Source: Owenia fusiformis
Lineage: Eukaryota > Annelida > Polychaeta > Sabellida > Oweniidae
Assembly (NCBI GenBank): GCA_903813345.2
Contig: CAIIXF020000001.1
Location: 14,897,915-14,961,914 of the forward strand
Length of the DNA: 64,000 nt
Direction of reading: 5' to 3'
Under the pieces are notes generated by a model, which ran no database searches, was not told the DNA's origin, and saw nothing but the letters and a program-made list of their open reading frames with translations. Numbering within the stretch: position 1 is the stretch's first letter; the number at the start of each line of letters is the position of its first letter. Shown here in pieces: positions 1 through 64,000 of this stretch. Both the position numbers and the translations under genes were made by a program.

Positions 1-3000
1 TAGTGACCATTGAAAAACTAACAATGATTTTACCTTCCTTCCCATTAAAAATCTCTCGTTCAACATTTTGAATCGGGATATTCATGCAATAAAAATATCC
101 GAGAGCATGTTTTTACTTGTCTTATATCCTTTGTAAGGAAGTTCTCTCTTGTAAAACATGCAGACTCAAATGGACAGATAATTTGTTATATAAGTGCACC
201 ATTTTTCTGTATCAATAGTGCAGAAGAACTGTCATATTATACCAGATAACATTACTATTTCATATTTGTATTTATTGTTAATTTGAATTGAATTGATCAA
301 GAATCATTGTTAGACTTTCAAGGATCATCGATTATCCTGACTTTCCATAAAGATGTAAATATTTTATACATTGAAAAACATTCGTCCAACATTGTACATA
401 TAACATATGAATATTGAAGTAGGCGTCGATCTAGAACAGTTTATTTGAAAGGAAATAATAATTTTAGTGTTTTGCAAATTAGCAAAACATCCCTCAAGCT
501 TCAATGTGCCAAGTGAAATCAATAACAAAGGAACAACTATATACACAAAAAATCATTTATCAAAAGATGTCGAGAGAAATTTAAGCCGAAGCGATTAAAT
601 GATGGTGAAATGTAAAGTAAAGATTGCAATTAAGTAAAGGCCAATGTTGTCATAGTTTGACACCAGACTTTTTCATATAATTGTGCCAGGAGTAATCAAA
701 CCAAAGAAAAAGTAGTCTTTCATAATTTAGAATTGTTGGGGAAACTGTAAACTTATATTGTACACTATTAAACTGCTTTAAAATAATTCAATTTAAATTT
801 AAAGATCCAAAATTATAGAGTTAGAATTATTTAGCTTTAATGTGGTATATGATTTGTGTGAGTTCATATCTAAATAAAAGGCCATCGAGTCCATTTTTGT
901 TATCGAGTCCAATCATCAAGTCCAACCATTGTTACTTTGTTATTTTCCCAATAGTCTATAATCTGAATGGCTACATGCATAGAGAAATGAATTTAGGGTG
1001 AATGTAATATACCATATCTAGTGTATATGTTATATAGGTACTAGCCAAACATGCTTCTACTCTCCATTGATTTATAAAGTGACCTAATAATTATGATTAT
1101 TTTCCTTATTATATATACTTAATCAAAGGCACATGGGACCATAATTCTGGGGGAACAATAATGTATTTTACACCACAACTAATTGAACCATGAACCAGTT
1201 ATATGTGATTTTGAAAATAGATATTTCCTAAAAAGAACTATTCTGGACAAAAGATGTAAAAACATAAAGTTATTTTGACAAAAACTAGAAACAAATTTAA
1301 ATAATTCAAAGCGGTACCTTTGGTTTGTTATGTAATCAGAAAGAAATCTGTTCTTTCGATGAACAATGATATACAGAAGTGTATGGCTAATTTACTTCAT
1401 GGGGAAATATAAATCCAGGGATATAAATCTAGAGATAACTTGTTGAAATAAGATGGACAGAACTAATCTTTCAACTTATATAGGTTAATTGCAGGAAGGG
1501 ATTGTAAATGGATTTTATCTTGAGGAATGATATGATATCTGACCAAATGTACCTTCAATATTATATCATTCCTCAAGATAAAACCCATATATAATCCCAA
1601 CCAGTGATTGGTCTCCTTTATGCCATGATGTATCACTTCTTGTGCAAAACTATCAATATAGTAATTCTTATGTTCATGTTTACAAGTACATGTCTACTCT
1701 GCAGCCAAAACATCATAGGAATTGTTTTATATTACTTGAAAGATCATCATATTATTTCTCAATTGTAGAGGCCCACCATGAAGTATGGCTAAAGCAATTA
1801 AATTCAATGATTTACATTATTTCATATTTGAAGATGGACAGGGAATATAGCTTTTCAATTATCTCAAAATTTGGAGAATTATTATACGTCTTAAAACAAT
1901 TTCTTCTTCATTCAAAATACTGAAACAGCGTCGAAACATGAGTTATTCTCCATTAATGCTCCATGGAGCTTTTTTATTATGTAATTTAAAAAAAAAACAG
2001 ATCTAGAAACATTTTATTTATTTCCCAAGCCTCACATAATTTATTCTTGTCATTGTGTGTAGACAAAACATTGTTCTTTGTTTACATAACAAACCTATCA
2101 ATATGGCAAGATAAGAAGCCAATGTGTATGTTAATGTAAGTTGTAAGGCATATTTGATATTCATGGATGAAAAACATCAGGTCGTGTCAGAAGTAGGTGT
2201 CTGAAATATAAGATATTGAATAGTATTGAGGGCAATGGAGGAGAGATATTATAAGAGTGATACAGAAAGATATTGTGAGGGCAATGCCACAGCAGTATTG
2301 CGGAGGAGTAATGATGTACATGTATTGCAAATTTGTATTAAATGCAATGCATAATTTTGAGGGTAATGTTTCCTATTTGGACATCAAAAGCAATGCAAAA
2401 TAGGACTAAGATGACAGCAAAAATGACTTATCAATACAATTACTTAAATATGTTCATGTACTTAATATTGATCTTGCAAAATGCTGGTAATCGTGTGGTT
2501 ATGCAAGAATACCAAGTCTAGTCAAACACAAATACAGAGAGTGCAATATTTCTTACAGCAAAAACATCTTAGATCTTAATATTTTGAAATATGATGCCAA
2601 ATCCAAAAATGCTTTTATACAGGACTGTAAAAACTGTGTTGAACTTATGAACAAAAGTAATAAATTGCTTATTCATGATCTGCATTATTGATGGGGTAGA
2701 GATGACAATTTAAAAGTATTTAAGAAGTGTTAATAAAATGCAGCCATGTACTTGTATATTAACTTTTTAATCCATGGATGAACTGGTAATGCAGACAAGA
2801 GTAGATCCACAATATAATTAATAAAAATATCACCTGTGTATTGTTTTAAAAATTTGATTGTATAGAAGACAAGAAACATAAAAAGTCTGCTCTTATATTT
2901 GACATGGTTCTAATATAATATAAAGTTGTTGAAAAGGTACTGCTGTTCATGAGTGACATATATTCGCTAAGACCAGTTATAGAATTCAGTAAAAAGAGGA

Positions 3001-4740
3001 AAATGTTTGAATCACAGATATAATGATTAAAAATGTACCACGCAATATCAGTGATTGACTGAAAGTAGCAGCTGGAAATATTTTGTCATTTTTAGTCTTC
3101 GAAAGGTTACTGGCTATTTTGGTACCAATGGATATTTAAAAGGTAATTTTACAGACCTTTTGATAAAACATAATTTTGTAATTTTCAGGACTATTGTATT
3201 TTGCCAGAATTTATACAGGTATCATTTACTTTTGACAACAATACAGCTAAACATGTATATGTGAACACCTTTCCATGGTGAAACCTCAAAATGTGATTTT
3301 GTTGTCTACAGTTTAAGTCTACAATCTCCCCATTTAGTTTTTTCTAATATTAGCATTGAGATGTTTTTTCTGCTATAGAGTAATTTTAGAGTATAGTTCT
3401 TCCATTGGAATTAGGGTATACAGTATTGTAAAGAGTATTACATATTATCACATGGTAAGGAGTTTCGAAGCATTTTGATTGGTCAATTGTGATGATGCAT
3501 ATTCTGTATCAGATGGCACATGAGTAATTTTCATCTGATATGGTGAACTGTATCACTACAGAGTCAATAGTAACAATATGATTTCGCTGTTTATAGCACT
3601 TCATAACTGAAGACATATTATTTCACAGACAAGTACGACGACAACTACAGTTATGACATCATATTATTTCAAGGCGAAATTTCAAAAAACACATAATATA
3701 ATGCAGTTTTAAACAGCATCGGAATAACCAGGGCAGACAACTGATTATCACAACTGACCAAATTAAAATGCTTAAAAACTCCTAGATATGTGATAAAATC
3801 GTCATCACACATTTCAGCTAATGTTTTTGCTTTTGTGGATGATACAATGTTACCCTTCGTGGAATAATTTCATGTGATAACTGGTATTATGTCTGTAAAA
3901 TTTGAGTCACAGTCCCAGAGAAATATCACGCAATCCAGTATTCTGGTTATTTCCAGTAAGTGTTTTAAGATGAAAATTCCCTAAAAACTACCATTTATTG
4001 AGGACAAGCTGCAAAAGTAAGTGAATTTTTGAGAAAAATTTGCTCAGGTATGCTTTAATTTTGTGAACCCAAGGAAATAAAAAATTCTGTTAAAATTCTG
4101 CAAGTAAAGTTTAATTTGAAACCTTATTTTCAGAAACCTGAAATTCTGCAGTTATCCAGTCCAGCAGTCCATTTGGCAATCTAAATTCTGGAATTTTGTG
4201 TGAAAAATGGTCAATATGAAATTAGAACTCGAAATGAATATCGGTAAGCTTCATATTCTGGGGTTGTGCTTCATACAGTGTTACTGTATATATTGTATTA
4301 GATATAATAGCCAGATTATGGGTTAGGTTTTATCTAATTAAAATTTCTGAATTATTTCTGTATCTGTGTATACTGTATATATAATTTGTATATAGTCTGA
4401 ATGGTGCAAGGATTACATGGAACAGATATTCATGAATGATTAAGTAACTCAATCTTATTATTGCATTGTTTAATCATTTCATGTTAACATCATTAACCAA
4501 AGTGTTACGTGACTTCTAGGGATGCCTTTGTTAGGTATATAAAGGCAAAATTCCCACTGACTCGACATCATTTTTGTTTCTGTTATATATTCTTCCGCAT
4601 CATGTGAAATATAATTAGCCTGTGACATTTACCAGATGTATTCAAAAATATAGAACAAAGATGCTAGTTTTTCCATTTGAAGATGTTTTCAAATAACATT
4701 TGCAAATTTCTGTAGATTTTTCTCAAAATTCACAGTTTAT
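1..4740. other. AT-rich intergenic DNA, no gene seen
   Basis: No open frame here is longer than about 95 codons, and none shows recognisable domains or splice-flanked coding blocks. The DNA is AT-rich with scattered short direct and inverted repeats. The only clear structure is the hairpin at 1498-1598, listed separately. It could hold distal regulatory DNA or noncoding RNA that I cannot recognise. Confidence 0.6.
1498..1598. repeat. Long hairpin (about 37-bp arms)
   Basis: The arms at about 1498-1538 and 1561-1598 are near-perfect inverted copies around a shared core, TTATCTTGAGGAATGATAT. The loop is about 22 nt. The size is that of a miRNA precursor, but short foldback transposons look the same. 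No host gene is visible nearby. Confidence 0.6.
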
Positions 4741-5401
4741 GGCCTAGTCACATAGCCCGGCCGATGAGGTTACGATGAGCCAGCGATGCAATTTTCACCG
4801 AACTCGGCCGGACACCGGCCGGACATCCGTGGCGTTTGTTGCTTAAAACCGCATCGGTGGTAGCTCGGTGAAATTTTAACTTCGGAGTTAAATTTCACCG
4901 GGCTCTCACCGAGCTCCCTCATCATGTCATCGCAGCCCCATCGTAACCACATCGGAAAACACGTCGGCCGGAGTATCGGCCGGTGTCCCGTGCATCTGAG
5001 ACAACCAGAGGACGAGGTTTTTTAACGGACAGCGGCCGAGCTCCGACCGAGCTCCGGCCGATGTGGGACAGAGCATCGGCCGGTCACTGTTCAAAGCCCG
5101 TTAACAACCCGGCCGGCGATCGCACGGTGTCCTGTTACCTGCTCGGGTACCGGCCGTATTCCTTCCGATGTCCGGCCGACCTCCGGCCGGTAGTTGCTGC
5201 CACATCGGCAGAAAAAAACTACCATTTTGAGACAGACTCCGTACGGTCACCGGCCGGTGTTCGGTCGGTCGCCTGAAGATGTCCGGACGGAGTCCGTTCA
5301 CGTCACCGAGCTCTGCTTCCGATGAGGAGAGCTCGGTGGCACCAAAAAAATCCACCGAGCTCTACCGATGCCGGACATCGGCCGGGCTATGTGACTAGGC
5401 C
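4741..5401. mobile_element. GC-rich foldback/TIR element (661 bp)
   Basis: The block begins GGCCTAGTCACATAGCCC and ends with the exact reverse complement; terminal identity extends 26 bp, through CGGCCGATG. The interior is strongly GC-rich and full of CGGCCGG and CACCGAGCTC words, many in inverted pairs, while both flanks are AT-rich. The change in composition coincides with the terminal repeats. Open frames inside (about 4983-5276 plus, 5101-5355 minus) are by-products of the repeated words. It looks like a non-autonomous foldback DNA transposon; the target duplication is at most 2-3 bp (AT or TAT/ATT). Confidence 0.8.
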
Positions 5402-6920
5402 ATTACAAACATATAAATACTATGTATTTGCCATGATTGAATATTAGACACATTTGATATCTACGTAAGCGGAATTTGGATTATTTTCTTGCACAATGCT
5501 TTGTTTGGCATCACAGAAAATGAACATGGGCAACAAAAATCATCTCAGTATTAATAGACAGTGATATCTCAGGTGGGTTAAATGCAATAACAATTGTCAT
5601 AGGTTCTGTTGAAGTGATATGCTCCATCCATGTGAAACATAATTCAGGCGATCAGTTCAACAAATGAATAGCTCAAGAAATATTAAAATGACCCTCATTT
5701 CAGTATTAATACATGGACCAACTTTGGGCTGTACAAAATATAGTGTAATTTGCATTTTGTAACTAGTTTACAGGATAATTTTTACACAAAGGGAATACTT
5801 GTCTATTTTCTCGAATCCATAACTTGTAATTACATAGAAAAGCTTTTATTTTAATGTAAGGAGTCAGAAAGCTTTCACTTTAGAGTGGTTTATGGTCAAA
5901 AGGCTTTCCCACTCCATACAATAAAACCTTTATCATTTTCTAAAAACATGTTTCCACAATTTTTTGTTTATTCAAAATATTTGGTGATCATTCCATGTAA
6001 GTTATACTGCCAAAACAGAAATTTTCATTTTAGGATAAAGCATCACCTGCAGTAGAGTCACATGCATTTGGGATTTGTAAATGCTCCTAATGTTATTTAT
6101 TTGTAAATTGTTCAGAATAAAAGAGGTTATTTCTTTGAAATTGGACATTTCTGTGTCAACAATGAACAACTATATATCACTTTATTACCATGTTATTTAT
6201 GTACAAAATATTCTCATTTTAAAAAGCATAATAAAATGTCTTCAAAAAAAGAATAAAAACTAAATTGAAATTGTTGTGCTTTTGTTTTTTAGGAAGCCAA
6301 GATTGTGAATTACACCAGGATACCTTTAGGAAAATGAATATTGACCAAGGCAGGGCCAAGCAATGTTTTGTACAAGTTAAAACCCATTTCATTATTACCC
6401 AGAATGCACAAGGCAGATTATAATATCTCCACCTGGTGGTTATATTATTAGAGTCACTGCATTATTGCAAATAGTTACAGAAGTAATTGTTACATGATGC
6501 AGATTACCAAATTGGTGACAAACTGGTTACAAAAATGGAAGCCATAGTGATCGTTGTCATGACAACTTGTGGCCATGGAGTAGCAATCAAATGAACAGAA
6601 TAGGTTGATATGAACAATTTACGAAACAATCCTTTTATAATATCTCTATTTGGTAATTGGGATAAATATTAATGGGAACGTCATGTCAGGTAATAGGAAA
6701 GACTCTGATGACGCAATATCATGTAATGCCATGTGACATTATCTAAGTTATCAAAAAACACACACCCAAAAGAAATTTGAGGATTTGAATTACACAATCA
6801 AGAGATTCATGTCACAAAAATAGACTTCAGCTTTCCTATTATTCAAGGAATAAAGACTGAGATTATATGATTAATGGCATAATATATGACAGAAACTTAT
6901 TCTGTTCATAGTTTAAAGTT
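5402..6920. other. AT-rich intergenic DNA, nothing recognised
   Basis: Only short open frames of low-complexity composition. No splice-flanked coding block, RNA gene or clear repeat was seen. Confidence 0.5.
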
Positions 6921-8211
6921 TGACACATAACGTTCAGCAAATCGAACGCTCGTTTCTTGTGTTGCTCACCGTTAAGTATAAGAGACCCGATCCGGGGAAC
7001 AATACTCAAGGGTTAACAGACTCGAGGTTGTTGTGTGAATGCCTCTAACTGTTATATAGCATTAGAATGCTATAGATTGTCACACATTCATAAAAGGGAG
7101 AATTTTATTTTGAAAAATCAATTTCACATTTATGGGTGAAGTTTCGGGATCTTCTATTTGTGTATTATGAATATGGAAAAATTGACATCTAAAGGTCTAT
7201 GTGAAGTATGGCAAGTGATTTTAGACGGTCATATCTTTCACCATAATAACTTTCTGGGCATAAATACAGTGGTTTTTATTAAAACAGTATGTTTTCTTTC
7301 AAGTGAAGTCCCCATGATGATAAAAATATCAATCAAACAATTCGAAAAATTGTAAATAGGAACCCCATGTCAACAATTTTTTCAAAATGTTGAACTTATT
7401 TGCTCAAAAGAGGATCTTCTTTTTCTGATTTTTATTGCATGAAAAACATATTTATCAAGGGGACTAAAACATCTCCAAAAGTAGAATGGTATTGAAAGTC
7501 TACTTTAAAAGATATCAATTTTCGATGACCAAAATCATGCTGAAAACAATGGATAGCATGAGTTTTCCCTATGGGAAAATAACATGGGAAATGTGTTTTT
7601 AACTGTATTGCATTTCAATACCCATCCCCTTTTCAGAAGTTATTAATATAGTGTAAAAGAAGCTTTTGATATATTTAAATCGAGAAAAACAAGATCCTCT
7701 TTTTAGAAAATAAGCCTTACATTTTTTAAAAAATGACAAGGTGGGGTCCTACTCCATAATTTTTCAGAGAGTTGGATTGATATTTTACTGTCATAGGGAC
7801 TTCACTTGAAAGAAAACATATTGTTTTCATAAAAACCACTGTATTTACACCCAGAAAGTACAGCATGGTGAAAGATATGACTGTCTAAAATCACTTGCCA
7901 TACTGCACATGGACTTTTCCCCATAGTTAACGTATTAGTACACAGCTTGAACTAATATGAAATATCCTCCTAATGAAACAAAGTAGTTCTAATGCAAGGA
8001 TTTATATTGGCTGTTGTACATGAATTCTTTGAACAATCACTTTCTCAATAATGTTTTCAGAATCATTATGAACGGATTACTTTATCTCCAAGAGAATTTC
8101 AATTAACTGGATATACAAATCTCCCCTTATTTCTTAAGAATGGACTGATCCAGTTGACTCGCCTGGAGCCGCCATATTGTTTTTATACGGGAAGCTTATC
8201 GGAACCCTTTT
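6921..8211. repeat. Dispersed repeat family A, copy 1, with nested insertion
   Basis: This copy shares its ends and internal order with 13343-13896. Shared words include CAAATCGAACGCTCGTTTC near the left end and GGAGCCGCCATATTGTTTTT near the right end. It is about 730 bp longer than the other copy because a foldback element (7189-7914) has inserted after GACAT. No coding capacity is visible. Confidence 0.8.
7189..7914. mobile_element. Foldback element nested in repeat family A
   Basis: The ends are long inverted repeats of more than 100 bp. The left arm runs through GTATGGCAAGTGATTTTAGA and the right arm through its complement near 7890-7910. Copy 2 of the host repeat (near 13602-13612) reads through this point uninterrupted and so acts as an empty site. 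The small open frame at 7158-7355 spans the left junction and is not a gene. Confidence 0.78.
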
Positions 8212-9562
8212 TAAAGACCAAAATTGCATCGCGATTGAGTTTTGGCATTTGTTTAGTAAAATCTGAGGCCATATATTTGCCATAATTTATAGAATCGAGG
8301 TCTTTGTTGCCATTCTAATATGATAAACAGACAAGAAAACAACTATCTGCATTCATGAAATTTAGCAGTAAAACATACTCGATTATAGACCAGTAAATCT
8401 AGATATTGTGATGTGACATATCATATTAGTGACTATTAATTTTACTTATTGTTTAATGTTTTCCTCTTTATATAGCCATCATGACCTTGTAGTGACATAC
8501 CTTTCAATTGTTAGTATATTAGTTTTAATTAAATTAACATGATAACCATACTTTTCATATAAGTAAATTTCAGACACTTAAGTATTGTAAATATTGACCA
8601 GAATCAGCTTTTTAAAGAACATTTCAATAACTTTCACTGCAGTAAATAAACTCGGATAAACGCAATATAATTATTGCCTTTTCAACTTGATGGGAAGTGC
8701 ACCTTTTCATTTTTTGTTTCAGAGACATAATCCTTTTAAGTTTATGTATATGCAATGACTTCCAAAGTGATATCACTTCCAGTATTTCCAATTAATTCAG
8801 CTCCAAAAGTTTATTCTGGATTAGAGGTATATTCTTAGATTTATAGTCAAAAGGCATTTGCAGGGCTTTCATTATAGCAATGTGCAATTATGTACTATTG
8901 TTTTAACATATAATTACCTTTTGGAAGAAGATAGCAATGTGATCTACTGTACAGTACATTCAATTTCTGTATAATATAGCCATACTAGAAGAGATCTCCT
9001 AGTTCTTTTAATAATTTGAAATTCTTGCATTAGGTTGCCATTTTGAATTTATAAAGCCTGAATCAGAAAAAATAATACAATAATTTTGATCTACTCTAAA
9101 AAAACTTTGATATAAGTATAATATAACCATACGATGGGGAGTTTCACTATATTCCATTCAAACTTAGTTTGTTGGGATAACACTTTATCGCTACCAAACT
9201 TTTTAGGGATAATTATCATTTCCAATAATGTATCACCTGGTTGTTATGCTTTGTCAGATCATTCCAATGAATCCCCAATATGAATTCATGATGAATGGGT
9301 GAAGGTCTTGTGTGTTAATGTTGTGCTATACAGGTACAGTTAAACACAAAGTGGAACACTTTTGGTACCTCTAATGAGTGTTCCATCTAGAAGGTGTTCC
9401 ACTTACAGAGGTTCATTAGCATTTAGTCAGTTGGTCTTGGGACTCTCAAATGTGTTCCACTAACAGAGCTAAAGGTGTTCCACTTTATAAGTTTCACTGT
9501 ACTTGTGAAAAATGATGTTTACTTTGGGGTCTACAAGGGATGCAGGAAGTGCCAGATTTTTC
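8212..9562. other. AT-rich intergenic DNA, nothing recognised
   Basis: No convincing coding block. At 9335-9500 the words GTTCCACT and GTGTTCCA recur in both orientations, a small degenerate repeat. Otherwise nothing stands out. Confidence 0.5.
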
Positions 9563-10735
9563 AAATATGTAGTCTTGGATCAAGCCCCTGTCCCATTCTC
9601 CCTTAGACCTTGCAGCAACAATAACCCTGTACTCCCCAATTCTTCACCTAAATGAGCTATGGAGAATGGGAGGGGCACAGTGGCACGATTCAAGACTAAC
9701 AAATAATTTTGAAGCTTAGTCTTGAATGAATCCCCTGTCCCATTCTCCCTTACACCTTGCAGCAACAATAACCCTGCACTCCCCAATTCTTCACCTAACT
9801 GAGCTATGGAGAATGGGAGGGGCACAATGGCACGATTCAAGACTAACAAATAATTTTGAAGCCAAGTCTTGAATGAATCCCCTGTCCCATTCTCCCTTAC
9901 ACCTTGCAGCAACAATAACCCTGTACTCCCCAATTCTTCACCTAAATAAGCTATGGAGAATGGGAGGAGCACAATGGCACGATTCAAGACTAACAAATAA
10001 TTTTGAAGCTATGTCTTGAATGAATCCGCTGTCCCATTCTCTCTTACACCTTGCAGCAACAATAACCCTGTACTCCCCAATTCTTCACCTAACTGAGCTA
10101 TGGAGAATGGGAGGGGCACAATTCAAGACTAACAAATAATTTTGAAGCTATGTCTTGAATGAATCCGCTGTCCCATTCTCTCTTACACCTTGCAGCAACA
10201 ATAACCCTGTACTCCCCAATTCTTCACCTAACTGAGCTATGGAGAATGGGAGGGGCACAATTCAAGACTAACAAATAATTTTGAAGCTATTTCTAATGAA
10301 TCCCCTGTCCCATTCTCTCTTACAGCTTGCAGCAACAACCCCCTGATCTTCCCAATATTTCACCTATCTGAGCTATGGAGAATGGGAGGGGCGCAATGGC
10401 TCGATTCAAGACTACAAGACTAATAAATAATTTTGAAGCTATTTCTAATGAATCCCCTGTCCCATTCTCTCTTACACCTTCCAGCAACAACCCCCTGATC
10501 TTCCCAATATTTCACCTATCTGAGCTATGGAGAATGGGAGGGGTGCAATGGCTCGATTCAAGACTACAAGACTAATAAATAATTTTGAAGCTATTTCTAA
10601 TGAATCCCCTGTCCCATTCTCTCTTACACCTTGCAGCAACAACCCCCTGATCTCCCCAATTCTTCACCTATCTGAGCTTTGGAGAATGGGAAGGGTGCAA
10701 TGGCTCGATTCAAGACTAATAAATAATTTTTGAAG
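9563..10735. repeat. Minisatellite, about 8 copies of a 134-153 bp unit
   Basis: The marker CCCCTGTCCCATTCTC (with one C-to-G change in two copies) recurs near 9585, 9733, 9880, 10030, 10169, 10303, 10456 and 10608. Each unit also holds GAGCTATGGAGAATGGGAG (last unit has GAGCTTTGG). The left units are 147-150 bp, so the minus strand stays open over three units (9580-9996) and gives an apparent 138-aa repeat protein. The array lies just downstream of TRAPPC9, so I call it noncoding. Confidence 0.9.
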
Positions 10736-10770
10736 CTTGAAAGAATATCCATACTTTTCTATCAACAACC

Positions 10771-10776
10771 TTTATT
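10771..10776 (-). terminator. Candidate poly(A) signal of TRAPPC9
   Basis: AATAAA on the minus strand, about 250 nt past the TRAPPC9 stop codon at 11022-11024. It lies just outside the 286-bp segment that is duplicated at 12057. Confidence 0.45.
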
Positions 10777-11021
10777 TGCACATGTCATCATTATTAATTA
10801 AAATAAAATAGTTTTAACATTTGATAGCTTTTACAATGATGTTAGTCAACAGTCAACAATGAACTTTGAAACATTACCTAAGTCCCTTACTCTACTGCAC
10901 TTACCTACCAGGGCACATTGAATCCCTTAATATCAATTTTGACAGTTCATGATGTAATCTTTTTTGGAATATTGCAACTCAAATAAATTAAGCATTATGC
11001 CTGATTCTTCAGTATTGTTAT

Positions 11022-14000
11022 TCATATATCACAGGCTTTCACTTTGACCTCAATAGAGGGCTCCATTGTCCATGTGTCTTTAATTGCACTGTTGCCGAGG
11101 TAACCGCTACAGGTGGCGGCCATTTTGAAGTAACCTGCCTCACAGAGGATAAATGAACAAGCGTGGTTCACAGTGGAGTTTCCTTCAATCTGGAAATATA
11201 ATATACACTTTAAATATATGATTTTGATTAAATGATTTAATCTCAGGACTCAATAAAGTCATGATAATTTTAAGCACAAGGGTCTTGCATGCGACTATAA
11301 ATGAGGGTGAGAGCCAAAATTCAAAGCCTAGCATACAAGACACAGTATACAAATCACCCACAGTACATTGAGTCATGTGCTTAGATTGTTTTCCGAATTT
11401 AACCAGAAACATTTTTGCAAGGGTTTTTCAAAGTCAACATTATGACCTGCATATGCACCTACTTGGCCTTTATGATACTACAATAAAACCTGTCTGTTAC
11501 AAACACAATGGGACTGCCAAAAAGTGTTTGGATTAGGAGGTGTTCAATTTGAGGTCAATCAGCAGGACTGTGGATTTTGAAGAAATGTAAACAATTTTCA
11601 CAAGTTTGATTGGCTAGTTTTATGGCATTCCAATAATTTGAAAAGATTCAAATGAATTTGTTAGTCATGTAAGAAAGATACATTATGATTGAGACAATTC
11701 ACACCACTGATGTGTTCAGATATACAGGTTTTACAGGTTTACTGTATTTATAGTTTTTCACTCAACTGCCAAATTGAAACTATGAAATTTTAAAACCAAC
11801 CTGTTTGAAGAAATGTGAAGGGGAGCCACCAGGGATAATGCCACTACAACTGGCATCCTTTCCCTCCATCTGACAGTCTTGTAGGCACTTTAGGCATACA
11901 ACACACTCCTGTATTGAGCAATCTACAAATAAATAATATCTCATAACACACAAATTCGAATTTCAAAATCCAAAGGATAGAGGTTCAGGCAGTAAATTGG
12001 CTTGAATTGGCAGTGTTTAATTTGGTGAATTTACCATTTTTGAGTGATTGAGGGGTTCAACAGTCAACAATGAACTTTGAAACATTACCTAAGTCCCTTA
12101 CTCTACTGCACTTACCTACCAGGGCACATTGAATCCCTTAATATCAATTTTGACAGTTCATGATGTAATCTTTTTTGGAATATTGCAACTCAAATAAATT
12201 AAGCATTATGCCTGATTCTTCAGTATTGTTATTCATATATCACAGGCTTTCACTTTGACCTCAATAGAGGGCTCCATTGTCCATGTGTCTTTAATTGCAC
12301 TGTTGCCGAGGTAACCGCTACAGGTGGCGGCCATTTTGAAGTTCGAATTTCAAATTGAGGGGTTCAGATTCAACGGATATATAGAGGTTCAGACTGTAAA
12401 TTGGTTTGAATTGGCAGTGTTTAATTTGGTGAATTTGCCATTTTCGAGTGATTGAGGGGTTCCGATTCAACGGATATATAGAGGTTCAGACTGTAAATTG
12501 GTTTGAATTGTTTAATTTGGTGAATATACCATTTTCAGAAGATTGATAGGGTTGTATTTGCTCACCTGCTGAGTTGATGAGGTCGACTTCAATGTTAACT
12601 AGGTCACCTACAGTGAACTGATGTCTCACACCTTCTTCATGGGGTGTACCATTCACTCTCACATCTACAACATAAAATTGAATTATATATATTATATATA
12701 AAATGTAAAAATATAAATAGATATAAATTGTAATACAATTCTAGAAATCTATGAGTTAATTTATCATTTTTCAAGATATTTAATGTGACATTAAAGACTT
12801 TGAACAGTGAGAGGGAGATGATGTTACTTAAAATATGAACTTAAATATTTTATCCTGGTTCAATGTTGCTGAATGTGAGAGTAAGACTTTGTTAGATTAC
12901 AGTTTCACAAGACTCAGTCCCCTAGTTTGCTAGAAAGGATATTTACCCCATTATCACTAATGTTTTGCAATCTTGGCAATTGTAACTGATATATGTTATA
13001 TTAGATATAAAATGATAACATGGAAAAGTAATATTTACCCCATTGAACAGGTGGTAGTTGTATGAGGGAGATCTGATCCTGGGTCCACTCAAGATGGTCC
13101 AAGTGCAGCACCCCACTAGTATTATTGCATGACTGCATCAGTTAAGGTAAATTACGTGTACATTTAATAGACCTTTTTATGGATAACTGGTTTTAGCAGT
13201 GACAACCTGGGGGTCATTAACAGAAACTTAGTAAAGTTACGAATTCGTAAATCAATTGTTGTAACCATGGATATAATGACGTCACAGTTAGAGAACAATG
13301 GGTTTTGCGAATTCTTAACTTTATGAAGCTTCTGTTAAAGGGTGACGCATATCGTTTAGCAAATCGAACGCTCGTTTCTGGTGTTGCTCACCGTTTAGTA
13401 TAAAAGGCCCGATCCCGGAATAATACTCAAGGGTTCACAGGCTCGAGGTCGTTGTGTCAACACCTCTAACTGTTATATAGCATAAGTATATTATAAATCG
13501 TCACATATTTATAAAACGGTGATTTTTATTTTGACAAATCAATTCCACATTTATGGGTGAAGTTTCAGGATCTTCTATTTGTGTATAATAAGGAAAAATT
13601 GACATTTTTTCCCCATAACGTAATAGCACACAGCTTGGTATATGAAATATCCTACAAATGAAACAAAGCAGTTCTAATACAAGGATTTATATTGGCTGTT
13701 GTACATATTCTTTGAACGCAATCACTCTATGGATAATGTTTTCAAAATCATTATAATCGGATTACTTTATCTCAAAGACAATTTCAATAAACTGGATTTT
13801 ACAGAACTCCCCTTATTTCTTAAAAATGGACTGATCCAGTCGATTCGCCTGGAGCCGCCATATTGTTTTTATACGGGATGCTTATCGGAACCCTTTAATG
13901 GCCCCCAGGTGACTAGGGTTAATTGTTGGAAGTGGATGAGAGACAAGGCATTAACATGCAAAATGTCACCACCTGCCATATGTTACAGACGCTGAACACC

Positions 14001-17000
14001 AACCACCAAACATCAACCATTGAAAACCAAACACTGAACACCACCTACATAAATTGACACAAAGAAGCATGAACTAGCTAATATTTAACAAATGATCTTT
14101 TGCTGTTTAAGTGTAAAATAAAAATACTCTCATATCTATTTCTAAAAACTAGATTTTAAATGACTATGAGACATTCATTTGACAAAATGTGCGACAACTG
14201 GTTCAGGCAAAAATGGTGATGGTCACAAAAATGGTGGCTAATATAGGGGAAGTCGTCCTATCAGCGCACGGTTACTCAGGGAAACTAGTGAGCATTTCTT
14301 CTAAAATTTAAGTAGTGTTTGATATTTCTCAATCTCCGAACGCTAACACTTTAAGACCCCTTAGACTCACATGTGGGGTGGTCCTAATTATCGCACAGTC
14401 GTCCTAATTATCGCACAGTTGTGTTTCAGATGTCATTTCACGATACTGTATACATTTCTCTGTTTATAACAGATACACACATATGCTATAATGATTTTTC
14501 TATCGGTTTTAGTGTAAAATATCAACAAAATATCCATTATACACTTTCTTTTCTGTCTTTATTTGGAGGGGGTCAAACTTTGTCAGACGAATTTCACTTC
14601 TTGCGCAATAGCATTTATGACAATAGCGGAAGTAAACAATTCTTAAAAAAGAAGAGATATTTCTAAATATATGAATAAATCATGAAGATTGGGAGTAATT
14701 GTGTTGAACTGTTTTTCGTAACACTGGTTTAAGAGACGGTGGGTGCATATTTTAGCTATTTACACAGATCCGGAGCCAGATCCAGCCCCTATTGGTACTA
14801 GGCTCAAAGGATTTATAATTATTAGTATATTTATTGAGCCTAGACACAGAGGAGGTAATCTAGCAGAGGTCCGTGGCTATTTAGGACAATCATGTGATAA
14901 TTAGGACCGTGCGATAATTAGGACCATTTCCCCTATGTAATTGTTACCATGTTTTTCTTCTAGAAAAGGATACAATAAGCCACCTAATATTGACTAGTTC
15001 TGCTATTTGCTGTGAAACAGAAGTGTTAAACTGTGATGCTACATTCGAATGAGCTAAAGAGATGGCAGACTGTACAGATAGACCAGATGTTGAGGAAGTG
15101 TGCATGTCACTATGTATGGGCGACCCTGAACTGTCATTGAATTGCACTAACATACACCTCTCTATCAGCAGGCTCAACCTGAAATAAAACATACAGGTAA
15201 ATATGACACTTATATAGTATGCATGTACAATATACACCTTCTCTACGTCAATAGCCTTGTTTCAGCTTATTATTCTTTAGTTATAAAAGGCACTCATATG
15301 GTGAGTCTGTATACTGCAGAAAATGTGATTCCTCCAAAACGGACTAAAGTGAGAGACATGACCAGTTGTGTAAACCACTTAAAGTGGATATGGACAGCCA
15401 GACAGATGAGTAGGTGATTCCATAGGACAATGTGAGAGTCACAAACCATGGAGTTTTCAAAAATGTTGCCATTCATGCCATTCTGCAGTTCTGTAATTAG
15501 AAGGTACTAACTCCTCAACTGAGAATTGAACTTACAGGTAGGAAACATTTCCTGAATGGTGCGGGAGAGGAGTTTCAGACAGTGTTTGTTTGTATGTGTT
15601 AGATCATAGTTACTACTTTACTAGATGTGCTGATTTTTGTATTTTTTGTAATATTCTTTAGTCTTTCCCCTTTGAGCACTTGTGGTGATAGATTCATTTA
15701 TTCGAGAGAATTTCTATTTTCAGAATCTTATTTCCTTTTTAATTATGATTATTACCATACCTTCCTGTTTGTCCGCTTTGTAACACTATACTCTTCATGT
15801 CATAGAAGATAATCACTTCCTCACTGGTAGCATTCGTAAGGGAGACAAACAGGTTACATCGCCTGGAACTAAATGGAAGAAGGAAATAGATTTTTGTTAA
15901 TAATTTGTTATTCACGATACTCAACTTATGTAATACTTTGTGAACATTCAACACTATAAGGTCAAATAATATAAATGCAAAACATATTTCATTTTCTCTG
16001 AACAAACTAAACAAGGCATTAGCATACAAAATGTCACTACCTGCCATTTGTTACAGAACACCAACCACCAAACACTGTCCACAAAAATATTGGAGACTAT
16101 ATAATATGTCACCACTTCTAATGGCGACATAAAAACGAATCGAATAATAAATAAAATAAAATTACTTTCTTTCATAAAAGAAAGAATATTTTGAATTTAC
16201 ATTAATAATGTTGACAGTTTGTTACCTGTGTGGTGTGACATGGCATTCCTTTACAATAAGACATGGCTTGATCTCAATGTTGATAGAGACGGCACACTGC
16301 CTGCAGTAGCCTTCTACCATCCCCTCTCCCCCACTGTATTTGAACTGTAGCAGACCTTCATAGTTCTGAAACACAAGTTCACTTCAGTTGAGAATATCCT
16401 AATATTTTAAGTCAATGCATGGCCTCAATGGAAATCATGTAATTTACAGCACTACACACAACCGTTTGTCATTTATAGGTGTTTTTTGCACTATAACTAC
16501 TTAAAGCCATCTAACGTGGGCTGAAGATTTTCTCTTCTTTATTATTTGTTGTATACTAATATTGTATATTATTGTGTATTATTATTTGTTTTTCGGAATT
16601 TCAAGGTCGGAATTTTTATAAGGGCAGGTACATTGGTATCTCTGATATCAATATTTAATTGATAAATAATCATTTATTGATTTTGGGTATGACCACTCAC
16701 ATATCAGAATTCCTAGATTGAATGAACCAATGTTAATTTATGCCAATATACTACATTGCCAGACATTTTGAATCTAGATAACATTACATCATAGTTAAAG
16801 TCTATACATGTAAATATGCATACAGGGTGTCCAATAAATAAGGTGAAAGATATTGTAACTTTCCTAATATTGCACCAATCTTGATGAAATTTTCAAACCC
16901 ATTCTTGCCCATTTCCTGAAGTCTCGCTAAGACATGTGATCTGAGTTCATCAGTGCTTCCAAATTTATTTCCTCTCAAGTCACGCTTGAGTTCTGCATAT

Positions 17001-20000
17001 AAGTAAAACTCATTGGGTGCAAGTTCTGGGGAATATGGAGGGTGTGCAAGTAGGGGAAGCCCCAGTGCCCTAATAGTTTCACTAGTGAGCATAGCTGTGT
17101 GTGAACCCAGATCACATGTCTTAGCAAGGAAATAGGCAGGAAGTGGGCAAAAATTGGTTTGAAAGTGTGTTTAGAGAGTGGGTGAATAGGCATAAGAGTG
17201 TATAGCTAGAGATGGATATTATGTTGAATAGCTTATTTTCATAACAATGGGACTTTAGGACTGTTTTTATATTGTATTTGTGGTAGTAATAGACCTGGGA
17301 GTACGAATAAAGCTATCAGAAAGAATAATAAATATGTTTTGGTAAGTTGTGACGTAAACAAACTTGCCCCGCCTTTTTGTTGTATCGGTTGCTATAGCAA
17401 CCACAACTCTGGCCAATCAAATAGAAGATGCTTTAAATTCACAGAATAAAGGTAAAAAGGTTTGGGCTACAAACCCTGAAAATTTCATCAAGATTAGTGC
17501 AACATTAAGAAAGTTACAATATCTTTCACCTTATTTATTGGACACCCTGTATGTAGTGCATGCATTTCTATAACAAAGTTACCAAAACAATTTCCTCACC
17601 ATAGTTTTGTTCTGGTCTGCTGCATTATTATGTGATACTACAGGTTGGTCTGAAAAATGAGAAACTCTCTTAATGAAAAAACATAGCATCCATTACATTT
17701 TACGCAAGGCTCTTCACAACTATGTTAATTTTAAATGTATCAATTTAATGAAAACAATAACATATAAACAAACATTTATTTGAAATATTTTAATGAATTT
17801 CTTCAATATCAAACAGTAAAGAGAGAGTGTTTCTATGTTGAAGAACTACCTACTTTGTATAAATTGTTTCTGCCCAATGTCAACATGCATATTATGCAGA
17901 CCATGCATGTACACAGTGAATGCTGCTTGGTTATCTTTCTCTATGGGCAATTGTGACTGCAAATTCTCATGGTTCCATACTAGCACCTTATCTAAACTAT
18001 CTGAAATGAAGTGACAATATTCTTTAGATTTATCTTTTACAATCGAATATACATTTAAGGGTCAAAGCAAACATTTGTCATAACTGTATAGTCATTGAGA
18101 AATCATTTTGAGATGAAAACCACTTTAGGTTAAAATGAAACCAATTTACATAGTCTTGTATTAAGTTCAAAACCGTTCCAATCTCGGAAGAGGATAACAA
18201 GGAGCTGGGGACTGGCCAGAGACTAATGCAATTGACCATATTCAAGAGTAAAATAAATAAAAAAGTTTTCAATGTTTTTGGTTTTTAGTGCAATTGGTTT
18301 TTGTTCCTTTTTACCAATTCTTGAGAATGAAATAAAATATCTTTCCGAAGCTTGCTGGAACAAAATTAAGAAATATAGACTGAAGGGCAGGGGTAATATT
18401 GTTGAATACACCCCACAGGGCTAGGCACAAACGTTTTCTGTACCCTGAATGACCGAAGGGAGTGAGGGGTTCGAAAGCTTTTGTGCCTAGCCCTAAGGGG
18501 TGTATTCGACAATATTACACCTGCTATTGAGGTTTATATTACGATTCGAACATGAAAACTCACCAAAATGTTTTGAATATTCATTACATTCTGCCATTAC
18601 TACGGCATGCCGTTATGATGTCACACATTACACATATTACCAGGGGTATTCTTCACGAATATACCCCGGGTGAAATGTTGACTTTGTTAACAGTTTATAG
18701 AAGACGTGAATACAGTCATGTTTGCATTTGCGAGGATTTTGTATCAAAAATCTAAATTTGCGCAAAATCTGCGAAGAGAGCATTCAAGAAGCTAATAAAA
18801 TATTTTGTTTTTGCAATTTTATGCATTTTGCGATAGACTTGCTAACCTTTACTGCAAGATGATTCTAAATGTAAGTCCACACTCTCCACTGTCTCATTCC
18901 CAACATTCTTCAATGTGATTTGGCACTCTTTACTAAAACATAAATCAAATAAATACATGTTAATTATCAATGACAAAAGTTGAGTTGCAAAAATATGGTG
19001 GCTGTAATTTGTTAGCTTCTTTGATGAAAACATTCTAATTTGTGTACTACATTGTGATTGTGTTTCACACCAATATGGCACAATCTTCATATTATTATAT
19101 AAGTTCCATGTTGATAATTGTGTAAATTATGGCAATTATATTGTGTATCATCAATAACAATATGAAGTACATCCTTACAGCTAAACTATTGATAACATCA
19201 AAATCACAATATTGATGTTATACAGATCTTGGGAACAAGAACACATCAAATTAAACTCAATTATCATTAAGTCTTACGTGTTATGTTTTATTCAGTTGAG
19301 TTATCTATGAAAAAGAGTGTACTTTCCAAAAAGATAATGCATACCTCTCTCCCATATACAGTACAACACTTGTACTTGATACTATATTGGCTGATCCCCT
19401 ACAACTACTGAAACTACCAGACTTTGGTAGAGATGACATGACTTGTACACGAGGGAGAGGTGGAATGATGTTGATGTTGTAATAGGGATATTTAAGATGT
19501 GAAAGACTTCTGAGTCGGCAGTTACTTTTCACACCAAACACATGTGTGGTGTAGCCTAAAAGAAGAATTAAAATTCAATATGTATGAAGGGTATTGTACT
19601 TATTTGCGTAATTTTTGACTATTTTAAATAATCAGTTACCTAAATATAACACCTTCCTCGGTACATCATTTCAGAGCACCTTTAGCCAATTTTGTAAAAA
19701 TTTGCCACAAACATATGTATTGTATTGTATTGTAAAATCACAAACATTTGCCATCAACATTTTGAAATGGAGCTATTTTAAAACTACGTAAAATTTTACA
19801 TGTTAGTTATAAATTCATTATACATAGACATGAGACATACCAACAAGTTTTAACTCTCCATTCTCTCTAGGTGTCCCTAGTATTTTCACAGGGTAGGGAC
19901 CACTCTCAGGGGGTAAGGTCATGCTGGCAGGAAAACATTCAAATGCTACTACATCAGTCATTAAACCCTATAAAACATAGAAACCATGAAGTAAACTCCA

Positions 20001-23000
20001 CTAGGAACGTAAATTAAATTCATAGGAGACATAAATGAAATAGAAAAGATATCAAAGATTAATTTACTTAATCATACATAAATCATGTAGAGATATCACT
20101 CACTTTAGCAAGTACTTATAATAATATGTAGAGCTTATAACATGGATGCAAGTTGAGAAATCTTTTAATGTTAAAGAACTGTCATTGCTCACTGAAGTAC
20201 GGTGTGCTCATCATACAAGTACAATCAGGGCTGATTAGATAGTTTCCACAAACGTTTGTCTGTACATAAAGGAGACTGGCCAAAAATTCAAACAAAAGCC
20301 TCCATCTTTACATACCAAGCTGGTGACTTTCAGCTCAGTTGGCATTGGGTTGTAGACCTGTAGACAAACCTCACAGACATCCCCTTCCACCCACTGGAAG
20401 TCTACAAAAACAATTCAGAAGTTTTCAAATGTTGTTTTGTATGTATACAAATTGTATTCGCCTTTGAAGTCATATGTTTACTTAATACATTAGAAAGTTG
20501 AGAAAAGGACTGACACAAATACACTTATAAGTTCATCATTTATACCAGAGGTTACATATGTCGAGCACAACACAAAATAAGTCCAAATTCCAGTTCAATA
20601 TTTGACCACTTGGTGGAGACATAAACAGAATAATTGAAAGGAAATATTGTTTGTAGTGTTTTATTTATGTTTTTCACGACATTCCTCCAGAGATAGTAAT
20701 ATTTAGTTTATTACCTAAGTCTTCTTTTGAGGACAGATCTTCATGTTGGGATGATTGCGTAGAAAAGTTGATCGGTGAAAATATGAAAGGGTTATCTCCA
20801 AGTTTATTTATACTGGCTGATTGTTTCAGCTTCACTGGTCTCATGTGTGGGGCTAATGGCATCACTTCAAAATGTCTAAAATTACAAAATAAAAACAGCC
20901 TAATGTAATGTCCAAAACAGAAGAAGCTCTGAATGAGTTACAAAAATTTAAGTCCCGTAATTGCTCACTGAAAGATGGAGGACGAGGTGCTCATGACAAA
21001 AGTACAAGTCCTTAGTCCATAGTCCTTTTCCAATTTAAGCAAATTAGGTTCATCATTATAATCTAATAGAGAATTTGTTGTAAATAAGTCCCTGAATAAA
21101 CTACTGAAAAAGGAAAATTATAACAAGGGACATCTGCAAAGGGACTACAAAATTCAAAAGAATTTAGATTTTACTCTATATTATCAGTATCAATCGGCTT
21201 ATTCAACTATAAAGGACAAGTATGTGTACACGTACGAGTACATTAAATGCCACTCAGAAATATTAGAACTTTACTTGATAAAATATCTTTAACTTACTTG
21301 ACAAGGGGGAACTTTGTGAGTGGAATGGCTGGTAGAATTGTTCCATTATCTAAGGCAAGGGGTTGAGCAGAACCTTCACATTTGGCTGGAAGCAGTAAAA
21401 CAATATATATTTTGTTGAAGTTTTATCCACTGTGTTTTTTTATATGTTTCAATAACAGTGCGACCAAAAATTGTGAAATAGTGTGACATAATAATCAATA
21501 GGTTGCAGCACCGCCTAGTGAGTATATTCATTATGTTTTTAGGCTATTTAGATCTCAGTAAAATAACCAATCTGTTATTTATTAGCCGATGGGGCTAAAA
21601 GACACAAAACACATAAGGTTTCAATTTCAAGTTGATTCTATCCTATAAAGTGACATTAGGAAATATTATGATTATCACATACCTGTATATGACTCTAAGA
21701 TGCTTGTGATTTCCTTCTTATCTTGTTCAGTTAGGGAGTCAAACATGCCATGGAGAAGGTGGGTGATATGTCTACAAAAAATGAACAAATGTGTATAACT
21801 TAATGTTACATTGGAATTGGCATGCCTCTTTTAAAGCTTACATACTTTGAGTGACACATTAAAAGAAAACAGATAAGCTGTCTCAGGGTTAATTGAAAAT
21901 GTACAAGACCATTGGAAACTAAAACATTACTGCAAATCAGAAATGTAACAACTGTAAACCATCTCTTAACTTTCTTATGAGATAATTTCTGAGGCAACGA
22001 GGCTTTTTATACACGACAAAAGAATAAGTTATTAAAACTATTGCAAATGTAACATTTTGATAATGGCACCAGTCACAAATTCATGGCTATAACAATTGGT
22101 CACCAATTCTTGGTGATGACATAAGAAACAAGGCATTAACATGCAATATGTCACTTCCTACCATTTGTTACAGATGCCAACCACCGAACACCAACAATTA
22201 AACACCAACTGCCAAACACTGCACGAAAAATAGTTGGAGACTATAAAAATATGTCACCACTTGTGGTGATGACATACTAGACAGGAGGTATGAACATCCA
22301 CAATACCTTATTGCAATAGCAGGGTTTCCCATCCTACGTGCAGAGTAGACTAGTTCATGTAGAACACGGAGCTGTATAACAGGCCAGCCACTTGGGTATG
22401 CTGTAAAACACAACAATGACTATTGACTGGTCCACAAAAGGATGATAATACTGGAGTTAGTATCAAGATGGTGGACAAAATTTGTTTGATATCGATGAAC
22501 CTTCGATTTTAGCAAAACCAAGTAAATCTTGATTCGAAATATTTCGTCAATTGAAAAAATTTGAAAAACAAAATTATTGAAAAAATTTGAAAAAATCTAA
22601 ACCATCTAATATCACTTTTGAAACTACTGAATATCACTGCTATTTGAGAAGTCATATTCGATGGTTTGAGAAGTGATGGTTTGGGGATATTTTGCTAAAA
22701 TATGGTATCCTGATTCACATATCAAATATATCTTCACCTGATATTCGATCTATATCCTTGTAACCATGGAATAATATGATTAATTCTATTTCTATCAATT
22801 TTAACTTTGACATGTTTACCTCTGGGAAATTCACTGGGGTCAAGTGAGATTTTGTAACCATTAAGTGCCTGAAGAAGTAGATTATAACACTGGAGCCAGG
22901 CAGGTTTGGGATTAGATGGCGCCACACATTGCATGGCTGCGACACGCCGGAAAAAAGCTGCCTTGCGTTGAAATCCTATTTGGCTGTAGAGGGATGAGAG

Positions 23001-26000
23001 AGTACTGTATCTCTGAATCTACATGAATATAAAAAGAAGAATCATTTTCCTGATTTTTTAACAGTTAAGATCATATTTGTTTACTTGGAAAATGTACCAA
23101 TTATTATAGGTATGTGTAAAATATGAAAATATACGCAGGCACTCTAGAATCACTTTTCTCATATTAAGTCAATGTTATTTCTCTCAAAGCAACGCATAGT
23201 CAATAGTCATTGAATTCTTTCACATTATCTGTTAACATGAAATATAAAGTATGGGGGTAAATTATGGAGTTCACTACCGTTAGTTAAGATGGGGGGGGGG
23301 GGGTGATTTTACCTTTTCCTCATCTGACTGTTGGATGTTGATGTAAACAACATTCTGAAGGAAATCAGATGCTTCTAGATATTTCTGAAAATAAATGTCA
23401 AATTAAAGCAATTCAGAAAACATAAAGTACAATATTTGAACATATTCACTGGAACACAGTCAATAAGAACTGTAAAACAAAACAGTTAATTTTGAATGTG
23501 ACAAAGTAGATTTTTGAACTTTTTTTTAAAAATATTGTTATATAAATATTTCTGATTAAAGAATTGTGTGTAGCAATAATTTCTAACTTAAAAACATTTA
23601 GTTTCCATTTTCCTAAATTGCTATATAATATGTTACATACCAACTGTAAGATGAGCACCCTGCAAGCTTTTATACTGGCCTCCATCTCAATAATACCAGC
23701 TTGCTTGATCTGAAATGAAGAAAAAAAGATAATACAAAAATGACCATTTATGTATGTTTTCATGGTGAATTGAATGTTTTATTCCAGCTGCTGTGGAGTT
23801 GTATGCCGAGTACTAGTGAGAGGGCTAAAGTTATCAAACACAAGGGATATGTCATAGTTGTCAAAATTAGGAAATAAATACTTTTCATAAAAATTTCAGA
23901 CAAAGACAAATTTTGGGCAAAGGGTGCAATTAAATGTGATTTACATCTTTTCGCAATGTAACTCCCACAGATCATGTGAATCCATTTAAAATCAAAGATT
24001 TTTGCATTCATATTTTGACAAGAACTAGGATAAGATGGGTTTTTGAATCCAGTTGAGAAGTGGAGGAAAGAACAGTGTGGTTTCTTACCTTACTGTAGTG
24101 GACAATGGCCTCTTTGTATTTGTCTATGATATCATCAGGCATGAGACAGTTCTTGGTTTTAGCATTGAAGCTGTCCAAACCATTTTGGGACTGGAGTGGG
24201 TTGGAACTTCTAGCTCTTATTGAACCTGGAGAGAATCATATACAAGCACAGTAAGATTAAAGTCATTTTGTTAAAGATAATGCTGATGCTTTGATGAGGT
24301 AAACTGAATTGAAACATACTGCTGTGTGCATATGATCCCTTAAGCTGTTTTCAGAATTTTGTTTTATTATGGCATTTTTATTGGAAATATAATTTACTGA
24401 TTTATGTGTATGTTAAACATAATGGGCTTCATGATTATCAATTGATGTTGGAGAATCATTCATTAGATTAAACTGGACATTATCATACATGAATTGCTTC
24501 ACAAGTCTCATTGAAAAAAATTCTTGGAAATACAAAAATGTCTTACTAGTATTATTGAGCATGTCTTACCTGGTGAAAATGTTGCTTTTTGCATTGCTGA
24601 TATACCACGTCTGGTTGAGAAAGACAAATTGCGGGAAAAGGATGTTGGACGTTCTGTTCTGGGGTAGTTCACAATAACAGAGGCTGCACAAAGACCTTCA
24701 TATGCAGCTAGAAACAGAACAAAATGTCATATAAACCTTTAAATACTTTCCGTTAATATTCATTAAATTTCATCTTAGATAAACAAGTTAGGTGCATCTA
24801 CTGAAAAATAAATATGGGCTATTCCAGCAATTTTAAGCAAGAATATGGGAGACAACATTCGAATTTTATATAAACATAATACTAGAAGCAATAGCATAGT
24901 TTCGTATAAACAGACTAGAGTGAAAGTTCTATCCAAATGTTCATCATTTTTTGTCATTAACTCAAAATCATATCAATTCATCTCATCCAGTTGACCATCT
25001 CATCTCATTTCCTAAAATTGCAAGGATTTGTTTAAAATGTTTAATAAACAAAATATCCTGTACTAGTATATGTATGCTCATTGATAGCAACCTACCTGCA
25101 AGCCAGAGGGAGTCATTGACAGAGCGCAGAGAGTCTAGACATGTCTGATAGTGAAGAACAGCCTCAGCTGGGAGCCCTGCCAGGAGACATAGGTCACCGA
25201 GGTACTTCCTTAAACGCCCTTGGCATTTCTTCCTGTAGGACCTAGAATTGGAAATCAGTTATACAAGAACAGTTAACAGTGTATTTGCACTTCATATTCA
25301 GAATAATATGACAAAGAATCAAAACATCTAATATGTATCACTTAATAAAGCATGTTTAAAAGGGATGTAGTTAATATAAACATGAATACTACTATACCTG
25401 CTTTCTGTATCAATACCAACAAACTCCCTTCTCTCATAAGGTGCTGCAAGTAGTGGCATTCTCTCCAACTTCTCAGCAGATCGATCAAGCCTTTTGCTTT
25501 CAAGCACCCAGAATAAGGAAGATGCAAAATCTCGTATTTTGGCTTCAATATCAGAGCAGTCATCTACATGTGCATAGAACCAAACTTGTGTTTTTGAATT
25601 GATGCTACCACTTCCACTTGATGACCCTGTTGAGCTCCTTGACCTATCACCTGACCCTGAGTCTCCTTGACCTTGATCAGGGTCATCTTGATTTTCCAAA
25701 GTGTCAAGGTCATCAGATGAATCAGATTTTCCTAATTGACTGAGTGGATGAGAAGTCACTTCCAAACGATCACTAGACACCTGTTTTTTATCATTCTTGT
25801 CATCAGTTGTAAAGTTTGAGTTTTCATTGATAATATCACTATCTGAATAACTTGTTTTAACATTTTCAGTAGTTTTTTGAAAACCATTGTCATTGGTTTC
25901 AGTAGATATATTGCCACTGCTGTTGCTGACTGTTGATAAAGACCTTGGTTTAACTTCTAAATTCTCGTTTTCATTCTTGGGTAGAGCTTTTCCATCTTTT

Positions 26001-26365
26001 CCAAGACCAAATACCATGAGACGATGGTCAAACAATGTAGATTCATACTGCTTCTGAGTTCTATCATACATTGTGTACAAATATTCAAGTTCAGATTCAG
26101 AAGTACAATAGCCAACACAAATCAAGCCTAGAACTTTCCTATGGGCTTGAAAATCCCCCCAATCATTGTTATCTGGTGGGTATGCTTTCTTATAACGTAG
26201 CCATATGTTTCGAGCTTGTTCTTGAATTCTGACATGTTGTACTCTAGAGATGCGCTCATAGACTTTATTGAATGATCGTGATTTTAATTGTGTCCCAATA
26301 TGTTTAACAAGAACTAAGAGGTTCTGGTGATCTTCCACTTTCTGACTGTAATCTGGAAAACTCAT
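11022..26365 (-). CDS. TRAPPC9: TRAPPC9 (NIBP/Trs120), TRAPPII tethering subunit
   Basis: Trs120-family subunit of the TRAPPII complex, which acts in Golgi/endosome tethering and Rab activation. Twenty-four exons chain in phase to 1,267 aa: 25398-26365, 25096-25241, 24570-24707, 24089-24225, 23641-23709, 23313-23384, 22820-23018, 22307-22400, 21683-21771, 21298-21385, 20715-20875, 20316-20401, 19841-19967, 19345-19555, 18847-18932, 17854-18000, 17600-17649, 16226-16365, 15761-15868, 14974-15178, 13039-13132, 12566-12664, 11801-11922, 11022-11189. The start MSFPDYSQ matches the vertebrate N-terminus and follows a TTTTAG acceptor, so a 5'UTR intron precedes it. Family blocks seen include [47 protein letters not shown] and [12 protein letters not shown]. 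Oddities: a Ser/Asp/Gly-rich insert (about residues 150-260) in exon 1, and a Cys-rich exon 23. The donors of exons 16 and 20 are the least certain because phase decided between alternatives. Confidence 0.95.
12057..12342 (-). pseudogene. Duplicate of the TRAPPC9 terminal exon inside its intron 22
   Basis: These 286 bp appear identical, without gaps, to 10846-11131 at an offset of 1,211 bp. The source encodes the last 36 residues or so of TRAPPC9, the stop codon and the first part of the 3'UTR. The copy lies in the intron before exon 23, same orientation, without the splice acceptor or the poly(A) signal at 10771, so it should not be translated in the normal mRNA. The complete identity suggests a very recent event or an assembly artefact. 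Confidence 0.9.
12343..12530. repeat. Local tandem repeat
   Basis: Near-identical units of about 105 bp carrying GATATATAGAGGTTCAGAC and GTAAATTGGTTTGAATTG recur at about 12370 and 12473, with a more degenerate copy at about 11980-12060. The array abuts the duplicated terminal-exon copy on both sides, which suggests the duplication landed in this repeat. Confidence 0.7.
13343..13896. repeat. Dispersed repeat family A, copy 2 (empty site)
   Basis: Colinear with 6921-8211 but without the 0.73-kb nested insertion. It lies in the TRAPPC9 intron between exons 20 and 21. The overlapping 98-codon open frame (13699-13995) runs across the repeat edge and is not a gene. Confidence 0.8.
13941..14050 (-). 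repeat. GTGGTGACAT-type dispersed repeat, copy
   Basis: Shares AAGGCATTAACATGCAAA, ATGTCACCACCTGCCAT and GTTACAGACGCTGAACACC with copies near 16.0, 22.1, 27.6, 32 and 35 kb. It lies in a TRAPPC9 intron. Confidence 0.7.
14246..14933. mobile_element. TIR element with TA target duplication (688 bp)
   Basis: The ends are GGGGAAGTCGTCCTATCAGC and the imperfect complement, with ATAATTAGGACCATTTCCCC at the right end. Both sides carry TA. Near each end and internally the word CCTAATTATCGCAC is repeated. It has no intact transposase; the open frame at 14421-14666 has no recognisable similarity. It sits between TRAPPC9 exons 20 and 21. Confidence 0.75.
16008..16131 (-). repeat. GTGGTGACAT-type dispersed repeat, copy
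   Basis: Contains ACAAGGCATTAGCATACAAA and TGTCACTACCTGCCATTTG, followed by ACACCAACCACCAAACACTG and a right end ATATGTCACCACTTC. It lies between TRAPPC9 exons 18 and 19. Confidence 0.7.
16823..17549 (-). mobile_element. Mariner-derived element with transposase remnant
   Basis: Terminal inverted repeats of about 75-80 bp start CAGGGTGTCCAATAAATAAG and are flanked by TA, the mariner/Tc1 target duplication. Inside, the minus strand (about 16850-17092) encodes a mariner-type transposase C-terminus with [16 protein letters not shown] and LKRDLRG. The usual last catalytic Asp region (PSD) reads PNE. Only this fragment remains, so the copy is non-autonomous. It lies in the TRAPPC9 intron between exons 17 and 18. 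Confidence 0.88.
18404..18745. repeat. Dispersed repeat family B, copy 1
   Basis: Shares GTGCCTAGCCC, GGGGTGTATTCGA, ATTACGATTCGAACATGAAA and GAATACAGT..ATGTT with 42705-42985. The left part is an inverted repeat: GAATACACCCC..GGGCTAGGCACAAA pairs with GTGCCTAGCCC..GGGGTGTATTC. It lies in the TRAPPC9 intron between exons 15 and 16. The 67-codon frame at 18552-18755 is repeat-derived. Confidence 0.78.
22108..22276 (-). repeat. GTGGTGACAT-type dispersed repeat, most complete short copy
   Basis: Bounded by TTGGTGATGACAT on the left and GTGGTGATGACAT on the right, with internal ACAAGGCATTAACATGCAA and CCAACCACCGAACACCAAC. It is in the TRAPPC9 intron between exons 8 and 9. Confidence 0.72.
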
Positions 26366-26699
26366 TGTGACCCTAAAAAGAACAAATATACATTTTACAA
26401 TAGAAACCAAACATATGATATAACATTTAATAAAAGTCTTAATTTTTTATACATGTATGAATTCAACTCTGGTGATCGATATTACCCAACTGCTCTTACG
26501 GTCTAAAAAGTCTACATGTAAATATTAGCTTTGGTACAAAAACATAACATAGTCCATTTCAATAGGGTTGTGACATCAACAAAACCTAAAAAAAAAAGCA
26601 ATCAAAAGACCAATTTGCAATATTATATAAAAATTAGTGGTCAGACTCGCCTGAAAATCTCCAATCGAGTGGGCCATGAAAAACCATGATTATATTCGC

Positions 26700-27021
26700 G
26701 ATTTGACTTAGTTGAGTTACTTCCGGTTTCAGTTTCCCAAGTAGCGGCAGATTCATCAATTTGATCAAGTCTTTCAAGTGCCTCTATACTTTTTATTGTC
26801 TAAATCGTATTGCACATCCCTATTCCCGGCTGTTGGATATTGCATCAAACCGGAAATGAAACTTTTGCATAAAAATAACGAACCCAGAATAAAATCCAAG
26901 TATGTTTGTCTTCCGCACATGGCATTAAATAGAAAATAAGTTGTATTCTTTACAAATTAAGCAGAACATTACAACTATAAGCATGGAAATTGCGAATAGG
27001 AGAGACGAATCTCGACTCAAG
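26700..27021 (+). promoter_or_regulatory. Candidate Ets-rich promoter with a possible short plus-strand exon
   Basis: ACTTCCGGTTT (near 26718) and ACCGGAAAT (near 26851) are Ets-type sites in opposite orientations. An ATG at 26983 opens 13 codons that end at a good donor (AAG|GTAAGG, exon end 27021). A possible next exon after TTTTTTAG near 27243 adds only 9 codons before a stop. This may be a divergent or alternative promoter of TRAPPC9 with a noncoding plus-strand transcript. No protein is recognisable. Confidence 0.3.
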
Positions 27022-27534
27022 GTAAGGTGAAAAATATTTTTTTGGTAAAAATTTCAAATCGTGAGTAAATTAGGGCATTTCAGCCATGTTAATTTTTTCC
27101 ATAACATGGCAGAGAAGTATCAACATAAGAGGCCACACATAGCCAGACAGGCCCCAAGCAATCTACGATATACAAATGTTTTACAAATAAGATATGAATA
27201 ATACAGTTTATTGTACTGTAGTCTTTTAATTGCTTATTTTTTAGGTTCAATTGATGTCACAACTGAACTAAATTAGACTGTAATTATGCTGCTTGAGATC
27301 GCCACATTTAAAATGTGGTGTACTCTAAAAAGCTTCAACTCATGGTGACTAATCATTTTGAATATTATTTAAAAATATTTGTGAGGAAAGTAAGTGTATC
27401 CGAATCGAAACATGAGCAATGTCAAAAGTGATTATACAGTGTAACACACTGTTTCATCTGGTATTACGATAAATGGGTCTGCCATATTGAAATACATCTA
27501 AATAGTTGAACTTTATCTCGCTTTTGGAAAACAT

Positions 27535-27650
27535 CTGAAGGTGGCATCAACAAATGGAGACAAGGCATCATAATGCAAATTGTCAACAGCTGTCATTCGT
27601 TTCAGACGCTGAATGATGAACACCCAACCTGACACTAAATGTCACCACAA
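27535..27650 (-). repeat. GTGGTGACAT-type dispersed repeat, degenerate copy
   Basis: Contains GACAAGGCATCATAATGCAAA, CATTCGTTTCAGACGCTGAA and the right end AATGTCACCACAAC. It lies in the presumed 5'UTR intron of TRAPPC9. Confidence 0.6.
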
Positions 27651-28122
27651 CATTCTTAATGAAACTAAAACCCGGGACTTAACTCTCAAATAACAATGAA
27701 TAGCAACCTATAGACGAGCAAAAGTGAGAATCAACAAATGCAAAAACGGCGGGAGACATGATGCAAGGCTGGAATACAGAGACAGCCTTGGAAGAAGTAC
27801 ACTGTACCCCCATAAATGTGTGCTCGGTTTGCGCTTTTTACTTCTGAAGGTAATGTGCAGTAAAAAACAGTATATCCTATGTATATCGTATAAACCGATA
27901 CTTGTCACTCAGCTAAGACGAATCGATGCCTTTAAAGCTAACTTAGATTTATAAAAGTTCTGACCTTTTCTAAAAAATCTGAAAAATAAAAATACATGCA
28001 CGGTAGAAAAATAACATTTTCATTCATATTCTGAGAAGCAAATCTACCATCGCTCAACAATAGTTTAGCACATATACCAACGGTTTATAATGAGTATACA
28101 TCCAAATGCATCGTTTACTTAC

Positions 28123-28206
28123 AATAAGCAAATTCGTCGAATATTTACCCAAGAAATTCACCAACCAACTTCCGCCATTTTTGTTTTTAATCTAAGGTCA
28201 CGTGAC
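28123..28206 (-). promoter_or_regulatory. Probable TRAPPC9 promoter edge and 5'UTR exon
   Basis: On the minus strand AAAAATGGCGGAAG resembles a YY1-type initiator and is followed by a strong donor, TTATT|GTAAGT, ending a candidate noncoding exon at 28123. The coding exon begins just after an acceptor at about 26375, so an upstream UTR exon is required and this one fits. The palindrome GTCACGTGAC at 28197-28206 directly upstream is a full CLEAR/E-box match (TFEB/MITF/USF class). Confidence 0.5.
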
Positions 28207-30095
28207 TGAAAAAAGATTAAATCAAAGATTTCATAACGGTTCGTGTCATTCATTGAAGCATATGATAATATGAGTGTAGAACGAGAGATAAATCTACAGA
28301 AAGTTGTAAAGTTTGTAATTTTTGGTATTTCTTCAAGCCACAATTCTTTTTTTTCAATCGTGTAATTTTTTTTCTAACGAGCTGCAGCCATCTTTCTTTC
28401 TGAAATTTGGTAAGCAAATGGGTTTGTATTTTTCCAACTTTATGTCAACTTTACGTACTTCGGGGGTGGTTGAAACGTGTAGAATAGTTACCATTGACTG
28501 TTCGTAAAAGGTGATGCTACAGTGTACACATCTTAGCATTAGACTCTTGGCCTAGCAATCTGATTTTTAATTTTTTATTGAAAATTCAATATGAGCTCTT
28601 GTTGAATGCATAGGAGACAGGTTACCTGAAAAGAAAGATAGATATTATCTCTTATCTAAACAAGGACTGTCAGTGAGGCAAGCCTACCCTGGCTGAAATC
28701 AGCTCTGAAATAACAATTACTGCATGTCAAGCCGTCATTCAATGCTGATTTTGTAGAAAACAGATCTGTCCATCCTTCTACATGTGAGTTTTTCCCATAA
28801 AGATGCTTGATTAGTATAAATTCATCAAATTATACCCCTAGAATATCAAATTTCAACTGTACATCAACTGCGTGAGGAAAATAAACAAATCCATTCTTCA
28901 CCTACTATTCACAAACGGTGACAAACCCCTTGGAAAAGTTGTCCCTCATTTGACTAACAGCAAATGTGTATGTTTATGCAGCAATATACATGTATGTTAG
29001 TTTAGAAAATGATTAATTACAATCTTACCTGTACTTCACAGAAACATCCTAAGTATGAAAATATTTAACTTAACTGTCTCCTATGGTTGAATGTAGGCCG
29101 ATGAATAAAACCTAAAAAATAAGAGATTCAGAAAATCACAATCATTAGTCCCCACCTCGTTATAAAGACGTAATGTATTTATAGCAAAATGGAAGAAATT
29201 CCATTGGAGGATTTCTTTTTCATCAATTTCTCCAAGAAGTAGGTCGAGTTGTATCCACTAGAGTAGATTTCATGGCCTGACTGCGTCAGTAGAACTTGAA
29301 AAATAAGATTTACCTGAAGATTAGGAGTCTTACTTACCCTCTAGAGGTTAGAAGACACATTTCAATGAAACCCTATCACCTTTATTGCATCAACTTAGAG
29401 CATTTAGCACAATATCCAAGAGGTAAATTATGGACCGTGAAAATGAATGATTTCCTAGTAAGTTCCGGAAGTTTCAGTACGATAAATTACCGAACATTTG
29501 TGAAAATTGAATCTTTGTTCGTTTATTTTATAATTTACACGTGCGTGTATTCTTCCACACTTTGGTCTAAATTATAAAGCATCACGAACAGGTCCTAGTG
29601 TATTAATAGACTAATACAGCATTCATACTTTCCGCGCAGCATTTCATTCAGACCAATAGTTCAACTGTAGATCATGTAGTTTTTTCTATCTTAGAACAGG
29701 CCATCCTCTGCCCTGTCCTAAACTCGTCTGCAAAAGACCACAAAACATTCTTTTCTAATATTTTAATTATTTTTACATCAGACATGGTTGGATGACATGT
29801 CACAAAATTAAAGTTCAAGGTCAATACATTATTTCGTGATAGAGGCAACGCCGTCCCAAAAGTAAACACGAGGAAAATGGAAAAGTCCAAAAAGCATTAA
29901 CACATGAAATCTACTCTAATACACTGTACTTCACCTGTATGTTAATGGTAACATCCAGTTACTGAAAAGTTAGCCAGGCACGAGAATATTTTTCCGGCAG
30001 CTCCAATAATCAAGTGAGAATCCTCACTTCAGCAACCAGGTCGTTCAGGATATATATTTTCAGGATTTCTTCATGTGTCGTTGAACTGGTAGACT
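28207..30095. other. Intergenic DNA between TRAPPC9 and SNRNP48
   Basis: The two genes are divergently arranged, with starts about 1.9 kb apart. I see no coding block here and no clear SNRNP48 core promoter. The open frames present are short and show no family similarity. Confidence 0.5.
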
Positions 30096-33000
30096 ATGAC
30101 ATCTGAAGACAAGGCAGAGTTACTAACTCAACTGCATGATTTCATATCTGCTGCAGAAGGCCAGCTGAGTCAAATACTTCACAGGGTAGGATGGGATAAA
30201 GAAACAACGTTCAAATCAAAGGTGAAGATAAACAAATTGAGTTAAGGCATTTTAATGATATAAACAAGTTTAACATAAATGTACATATACGAGGGTTGTC
30301 CCAGAAGTAATGCACTATATTCTCTAACTTCCTTTAATATGCTTCAATTCAGCTGAAATTTTGTGTATATTACAATTGAAGTTTTATCTAGTATATCCTG
30401 AAGTTTCAGCATCAAACATTAATATTAAGTCTTAATATGGTTGCTATAGCAACATGGGGGTAGGGGCCGGCGGGGCAGGTACCAACTTTTCTAATTATGA
30501 AAAGATCCAAAGTGTTATTTTATTAATATTTCTTTCTTTTAAATGATCAAAATGATTGGGAAATTGTTAAATTTATTCAGCTTGATGTTAACCAAGTACA
30601 AATAATGACATTTAGCACTGTGATGTCATAATACCACAGTTCAATAGTCACAAATTCAAATACAGTCACGGTCAAGAAATTGCAAAAATGGCTGCGATTC
30701 TCATCTGATAACAGAAGGCCTTGCGTTTGGTGACATACATTGTAATTTCATACTTCACTTGGACTCACAGCCACACAAAACTTATGCTACCATGAAGAAA
30801 TTATATAAGGAGTATATACCAGATAGAACTACAATTATGAGGTGGCAGAAGAGATGACTGGACCCAGGATAACAACTCAAATCATGGGAGGCAAAAACTC
30901 CACAAATCACAGTGGAAGAAATTGCCAAGAGTGTTTGACCTGACAGGCATCAAAAGTACATAACATGCAAAGGGCAATATTTTGAGAAAATGTGAAATGG
31001 GACGCTGTGCAATATACATTGATTTAAATCTAGGATGTGCTCATAGTAATTTAGTATCTTATAATGTAATTTTGAGCATACATCTTATAGCTACACAAAA
31101 TGGTATTTGTTGATTAATTATTTCATATTTTCAATTTTTTATTCCTTTTGACGTGACTGTATAACCTGCCCCACCCTACCCAAACACACCAACTTAATTT
31201 TATTATAACATCAATATAGTTTTATAAGTCAACATGAAAATTTGTAGAATAATCAAAATGTCTCTAAGGAACATTTACTGAAAATTTCATGGAAAAATAT
31301 CAATTATTGATAAAGTTAGAGCATATAGTGCATTACTTCTGGGACAACCCTCGTATATGTACTTCTCAGTAAATAGTCTTCTTAACCGTAGGCTTTTATA
31401 TTTTCACATGCCTTTAAGTTCAGTATGTGATATAATTAAGATTATTGGTTTCTTTTTTAATTTTATCACTTTTCAATATTCATTTTCAGTGAGCAATAGG
31501 AAATGTAGGAGTACAGTGTTTAGCCTTATACTGTATATGCATGGGAAGTCAGATTATAGTTTCAGAAATTCAAGAGAAACAGTAATATGATACTTTTAGG
31601 GTACAGAGCTGGTAGAATGTCCATATGATGCCTCACACAAGATGCCAGAGTGTTCTTTGAAGAGACACACTCAGACTTGCAAGCTGTTGAAAGAGGGCTG
31701 TAACAAGACAGATCTGGTATGGTAATTTTATATGAATTAAATGGAAATGAACATTAGCTAATTCAGGCTACATCTGTGGCACCTATATATTTGAAATTTT
31801 GTTAATAGGTTTGCTGTCAGTTAAAGTCCCTATCACTTGTGAATGGGAAAAATCATGAGAAATGGTCATATTTTGGCCTACTTGATAGTACTTTGATCAG
31901 AATAGTGAAAATGTGATTTTTGGAGAACACTGATCTCATACTCATTTATTATATCACCATCAAGAAGTGGTGACATATTGTTATGGTGTCCGTTTTTTGT
32001 GGCGCGGGTGGTGGTTGGCAATCGGCGGTTGGCGGTTGGCATCTGTAACAAATTCTTAAAACTTCCAATAAATTAACAAATACTGTTTAGACTGACTTCA
32101 ATTTTTTACAGTTAGTTAGTTAAATATTTATTATAGTGTCACAGGCTATACAATATATGAGAAATATGATTTGCAAAACAGGCAATAGCCCCCAGCCGTC
32201 TCCGGCTTATGAGACACTTTATATCAATGAATTTACTGTGATTGTTGCAATTTCTTTGTTCGATTCAGTTCATTGATTGTCCAGTTTCGATATGATTAAA
32301 TGGTGAGTCGTATGTTATTAGTTTTAATATCAAACTAATTACTGTGTACAAATCATTTACAAGTTTTCAGAAGTTCAAATCAGATTTAACATTTTAGATT
32401 TGACCTTCAGTGACCTTTTCAAGGTCAAAGAAATGTCAAAAGGTCTTTTTTCAACTTGCTTCAAATTGACCAAAATGTTTTTCAAAATCATCTTCAAGTT
32501 ATCAGAAGTTCAAATCTGACTTAAGATTTAAGATTTGACCTTCAATGACCCTTTCAAGGTCAAAGAAATGTCAAAAAGGTCTTTTTTCAACTTGCTTCAA
32601 ATTTACCAATTTTTGATTTGAGATTTCACCTCCAATGACCTTCTCAAGGCCAAAGAAAGGTCAAAAAATATTTTTCAATTTGCTTCAAATTGACCAATTT
32701 TTTGTACAAATTCTCAAGAGTTCAAATTTGACTATAGATTTGACCTTCAATGTCATTCTCAAGGTCAAAAAGGTCTTTTTTCAACTTGCTGCAAATTGAC
32801 CAATTTTTTCAAAATCATCTACAGAGTTCTCAGAAATTCAAATCTGACTTAGGATTGGACTAATAATATTGTGAGCAACTAGGTGGTGACATTTTGTCAT
32901 GTTATGCCTTGTTCATGGTTACTGTTGTCAATTTTTACATAACAATGAGAATGATGTCACAGAACAGAAAACCAATTATTGATAAAAATCTTATGGGTAT

Positions 33001-36000
33001 GTGTAATGTTTACCTAAATTTTTGTAAATGGTATGTTTGTTTTATTGTAGGATGTTGCTTTGTCCACCTCAGTGGATTTTTATGGAAAAGCCAGTAATGT
33101 TCACACTGTACATATAGGTGAGTACTTTTAGACATTGTGCTCTTGTTCCTTTTAAAAGATCTATTCTTGATACAATTGTAATACAAGACAATACAGTACC
33201 TGAAGTGAAGACTATTTTGTTCTAATTTAGAACATCAACAGAACATAAGAATAACTGAAAACATAATTGAGATTTTAGGAAGTTTTTTCTTATAACATGA
33301 TGCATTTCTTATAAAAGAAGTATATATTAAAGTATTAATGAACAGTATTTTACATGTCCAATTAAACTGTAAAATGCTTTCAGATGGAGAGACCCAGGCA
33401 TCCATAATCAGAGAGTCAGAATGGATACATGGAACGACAGGTAGCTCATCTTTATAAAAACTACTCTATGAAATAAATCACGCAAGATTGATCATTCTTG
33501 AAAGTAGGAGATAAATCAATCAGTTTTCCCATTGAATTTTTAGTATTAGATTAAACTACAGTTTGGACCATAAACAAATGAGTCATGGATTTGCTAAAGT
33601 GAGGATTTCCCAAGTTAGAAATAAGAGAAATTTTAAAAGGCCATACATCAGTGGATGAGAATATACCAAATGTAAAATATACAAATTTTAGAGGATAGGG
33701 CATGTATCCTGACAATATTGGAGACTATGGGCTTTTAAACCACCATGGTTTGGAAATGGTGATAGAAAATCGTCCACTCATTTATTTATGGTCCAAACTA
33801 TGTATATATAAAACACATTACAAATTGATGTTTATTTTATTGACTTGTTTCTCTTTCAGGGTAAGCACATACATGGGAGAAGTGCCCAAGAATGTACTTG
33901 TACTTGTATCCTATATATAAAATATCCTTTATTCAACAATTTGTTCTTGTTCACTATTTATTTATTTCTAATTTATTATAAGAATGAACATTGAATAGGT
34001 GGCCACTGGTGGCACAGATTGTGTATATTCCTTATTGATAATGTATCAAAAATGGGATGGTACCGATAGGGATCTATTCGTGTGTTAATCTCCCATTACT
34101 TCACATGGGTTGGAGCAAATTGTTGAGTCTGGTACTTGGCCATTTACCTAGTATCTTCCTAGTATGTAATATCTTATTTAATAAGTATGCAAACACACTA
34201 TATTCTAACCTTAAAAAAGTTTGAACTCTCTTTCCTGAAAAATTTCAAATCATGGTTGGTGAAATTCAATTGTCTTTTACAATATTGCCTTTTAAAGATG
34301 TCCACATCTTATATACAGTACTTTTGAATGGCTCACTAACAATTAAATGATAAAGTCTCTATGGTTCTATATTTAGGTGCAACAGCTGATGGTACACTTA
34401 AACCTGTTCCCCATAGCGCAGAGCAGGCCACAATAGAACTGACTAGAAGCCAACGTCTGGCCATGTATGACTATGTGGTCAACCAGGCCAAGGGTGCAAG
34501 AAAGACAACTAGCTGTTCAAATGAAGAACTGATGTTCTTAAAAGAGGAAGATGTAGGTAAGGAATCAGTTTAAGTAGTTAGTCTTATTCATTGATTTAAT
34601 TTCCAACATTTCATGATTGGCAGTTTGTAAAAGTTTCATATTATAATTGCATTTCTTCTTCCTTTCTTTTTGGAACAAATGTAATTGTGATAAGACCCAG
34701 TTTGTCTTTTTTAAATAACCCTGTCTAATCTGATCTGAACACTTATATGGTGTTGAAATTAGCAGCTATTCACATACAAGTTTCTTAATAAAGTATGTGA
34801 GTCAATGGGAGACATCAAAATCGGGTATCAAAATCTGAAGGGTATGTAGGCAAATCCATTTTGGTAGGAGCACTCTGTTTAGTTTGAAAACTCACCCTTT
34901 ATTATTTTGTATCAGCACTATAGTCTGCAACTTTTTTGTTGACAGAGGTCTGCATATGGCAGTCGATGTCTGTAACAAATGGTAGGTAGTGCCATTTTGC
35001 ATGTCAATGCCTTGTTTATGTTCTTAGTGCTAAATGTTTTGTTATGTTTCTAGCTAAACCCAGTGGCTCCCTGTCTTACAAAGAACAAGAGGCAGCTATG
35101 AGAGATTTCAAAAGAAGAAGACAATCATATCGTGCCAAGAATGTCCACACAACTGGAAAGTCTCACACTGAAGTAAGTCCAGTCATACAATACTCCTTGT
35201 AGAACTCTGCATGTTCATGTCTTGTAAATATATATTTGTTTCCATTGCACATCTAGAATTTTCTACGACAGACTGGCGTTACTCTCTGGGTTACCATATT
35301 TGGTGATTTCCTGTAAACATGCGCCATGCTCAAGTTCTTTCTAAATTCTCCATACACAAATTAAAATGAATATCTGGGATGAAAAGAAAATTCAATATTT
35401 TTTCTAGATGGAGGTCATAATGTCAAGGTTCCTGGTCAAACATGGTTATTCAATTCAAGTTTTCCTGGACCTGAAAATGTTTGAAAGAGTTATTTTGTAA
35501 TACTTTTCAAACAAATCAAAAATATATTTCCCCAATAAATAATACAATAAAAGACAGAATGGCAGTGTTCATCCAAATTTAGAACAAGCTATGGTAAAGA
35601 AGTATAAACACTCCGGACAAATAAACTGGAATTCAACTTTAATTTTTTTCAAAAATCCCAAAGCTATTTACATTATTGCATCATTTAATTGAGGATTCTA
35701 TGTATGTCTGTAGAACATGCTGTGCTCAATATTTAAAACAAGAATATTTTCTTTGTTTAGATTTTACGTGAGGTTATTTCAAGTCAGTGTGAGGTCTTGG
35801 ATAAAATTTGGAATAAAAAGGTAAAGAAAGAGCCGGATGATGGACCATGGACCCAACAGAGGGACCATGTAAAGGAAGAACCTAGGACTTCCTCTAGGCA
35901 CCAGAAGAGGGATCACCGATCAAGGGAAAGAACTAGAAATATGTCGCCAGAGCGAGCTCAGAGAAGGAGGTAAATTTTCTAATTTTGAGAGGGGAGTGGG

Positions 36001-36633
36001 TTTCGTTTATGGAACAAAAATTAGTGTATTTAGTACAAATAGTAAATTATTTCATTACTTGGACAGTCCACCTCTCTATCCTCATTTGCATTTTGTAATT
36101 TGAAAGAGAAACTATTTCCACCTCATTGTTGATTTAGTATTTTCGAAATGTTGTTTTGCAGATCCAGATCAAAGTCCAAGAAAAGGCACAGAAGAAGAAG
36201 TCATAGCAGGTTTGAAAATTTTAGCCTTGGTTTCTATTCAGTATATCCTTCATCCAGTGTATGGACACTTTGAAGTGAGAGCACGGGGGCTTTGAGTCAT
36301 AAAAAAATTAATTACATTTCTTATGGGCGTTGATTCACATGCACGGTTCCTGTTTTGAATGATTGCCTCATTGATGTTCTGAATTATATCATAAAAAATG
36401 AAAAAACTATAGAGAAATGGCTGAATGGTCTGAATATCAGTTTTCTAGTTTATCTGAACCATGCAATCATTTAGATAGAACTGAGATCTGTGGCATATTC
36501 ATATCCAACTATGTGGACATAAATAATATTTTCAATTTACAGATACAGTGAGGATTCAGATGAGGAACACCATAGAAGAGACCGCCATAAGTCCAAAAAA
36601 CACAAGCACAAATCCCGTAGAGATAGAGATTAG
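30096..36633 (+). CDS. SNRNP48: SNRNP48, U11/U12 snRNP 48 kDa protein (U11-48K)
   Basis: Minor-spliceosome protein that recognises U12-type 5' splice sites as part of the U11/U12 di-snRNP. Nine exons chain in phase to 337 aa, close to the ~340 aa of vertebrate orthologues: 30096-30221, 31600-31716, 33051-33117, 33384-33440, 34377-34556, 35054-35172, 35761-35969, 36162-36209, 36543-36633. Exon 2 encodes the CHHC zinc finger (CPYDASHKMPECSLKRHTQT plus the final C). Exons 5-6 carry the conserved LTRSQRLAMYDYVV and FKRRRQSYRAKNVH blocks. The C-terminus is Arg/Ser/Lys/His-rich (RSRSKSKKRHRRRSHSR; KHKHKSRRDRD), like RS-type splicing factors. Intron 1 holds a mariner-like element, and intron 4 holds a candidate U11 autoregulatory element. 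A poly(A) signal follows at 37136. Confidence 0.94.
30290..31353. mobile_element. Mariner-like element, non-autonomous (1,064 bp)
   Basis: Terminal inverted repeats of 41 bp with one mismatch start CGAGGGTTGTCCCAGAAGTA and are flanked by TA on both sides. A short decayed coding stretch near 30760-30860 (MKKLYKEYIPDRTTIMRWQK, then stops) suggests a degraded transposase. It occupies most of SNRNP48 intron 1. Confidence 0.88.
31965..32925 (+). repeat. GTGGTGACAT-type element containing a TGACCT/AGGTCA minisatellite
   Basis: The left end AAGTGGTGACATATTG is followed by GGTTGGCAATCGGCGGTTGG and CATCTGTAACAAATT. The right end is GGTGGTGACATTTTG followed by ATGCCTTGTTCATGG, matching the other family copies in opposite orientation. 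Between about 32390 and 32870 lie four or five degenerate ~110-bp units, each with TTTGACCTTCAATGACC and a following AAGGTCAAAG. It lies in SNRNP48 intron 2. The 67-codon frame at 32894-33097 ends inside exon 3 in a different frame and is not coding. Confidence 0.75.
33851..33930 (+). promoter_or_regulatory. Candidate USSE with poison 3' splice site in SNRNP48 intron 4
   Basis: Two U12-type 5' splice-site-like motifs, GTATCCTAT (33906-33914) and ATATCCTTT (33922-33930), stand in tandem. Forty-six nt upstream is a good 3' splice site, CTCTTTCAG (AG at 33858-33859). Splicing exon 4 (phase 1) to this site reads GGG TAA, an immediate stop. Vertebrate U11-48K intron 4 is known to carry a U11-binding splicing enhancer of two tandem U12 5' splice sites that activates an upstream 3' splice site and leads to mRNA decay. 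Position, order and consequence all agree. Confidence 0.75.
34920..35035 (+). repeat. GTGGTGACAT-type dispersed repeat, degenerate copy
   Basis: Contains GTCTGTAACAAATGGTAGGT, GTGCCATTTTGCATG and AATGCCTTGTTTATG. It ends about 20 bp before exon 6 of SNRNP48, close to that exon's polypyrimidine tract. Confidence 0.6.
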
Positions 36634-38277
36634 TATATGAAATGACACACAAAGTCAGTCACTTGAAGACATGTGGAGGGCGAATCTTACGAGCAGTTGT
36701 TATGGATACCAAAAACTGTGTATAGACCAGTCAACAGTGGTGTAAAATCATAGTAAACAGTGATTTTAAGTCATCTAGAAATGTTAGTCACATAAAAACT
36801 TTAGATGATATAATTTCACTAGGAGACTGGTGATGTTAAGTCACCATGAAATATGAAGTCATATAGAGATGTCAGTGTTAAAAACATTAATGATGTCATT
36901 TCACACTTGAACCAGGGATGTCACATCATAGTAATTGTGTAATCAGGTATTCAAGTCATATGGATGACAGATTGAATGTAAGACCTACATGTATTTCAAA
37001 TTAAACAAGTTCTATAAAGTGAGCAACAGTTATTATTGTATTTTATTTTCACATATAATATTGATAACAATAGTGTCATTGGTGCTGAGATTTGCAAATT
37101 TGTTAAATTACAATGACAAATTACAATAAGTATACAATAAACATTGAGGTAATGTATCTAATGATTTGTGTTTCTGCTATATTTTTTGTATAACTATGAC
37201 AGTTAAATGCCTTTGTATCAAACAGGATTGTCATCATTAGCTTACAATTGGCATTTTATAAGACTTAAATATCAAAAAACACCACATGTGAAAATGTCAG
37301 GAAAGTTTGATAGACTAGGCTATACATTTGATAGGCCCATACAAGTAATCTACCACACTGATAGTCTAATCTGAAATTATTTCGGTGGATTAACACACTT
37401 ATTAACTGGATAAGAGTGGACAAATGAAAGTTTAGCAAATCACCATTTCTGGGTCCTGTTGCCAATGTACATTATATTGTCCACTTTTAGCATATGGTCT
37501 ATCTATTACCTATCTATCCATCTGTCTAGATATATCACGTGCAAATGTACAATTAATGATTCTATACAGTGAGTAATACAATGACATACAAGTATATCAG
37601 AAGTATGACGAGGCAAAGGAGTAGTCGAGGCAAAAATAGACTAAAAGATGGACGTTGCTACCTATGTACTCCATTTATACAGTTTTATTTCAAAGTTGAA
37701 AAAACGCCGGAATAAATATGATTTTGTAAGCCTTTGGTGAGGCATTTGGCTCTCTACCCCTCATGCCTGGCTTCATCATTGACTCTCTACCCCTCATGTC
37801 TGGCTTCATCAATGACATGTCAAAACAATGACTGGTCGGTCAAGATAGTAACTACACTCGGAGGAAGTGAAGTTGTCACTGTTATGTTTTGTGACTGAAT
37901 TTTCCTAATTTCCTGATTTTGAGAAAACATGTTTGAGAATAAATTGTCAGTGAGGCAAATTAGAAAGTGGTGTCAAATTACTACAGAAGTTGATTTTGAA
38001 CTGTGAAACGTCTAGTAGACATGATTTTAAAATCACCAAAAAAGTCGAGTGACATTGTACACTTCCTCCAAGCTTAGTCATGTATTATAACAATGAAGGA
38101 CTTGTCATGTCATTTACTTTTCAAATTGTCCTGTCAGATTTTAAATGAGTGTTGACTACCAGCCATTTGCTTTTTATTGCTACACGAACAGTGTATTCAA
38201 CATTGTTGAACGGTGTATTCTAAAGCAAATTTTGTAATGTAAGAAAGCTCACACATCGGAGTCACTTTGTAGTTAAC
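36634..38277. other. Convergent intergenic region between SNRNP48 and the LBD gene
   Basis: Holds both 3' ends: AATAAA at 37136-37141 for SNRNP48 and, on the minus strand, AATAAA at 38173-38178 about 100 nt past the LBD-gene stop. Near 37735-37805 CTCTCTACCCCTCATG and TGGCTTCATCA are each repeated in tandem. No gene seen. Confidence 0.6.
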
Positions 38278-41200
38278 CTAGAGGTGAATAAAAGAGTGAA
38301 TCAACACAATAACAGAGGAGATCAAAAACGAAGATGCAGCAATTGTAGAAGCACTGCTGCAGTAGTCTTTCCACCAAAGGTTCCTGAGGCGGGAGAGGGT
38401 CCCGTCTTCCTGCATTCGTAGAATAGCAAGATTAAACGTTGATACGTGGGGAGAACCTTTCGAGAAAGCCAGTCCGTACCCCCACGAATTAAGTGGATTA
38501 CCTATAACTTTGACATCGCATGGTCGATGTTTTGACCAGTAGTCCGCCATGACGCTGTCCATGATAAAATAATAATTGCCTTGTCTCACTCGATCTACTC
38601 CCGTCGCTGCTTTATCAACAAACACAGATGGGTCCGAATTCATTTTGGCCCACATGCGTGCATAGAGACCATAGGTTGAATTTTGGAAAAACTGTTTCGT
38701 CAGACCATTTTGTATCGTGCCATATTTTGCCGTGTTTTGATTAGCGAGTTCCCCCACACTCTTGATTTCGAGAGGATTCTTGCCCAAGATGACAGTTCCA
38801 GTAGTCATGAAGGGCAAGGTGAAGTCCAAGACGTTCAGACGCGTCGATGTGATCGTCAGTGGCGCAGCTGCAAAGTCAGCGTCCTAGAATCGAAGCACAA
38901 TGATGTAATTTCATTAATTCAATTTCCAATTACCTCATTTTGCTTAATTATTGCACAAGCTGTTTGCTGTAATTGTTTAATCTTAGCACCCAAGTTCCGT
39001 TCTTGCAAAATTACTTGTAGTAGACAAAGATGGATTCTAACAATTAGAACTAATTAAGTGATCCGACATGCCGGGGGGAATGGGCGAATGGTTCATATCA
39101 CTACACCATTCTAGGTATCCACGAGGCAGATGTAATGTGTGGTTTCATATAGAACACGGTTATTTAACATAAATACGTTACTTACATTATAAATATTATT
39201 ATTGAATGATTTGAAGTGCATTACAGGATATATTCTGCTCTCGATATTCTGTATTGGCACTCGAAAAAAAGTGTTACAAATATATTGATAATTTCAGAAT
39301 ATACAGTTGGTGCTTGGCTTTAATGCCTTACTTTCATGTAATCATCTTTTTTGAACTAACATGAGAACCATTCATTAAAGTAAAACCCGAAGAGAATTGG
39401 AATATTTTGCTTCATATAATTATTGATTTACATGTATATCCCATTGTATTGTGATATTGAGAAGCATCAGTGCCAGAGCGCATATTCTTTGACAAATACC
39501 ACAGAGATATGTTCGACTAAAACTAAATCTTGATAGCCGAGAGCATGCAATGAGTACGAACGTGGTGTGATTATCAAATTAATATAATATATAAGTAAAC
39601 CGAATACTGGATAATGGAGTGAGAATTTTGGTAACAGGAGTCAACGGCCATGGGCAACGAATGTCGTGGCAATGTCTGCTTCTGCAACTATATATATACG
39701 TGTGACTCCAAGATGGCCCCGAGTATTCTCCAAAGACTTTTTCATCCATTCCTGAGACATTAAGTCATCAAGTGGAACCAAACAGTTGCCAAAGAACATT
39801 TTCACTGTTCCACAACTAGTTACTTTGACGGAACGCCAATGTAACAAAATGGATGAACTTCCTGGTTACGAGTTCTTTTGTTTTCTCGATTTAAACCTAC
39901 TTATAAGTCCAGTTGCAGATTGTAATTTGGCACAAAGCGAGAAAATATACAGTTGTCTAGCTTTAATGAATTTCTTCAATTTGGAATTTGTTTGTAAATG
40001 AAGTTGCAATTCTTATATTAGTCCCTCGCTTTTGTTACATTGACGAAAGTCCGTTATATTACCAATGTATGTTACTTTGCCGACTTACGTCAGTGTAACA
40101 AAAACGATGGTCTAAATGCATGAATTACAGCTTTATTTAAAAATCTGATTCCAAACCGAGAGCACTTCTTAAAGCTAGACTATATTTTCTAACTTTGTGC
40201 CAAATGATAATCTGCAACTTGACTTATAATTAGGTTTAAATCGAGAAAACAAAAAACTCGTATCCAAGAAGTTCGTCCATTTTGTTACATTGACGTTCCG
40301 TCAAAGTAACTAGTTGTGGGACAGTAATTTTGAGAAAAAAACTCGGGACACAATTTTAGGTCACTTTACATCTTACCGGTCCCAAGACTTCGCCGATCAT
40401 CCCGGTCCACTTGCCATCACTTTTAGGAACCCCATAGGCGCCATCCTTAACGATAGATATATCAAAATTGATCCCTAGGCGATCTTTTAGTTCATCAAGC
40501 AGATCGGGAATAAAACCAGTATAGCGACCATTAACCAGTTGTTTTTCAACGAATGGCGGCTCCTGAAATATACCCATCCAACAATCTGATAAGAACGCCC
40601 TATTGTATATAAATTGAATGATTATCTTTCAAAAACGGCAATGGCTGCAACACTTGAAGCTTTCCGACAATAGAAAGAAAGCACTTTATCTAAAGAATTC
40701 ATTTTGGCCTGTCTTGATTGCACATTCTGAATAAGAGAATAAAAGAGAATCAGACTTGCAAATATTATGATTTACATCTGGTAGTCTTATATCTATACCC
40801 TGGACCTTGGAGTAAATAACAGAGGGGGGGGGGGGGCAGAGTCTTGAAACAAGACCAATTTGGTAGTTATCGTATAGTTAAATTAAACTCACATGAATTG
40901 TTGTCACTTTGAGTGTCTTTGATGTAACTGGAGTACATACTGCAAACAAAATAGAATTAACAATGATTGATTCTGTTATTCATTGTCTTGTTGCCAAGGA
41001 GATATACGTAAATATCCTAATAAACAAACAGTCCACCTGAGCTGGGCCATCATTTACTTTTAATTGGAAAAAGATTATATGTAGCTCATCCCACATTTCA
41101 GAGAAAAACTAGATAGATGCATATCCGAGAATTTGGAATTTGTATCAGTTTGATATCCGATGTGTTTGTGGAAACAGCCATTCGCCTTGGAAGAAAATAC

Positions 41201-44200
41201 TGTAAAATGTTGACAGGCGTGGAATATGTATACCCTACGAAAATGCTCCACGCGAATCCAGCCCCTGTTTGGGTTTGATTTAAAAAAGTCAGTTGTGTTT
41301 GATACCCTGTGTCCCTGTCTAATTGAAACAAATCTTCCGTATCACCCTGTACCCTCCGATGGGATTGCCAAACATTCGATTTTCTTTAACTCCCAGGATT
41401 GACTCGAATTCGACGTTGCTATGAATATGAAATATATCAAACTGTAACAATATTCCGACAAAAACACATATTTCTTCGCTCCATGATAGGTTTTAATACA
41501 CAAATGGGAATATCACGTCATCAATAAATCAAATTGCAGAACAGAACAGCATTTTGAATTTTGACGACGCTAATCAAATAAACAGATACTATTATTAGGT
41601 TTCATTACTATTTGTAATATCTTTTTTGTTGGAAATATATTTATGGTATCATATTAATAATGATCAAGGGGGAGAGTACGAGTATAATCCGTTTGTATTT
41701 TATCAGCAGCTCTAAAAAGAGATCGATGAAGAAATTTCAACTAAACTCCCTTAAGCGAATATTAGGCCAACTCGTCATTCTTGGTTGAATTATTAATTTA
41801 AGCATTATAGGCCTATAAATACGTATACTTCTCAAAGCCACTTTAATTCAAAGACGATTTTTTCAGGATCTTATTTAAGATCTAAGCCATATTGGCTGCC
41901 GCAATAAAGACATTTTGTTGACACCGGGTGATTAGTCCCAAATTAAGAAAATTTTGAAAGTTTAAACATGTACTCTAAATTGCAGTCTTTTACTGTAAAA
42001 CTGTTAAACACTTTAAAACTGTAAAACTGTTAAAAAGTCATTTTTATTTTTAATAGTAGCCTAATCAGTGTTAAAAATCATGTCATGAATATAAGGAAAT
42101 ACAAGAACTGATCGACAATTTCCAATATAGCCTAATTATTATTGGATAAAAATTTGAGATAAAACAGGTTATTACAACCTAATTCTTCTTTTTAGTATTA
42201 AAAGATACGCATCTCGGAAATTTTGAATGCGATTACTCCATTTCCAAGTCATTAATTCCGTCATTGAATAATCTTCCATCAGTGTACGATAAATAAATTG
42301 GCCATAGCGTTCCGGACGAACAAGATAATCACCCAGTTCGTGATATGGAAACGCCATGGAAAATTTCAACAAGTTGATCAAAATACATAACATCAACTTA
42401 TGATTTTCTCATAAAAGATATGGAAATATATTGAATTGATGTGTTACATGTGTTAATGTATTTTGAGTTCGGAAATTCCCAATTGGTCGAGCATTACACA
42501 CATAATCGCTTTAACTGAAACATTGGCAGACGCCAGAGGTGCTTTCAGAGGTCCACGATCATTGTTTATTCATACCGCAATTCCAATTATAAACCAGGCC
42601 CTCCAATTATGGAGTCCTTCTGGAATTTGGTAGTCTATGGGTTCACGATCTATATAATCGTCTCATATCACGATACGTTTTGTCTCAACATTCAGTAATT
42701 AAGAAATAGAGCAAAGCTTTCGAACCCCTCACTCCCTTCGGTCGTTCGAGGTACAGAAAACATTTGTGCCTAGCCCCACGGGGTGTATTCGATGATATTA
42801 CACCTGCCCTGAGGTCTATATTACGATTCGAACATGAAAACTACGGGCGAAAACTACATTACTACGGGCCGCCGTCACACATTACTCGTTGTACCAGGGG
42901 TATTATTCGCGAATATAACCCGGGCGAAATATTGACTTTGTTCACTATTTATAGAAGGCGTGAATACAGTAATGTTAGAATATCTTATAGTAAATACCAT
43001 AACGTTGATAATATACGACATGCAAGCAGGTAAATTCAATTGCCTTATTTTTACGACGTTAATTTCATAAATGGTTTTAGTTAAATGATCACATAAAATA
43101 CATTGTCAAACAAAACATGTTTTATTTGATTTTTAATGTGCAAATAATCTATTTTTAATATCAGATGAACAATCAGATGGAAAATCAAACATGAAAAAGT
43201 AAGTACAAGACATGCTTATCTTTGAAAGGAAGCCACAAAATGAGATTCGATATTTTCTAGGGCATCATTATAACGAAGGAATATATCAGTTTTGTTCATA
43301 ATACTTACACACCGTTTTTGGAACTAATCCAATTAACAACTCTGGGGTTTTCAACCTAATATATTAAAAGTAAAGCTAAATATTCATTTTGTCAATAATA
43401 AAATCGACAGAAATCAACATCTTCTTAGGATGAGTTGAACTAAGTAGTTGGTATTAATATATAGATAAATAAAAATAAATCATACACGCAATGTAAAAAT
43501 ATCAAGGGGTGACAAAATCATATAGGCGAACCCAACTCTTTAAATCGAGGAGTTACCATGAAATAAAAATCGGTGAATTTTAACTTACCTTGCAAGAACA
43601 TCAGAAATCCTACAACTTGTGATGCCAATGTTTGCATGTCGTGTCCAATCATTCTAAGACGACCAGTGCATGGATTGACCCTCTCAATGTATGCTCTCAC
43701 ACCGACACGATTGATGCAAGTGGTTTCTCGGACCCGCTGCAATTTGATTATTAAGTCGCTGTACAAAGAGAACTTTCTTTTTAATAATATCACATGGGAT
43801 TCCAGTGCTTCTTGATTGGTTCCTATCGCGAGAACAATTGGATTAACCAATCATGTTCCCAATGACGAGAGGATAATATTGTCCCCCAGCAGAATATTCC
43901 AATTCTGAGTAAATTGAGGTCACATAACATGGTTCAAAATGACGTTATTTGCACTTTGGTGATTTATAACAGAGCCAAACGCAATTACTTTACAATATAT
44001 AATCACTAGCAATTCCCATTTATTTTTGGTGGGACAATAAATTGAATTTATTATCGTGTAACAGACAACTTATTTAAGTTTTAATCATACCATAAATGCA
44101 TTTTATTGTTCTATATATCACCGATAATAGTTTCCGTCCTTTCGCGCTTCCAACCCAGTCCTCCATCGACACGTCTACTTCGCCAACGTTGTCTCCATGA

Positions 44201-44434
44201 CCATTCAGTTATCGCGGCCAAGTTCCACCATACCCCTTGTCACACGAACGCTCCATTAATCCAGTTATAGAATTCCTCCAGAATCATTATATAGGACGAG
44301 TTTAATCAGGTTTGCATGATTAATGTGAAACTGTCCCCTAAATGGATTAGACTAGTTTTAATACTATTGACTGATACCACGGCGTGAATAATAAACAACG
44401 TTGACAACTGAACAGCAAAAGAATGTGTATCCAT
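38278..44434 (-). CDS. Pore-less ionotropic glutamate receptor-type ligand-binding protein
   Basis: Exons 38278-38883, 40377-40562, 40893-40939 and 43589-43736 chain in phase; 44378-44434 is a likely first exon with a hydrophobic leader (347 aa). Alternatively translation starts at ATG 43637 (leader MQTLASQVVGFLMFLQ, 295 aa). S1: TLKVTTIHEPPFVEK, TGFIPDLLDEL, APLTITSTRLNVLDFTLPFM. S2: KYGTIQNGLTKQFF, PSVFVDKA, FIMDSVMADYW, NSWGYGLAFSKGSP, LRNLWWKDYC. The pore segment M1-P-M3 is absent: within one exon VILGK runs into NPLEIKSVGELANQN. Ligand-site residues seen: E after TTIH, Y of GAYG, P/T/R of PLTITSTR, T of GLT; D replaces the usual AMPA/kainate Glu. Both Cys of the S2 disulphide are kept. 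After the last Cys, 26 residues end the protein in a hydrophobic stretch (FLISSVIVLIHSFIHL) with no basic tail, like a GPI signal. No amino-terminal receptor domain is recognised. Probably extracellular and membrane-anchored. Confidence 0.85.
39190..39275. repeat. Fragment of the 44.6-45.3 kb repeat
   Basis: TATTGAATGATTTGAAGTGC, ACAGGATATATTCTGCTCTC and TATTCTGTATTGGCACTCG match the units at 44.8-45.25 kb. It lies in the last intron of the LBD gene. Confidence 0.75.
39804..40325. mobile_element. Foldback MITE in the LBD-gene intron
   Basis: Inverted arms of about 120-150 bp: ACTGTTCCACAACTAGTTAC on the left pairs with GTAACTAGTTGTGGGACAGT on the right. Both arms continue through the TTTGACGGAACG and TGTAACAAAATGGA words or their complements. 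The open frame at 39786-40001 is arm-derived. No transposase. Confidence 0.82.
42172..42396 (-). other. Orphan open frame in intron 2 of the LBD gene
   Basis: A 74-codon frame with coding-like composition, best part MAFPYHELGDYLVRPERY then YRTLMEDYSMTELMTWKW. It lies between the leader exons and S1, where a full-length receptor would encode its amino-terminal domain. I found no convincing acceptor in the right phase before it, and a donor (AG|GTTGTA) is weak. It could be a relic of the lost domain, an alternative exon, or chance. Confidence 0.25.
42705..42985. repeat. Dispersed repeat family B, copy 2
   Basis: Matches 18404-18745 in GAACCCCTCACTCCCTTCGG (complement in copy 1), TTTGTGCCTAGCCCC, GGGGTGTATTCGA, ATTACGATTCGAACATGAAA and ATTTATAGAAGGCGTGAATA. 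The open frame at 42764-43033 is repeat-derived. Confidence 0.78.
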
Positions 44435-44625
44435 CTCTAAGATCACTTTATGAATCTTTCGCTCCTTGTCGTTAATGTCTCCCACCGGTCGAAGGACTCT
44501 CATTATTGTTGTAATATCTGTGGTCCCTTGTCAGTTTTGTGTCAATCCAGCCCAGGTTCCTAAATATGAGAAACACCAAACACAATTTAAAATTTAACAA
44601 TCTCTAAGAAATCAGATCTTTTTAT

Positions 44626-45310
44626 CGTATGATCTGTAAAATGAAGCCCTTTGATTGGCCAATTCTTGTGCTGTACCAATCTGTATTGCTACTGAGATTG
44701 TCCCCGTTGATCATCTCCGTCGCAATACAGAAGATATTGGTACGGAGGGGACAATCTCAGAAGCAATACAGAAGATCACACGATAAAAACGTTATAGAAT
44801 GATTTGACGTGCAATACAGGATATATTCTGCTCTCTATATTCTTGGCGATAAGATCACACGATAAAAACGTTATTGAATGATTTGAAGTGCAGTACAGGA
44901 TATATTCTGCTCGAGAAATTCTGTATTGGAACGAGACGAAGTCGAGTGCCAATACAGAATATCGAGACACTTCAAATCATTCAATAACTTAATATATTAT
45001 CGTATGATCTGTAAAATAAAGCCCTCTGATTGGTCAGTTCTTGTGCTGTACCAATCTGTATTGCTACTGAGATTGTCCCCGCTGATCATCTCCGTCTCAA
45101 TACGGAAAATATTGGTACGGAGGGGGCAATCTCAGTAGCAATACAGAGGATCACACGATAAAAACGTTATAGAATGATTTGAAGTGCAACACAGGATATA
45201 TTCTGCTCTCTATATTCTGTATTGGCACTCGACTTCGTCTCGTAACAATACAGAATTTCCTGTATATCCTGTATTGCCCTTCAATTCATTCAATAACTTA
45301 TATTATTATA
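44626..45310. repeat. Tandem pair of ~373-bp units with internal inverted words
   Basis: CGTATGATCTGTAAAAT recurs at about 44626 and 44999. Each unit carries GATTGGCC or GATTGGTC, GTGCTGTACCAATCTGTATT, GAGATTGTCCCCG and ATCACACGATAAAAACGTTA, with inverted partners such as ATATTGGTACGGAGG. It directly precedes a Crypton-like gene start and may be that element's long 5' region. Confidence 0.8.
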
Positions 45311-45491
45311 TCATTGCTAGAATTTGTGTCCTTTGATTGGCTGATTCAGTACCATGTGATCAAAAATACCAAAGCGTATTTCACACCTCCCTTAATTTTG
45401 GAATAATAAAAGACGTATTGCCCGGCGTATTGCCCGCCCGGGAATTCTGAATCGTCCCGTTTCGTCCAGTACAGTTGTGACGTGCATCAAA

Positions 45492-45760
45492 ATGGCAGAC
45501 AGAAAAAGATTTAAAAGTCTGAATTCCGATGAAAAGAACGACATCTTGAGGGATGTGCATTCTAAAAACACCATTAAATCAACGGAATGACATCTAATGT
45601 CTTAGAACATTTTCAAGTGTTATGTGGACGAAATAGACGTTAAATCTATCGATAAAATCGTTCTGGATGGAATTTTAGAGTTTTTTTTTGAACTGCGAAC
45701 GAAGGATGGGGAATATTAAAAGAGTGCCAGTCTGCAAAGTAAGCGAATGTCTAGCAATGA
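45492..45760 (+). pseudogene. Broken Crypton-like tyrosine recombinase N-terminus
   Basis: A single frame from ATG 45492 encodes a Lys/Asp-rich start (MADRKRFKSLNSDEKNDIL), then HSKNTIKSTE, then IFKCYVDEIDVKSIDKIVLD and ELRTKDGEY. The order (SKNTKKAT-like motif, helix, then KDGE-Y) is that of the N-terminal core-binding part of Crypton/ZMYM-QRICH-type recombinases. In-frame stops interrupt it at 45588, in TCT TAG, and after GEY. No catalytic Arg/His/Tyr region follows. It is a relic of a Crypton-type transposon; the family call is from memory of the motif pattern. Confidence 0.5.
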
Positions 45761-45764
45761 TATA

Positions 45765-45930
45765 ATAAAACAAATATTTCATTCTATGTTCGGGCAATAC
45801 CTGTTGCACTTTCAATGATTTTTGCAGCATGTATTTCCCTCGCCCTCCGGGCTGCGGGCAATACATGCTGCAAAAATCATTGAAAGATGAACAGGTATTG
45901 CCCTCCATAGAATGAAATATTTGCTTAGTA
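45765..45930. repeat. Foldback hairpin (~70-bp arms)
   Basis: ATATTTCATTCTATG, GGGCAATACCTGTT and TTTCAATGATTTTTGCAGCA on the left pair with TGCTGCAAAAATCATTGAAA, AACAGGTATTGCCC and CATAGAATGAAATAT on the right, around CCTCGCCCTCCGGGCTGC. It directly follows the Crypton-like relic. Confidence 0.82.
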
Positions 45931-48470
45931 TTGAGATGCCAACCTTAGTGATGAAGTGAATGATAAAATTATTGAAATTGTGGCTCATTATGTCTCAGTA
46001 GCAATCTCAGTATAGAACGGACAGTGAAACATTCTAAAATCATTTGGGAACCTTTTGGGTGGGAGGGGGAGCAAGCATAGATACAGACTGAACATTACGT
46101 GGTTTTTGTATTGTGTATTTAAGTCATGTATATTTTATGTTCTATATACTTTGCAGCTTACATGTATATGTTATTAAGTTAAGTTAACAAAGGCATCCGT
46201 ACATTTGTATTTATATCAATATCAAGGAAATATAAATAAATTGAAATTGAAAAAACCCAAACCCATGCAAAATATGAGATATACTACACACATGTTCTGT
46301 ATATAGTTGGGAAATAAAGATTTTTGATCATCTTCTTCTGCATCAGAGTATTCCTGCACATACGTCGTACAGAATGAGTCAAAAGTTCTCTGAGATTTGG
46401 TACATCTTTTTTCTTCGTCTTACTTTCAACCTTTTAATTATAATGAACTCAAAACATACGATTAACTAACTGTATAATAATGGTGGGGCTGCTGGATTCC
46501 ATTATTTATAACTTTTAAATAAATTCTGATATATGTTTAGCTTTACGAGGTCATTTTGATCGATTATTTCAAAAATTATATCTGCCAGTTCAAAAAATGC
46601 AAAACTTCATTTCATGATAATACTTACTTCAAACTAGCAATATAATATTGTTTTTATTGGCCATAACCAGCTGCTCTGAACCAGGCGTAAGATCGTTTTT
46701 ATCACTCGTGATATGTTCAGATGGTTAGATGGCAGCATATGACGTTACAGCTACAATTTGGATTGTCAAAGTAGGCCTTAGAGTTGTCCATAGGGATGTA
46801 CAACTCTAAATACAGGAGAATAATCCAAGATTTTCCATAGAACTCCCAACACTCTTCGTATACAACAGTTTAGACATGAATGAATGATTTGACTCAATGC
46901 ACATGGCCTACCATATGAACTCTTTTTATTGATGGCAATGCAATGTACTTTTGGATTAGATGCACTAACGGATTTAAGCCTTGTACTCATTGCAATGCGG
47001 TATGACCATTCCCTGATGATGTTGCTTTCTAAAATTTGCACGAGATGCGCAGCAAATGAATGGTCATTCCACAATGCATTGAGTCCTGGGCTTAAATTCT
47101 TTCCACACATTGCAAAATATTTTCTTCCATGTCCCTTAAAAGGTACGAAATTAATCACTAAAAGAATATATTTTCAATGAAAAGTTGGCAAAGCATCGAT
47201 TTCAATCTGTAGAGGCAAGTTGTCACCTTGACAACCACATAAGGAATGACCTTGACTTGGATGCGGTGATTTGTTTTATAATGCACTGTACTGCATTAAT
47301 ATGAAATACTGTGTTCTGATTTGCTGGAATTGGACACACCTTGCCTAGCTATGTGTGAATCAAGCTCTAAAATAATACTTTCTGTATAAGAGTCGTGTTT
47401 GTAATTTGTACTTTTGAAGAACTGATTAGTACAGTGCTTCTACGCTATATGTTATAATAAAACAGTCAATTCTAGATGAAGTAACATGTGAACAAAATCA
47501 CATGACGTGATCTTACATATCTTTAATTTCTCATTAAAACTAATTTATGTCAATATTTTTCGACTTGATGGATGGATTTGTCAAAAGGGCATAGACGCAC
47601 CTGTTACATGATTCATGTTATATCAGCCAATGTCAAACCATTTCCTCTTTTTGAGAACTCTACCACACTGTATAAGGCATTTACCGTTTGGCATCATCGA
47701 TGAACTATGGTATCTCAATCCTTCTCACTCCTGAGATTATATTGATATCGAGACACAAACAGCAGAATGACCTTTTTGCGATAAGGTAAATAAATATGCA
47801 TAACCTCATCCTTTTTTACCTACACAAAATATAGTAAATAGGGATCCAAGAATATATCATATATTTTGACTTAAAGTGTGTTACACCCCTCCTCCATAGT
47901 TGGGCATCCGAGTGTCTTTACCATTGTGAAGCATGTCAAACGGGCTGATTGTGCTTAGATCTTAATTTTGTTTCTCAGCAATGCTAAAAGGTTGAGAAAA
48001 ATATGGAGACTGCGAAACATTCGGAGGGGAGTGTATAACCATGGGAGAATAAACCATATCAATACACACCGATGTCCTTGCATCGTCCTGAAGAACAAAA
48101 TAATGTTGACACATTTTTGAGTGTCTATCTATTAATTATGTTTTATGTCAATCACAATTATTTTGAGTGGGTGGAGAGTGTTGAACAAAAACACACAACA
48201 TGACAATGGGAATTGAGGAACGATAAGAATACTAGCAACCTCAAATGATGTTATCTTTAACAAATTCAATTAGTTTATAGTCATTAATAATGTTTTTAAT
48301 TACGCATGCGTATCTTCAGAGTTGTACTCGTGTAGACGTTGTATTTATGAGTAATTGATTTCGCGCGATTACAAAGTCCAAAACTATTTGTCAAATGGTA
48401 CCGGGCCGAGTCTGATACTATCACAGTTCGGCAATCTGTAGCCATTATCACATTTAGAAATAATATTCAT
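45931..48470. other. AT-rich intergenic DNA with one unexplained open frame
   Basis: The longest open frame is 126 codons on the minus strand (46778-47158), paired with an 83-codon plus-strand frame over the same DNA. Neither shows a domain I know, and neither is framed by convincing splice sites. A GC-richer edge begins near 48300 ahead of the EF-hand gene. Confidence 0.45.
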
Positions 48471-48671
48471 TAGACAACCGACAGAAGCAAACGCAGGTGA
48501 GAGACAAAGACTCAAATAACATTTTACTTTTATGAACTTTTTTCAAAATGGCCAAAGATTTGCGTAATGTTTTGTATTTGAAACAATTGTTTAAAGGTGT
48601 TTTCCTAATTTTCTAAAAACACGTTTAAAGGTAGTAATCTAAAATGCAAGTGTTTGTTTTGAAGCATCATC

Positions 48672-51600
48672 ATGAGCAACAAGCCAACAAAGGCCGAGAT
48701 TGAGGAATGGTTTGCCCAGAAGGTAAGATCTAAAACATTGGACATTCTATCGGGAAGATTAAATACGCTCAAAATATGGGTCGTTCAAGTTGTGCTTAAA
48801 AAGTTAATTGATTTATTCTTAATTGCTGATCACAATAAGTGTTTTTAAAGTTATTTTAACCCGCCTGCAAGAAGATAACCATTAGAATTTTATCAAAATT
48901 ATTAGAGATCTTTGAGTGATAAACAGTTATAATATAATAATATGGAAGAATTGACCCTTTTCGATATAAATGGAAAATAAATTGGTATTGGTAGGGCTAG
49001 GGTAGGGCTAGAATACATGTAAATTTATTGCCAGAGTCACTTAATTTCTTGATTTTAATAAGTAATTCCGTTTGGATCAACTTAAAACACCGAAACGAAA
49101 CTTTTAAAGAAACTTTAAAAGGTTTTTCAGCATTGCGTCAATGGGGATTTAGCCCGACCTTTTTTTAGACAACTAGAAAATCATTAGAATTTGAATAAAG
49201 GTAAATAATAGTGCAAATCAAAGTTGTTTTGATAGAAAATTACAAAATTCAAATATGCCATCAAATAGAAGAAAATGTTAGTCTAATGGTAAAAAATGCA
49301 AAATTTGAAATTTAATCTCATTAAAAACAATTTGATATAAATGCTGTGCAAATTCAATATATACCATTGGAAAGAACATTAAGCCAAAATGCTTCATGAG
49401 TTCAACCAATCATTAACCTTGGCACATCCATGTAGTTTTGTTTGTTCTTTCGAATTATATAAAACCACATCCGAAGCATGTGAAGTATACTATCATAGGC
49501 GGTTTTTAGGGAAGTGATTTGTTTTCATGTCCCGATTTGTTTTTACTAATTTGGGTCGGAAAAGGGGCTTTTTCTGAGCCTTACTTCTAAAATAATCCCG
49601 GTGATTTTAGCTTTTAAAGTTATTTTAGACCCCGCCCTCAATGTACATATCCACTTCTGCATGTCCACTCTTTGAGTAATAAAGTACTGTAATACTAGTA
49701 ACTAAAGAAATATAATGAGGAAAAACATAAAATATATGAAAACTATTTTTTCCTCCCCATGCCAGGAATCAAGCGGAGAGAAGATCAGCGGGGCGGAGAT
49801 AGGCGAGCTGCTATCTGCCCAGGGATACTCTGATGAGGATATTAAGGTAATATTACGAGATCTACTCCCAAAAATTATACGAGCGCATGAGTTCTTGTTG
49901 GATAAAGGAAAAACTAGTTGTAGGTCTTCCAGAAGCACCCTGCCGTTCAGAGGATGGCCTTGACCAAACAAAGAACAAATATGTTCAAATTCTGTTATTC
50001 CACCAAAGCCTGCACCATATTAAGAATATAATTTTGTAATATTATCGTCATACACAGTAACACGGGCAGGTATTAAGACAAACTTGGGCAAATGCCACGA
50101 GGGGCAATATCTTCTTGTGCACCGACTCTGTTAACTTCGGTCTTAGGTACTTGGTATTTTGTTTACCTTTTTTGGAAAACAATGGAAGTCAGGATCGGAA
50201 TCATGATGTGGATAGCAGGTATTCCAAGTTTGTTATCTTTTGAGTATCATTTGTTCATTGGAACATTTGCAATCAACAAATAGCACACATATTTTAGCAA
50301 CTGTGTATACGTTGACGATGAAGTGTTCAAAAAGGCAAAGTAAGGGCACGAGATATGATAATTATGATTATTTATTGGATGTTAATCATGTTGTCCTCCA
50401 ACACCCACTAATTCGTATATTTTAAATATAGGATTGACAAATATAGCCTAAATTAAATTTGACTTTAATTTTAACTTTTGATTTGCCTTATTTGAAAATT
50501 ACTTCAGCGGTTCTATAATTATGGACTATTTATAATCGATATAGGCCTAACCTAAAATGGAACACACCAAATTAAATATTAGTAATCAAATGTTGAAATA
50601 ATACTGATAATTTCATGACAAATTCGAGTTAAAGTAAATGCTATTCGTCACATCATACAGACGATGGTCAAAGATTATGGTATCATATCGTATCATTAGA
50701 TTCATGAAAATATTTCCACTCCCGAAGCTCACTTGAGAATGTGTTGAGTGGTTTGTGCCATCAACCACCAGTTTAATGGAACTTTCCATTAATTCATTAA
50801 TTATAAACCATCATGTAATAGATTAACCCAATAATATCGAACGCGTTATTTTTGATATATTTATAATATTTTGATACAGTGACCGTATGAGTACATTAGC
50901 TTGTAATTAAAGTAAGACTTAGTCATTTCGGCATCGAGATGACATGTGAATCTGAATGTATAGGCTAGGCTACAACATTGGTTTTATGCCTATTACTGGA
51001 TTTTCTAGTTTCAAGTCCCTGAGCTCTCAAATGAGAAATAGGTAATTATTTTGTCATGTTTTCCGGTGTTATTTATACTGGTTTATATGGGTCCCATGTT
51101 ATGAGGGTCGTTGGGCCCTTAATTAGGATCTTCCTCATTATAATCGTATTTACTATTTTTATGGCCTTTATTTATTGCAAAATTGTTGTACAACAATAAG
51201 GTTTTTAACATTTGTAAAAAATGTATCCGAGAGCTGTCTCGCTAGATCTAAACCACATTTAAACTCAAACGCAAATTATTTTTGTTTTAGGCCATTGCCG
51301 ACCATGCCAAGATGGACGCCAGCACTCAACTCACTCAAGATGAGTTCATTGACTTCATCATTGGTCTTGCGGTCCTCAACCACATGTAAATATGCTTCGA
51401 ATACTCACACTTTTTCATTGTACCATTGGAATTGCATAATTGCAATAATCTTTAGCTCATACTCACATTCTTGATTGTTGTAAATACAAAAATAATGTGT
51501 AATAATTTTTATACTCCGAACGGTAAACAATGAAATACATAAGTGCAAGAAATTTTTCCATCAAATCATGAAAATGCATTGACGATTATTCAATCTTGAG

Positions 51601-52666
51601 ACCAAGCTGTGCTGGAGAGTTAAGTTAAAAAGTTATTTAGAATAGAATACATAAAATATACGATTCAACAAATGTGTCCAGCCTTTGCCGACTTACAGTA
51701 TTGAAATTCATGAACTCTTTAGATTATATTGAAGATGTGCCTCCGTTTAAAAATACGAAGAAGAGACTAATGATTTTCCTCATGTCTTGTATGACAGGGA
51801 ACATTATGTTAGAGATCCACACAGCCATTGACATGTAAACTTATATCGATTGTGTGTATTTCAGGGCAGCGAGAATCCGCAAGAAGATCAGACGCGAAAT
51901 CCGCAAACGTGGTGGCAAATTGACACCCGAAGAGGTCATGGAAGTCGGCCCCATTCTTGGCAAAGATTTCAAGGAAGACGTGAGTAATAATCCGTTCCTT
52001 ACAAATAAATTGTTTATAAGTTTAGCCGGTGTAAAAGGGTAGGAGGTCCTATCAAATTATGGTCCTACTCTCCATCGATTTATATGGTGACCTAAATACA
52101 ACACTTTCCCTCATTATCTTATACGCAATCAGGGCCAGTAAGGGCCGTTAAGAAAGGGGACCATAATCCCTGGGGGACCATCATTTCTTTCACACCGGGT
52201 CATCCAAAAACTCGTAACCATTTCCTTACTTTTTAAGAATCTTAGGGGCTTGGTTTTGATTCATTTTGACATGTCCTTTTGAATTACAAATCTGAGAGCA
52301 AAATAATAATTAATCAACAATTATTCCCGTTTAGCATAATAAGGTTAACTTCTAAAGTGACCGCGACTGTAGAAATGTTACTGACCGCAGAACTGATAGA
52401 CCGTACACGGTCGCCGTTGCAAATGTCACCAAGTGTCATTGACTTGGTTTAGAGTCGGTTAGTCTTCCGCTAACGTATATTATCAAAAGTATACAATCAC
52501 TGAGTGGTTAGAAGTGAAAAGTATTATCCTTTGAAGGTAAAACAAATGTTGTTGATTGCAGGTCGCAAAGGGAATACTAGAAAAGCTGGCAAAGGATGGC
52601 GAAGGCAAAATCAACGGCGAGGAGTTCGTTAAACAATACACAGAGGCTGTGAGCCCAAAGAAATAA
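48672..52666 (+). CDS. Four-EF-hand protein with degenerate calcium loops
   Basis: Five exons chain in phase to 148 aa, the length of calmodulin: 48672-48722, 49766-49846, 51291-51385, 51865-51979, 52562-52666. Four helix-loop-helix units are visible, each keeping the position-8 hydrophobic residue and position-12 Glu but losing position-1 Asp: KESSGEKISGAE, KMDASTQLTQDE, a loop around RKRGGKLTPEE, and AKDGEGKINGEE. Unit 3 is strongly basic (RIRKKIRREIRKRGGK). The family is the calmodulin/troponin C/light-chain superfamily. With no canonical loop, a structural or calcium-insensitive role is more likely than sensing; I cannot name the orthologue. A 5'UTR exon ending near 48496 (ACGCAG|GTGAGA) is plausible. 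The poly(A) signal is AATAAA at 52905. Confidence 0.9.
52343..52436. repeat. Relic related to the 60-kb palindromic element
   Basis: GTAGAAATGTTACTGACCGC, GATAGACCGTACACGGTCGC and CAAATGTCACC match the end of the palindrome at 60068-60935 (TAGAAATGTTACTGGCCGC, GATAGACCGCAAGGTCGCC, AAATGTGACTGG). It lies in intron 4 of the EF-hand gene. Confidence 0.72.
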
Positions 52667-52904
52667 TCTCAACCACATACTTTATAGGACAGTAATAGAA
52701 CTGAAAGTAAGCTCCAGAGGTAGATGCAAATAAGGAATTTTCGCTTTCATATTCAATGTGTTAAGGTGCATTTGTATGAAAGTTTTCACTGGGAGGATGC
52801 ACTACCAAAGACTGTGTACGTGCAATTCAATCAAATGATTTATTGCATACCCGTCTCTTTCAACATTGCTGAGTAAACCCTATTGAACGTGCGCATGTTC
52901 AAAA

Positions 52905-52910
52905 AATAAA
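52905..52910 (+). terminator. Poly(A) signal of the EF-hand gene
   Basis: AATAAA about 240 nt past the stop codon at 52664-52666. Confidence 0.5.
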
Positions 52911-53762
52911 TCATATCCTTTTTCCTTTTTTGTATATATCGTATTTTGTTACATTTTTGTAAGAAATGAAACGTGTTGAAACAATACACGGAGGAGAGCT
53001 TCGACCAAAGTGATCATATGGGCAAGATGGCTACCCCTTGGTATTTCTTTCAATCCAACAGATGGCACTAGATGTAGTATATGTTACACAGAACGATACT
53101 ATGTCAATGTGTAAATTACTTACAATGTTTAACATTTTATTGGATATACTCTAAATGACCTCCATCAGAGCTAGACTGAATAGAGTTACTTTGTGAAACT
53201 TTTAGATACTTATGATAATTAAATTGTTTGTCAGATTATAATTTCAAGAATATTCCTTAATCCGAATCTCTATAGCTAGTTATTTGGTTCATTTTAGGTC
53301 TTCTAATTCTTACGTGAACTTACGTCTCACTGCCCGTTGAAAACTACAAGTAGTTGCTACAATGCTCCAGGTAGTCACACATAAACATGGCACATTGCTC
53401 ATTAGATTGCTTGACACGAGTTACATTCAAATGTAGATATAGGGAAGTTAAGCTACACGCTTTTAAGATAATCTGTACGCGAACGTGTAGAATTATGGTT
53501 CTTTAAATTATTATTTCTCCCCTTCGTAGTAGTTATTTGCCCAATGCGGTGTAAATGTAAAATGTAAATAGTTGTAATGAAGTCCCTGGGAAAACCAATT
53601 GAGACGGAGGCAGTATTCCCCGGGTTCATGATATCACATGTGCACGTACAAGTTCCCATAAACACATGTGCTAAAGGAGCAAAATGCGTAAATGAATTCT
53701 CATTTTTGATCTCCATAGTATTTCCCATGGATTAATAAGTACCTGATCCAGGACCGTCAGAT

Positions 53763-55330
53763 GGGGGGGGGGGGGGGGGTGCGATGGGTGTGACCCTTTG
53801 TCACCCCCCAAAATAAATTTGAAAAAAAAATTTGAAAAATATTTTTTTTGTAATTTTTTTTCATTGACTCATACACTTTGAAAGTACCCAGAAAGCACCA
53901 AATAGCATCTTAAAATTGTAAAATTTTCTAGGGGTATTGGCCACCCCTCACACCCCCCACAAAACAATGGAAAAGTTCTAAATTTATTTTAGAGTTTTGT
54001 CTCAGACACTTTTAAAGTGCCCAGATATCATCAAATAGCTCCTTGATATAGTTAGTGTTTCTGGGGGACTTACTCCCCCTCTTGCATCTTGCACTTGCAT
54101 AACCCCCCCCCCCCCCTCTGGCGCCCCCCCCCCCTTGTCCCCCCCCCCAAAAAAAAAATTGTGATTTTCTCAAATTCTTTAATTGGCTCATACACTTTGA
54201 AAGTGCCCAGAAAGCACCAAATAGCGTCGTAAAATTGTAAAATTTTCTAGGGGGAGTGGGCCACCCCCCACACCCCAAACAAAACAATGGAAAAGTTCTG
54301 AATTTGTTTTATGTATTGTCTCAGACACTTTTAAATTGCCCAGACATCATCAAATAGCTCCTTGATAAAGTTAATGATTCTGGAAGACTAACACTTACTC
54401 GCCCTCTGGCATCCCCACTCCACCTCCCCCTCTGGCAGCCCCCCTCCCTTAACACCCCCCCCCAAAAAAAAATATATATTGAGATTTTTCAATTTTTTTT
54501 ATTGACTCATACCCTTTGAAAGTGCCCAGAAAGCACCAAATAGCATCTTAAAATTGTAAAATTTTCTTGGGAAATAGGAACTTTTATAGCACAGACACTT
54601 TTAAAGTGCCCAAACTTCATCGAATAGCACCTTCATATTGTAAATTTTGATATGAGGGACAAAACTTGCTCCCCCTGTGGCACCCCAGCCCCACCTCCCC
54701 CTCTGGCACCCCTCCCCCCCCTTTGACACCCCCAAAATTTGAAAAAATTGTGATTGTTTTTCAATGTTTTTATTGACTAATACACTTTAAAAGTGCCCAG
54801 AAGCACCAAATATCATCTTTAAATTGTAAAATTTTCTAGGAGAGTTAGCCACCCCTCACAATCCCCACAAAACAAAAGAAAATATTCTGAATTTCATGTA
54901 TTGTCTCAGACATTTTTTAAGTGCCCAGACATCATCAAATAGCACCTTGATATGGTCAATGTTTCTGGGGGACAACCCCTTGCTCCCCTACTGGCACCCC
55001 ACCCCATTTCACCCTCTCATCCTCTTTGACACCCCCAAAAGAATTTGAAAAAAATTCACATTATTCTTATTGACTCATAACGCACAGGCGTACCAGATGG
55101 TTGCAATTTCGCTCCAAATACAACCAAATTTCAGAATTTTCCTGGGGGAGAACCCCCAGACCCCCCTGAATGCTCGGTTTTTAATTCACTCAACTCTTAT
55201 TCCCGTGGTGGTACTACTTAGAAACTTACACTTTGAAAGTGCCCAGAAAGCACTAAATAGCATCTCAAAACTAAAATTTTCTAGGGGGAGTGGACCACTC
55301 CTCACACCCCCCACAAAACAATCGGGACGT
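53763..55330. repeat. Tandem array of ~270-320 bp units with long G/C tracts
   Basis: CTTTGAAAGTGCCCAGAAAGC-type words recur near 53876, 54196, 54515, 54785 and 55230. They alternate with CAGACACTTTTAAAGTGCC-type words near 54004, 54324, 54594 and 54908. Units also share AAATTGTAAAATTTTCTAGG, CCCCCACAAAACAATGG and runs of C separated by CTCTGGCACCCC. The block starts with a 17-G run (53763-53779). Open frames across it (54012-54287, 55070-55354) are composition artefacts. Confidence 0.85.
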
Positions 55331-56748
55331 TTGGAAGTTGCATGCATTTGTTAATTCCAAACCAATATAGGGAGAAACTGACCCCCCTCCCTCTGTCTTA
55401 AGCGATTTGATTTACGCTGCAAAAAAAAATTATATTCTCTTTAGTAAGCTAAAAACCGCACCCCCCTTGGAGAAAAGTGTCTTACGGGCCTGTGATCTTT
55501 CATTTGACACCAAAAGCAGCTCAAACAGATCACATCAGAGTTCTATCAATTTGTATATGTCAAGTTTTTAGCAATGCCATTGAAAGATGGCATTGTTGTT
55601 TGTATTAACCATTCATTTTTGATAGGATTTTCAACCATACGTCATCTTTAAATCCAAGAGTTAGTAATGCAAGTAATTTTTTTCACTTCAGTATTGACCC
55701 AAATTAAAGTTTTTATCATATTTGATTGAGTGTGTGAGTTGCATGTCTCAAATAACATTTAGTCCTTTTTCCTTCAAAAATAGGCGCATTGCCTGTTTAA
55801 CCTCCCTATTAAACTATTAAAGTTGTTCATGCTTCAGGTGAACCAGTGATGAGGAATTTGGTTAGTCTACTCAGTTGAAGTATATGCATCAGTTTTGCTC
55901 CATAAAAATGTTTGAATCTGAGTTTCCCAATCATGTATAAAAATACGCGAGGAAGGTGAGTGAATGTGAGTGTACCATCAATGAAGCTATACATTTGCTT
56001 GAACCTTTATGACATACTCTAGTGATTTATACATACACCGATTGTTCACATTACAACTAATAGGACACACTAGTGTTGTTTAGGTCTAACAAACCACTGT
56101 AAACAGGTAACTGTGTCAAAAAGAGAAGTGCTAATTTTTTATTCGACCTGATAATTTTTCTATTCCTAAAGCGAACACGTATCACAGTGTACTAGTAAAT
56201 ACATTTATTGTGCTGTTCAGGAGTGTATCCAAGGACATTTTTATGTAGGAGTAAAAAACATTTGAGGGACACAAAACGTTTTTGAAACTTTTTATAGTAT
56301 TTTTCTATACAGTTTATTCATTGATATGTTACAGTGAACTAAACATGTTACCGTAAAACTAAACTTTACATGATAACACATCATCATCAGGCATAACGTT
56401 GACGCTATACAACCTTTAGAAATCCGCACATTTAATGAGGCTATTCAGTTAAAACCAAGATCTAAAATATACAAGCGTATACTTATTGACTTAGCTAGCT
56501 AGCACTGCCGAATATAGAGTGGATTAAAGTTCACTTAAGGAACAACTGATTGAGCAAGAACAGTGGCACAAAGAAATAACAAAGACTCATATAAACCATC
56601 GGAGTTCCTATTTGATTAGTAAGTTTTACCAATAAGCCCAATACTTCATGTACACGAGAATCAACAAGGAATTATTCGTAGTTATTTCTATGAAATTCGG
56701 GATTACATCTAATAATATTTCAACCAAGTAACACACACGACGACAACG
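55331..56748. other. AT-rich DNA upstream of the small membrane-protein frame
   Basis: No coding block or repeat stands out. The last ~60 bp before 56749 is less AT-rich (ACACACGACGACAACG) and reads like a 5'UTR. Confidence 0.45.
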
Positions 56749-57009
56749 ATGCCCGCAGAAGCGTACAAAATGGATGGAAGTAAGGGTGATGGCCTGGTTC
56801 AACGGTCAGCAACACTGGGCGACAAGCATGATCGTGGACCGGCGTGCTGGAAAGCTTTCGCAATCATTATGTTTCTCTGTGCAATAGGACTTGCTGTGGC
56901 ATTGGCAGTGCTTTATATTCAACAGCAGAACGAAATTGCACGACTTCAAAAACAAATCCTGGTGCCACATTCAAGTGGCGATGCTACCGTGAACGCTACC
57001 GATGCATAA
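56749..57009 (+). CDS. Small single-pass membrane protein (86 aa)
   Basis: The frame starts at ATG 56749 with A at -3 and predicts a 34-residue hydrophilic N-terminus ending RGPACWK, one membrane segment (AFAIIMFLCAIGLAVALAVL) and a short C-terminal segment with a heptad-like QQNEIARLQKQI and an NAT glycosylation sequon. Basic residues before the hydrophobic segment favour N-in/C-out. The composition is richer in G/C than the flanks. AATAAA overlaps the stop codon, so the transcript end must be nearby, or this is only a first exon read past its donor. No family recognised. A frame of this kind could also be the start of a type II ectoenzyme gene. Confidence 0.5.
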   Translation: MPAEAYKMDGSKGDGLVQRSATLGDKHDRGPACWKAFAIIMFLCAIGLAVALAVLYIQQQNEIARLQKQILVPHSSGDATVNATDA

Positions 57010-58505
57010 TAAAAGCAATGTTTTTGGTCACTGGTAACACTTGTCTTCTATAGTACATATATTCGATTAAGTTTGAATCAAATAACAATATACTTCACTT
57101 ACTATAGACTTGTTTTGCACAAGCGGCCAACAGTAATCGAAATGAGGGAATATGAGATGTTCGCCGTCAACAGTGACGGAATGTGGATTTTATATGCTTT
57201 TATGAGAAAGGGGATGAATATTGAGCCAGACATTTTGCATTATGTCTAATACAAAAATTATGCTGCTATGCTTTATGCTATGACTATACTGCATTATTTT
57301 TTTCTATACCCATAAAACACTAATAGAACTACATCCAGAGACCTCCATTCAGGTTTGATGACCCGTATCCGAACATTTTTAAAGATGCTAATTTGGCGTT
57401 GTATTTTCACGCGAGGCAGGCACGCAAGATCTGAACAACATTAAGAGCATGAGTTCTGAAAAAGAAGAATACATCTCAATTATTTTCAAAGCAGTATTTG
57501 AACGTCATTTGGTCCCTGGCAGTCATCAGATGTTTCCTTCTTTCGCTGTTGGACCAGCAGCATACATCTTCTGGTTGATGCTGAACATCGATGTGTTTTT
57601 GCATGATACAATCGTTTGATTTCACGTATATCACGCAACCTGAATGTCTGATGCATTTATTCGTTATTGGCTGCTTATGATTTGAATGTATGTAGCTATT
57701 ATAGATGTCAACATATTGAGCAAACATATGGAAGAGATCTGAATTTAAAAACTCGGGTGAATCACAGAGCAGGCCGTAGTGTTCATCCAACAAATTGGAA
57801 AAAAGATTTGTGAAGAACTTGTATCAATATAGACTTGGAAATCAGCTCTTTGGACAAATTATTTTGTTGCACAATTGGTCATAATCTACAAGAGTTTCCC
57901 TATAATACATCCATTAGGCGTATGTTTATTTACTTTCATTTTAAAGCATCCGCAAAACACACACGGGTGTTTAAAAAGAGAGAATTGTTGATTCTTTGGA
58001 TAGTGAATGTCAATTTTGGGTGAAATACAGACGAAAATAAGTCACTATTAAAACGTTTACTTGTCTATACTCCCGACACCATGATATAAATGGTGTCGTT
58101 TTTTATTTACAAAAACAAGAAACTATGTGTTCTAAAATGGTACACATGTGATAATTGATTTTATAAAAAACATATTTCAAATGCAAAATCTCTTCCTCGA
58201 ATACTTCGCCCACTAAGCGTTTATTTGAATTAAAGCATTCGAAAATGTACTCATTTTAAAATAAACGCCACTCACTAGTAGCGAAAAACTCCGGAACTCT
58301 ATCTAATTTGAGCAATGCAGTTCACAAAGAACATGCTATTCTTTGTTTAGAAGACAAAAAACTCAGTTTTCAGTCGGGGGGGGGGGGGGGGGTGCGATTG
58401 TGGCAAAAACAATCCCAAAAATTAAGATTGGCCTTTTAATCTTAACTTTTGCATTTACCTTTGTTGTAGAACAGCACCTCAAAACTAAATCATAGTGATA
58501 ATATA
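57010..58505. other. Intergenic DNA, no gene recognised
   Basis: The longest frame is 105 codons on the minus strand (57476-57793), with no known domain or flanking splice sites. A perfect short hairpin, GACACCAT..ATGGTGTC followed by TTTTTTA, lies at 58076-58106. A 17-G run is at 58376-58392. Confidence 0.45.
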
Positions 58506-59208
58506 TCGGATGTCCCAAAAAAGTGAGACACTTTTTGACAAGTATTTTCTCAGGAATTGATAAACCTTTACTGAAAATGTGTACAAAGCAGCAGCACAAC
58601 AGAATCTTTATCAAGTTGTTAAAATATAAAAAAGATCAAATATATGCAATGCGGGGACTAATAAATTCAAAATAGCGTGTCATGCTAGGCGATGAGACCT
58701 TCGTAGTGTTTGTGCCAGCTATCATCAGCTTTTCTGCGTGTCATGTCCAATCAATTCGTTTCAGTATTCCCAAATATCCCAAATCCATTCATTCCCATCT
58801 AAATTCATTGAAGGTGATATTGTTAGAATAAATATTAAACAATTTTTGACATGCCGTCTTTAATTCAACAATACTTACAAAACATGTGTGTCAAGTGTCT
58901 CAAGTAAAGTTTTCAAAGAAATTGGCTCATCATAGCTGAGAAATAACTTGTCAAATTGCTTCCCATTTTTGGTACAAACGTTATGAAGTTCTAATTGCGT
59001 TGCTCCGGTAAGGGATCTTTTGACATGCTATCTTGAGATTTCTTAGTACTCAGATAATAATTACTTGATCTTCTTTATATTCTTGTTAAAATTTGCTAAT
59101 GATACTCTGTGGCTACGTTGTACAAATCTACAGGGGATTTGGTTTATCAATCGCTGATGTGATAAATTACTGTGATAAAATGCTGTCTCACCTTTTTGGG
59201 ACACCCGA
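58506..59208. mobile_element. Mariner-type MITE (703 bp)
   Basis: The ends are TCGGATGTCCCAAAAAAGTG and its imperfect complement (CACCTTTTTGGGACACCCGA), flanked by TA on both sides. No transposase frame. The 117- and 71-codon minus-strand frames around 59061-59541 overlap its right end and are not supported as genes. Confidence 0.82.
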
Positions 59209-59587
59209 TAGATATCGAGAGATACCATGATACGCATGCATAAAGAAATAAAACAATATAAATATATGGCTCGCACTTAGTCGACAGTTTAAGAACTCTC
59301 TCAGAACATATCTGCCGATTGCATCATGATATCTATCTGTATGAGATAGGGCATATACATTATCACTAATAGATACACATTTAGTGCACGTGCAACCATA
59401 TCCCATCCTATCCTCAAATTCACTGATATCCCAAAAGCATGTAAAGTACACCGCGATGTAGCCTGTATTGATAGAACTCAAACAAATGATAAGATAGCAG
59501 AAGATAACCATAACCGACGTATCTGTCCAAATGATGAGCAAGTGAAATTAGTCCATCATAGTTTATTAGCCCATCAGGTTCACAAAA

Positions 59588-62500
59588 ATGTTGACGTTGG
59601 TTTTGGTAGCGTCTCTGCTGGCGTTAGTAAATGGTCATGGACGGATGATCAACCCTGCTGCAAGAAACTGCATGTGGCGTTATGGGTTCAAGAATCCTGC
59701 CAACTATGACGATACTGCACTCTACTGTGGAGGCCTTCAAGTAAGCGTACCATATGGTGAACCTGAAGTTCGATCAGTTAGGTTCAGCTTATGTTCTGGG
59801 TTTCAGATGCTTGGATATATAAAGTATTTGAAGTATGTTATTTAGTGGAAAGAATGAATTATTTTCCGACACATCTGTAGTTATTGTAATACAGGGATTG
59901 GGAAAATTCAAAAATAAACTTAGATTCCTAAGGTTTGAAACGTAGCAATAACTACAACAAATAATTCTCCCGTTTTAGGACTGAAATAATATGGAGGTTA
60001 AGCTTGACGTGTTAAGAGAACTTGAACGTGAACTTGTACAATTAAGGACTTCTAGGGATTAGCTCTTCCCTTGGTTGTAATTACCTGCGGCGACCTTGCG
60101 GTCTATCATTTCTGCGGCCAGTAACATTTCTACGCTCGCCGTGGAATTTCTGCGCTCTCATACTTTTGCAGTCACATTTCCCACGGCAGCCGCATGGTGA
60201 ATTTTAAATTTCTGTTGATAAATAATACTTTTTTCATTTTATTTACATCGGGACAACTTATAAATGTTATTCATAGTGCTAGGATGTAATATCAAATGAA
60301 AAGTGATCGTTAAACATTGACAAATAATGATTTAATCTTGTTGAGCCAGTTGATTTCTCCGGCGACCTCAGAAATGAACAAAAATTATAACTCCGAGTTA
60401 TAATTTCTACGCCTTCCCTGCGGCCTGTAAAAATCTGCATACGCCGTACGGAGGCCGCAAGGCGAGCGTAGTTTTTCTACGCTCACCGCAGATATTCACC
60501 GATTTAATTGATCTGCGGTCGACTTGCGGCCGCCGTGCGACACTTGCGGCCTCCGTACGGTGTATGCAGATTTTTACAGGCCGCAGGGAAGGCGTAGAAA
60601 TTATAACTCGGAGTTATAATTTTTGTTCATTTTTGAGGTCGCCGTAGAAATCAACTGGCTCAACAAGATTGAATCATTATTTGTCAATGTTTCACGATCA
60701 CTTTTCATTTGATATTACATCCTAGCACTATGAATAACATTTATAAGTTGTCCCGATGTAAATAAAATGAAAAAAAGTATTATTTATCAACAGAAATTTA
60801 AAATTCACCGTGCGGCTGCCGTGGGAAATGTGACTGCAAAAGTATGAGAGCGCAGAAATTCCACGGCGAGCGTAGAAATGTTACTGGCCGCAGAAATGAT
60901 AGACCGCAAGGTCGCCGTAGGAAATGTGACTGGGGAGTTAGATTATGATCTGAAATATATGGGATTTATTTGAATTTGTTTATGACTGGTCAGGCCCATG
61001 TGCATACTTTGTTTTGTAATACTTTTTTCCTTCCACGTATCATTCTGAATAATCTGCCATTTGACAGAGAAACCTTAGATGCGTCACTGTTTGACTAATT
61101 GGTTGACTTCATTTGAACAGACTAAACTCTAGTTATAAAATCTCCTAATATCTGGTTCTATGATATCTGTTATCTCACGAACATGAATTGGTGATACATC
61201 TGCAATAAATACTGATACGGCTATTCAATTTGTAGAACCAAGTCAAACAAGGAGGTAAATGTGGTACATGCGGCGACGCCTATCAAGGACCAAGACCACA
61301 CGAGGCCGGAGGAAAATATGCCAATGGTGTTATCGCTAAAACCTACAAACAGGGGCAGATTGCTGAAGTCACCGTCGAATTGACTGCAGGTCATATGGGA
61401 TGGATGGAATTCAGGTTTGTGTTGCGACCGGTGTATTAATGGTATTACAAATAGTTTGAAAAGGGGATGGGCGAACTAGGTAAATTGTGCTATTACTTGT
61501 TATTGTATCATTGTAGATTGTGCAAATGGGACAACCCAAAAGTCCCAGTGACACAGGAATGCCTAGACGAGAATGTCCTTCAGCTCGCCGATGGTTCAGG
61601 CACCAAGGTTCCAATTGATAACACAAAGAGGATGATCATTGCCAGGCTACAGCTTCCCAAAAACATCAACTGCAAACAATGTGTGGTGCAGTGGTTATAC
61701 CACGCAGGTAACCATTGAATATAAAGCACAATATGTGGTGCAGTGGTTATACCACGCAGGTAACCCTTGAATATAAAGCACAATATGTGGTGCAGTGGTT
61801 ATACCATGCAGGTAACCATTGAATATAAAGCACGATATGTGGTGCAGTGGTTATACCATGCAGGTAACCATTGAATATAGAGCACGATGTGTGATGCAGT
61901 GGTTATACCACGTAGGTAACCATTGAATATAAAGCACGATATGTGGTGCAGTGGTTATACCATGCAGGTAACCATTGAATATAGAGCACGATATGTGATG
62001 CAGTGGTTATACCACGTAGGTAACCATTGAATATAGAGCACAATATGTGATGCAGTGGTTATACCACGTAGGTAACCATTGAATATAAAGCACAATATGT
62101 GGTGCAGTGGTTATACCATGCAGGTAACTATTGAATATAAAGCACGATATGTGGTGCAGTGGTTATACCACGTAGGTAACCATTGAATATAGCGCACAAG
62201 GTGTGGTGCAGTGGTTATACCACGCAGGTAACCATTGAATATAGAGCACAAGGTGTGGTGCAGTGGTTATACCACGCAGGTAACCATTGAATATATTTAG
62301 CACAATATGTGGTGCAGTGGTTATACCACGCAGGTAACCATTAGATATAAAGCACAATATGTGGTGCAGTGGTTATACCACGTAGGTAACCATTGAATAT
62401 AGAGCACAATATGTGATGCAGTGGTTATACCACGTAGGTAACCATTGAATATAAAGCACAATATGTGGTGCAGTGGTTATACCATGCAGGTAACCATTGA

Positions 62501-63928
62501 ATATAAAGCACGATATGTGGTGCAGTGGTTATACCACGTAGGTAACCATTGAATATAGCGCACAAGGTGTGGTGCAGTGGTTATACCACGCAGGTAACCA
62601 TTGAATATAGAGCACAAGGTGTGGTGCAGTGGTTATACCACGCAGGTAACCATTGAATATATTTTGCACAATATGTGGTGCAGTGGTTATACCACGCAGG
62701 TAACCATTAGATATAAAGCACAATATGTGGTGCAGTGGTTATACCACGCAGGTAACCATTGAATATAAAGCACAATATGTGGTGCAGTGGTTATACCATG
62801 CAGGTAACCATCGAATATAAAGCACGATATGTGGTGCAGTGGTTATACCATGCTGGTAACCATCGAATATAAAAAGCACGATATGTGATGCAGTGGTTAT
62901 ACCATGCAGGTAACCATTGAATATAAAGCACGATATGTGGTGCAGTGGTTATACCATGCTGGTAACAATCGAATATAAAGCACAATATGTGGTGCAGTGG
63001 TTATACCATGCTGGTAACCATCGAAGATAAAGCACAATATGTGGTGCAGTGGTTATACCATGCTGGTAACCATCGAAGATAAAGCACAATATGTGGTGCA
63101 GTGGTTATACCACGCAGTTAACCATTGAATATAAAGCGCCGACATTGAGAGGTAAAGTCATATAAGCATACACAAAGCAGAGCAAGATCGTCACGTAAGA
63201 TTATTAAAAACATCGCGAATTCTTATTAACGGCATTAACGCCAATGAATACTTGCAGGCAATAGTTGGGGATGCGAGCCAAATGGTAAATGTTGCTCTGG
63301 ATGCGGTACACAAGAGGAGTTTAAGAACTGCGCTGATGTTGCAATTGAACCTTCTACTTTCACCCCAGCAACCCAGGTAATCATACAAGTATAAAATTGA
63401 CAAGGAAATGACTAAACGGGAATTGATAATTACTGTTTGGGTGTACTGTTATTAGATTCTCCATTTAATCCCAGTCCCAACCAAGTACATAAGCGAAATG
63501 TAGTGAAGCGAAATGTTTCCTTTGCATTATTCAAATAATTGGTTCTTTACATTGGATTTCTTCAGAAATTATGTGTCTAACATATATTTCCAGAGACCCC
63601 CTTCTACAAAAAGGACTTATGAACCACCAATGGAGACCACCCCATCTACTAGAGTACCATCAACAAGAGCACCTTCAACTAGAGCACCATCCACAAGAGC
63701 ACCTTCAACTAGAGCACCATCTACAAAAAGGACTTATGAACCACCAATGGAGACCACCCCAGCTACTAGAGTACCATCAACAAGAGCACCTTCAACTAGA
63801 GCACCATCCACAAGAGCACCTTCAACTAGAGCACCATCCACAAGAGCACCTTCAACTAGAGCACCATCTACAAGACCTCCAACAAGGCGTACCACACCTC
63901 CAACAAGGCGTACAACACAAGCCATAAG
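59588..63928 (+). CDS. AA15-type lytic polysaccharide monooxygenase with repeat stalk (3' end beyond window)
   Basis: Secreted copper enzyme that oxidatively cleaves chitin or cellulose. Exons 59588-59740, 61236-61414, 61517-61707, 63258-63376 and 63594-63928 chain in phase; the last ends in phase 2 at a donor (ATAAG|GTAAAT), so more exons lie outside. Residues 1-16 are a signal peptide (MLTLVLVASLLALVNG); the mature protein starts with His (HGRMINPAARN), the first ligand of the copper histidine brace. The second brace His is in LTAGHMGWMEFRLC. Other AA15 marks are CGTCGDAY, WLYHAGNSWGCEPNGKCC and many paired Cys. The catalytic part is about 214 aa. Exon 5 adds a Thr/Pro/Arg-rich stalk of PSTRA repeats. 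Intron 1 carries a large palindrome and intron 3 a minisatellite. Confidence 0.93.
60068..60935. mobile_element. Large near-perfect palindrome in LPMO intron 1
   Basis: Arms of roughly 380-400 bp (about 60084-60460 and 60548-60921) match in full inverted order around a loop of about 85 bp. Shared words include GCGACCTTGCGGTCTATCAT, CATCGGGACAACTTATAAAT and AATTATAACTCCGAGTTATA (or complements). Its right end reads AAATGTGACTGGGG; the left counterpart is more diverged. There is no coding capacity. It is a foldback-type DNA transposon or a recent inverted duplication of one. Confidence 0.9.
61682..63135 (+). repeat. 52-bp minisatellite made from the LPMO exon 3/intron 3 junction
   Basis: About 28 units, each with GTGGTGCAGTGGTTATACCA, CGCAG or close variants, then GTAACCATTGAATATA and AAAGCACAATA. 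The first unit's left half is the coding end of exon 3 (VVQWLYHAG) and its right half is the start of intron 3, so each unit repeats an exon end plus its 5' splice site. A higher-order repeat of about 366 bp (seven units) is seen at about 62163 and 62529. Minus-strand frames of 64 codons here are repeat artefacts. Confidence 0.93.
63640..63885 (+). repeat. Coding tandem repeat: PSTRA units of the LPMO stalk
   Basis: A 15-bp unit of the type CCATCAACAAGAGCA encodes PSTRA about a dozen times. It is interrupted by a second copy of a longer segment (KRTYEPPMETTP-S/A-TRVP), which shows a larger duplication of about 125 bp. The array is in frame with exon 5 of the LPMO. Confidence 0.92.
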
Positions 63929-64000
63929 GTAAATTCATTAATAGCCATTGATCACGCCTTATACCTGGTTAGTTCGAATCAATGATTTGGCTAGTAGAAA

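Follow-up and report, generated by a model that had tools for sequence, protein, structure and literature searches.

Does a gene of the annelid Owenia fusiformis encode the ligand-binding domain (LBD) of an ionotropic glutamate receptor (iGluR) from which the ion channel has been removed, as a first-pass annotation of the locus proposed? The window (the whole stretch of DNA that was analysed, 64 kb in length) lies on contig C1 (62,201,769 bases), one of the 525 contigs that make up this 498 Mb genome, and the gene, here called W, is on its minus strand. It has four placed exons, with AG acceptors at all four and GT donors at the first three:

43589..43736, minus strand: upstream exon, identical to P0001 residues 2-50, with the signal-peptide-like segment MIGHDMQTLASQVVGFLMFLQ
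40893..40939, minus strand: exon with the start of S1, CTPVTSKTLKVTTIH (GT/AG borders and identity to P0001)
40377..40562, minus strand: exon with most of S1 (EPPFVEKQ...GMIGEVLGP; Pfam PF10613)
38278..38883, minus strand: last exon, with the end of S1, linker, S2, C-terminal tail and stop (E 5.8e-74 with a home-made S1S2 profile that includes the W protein itself)

When spliced, these exons give residues 2-329 and the stop of the public protein P0001 ("unnamed protein product [Owenia fusiformis]", 329 amino acids) letter for letter; the window and P0001 derive from a single assembly, so P0001 gives no independent evidence for the S1-S2 join. By its sequence, the start methionine of P0001 must lie in an additional exon beyond the four placed. 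In-frame ATGs occur in the upstream exon at 43652 and 43637, its signal-peptide-like segment is MIGHDMQTLASQVVGFLMFLQVCTPVTS (about residues 30-57 of P0001), and in our judgement a start at either ATG would yield a normal-looking signal peptide. The stop codon is followed, after about 100 bases, by a poly-A signal motif. The likeness to iGluRs is not due to chance, given the match of P0001 to Pfam Lig_chan-Glu_bd (E 5.2e-31) and its best PDB sequence match (E 3.5e-60). The gene had originally been placed at 38278-40939; the exons within that interval stand, but the gene extends upstream to at least 43736, and the signal-peptide-like exon, the GPI-like tail and three paralogues of like build (below) had been overlooked. 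Elsewhere the window holds an exon resembling TRAPPC9/Trs120 (25328-26446, minus strand; PF08626, E 2.7e-4, below the Pfam cut-off), a transposase-like DDE_3 fragment (16802-17170, minus strand; E 0.0012, below cut-off) and, at 59570-59845 on the plus strand, a signal-like start followed by HGRMINPAARNCMWRYGF, with no Pfam match at E 0.01; this last sequence is presumably typical of animal AA15 lytic polysaccharide monooxygenases.

The last exon of W is open through the end of S1 and into S2 (...LDFTLPFMTTGTVILGK-NPLE-IKSVGELANQN...), and in an alignment with nine other receptors P0001 has no M1, pore loop or M3 between ILGK and IKSVGEL:

38767..38790, minus strand: the join, ILGK at the end of S1 (38790-38779) and the linker NPLE (38778-38767), with S2 from 38766; M1-pore-M3 absent in the alignment

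Alignment and exon reconstruction together confirm that S1 is joined to S2 inside one open exon. A profile of the M1-M3 region, built from eight of the nine aligned receptors, finds no match at E up to 1 in a six-frame translation of the 64-kb window. Searches of the window by tblastn with P0002 and five receptors that carry an amino-terminal domain (ATD) recover the S1/S2 exons and otherwise only chance-level matches; the best outside the W exons are two of P0011 (E 0.74), one of them running from M3 into S2 at 63540-63800, and those of P0001-P0007 elsewhere in the window are scattered, with E 2 or more. Pfam finds PF10613 and PF00497 in P0001, and neither PF00060 nor PF01094. The possibility that the window conceals an exon for the pore or the ATD was rejected, all matches outside the exons having E 0.74 or worse; the pore exon whose existence the first-pass annotation had raised against its own reading was found by none of profile, tblastn and Pfam in these 64 kb.

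W is like the AMPA/kainate iGluRs (GluA, GluK) in its S1 and S2 ligand-binding lobes, its clamp residues and its S2 cysteines (both are present, as had been claimed); it is 38-46% identical over S1S2 to eight AMPA/kainate relatives and shares with such receptors an intron position before 'xADxAxAPLTIT'. Unlike them, it has no M1, pore loop or M3 between the lobes and no M4 with cytosolic tail (the hydrophobic tail of W stops at the stop codon), and no ATD was found, a domain missing in some iGluRs as well (about 57 residues of P0001 precede S1, without PF01094). Judged by sequence, W is outside the iGluR channels at the pore. Structure prediction bears out the expectation of a channel-less ligand-binding domain with a fold like that of the S1S2 constructs, and W would be expected to function as S1S2 does within an AMPA/kainate receptor. 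It differs from the engineered constructs (GluA2 S1S2J, GluK1 LBD) in occurring naturally, with a linker of its own, an N-terminus that resembles a signal sequence and a putative membrane-targeting tail. The vertebrate kainate-binding proteins ('probable glutamate receptor', P0002) are, like W, short, LBD-dominated and without ATD, but, as had been pointed out, they retain M1-M3 and M4 (PF00060; P0002 sequence), and W does not have this build of a short receptor with segments M1-M4. Bacterial family 3 solute-binding proteins belong to the same clamshell superfamily (PF00497), but the sequence, introns and chromosomal setting of W are those of an animal iGluR. According to PMC2924276, chemosensory IRs have lost glutamate-contact residues in an LBD that retains its channel; W is the reverse, with clamp retained and channel gone, and is not an IR. 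In the literature searched, which covers few subscription papers, a natural iGluR binding domain devoid of its channel is nowhere described. The iGluR survey PMC6307864 excluded any sequence in which fewer than four residues of SYTANLAAF were conserved; such a pore-motif filter would remove a channel-less family, and this may show why none has been seen.

A search of the Owenia genome with P0001 gives 38 matches, and three besides W cross the end of S1 and S2 in one frame:

C1:17582528-17583097: paralogue A, 41% to P0001, linker KKPSNGEID
C3:17100386-17100949: paralogue B, 40% to P0001, linker KKPQNGQLQ
C1:1368980-1369627: paralogue C, 32%, linker KDSPQFKN, exceeding the matched query by about 31 residues

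There is no space for a pore between S1 and S2 in these three frames, and the M1-M3 profile has no match in the 9.9 kb fetched around each. As a control, the same profile matches the DNA of 17 of 19 other named receptor loci, some weakly; the two missed are C6_13.10, where an M3-like stretch is seen by eye, and C7_27.45-48, which has PF00060 at C7:27476127. A diverged locus at C9:26.6 Mb, outside the 19, gives a marginal profile match and has PF00060 at C9:26626107 (the DNA of locus L065 was used in the profile scan only). Genome-wide there are 44 PF10613 exon matches and 31 PF00060 matches, none of the latter at W, A, B or C. Searching the genome with A (29 matches) returns W, A, B and C as through-matches, and with P0073, described below (46 matches), W, A and B through and C in S2 only, with no fifth gene among the best candidates of either search. 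GT/AG borders are present at the placeable exons of A and B; their signal-peptide exons were looked for and not found, and no A, B or C protein is among the seven hits of the P0001 search or the 120 listed of the 268 profile hits. In A and B (C1:17.58 Mb and C3:17.10 Mb, loci L061 and L062), S1 is also preceded, and S2 followed, by runs rich in His and Asp. Owenia very probably has a genuine small family, with four or more members, of iGluR-derived binding-protein genes that lack the channel.

Beyond Owenia, a profile search of 5.8 billion proteins gave 268 hits, and six of the 120 listed are without PF00060: P0001, P0019, P0021-P0023 and P0073. P0073, a protein of 290 residues encoded on a 940-bp contig of a JGI metagenome, begins with a signal-like sequence, MTSAVLLLLSLVALATFAHA, continues with S1, linker and S2, and ends in WWKQSGNSCN, on the assumption that the contig carries the complete gene. 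Like W it has S1 and S2 joined, no pore and the clamp kept; it differs in having no hydrophobic tail. No relatives of P0073 were found in the IMG/VR viral contigs. P0021-P0023 (ena contigs of 9.5-19.6 kb) were rejected as channel-less proteins, since hydrophobic segments lie between S1 and S2; these short proteins have S1, hydrophobic segments in which no pore is recognisable, and S2, and are possibly pore-degenerate receptors like P0013. P0019 was set aside as a natural case, being named rat GluK2 and looking like a crystallography construct, and P0017 was rejected as a relative, being a bacterial tandem solute-binding protein.

What might such proteins do? We think it probable that they descend from AMPA/kainate-like receptors and bind amino acids, either tethered by GPI or secreted, as ligand sinks, presenters or co-receptors. 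The product of W would then be an extracellular protein with a single AMPA/kainate-type S1S2 clamshell. Its signal sequence would direct it to the secretory path, the clamshell would shut on an amino acid, and the C-terminal tail would be swapped for a GPI anchor, leaving the domain exposed on the extracellular side of the plasma membrane, with neither a pore nor a cytosolic portion. The usual GPI signal has small omega residues, a spacer and a hydrophobic end without cytosolic residues, and by eye and hydropathy the tails of W, A and C are GPI-signal-like:

38281..38358, minus strand: C-terminal tail of W, SSASTIAASSFLISSVIVLIHSFIHL, with small residues, a short spacer and a hydrophobic run to the stop

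These tails are CSSAS-TIAASS-FLISSVIVLIHSFIHL in W, ESTDGAAS-ISTSVSLLVSLILITANFI in A and ENGAIFFNKLILLKTLFICILVTYIT in C, with a Lys within the hydrophobic part of the last; the hydrophobic stretch reaches the last residue in all three, that is, in three of the four Owenia channel-less proteins. The C-terminus of B is a His-rich run with no GPI-like tail, which counts against the GPI reading, and P0073 has neither a hydrophobic tail nor a His-rich run. A hydrophobic end reaching the last residue occurs in two (P0066 and P0101) of 126 fetched proteins, some of them partial (135 fetched, minus P0001, P0003-P0007, P0017, P0019 and P0073).

Alternatively, the tail could be what is left of M4 and cross the membrane once as a real helix, the protein being a shortened subunit that assembles with channel-forming ones and modulates them. 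This is unlikely, though structure prediction does give a helix at 304-328 and AMPA/kainate receptors have LBD dimer contacts. The tail of W ends at the stop with zero cytosolic residues, whereas in the channel-forming relative at C8:19.9 Mb the linker is longer, and both a stretch resembling M4 and a basic tail are present. E486, which we take to be a dimer-interface residue, is lost in all four Owenia channel-less proteins and retained in 14 of 16 Owenia channel rows of the alignment (one has L, one is not covered) and in 17 of 18 other rows; this argument is a weak one, since the C8 relative has L and P0073 keeps E.

The features of the ligand site of W are these:

38839..38862, minus strand: PLTITSTR, ligand clamp including P478, T480 and R485 (GluA2 numbering; alignment)
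38692..38709, minus strand: NGLTKQ, positions 653-655 being G, L, T (rule of PMC6307864 section 7)
38551..38565, minus strand: IMDSV, the acidic clamp residue 705 being Asp (alignment)

The earlier claim that the ligand-site residues are kept holds for the clamp, Arg485 and an acid at 705, and is only partly true beyond it, since W has Asp in place of Glu at 705, Leu at 654 and Phe at 450. Clamp Arg485 is present in all five channel-less proteins (W, A, B, C and P0073), as is an acid at 705 (Asp in W, Glu in the others). Positions 653/655 are G/T in W and P0073, G/V in A, G/L in B and G/M in C (where the placement is uncertain owing to an insertion), and Thr occupies position 480 in W, A and P0073, with Tyr there in B and Leu in C. 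By section 7 of PMC6307864, G/T at 653/655 indicates glutamate, and Gly653 with a non-polar 655 a glycine candidate. From Arg485, Asp705, Gly653 and Thr655, the ligand of W is most likely glutamate; Asp705, Leu654 and Phe450 may alter its affinity or ligand. That the primary ligand is not an amino acid at all, the clamshell being chemosensory or metal-sensing, seems to us quite doubtful: the His/Asp-rich runs on either side of the LBD in A and B, which we would guess bind metal, and the non-polar residue 655 in A, B and C speak for it, and the alpha-amino-acid clamp of Arg485 and acidic 705, kept in five of five, speaks against it.

A and B are 48% identical, and over 237 aligned codons their identity at codon positions 1, 2 and 3 is 0.57, 0.68 and 0.35 (about 0.26 at each in a shuffled control), with pN 0.37, pS 0.82 and dS saturated; this pattern indicates an old split and protein-level selection since. 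Given the common join, the His-rich flanks and the 48% identity, A and B most likely split after the channel was lost. It is highly improbable that these genes are decaying pseudogenes or functionless receptor-gene fragments; their strong divergence and long branches in the tree would suit that idea, but their frames are open, the exon borders of W and the placeable ones of A and B are GT/AG, the clamp residues are kept in all, and A and B have evolved under this selection. Least credible of all is that an assembly deletion or a skipped pore exon hides a normal channel, for although P0001 and the window share one assembly, four loci on two contigs and P0073 from another source have differing linkers (which makes the assembly deletion that the first-pass annotation had allowed for hard to accept), the join lies inside an exon, and the pore profile matches nothing in the 64 kb or in the 9.9 kb at each other locus. 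From the sequences, then, assembly deletion, pseudogene and alternative splicing are all unlikely accounts of the join.

The Owenia channel-less genes would instead derive from channel-forming receptors by loss of the stretch coding for M1-M3. In a tree of 39 sequences (four short rows, the NMDA locus, C11_33.174, C7_33.82 and P0007, were dropped), W, A, B and C fall in one Owenia group with the channel loci C8_19.9, C11_24.7, C6_13.10 and C7_21.5 (support 87/98). A, B and C group together (91/90), W pairs with C8_19.9, a pairing that carries no printed support value, and P0073 lies among arthropod-like kainate receptors with weak support (99.7/49, inner nodes lower). AU tests reject neither monophyly of the four genes (p 0.38) nor of the four with P0073 (p 0.13), so we claim no number of channel losses. 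C8_19.9 and W share the intron before 'xADxAxAPLTIT', and C8_19.9 has two more, in the pore region and S2, that are absent from W; we speculate that pore and downstream introns were lost together when a partial cDNA was copied back into the gene. The C8 locus (C8:19.92 Mb, L064) itself has a degenerate pore motif, IGYTASLTRQF vs SYTANLAAF, and Asp at 705. A cluster of several diverged receptor loci lies at C7:27.45-27.58 Mb, and the three aligned ones have Asp at 705.

The likeliest use of W would be to bind transmitter outside the cell, as a sink, a local store or a presenter or co-receptor for surface proteins, and its family suggests a class, not described before, of non-channel proteins that bind neurotransmitters. 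More tentatively, animals may possess a whole class of natural iGluR clamshells, tethered by GPI or secreted, that capture transmitter but gate no channel, with an Owenia radiation of at least four members that have differing pockets, metal-binding flanks in A and B, roles as metal/amino-acid sensing surface proteins or as sinks, and in P0073 a separate instance of the same step in another animal lineage. The evolution of iGluRs is usually told as a clamshell and a pore becoming a channel; if the above is true, that fusion has here been undone, with the clamp kept under selection and a tether gained, and animals use the clamshell for more than gating. For structural biology W would provide an S1S2 protein made by nature, and its family could serve as a test for the existence of transmitter sinks or non-channel glutamate co-receptors.
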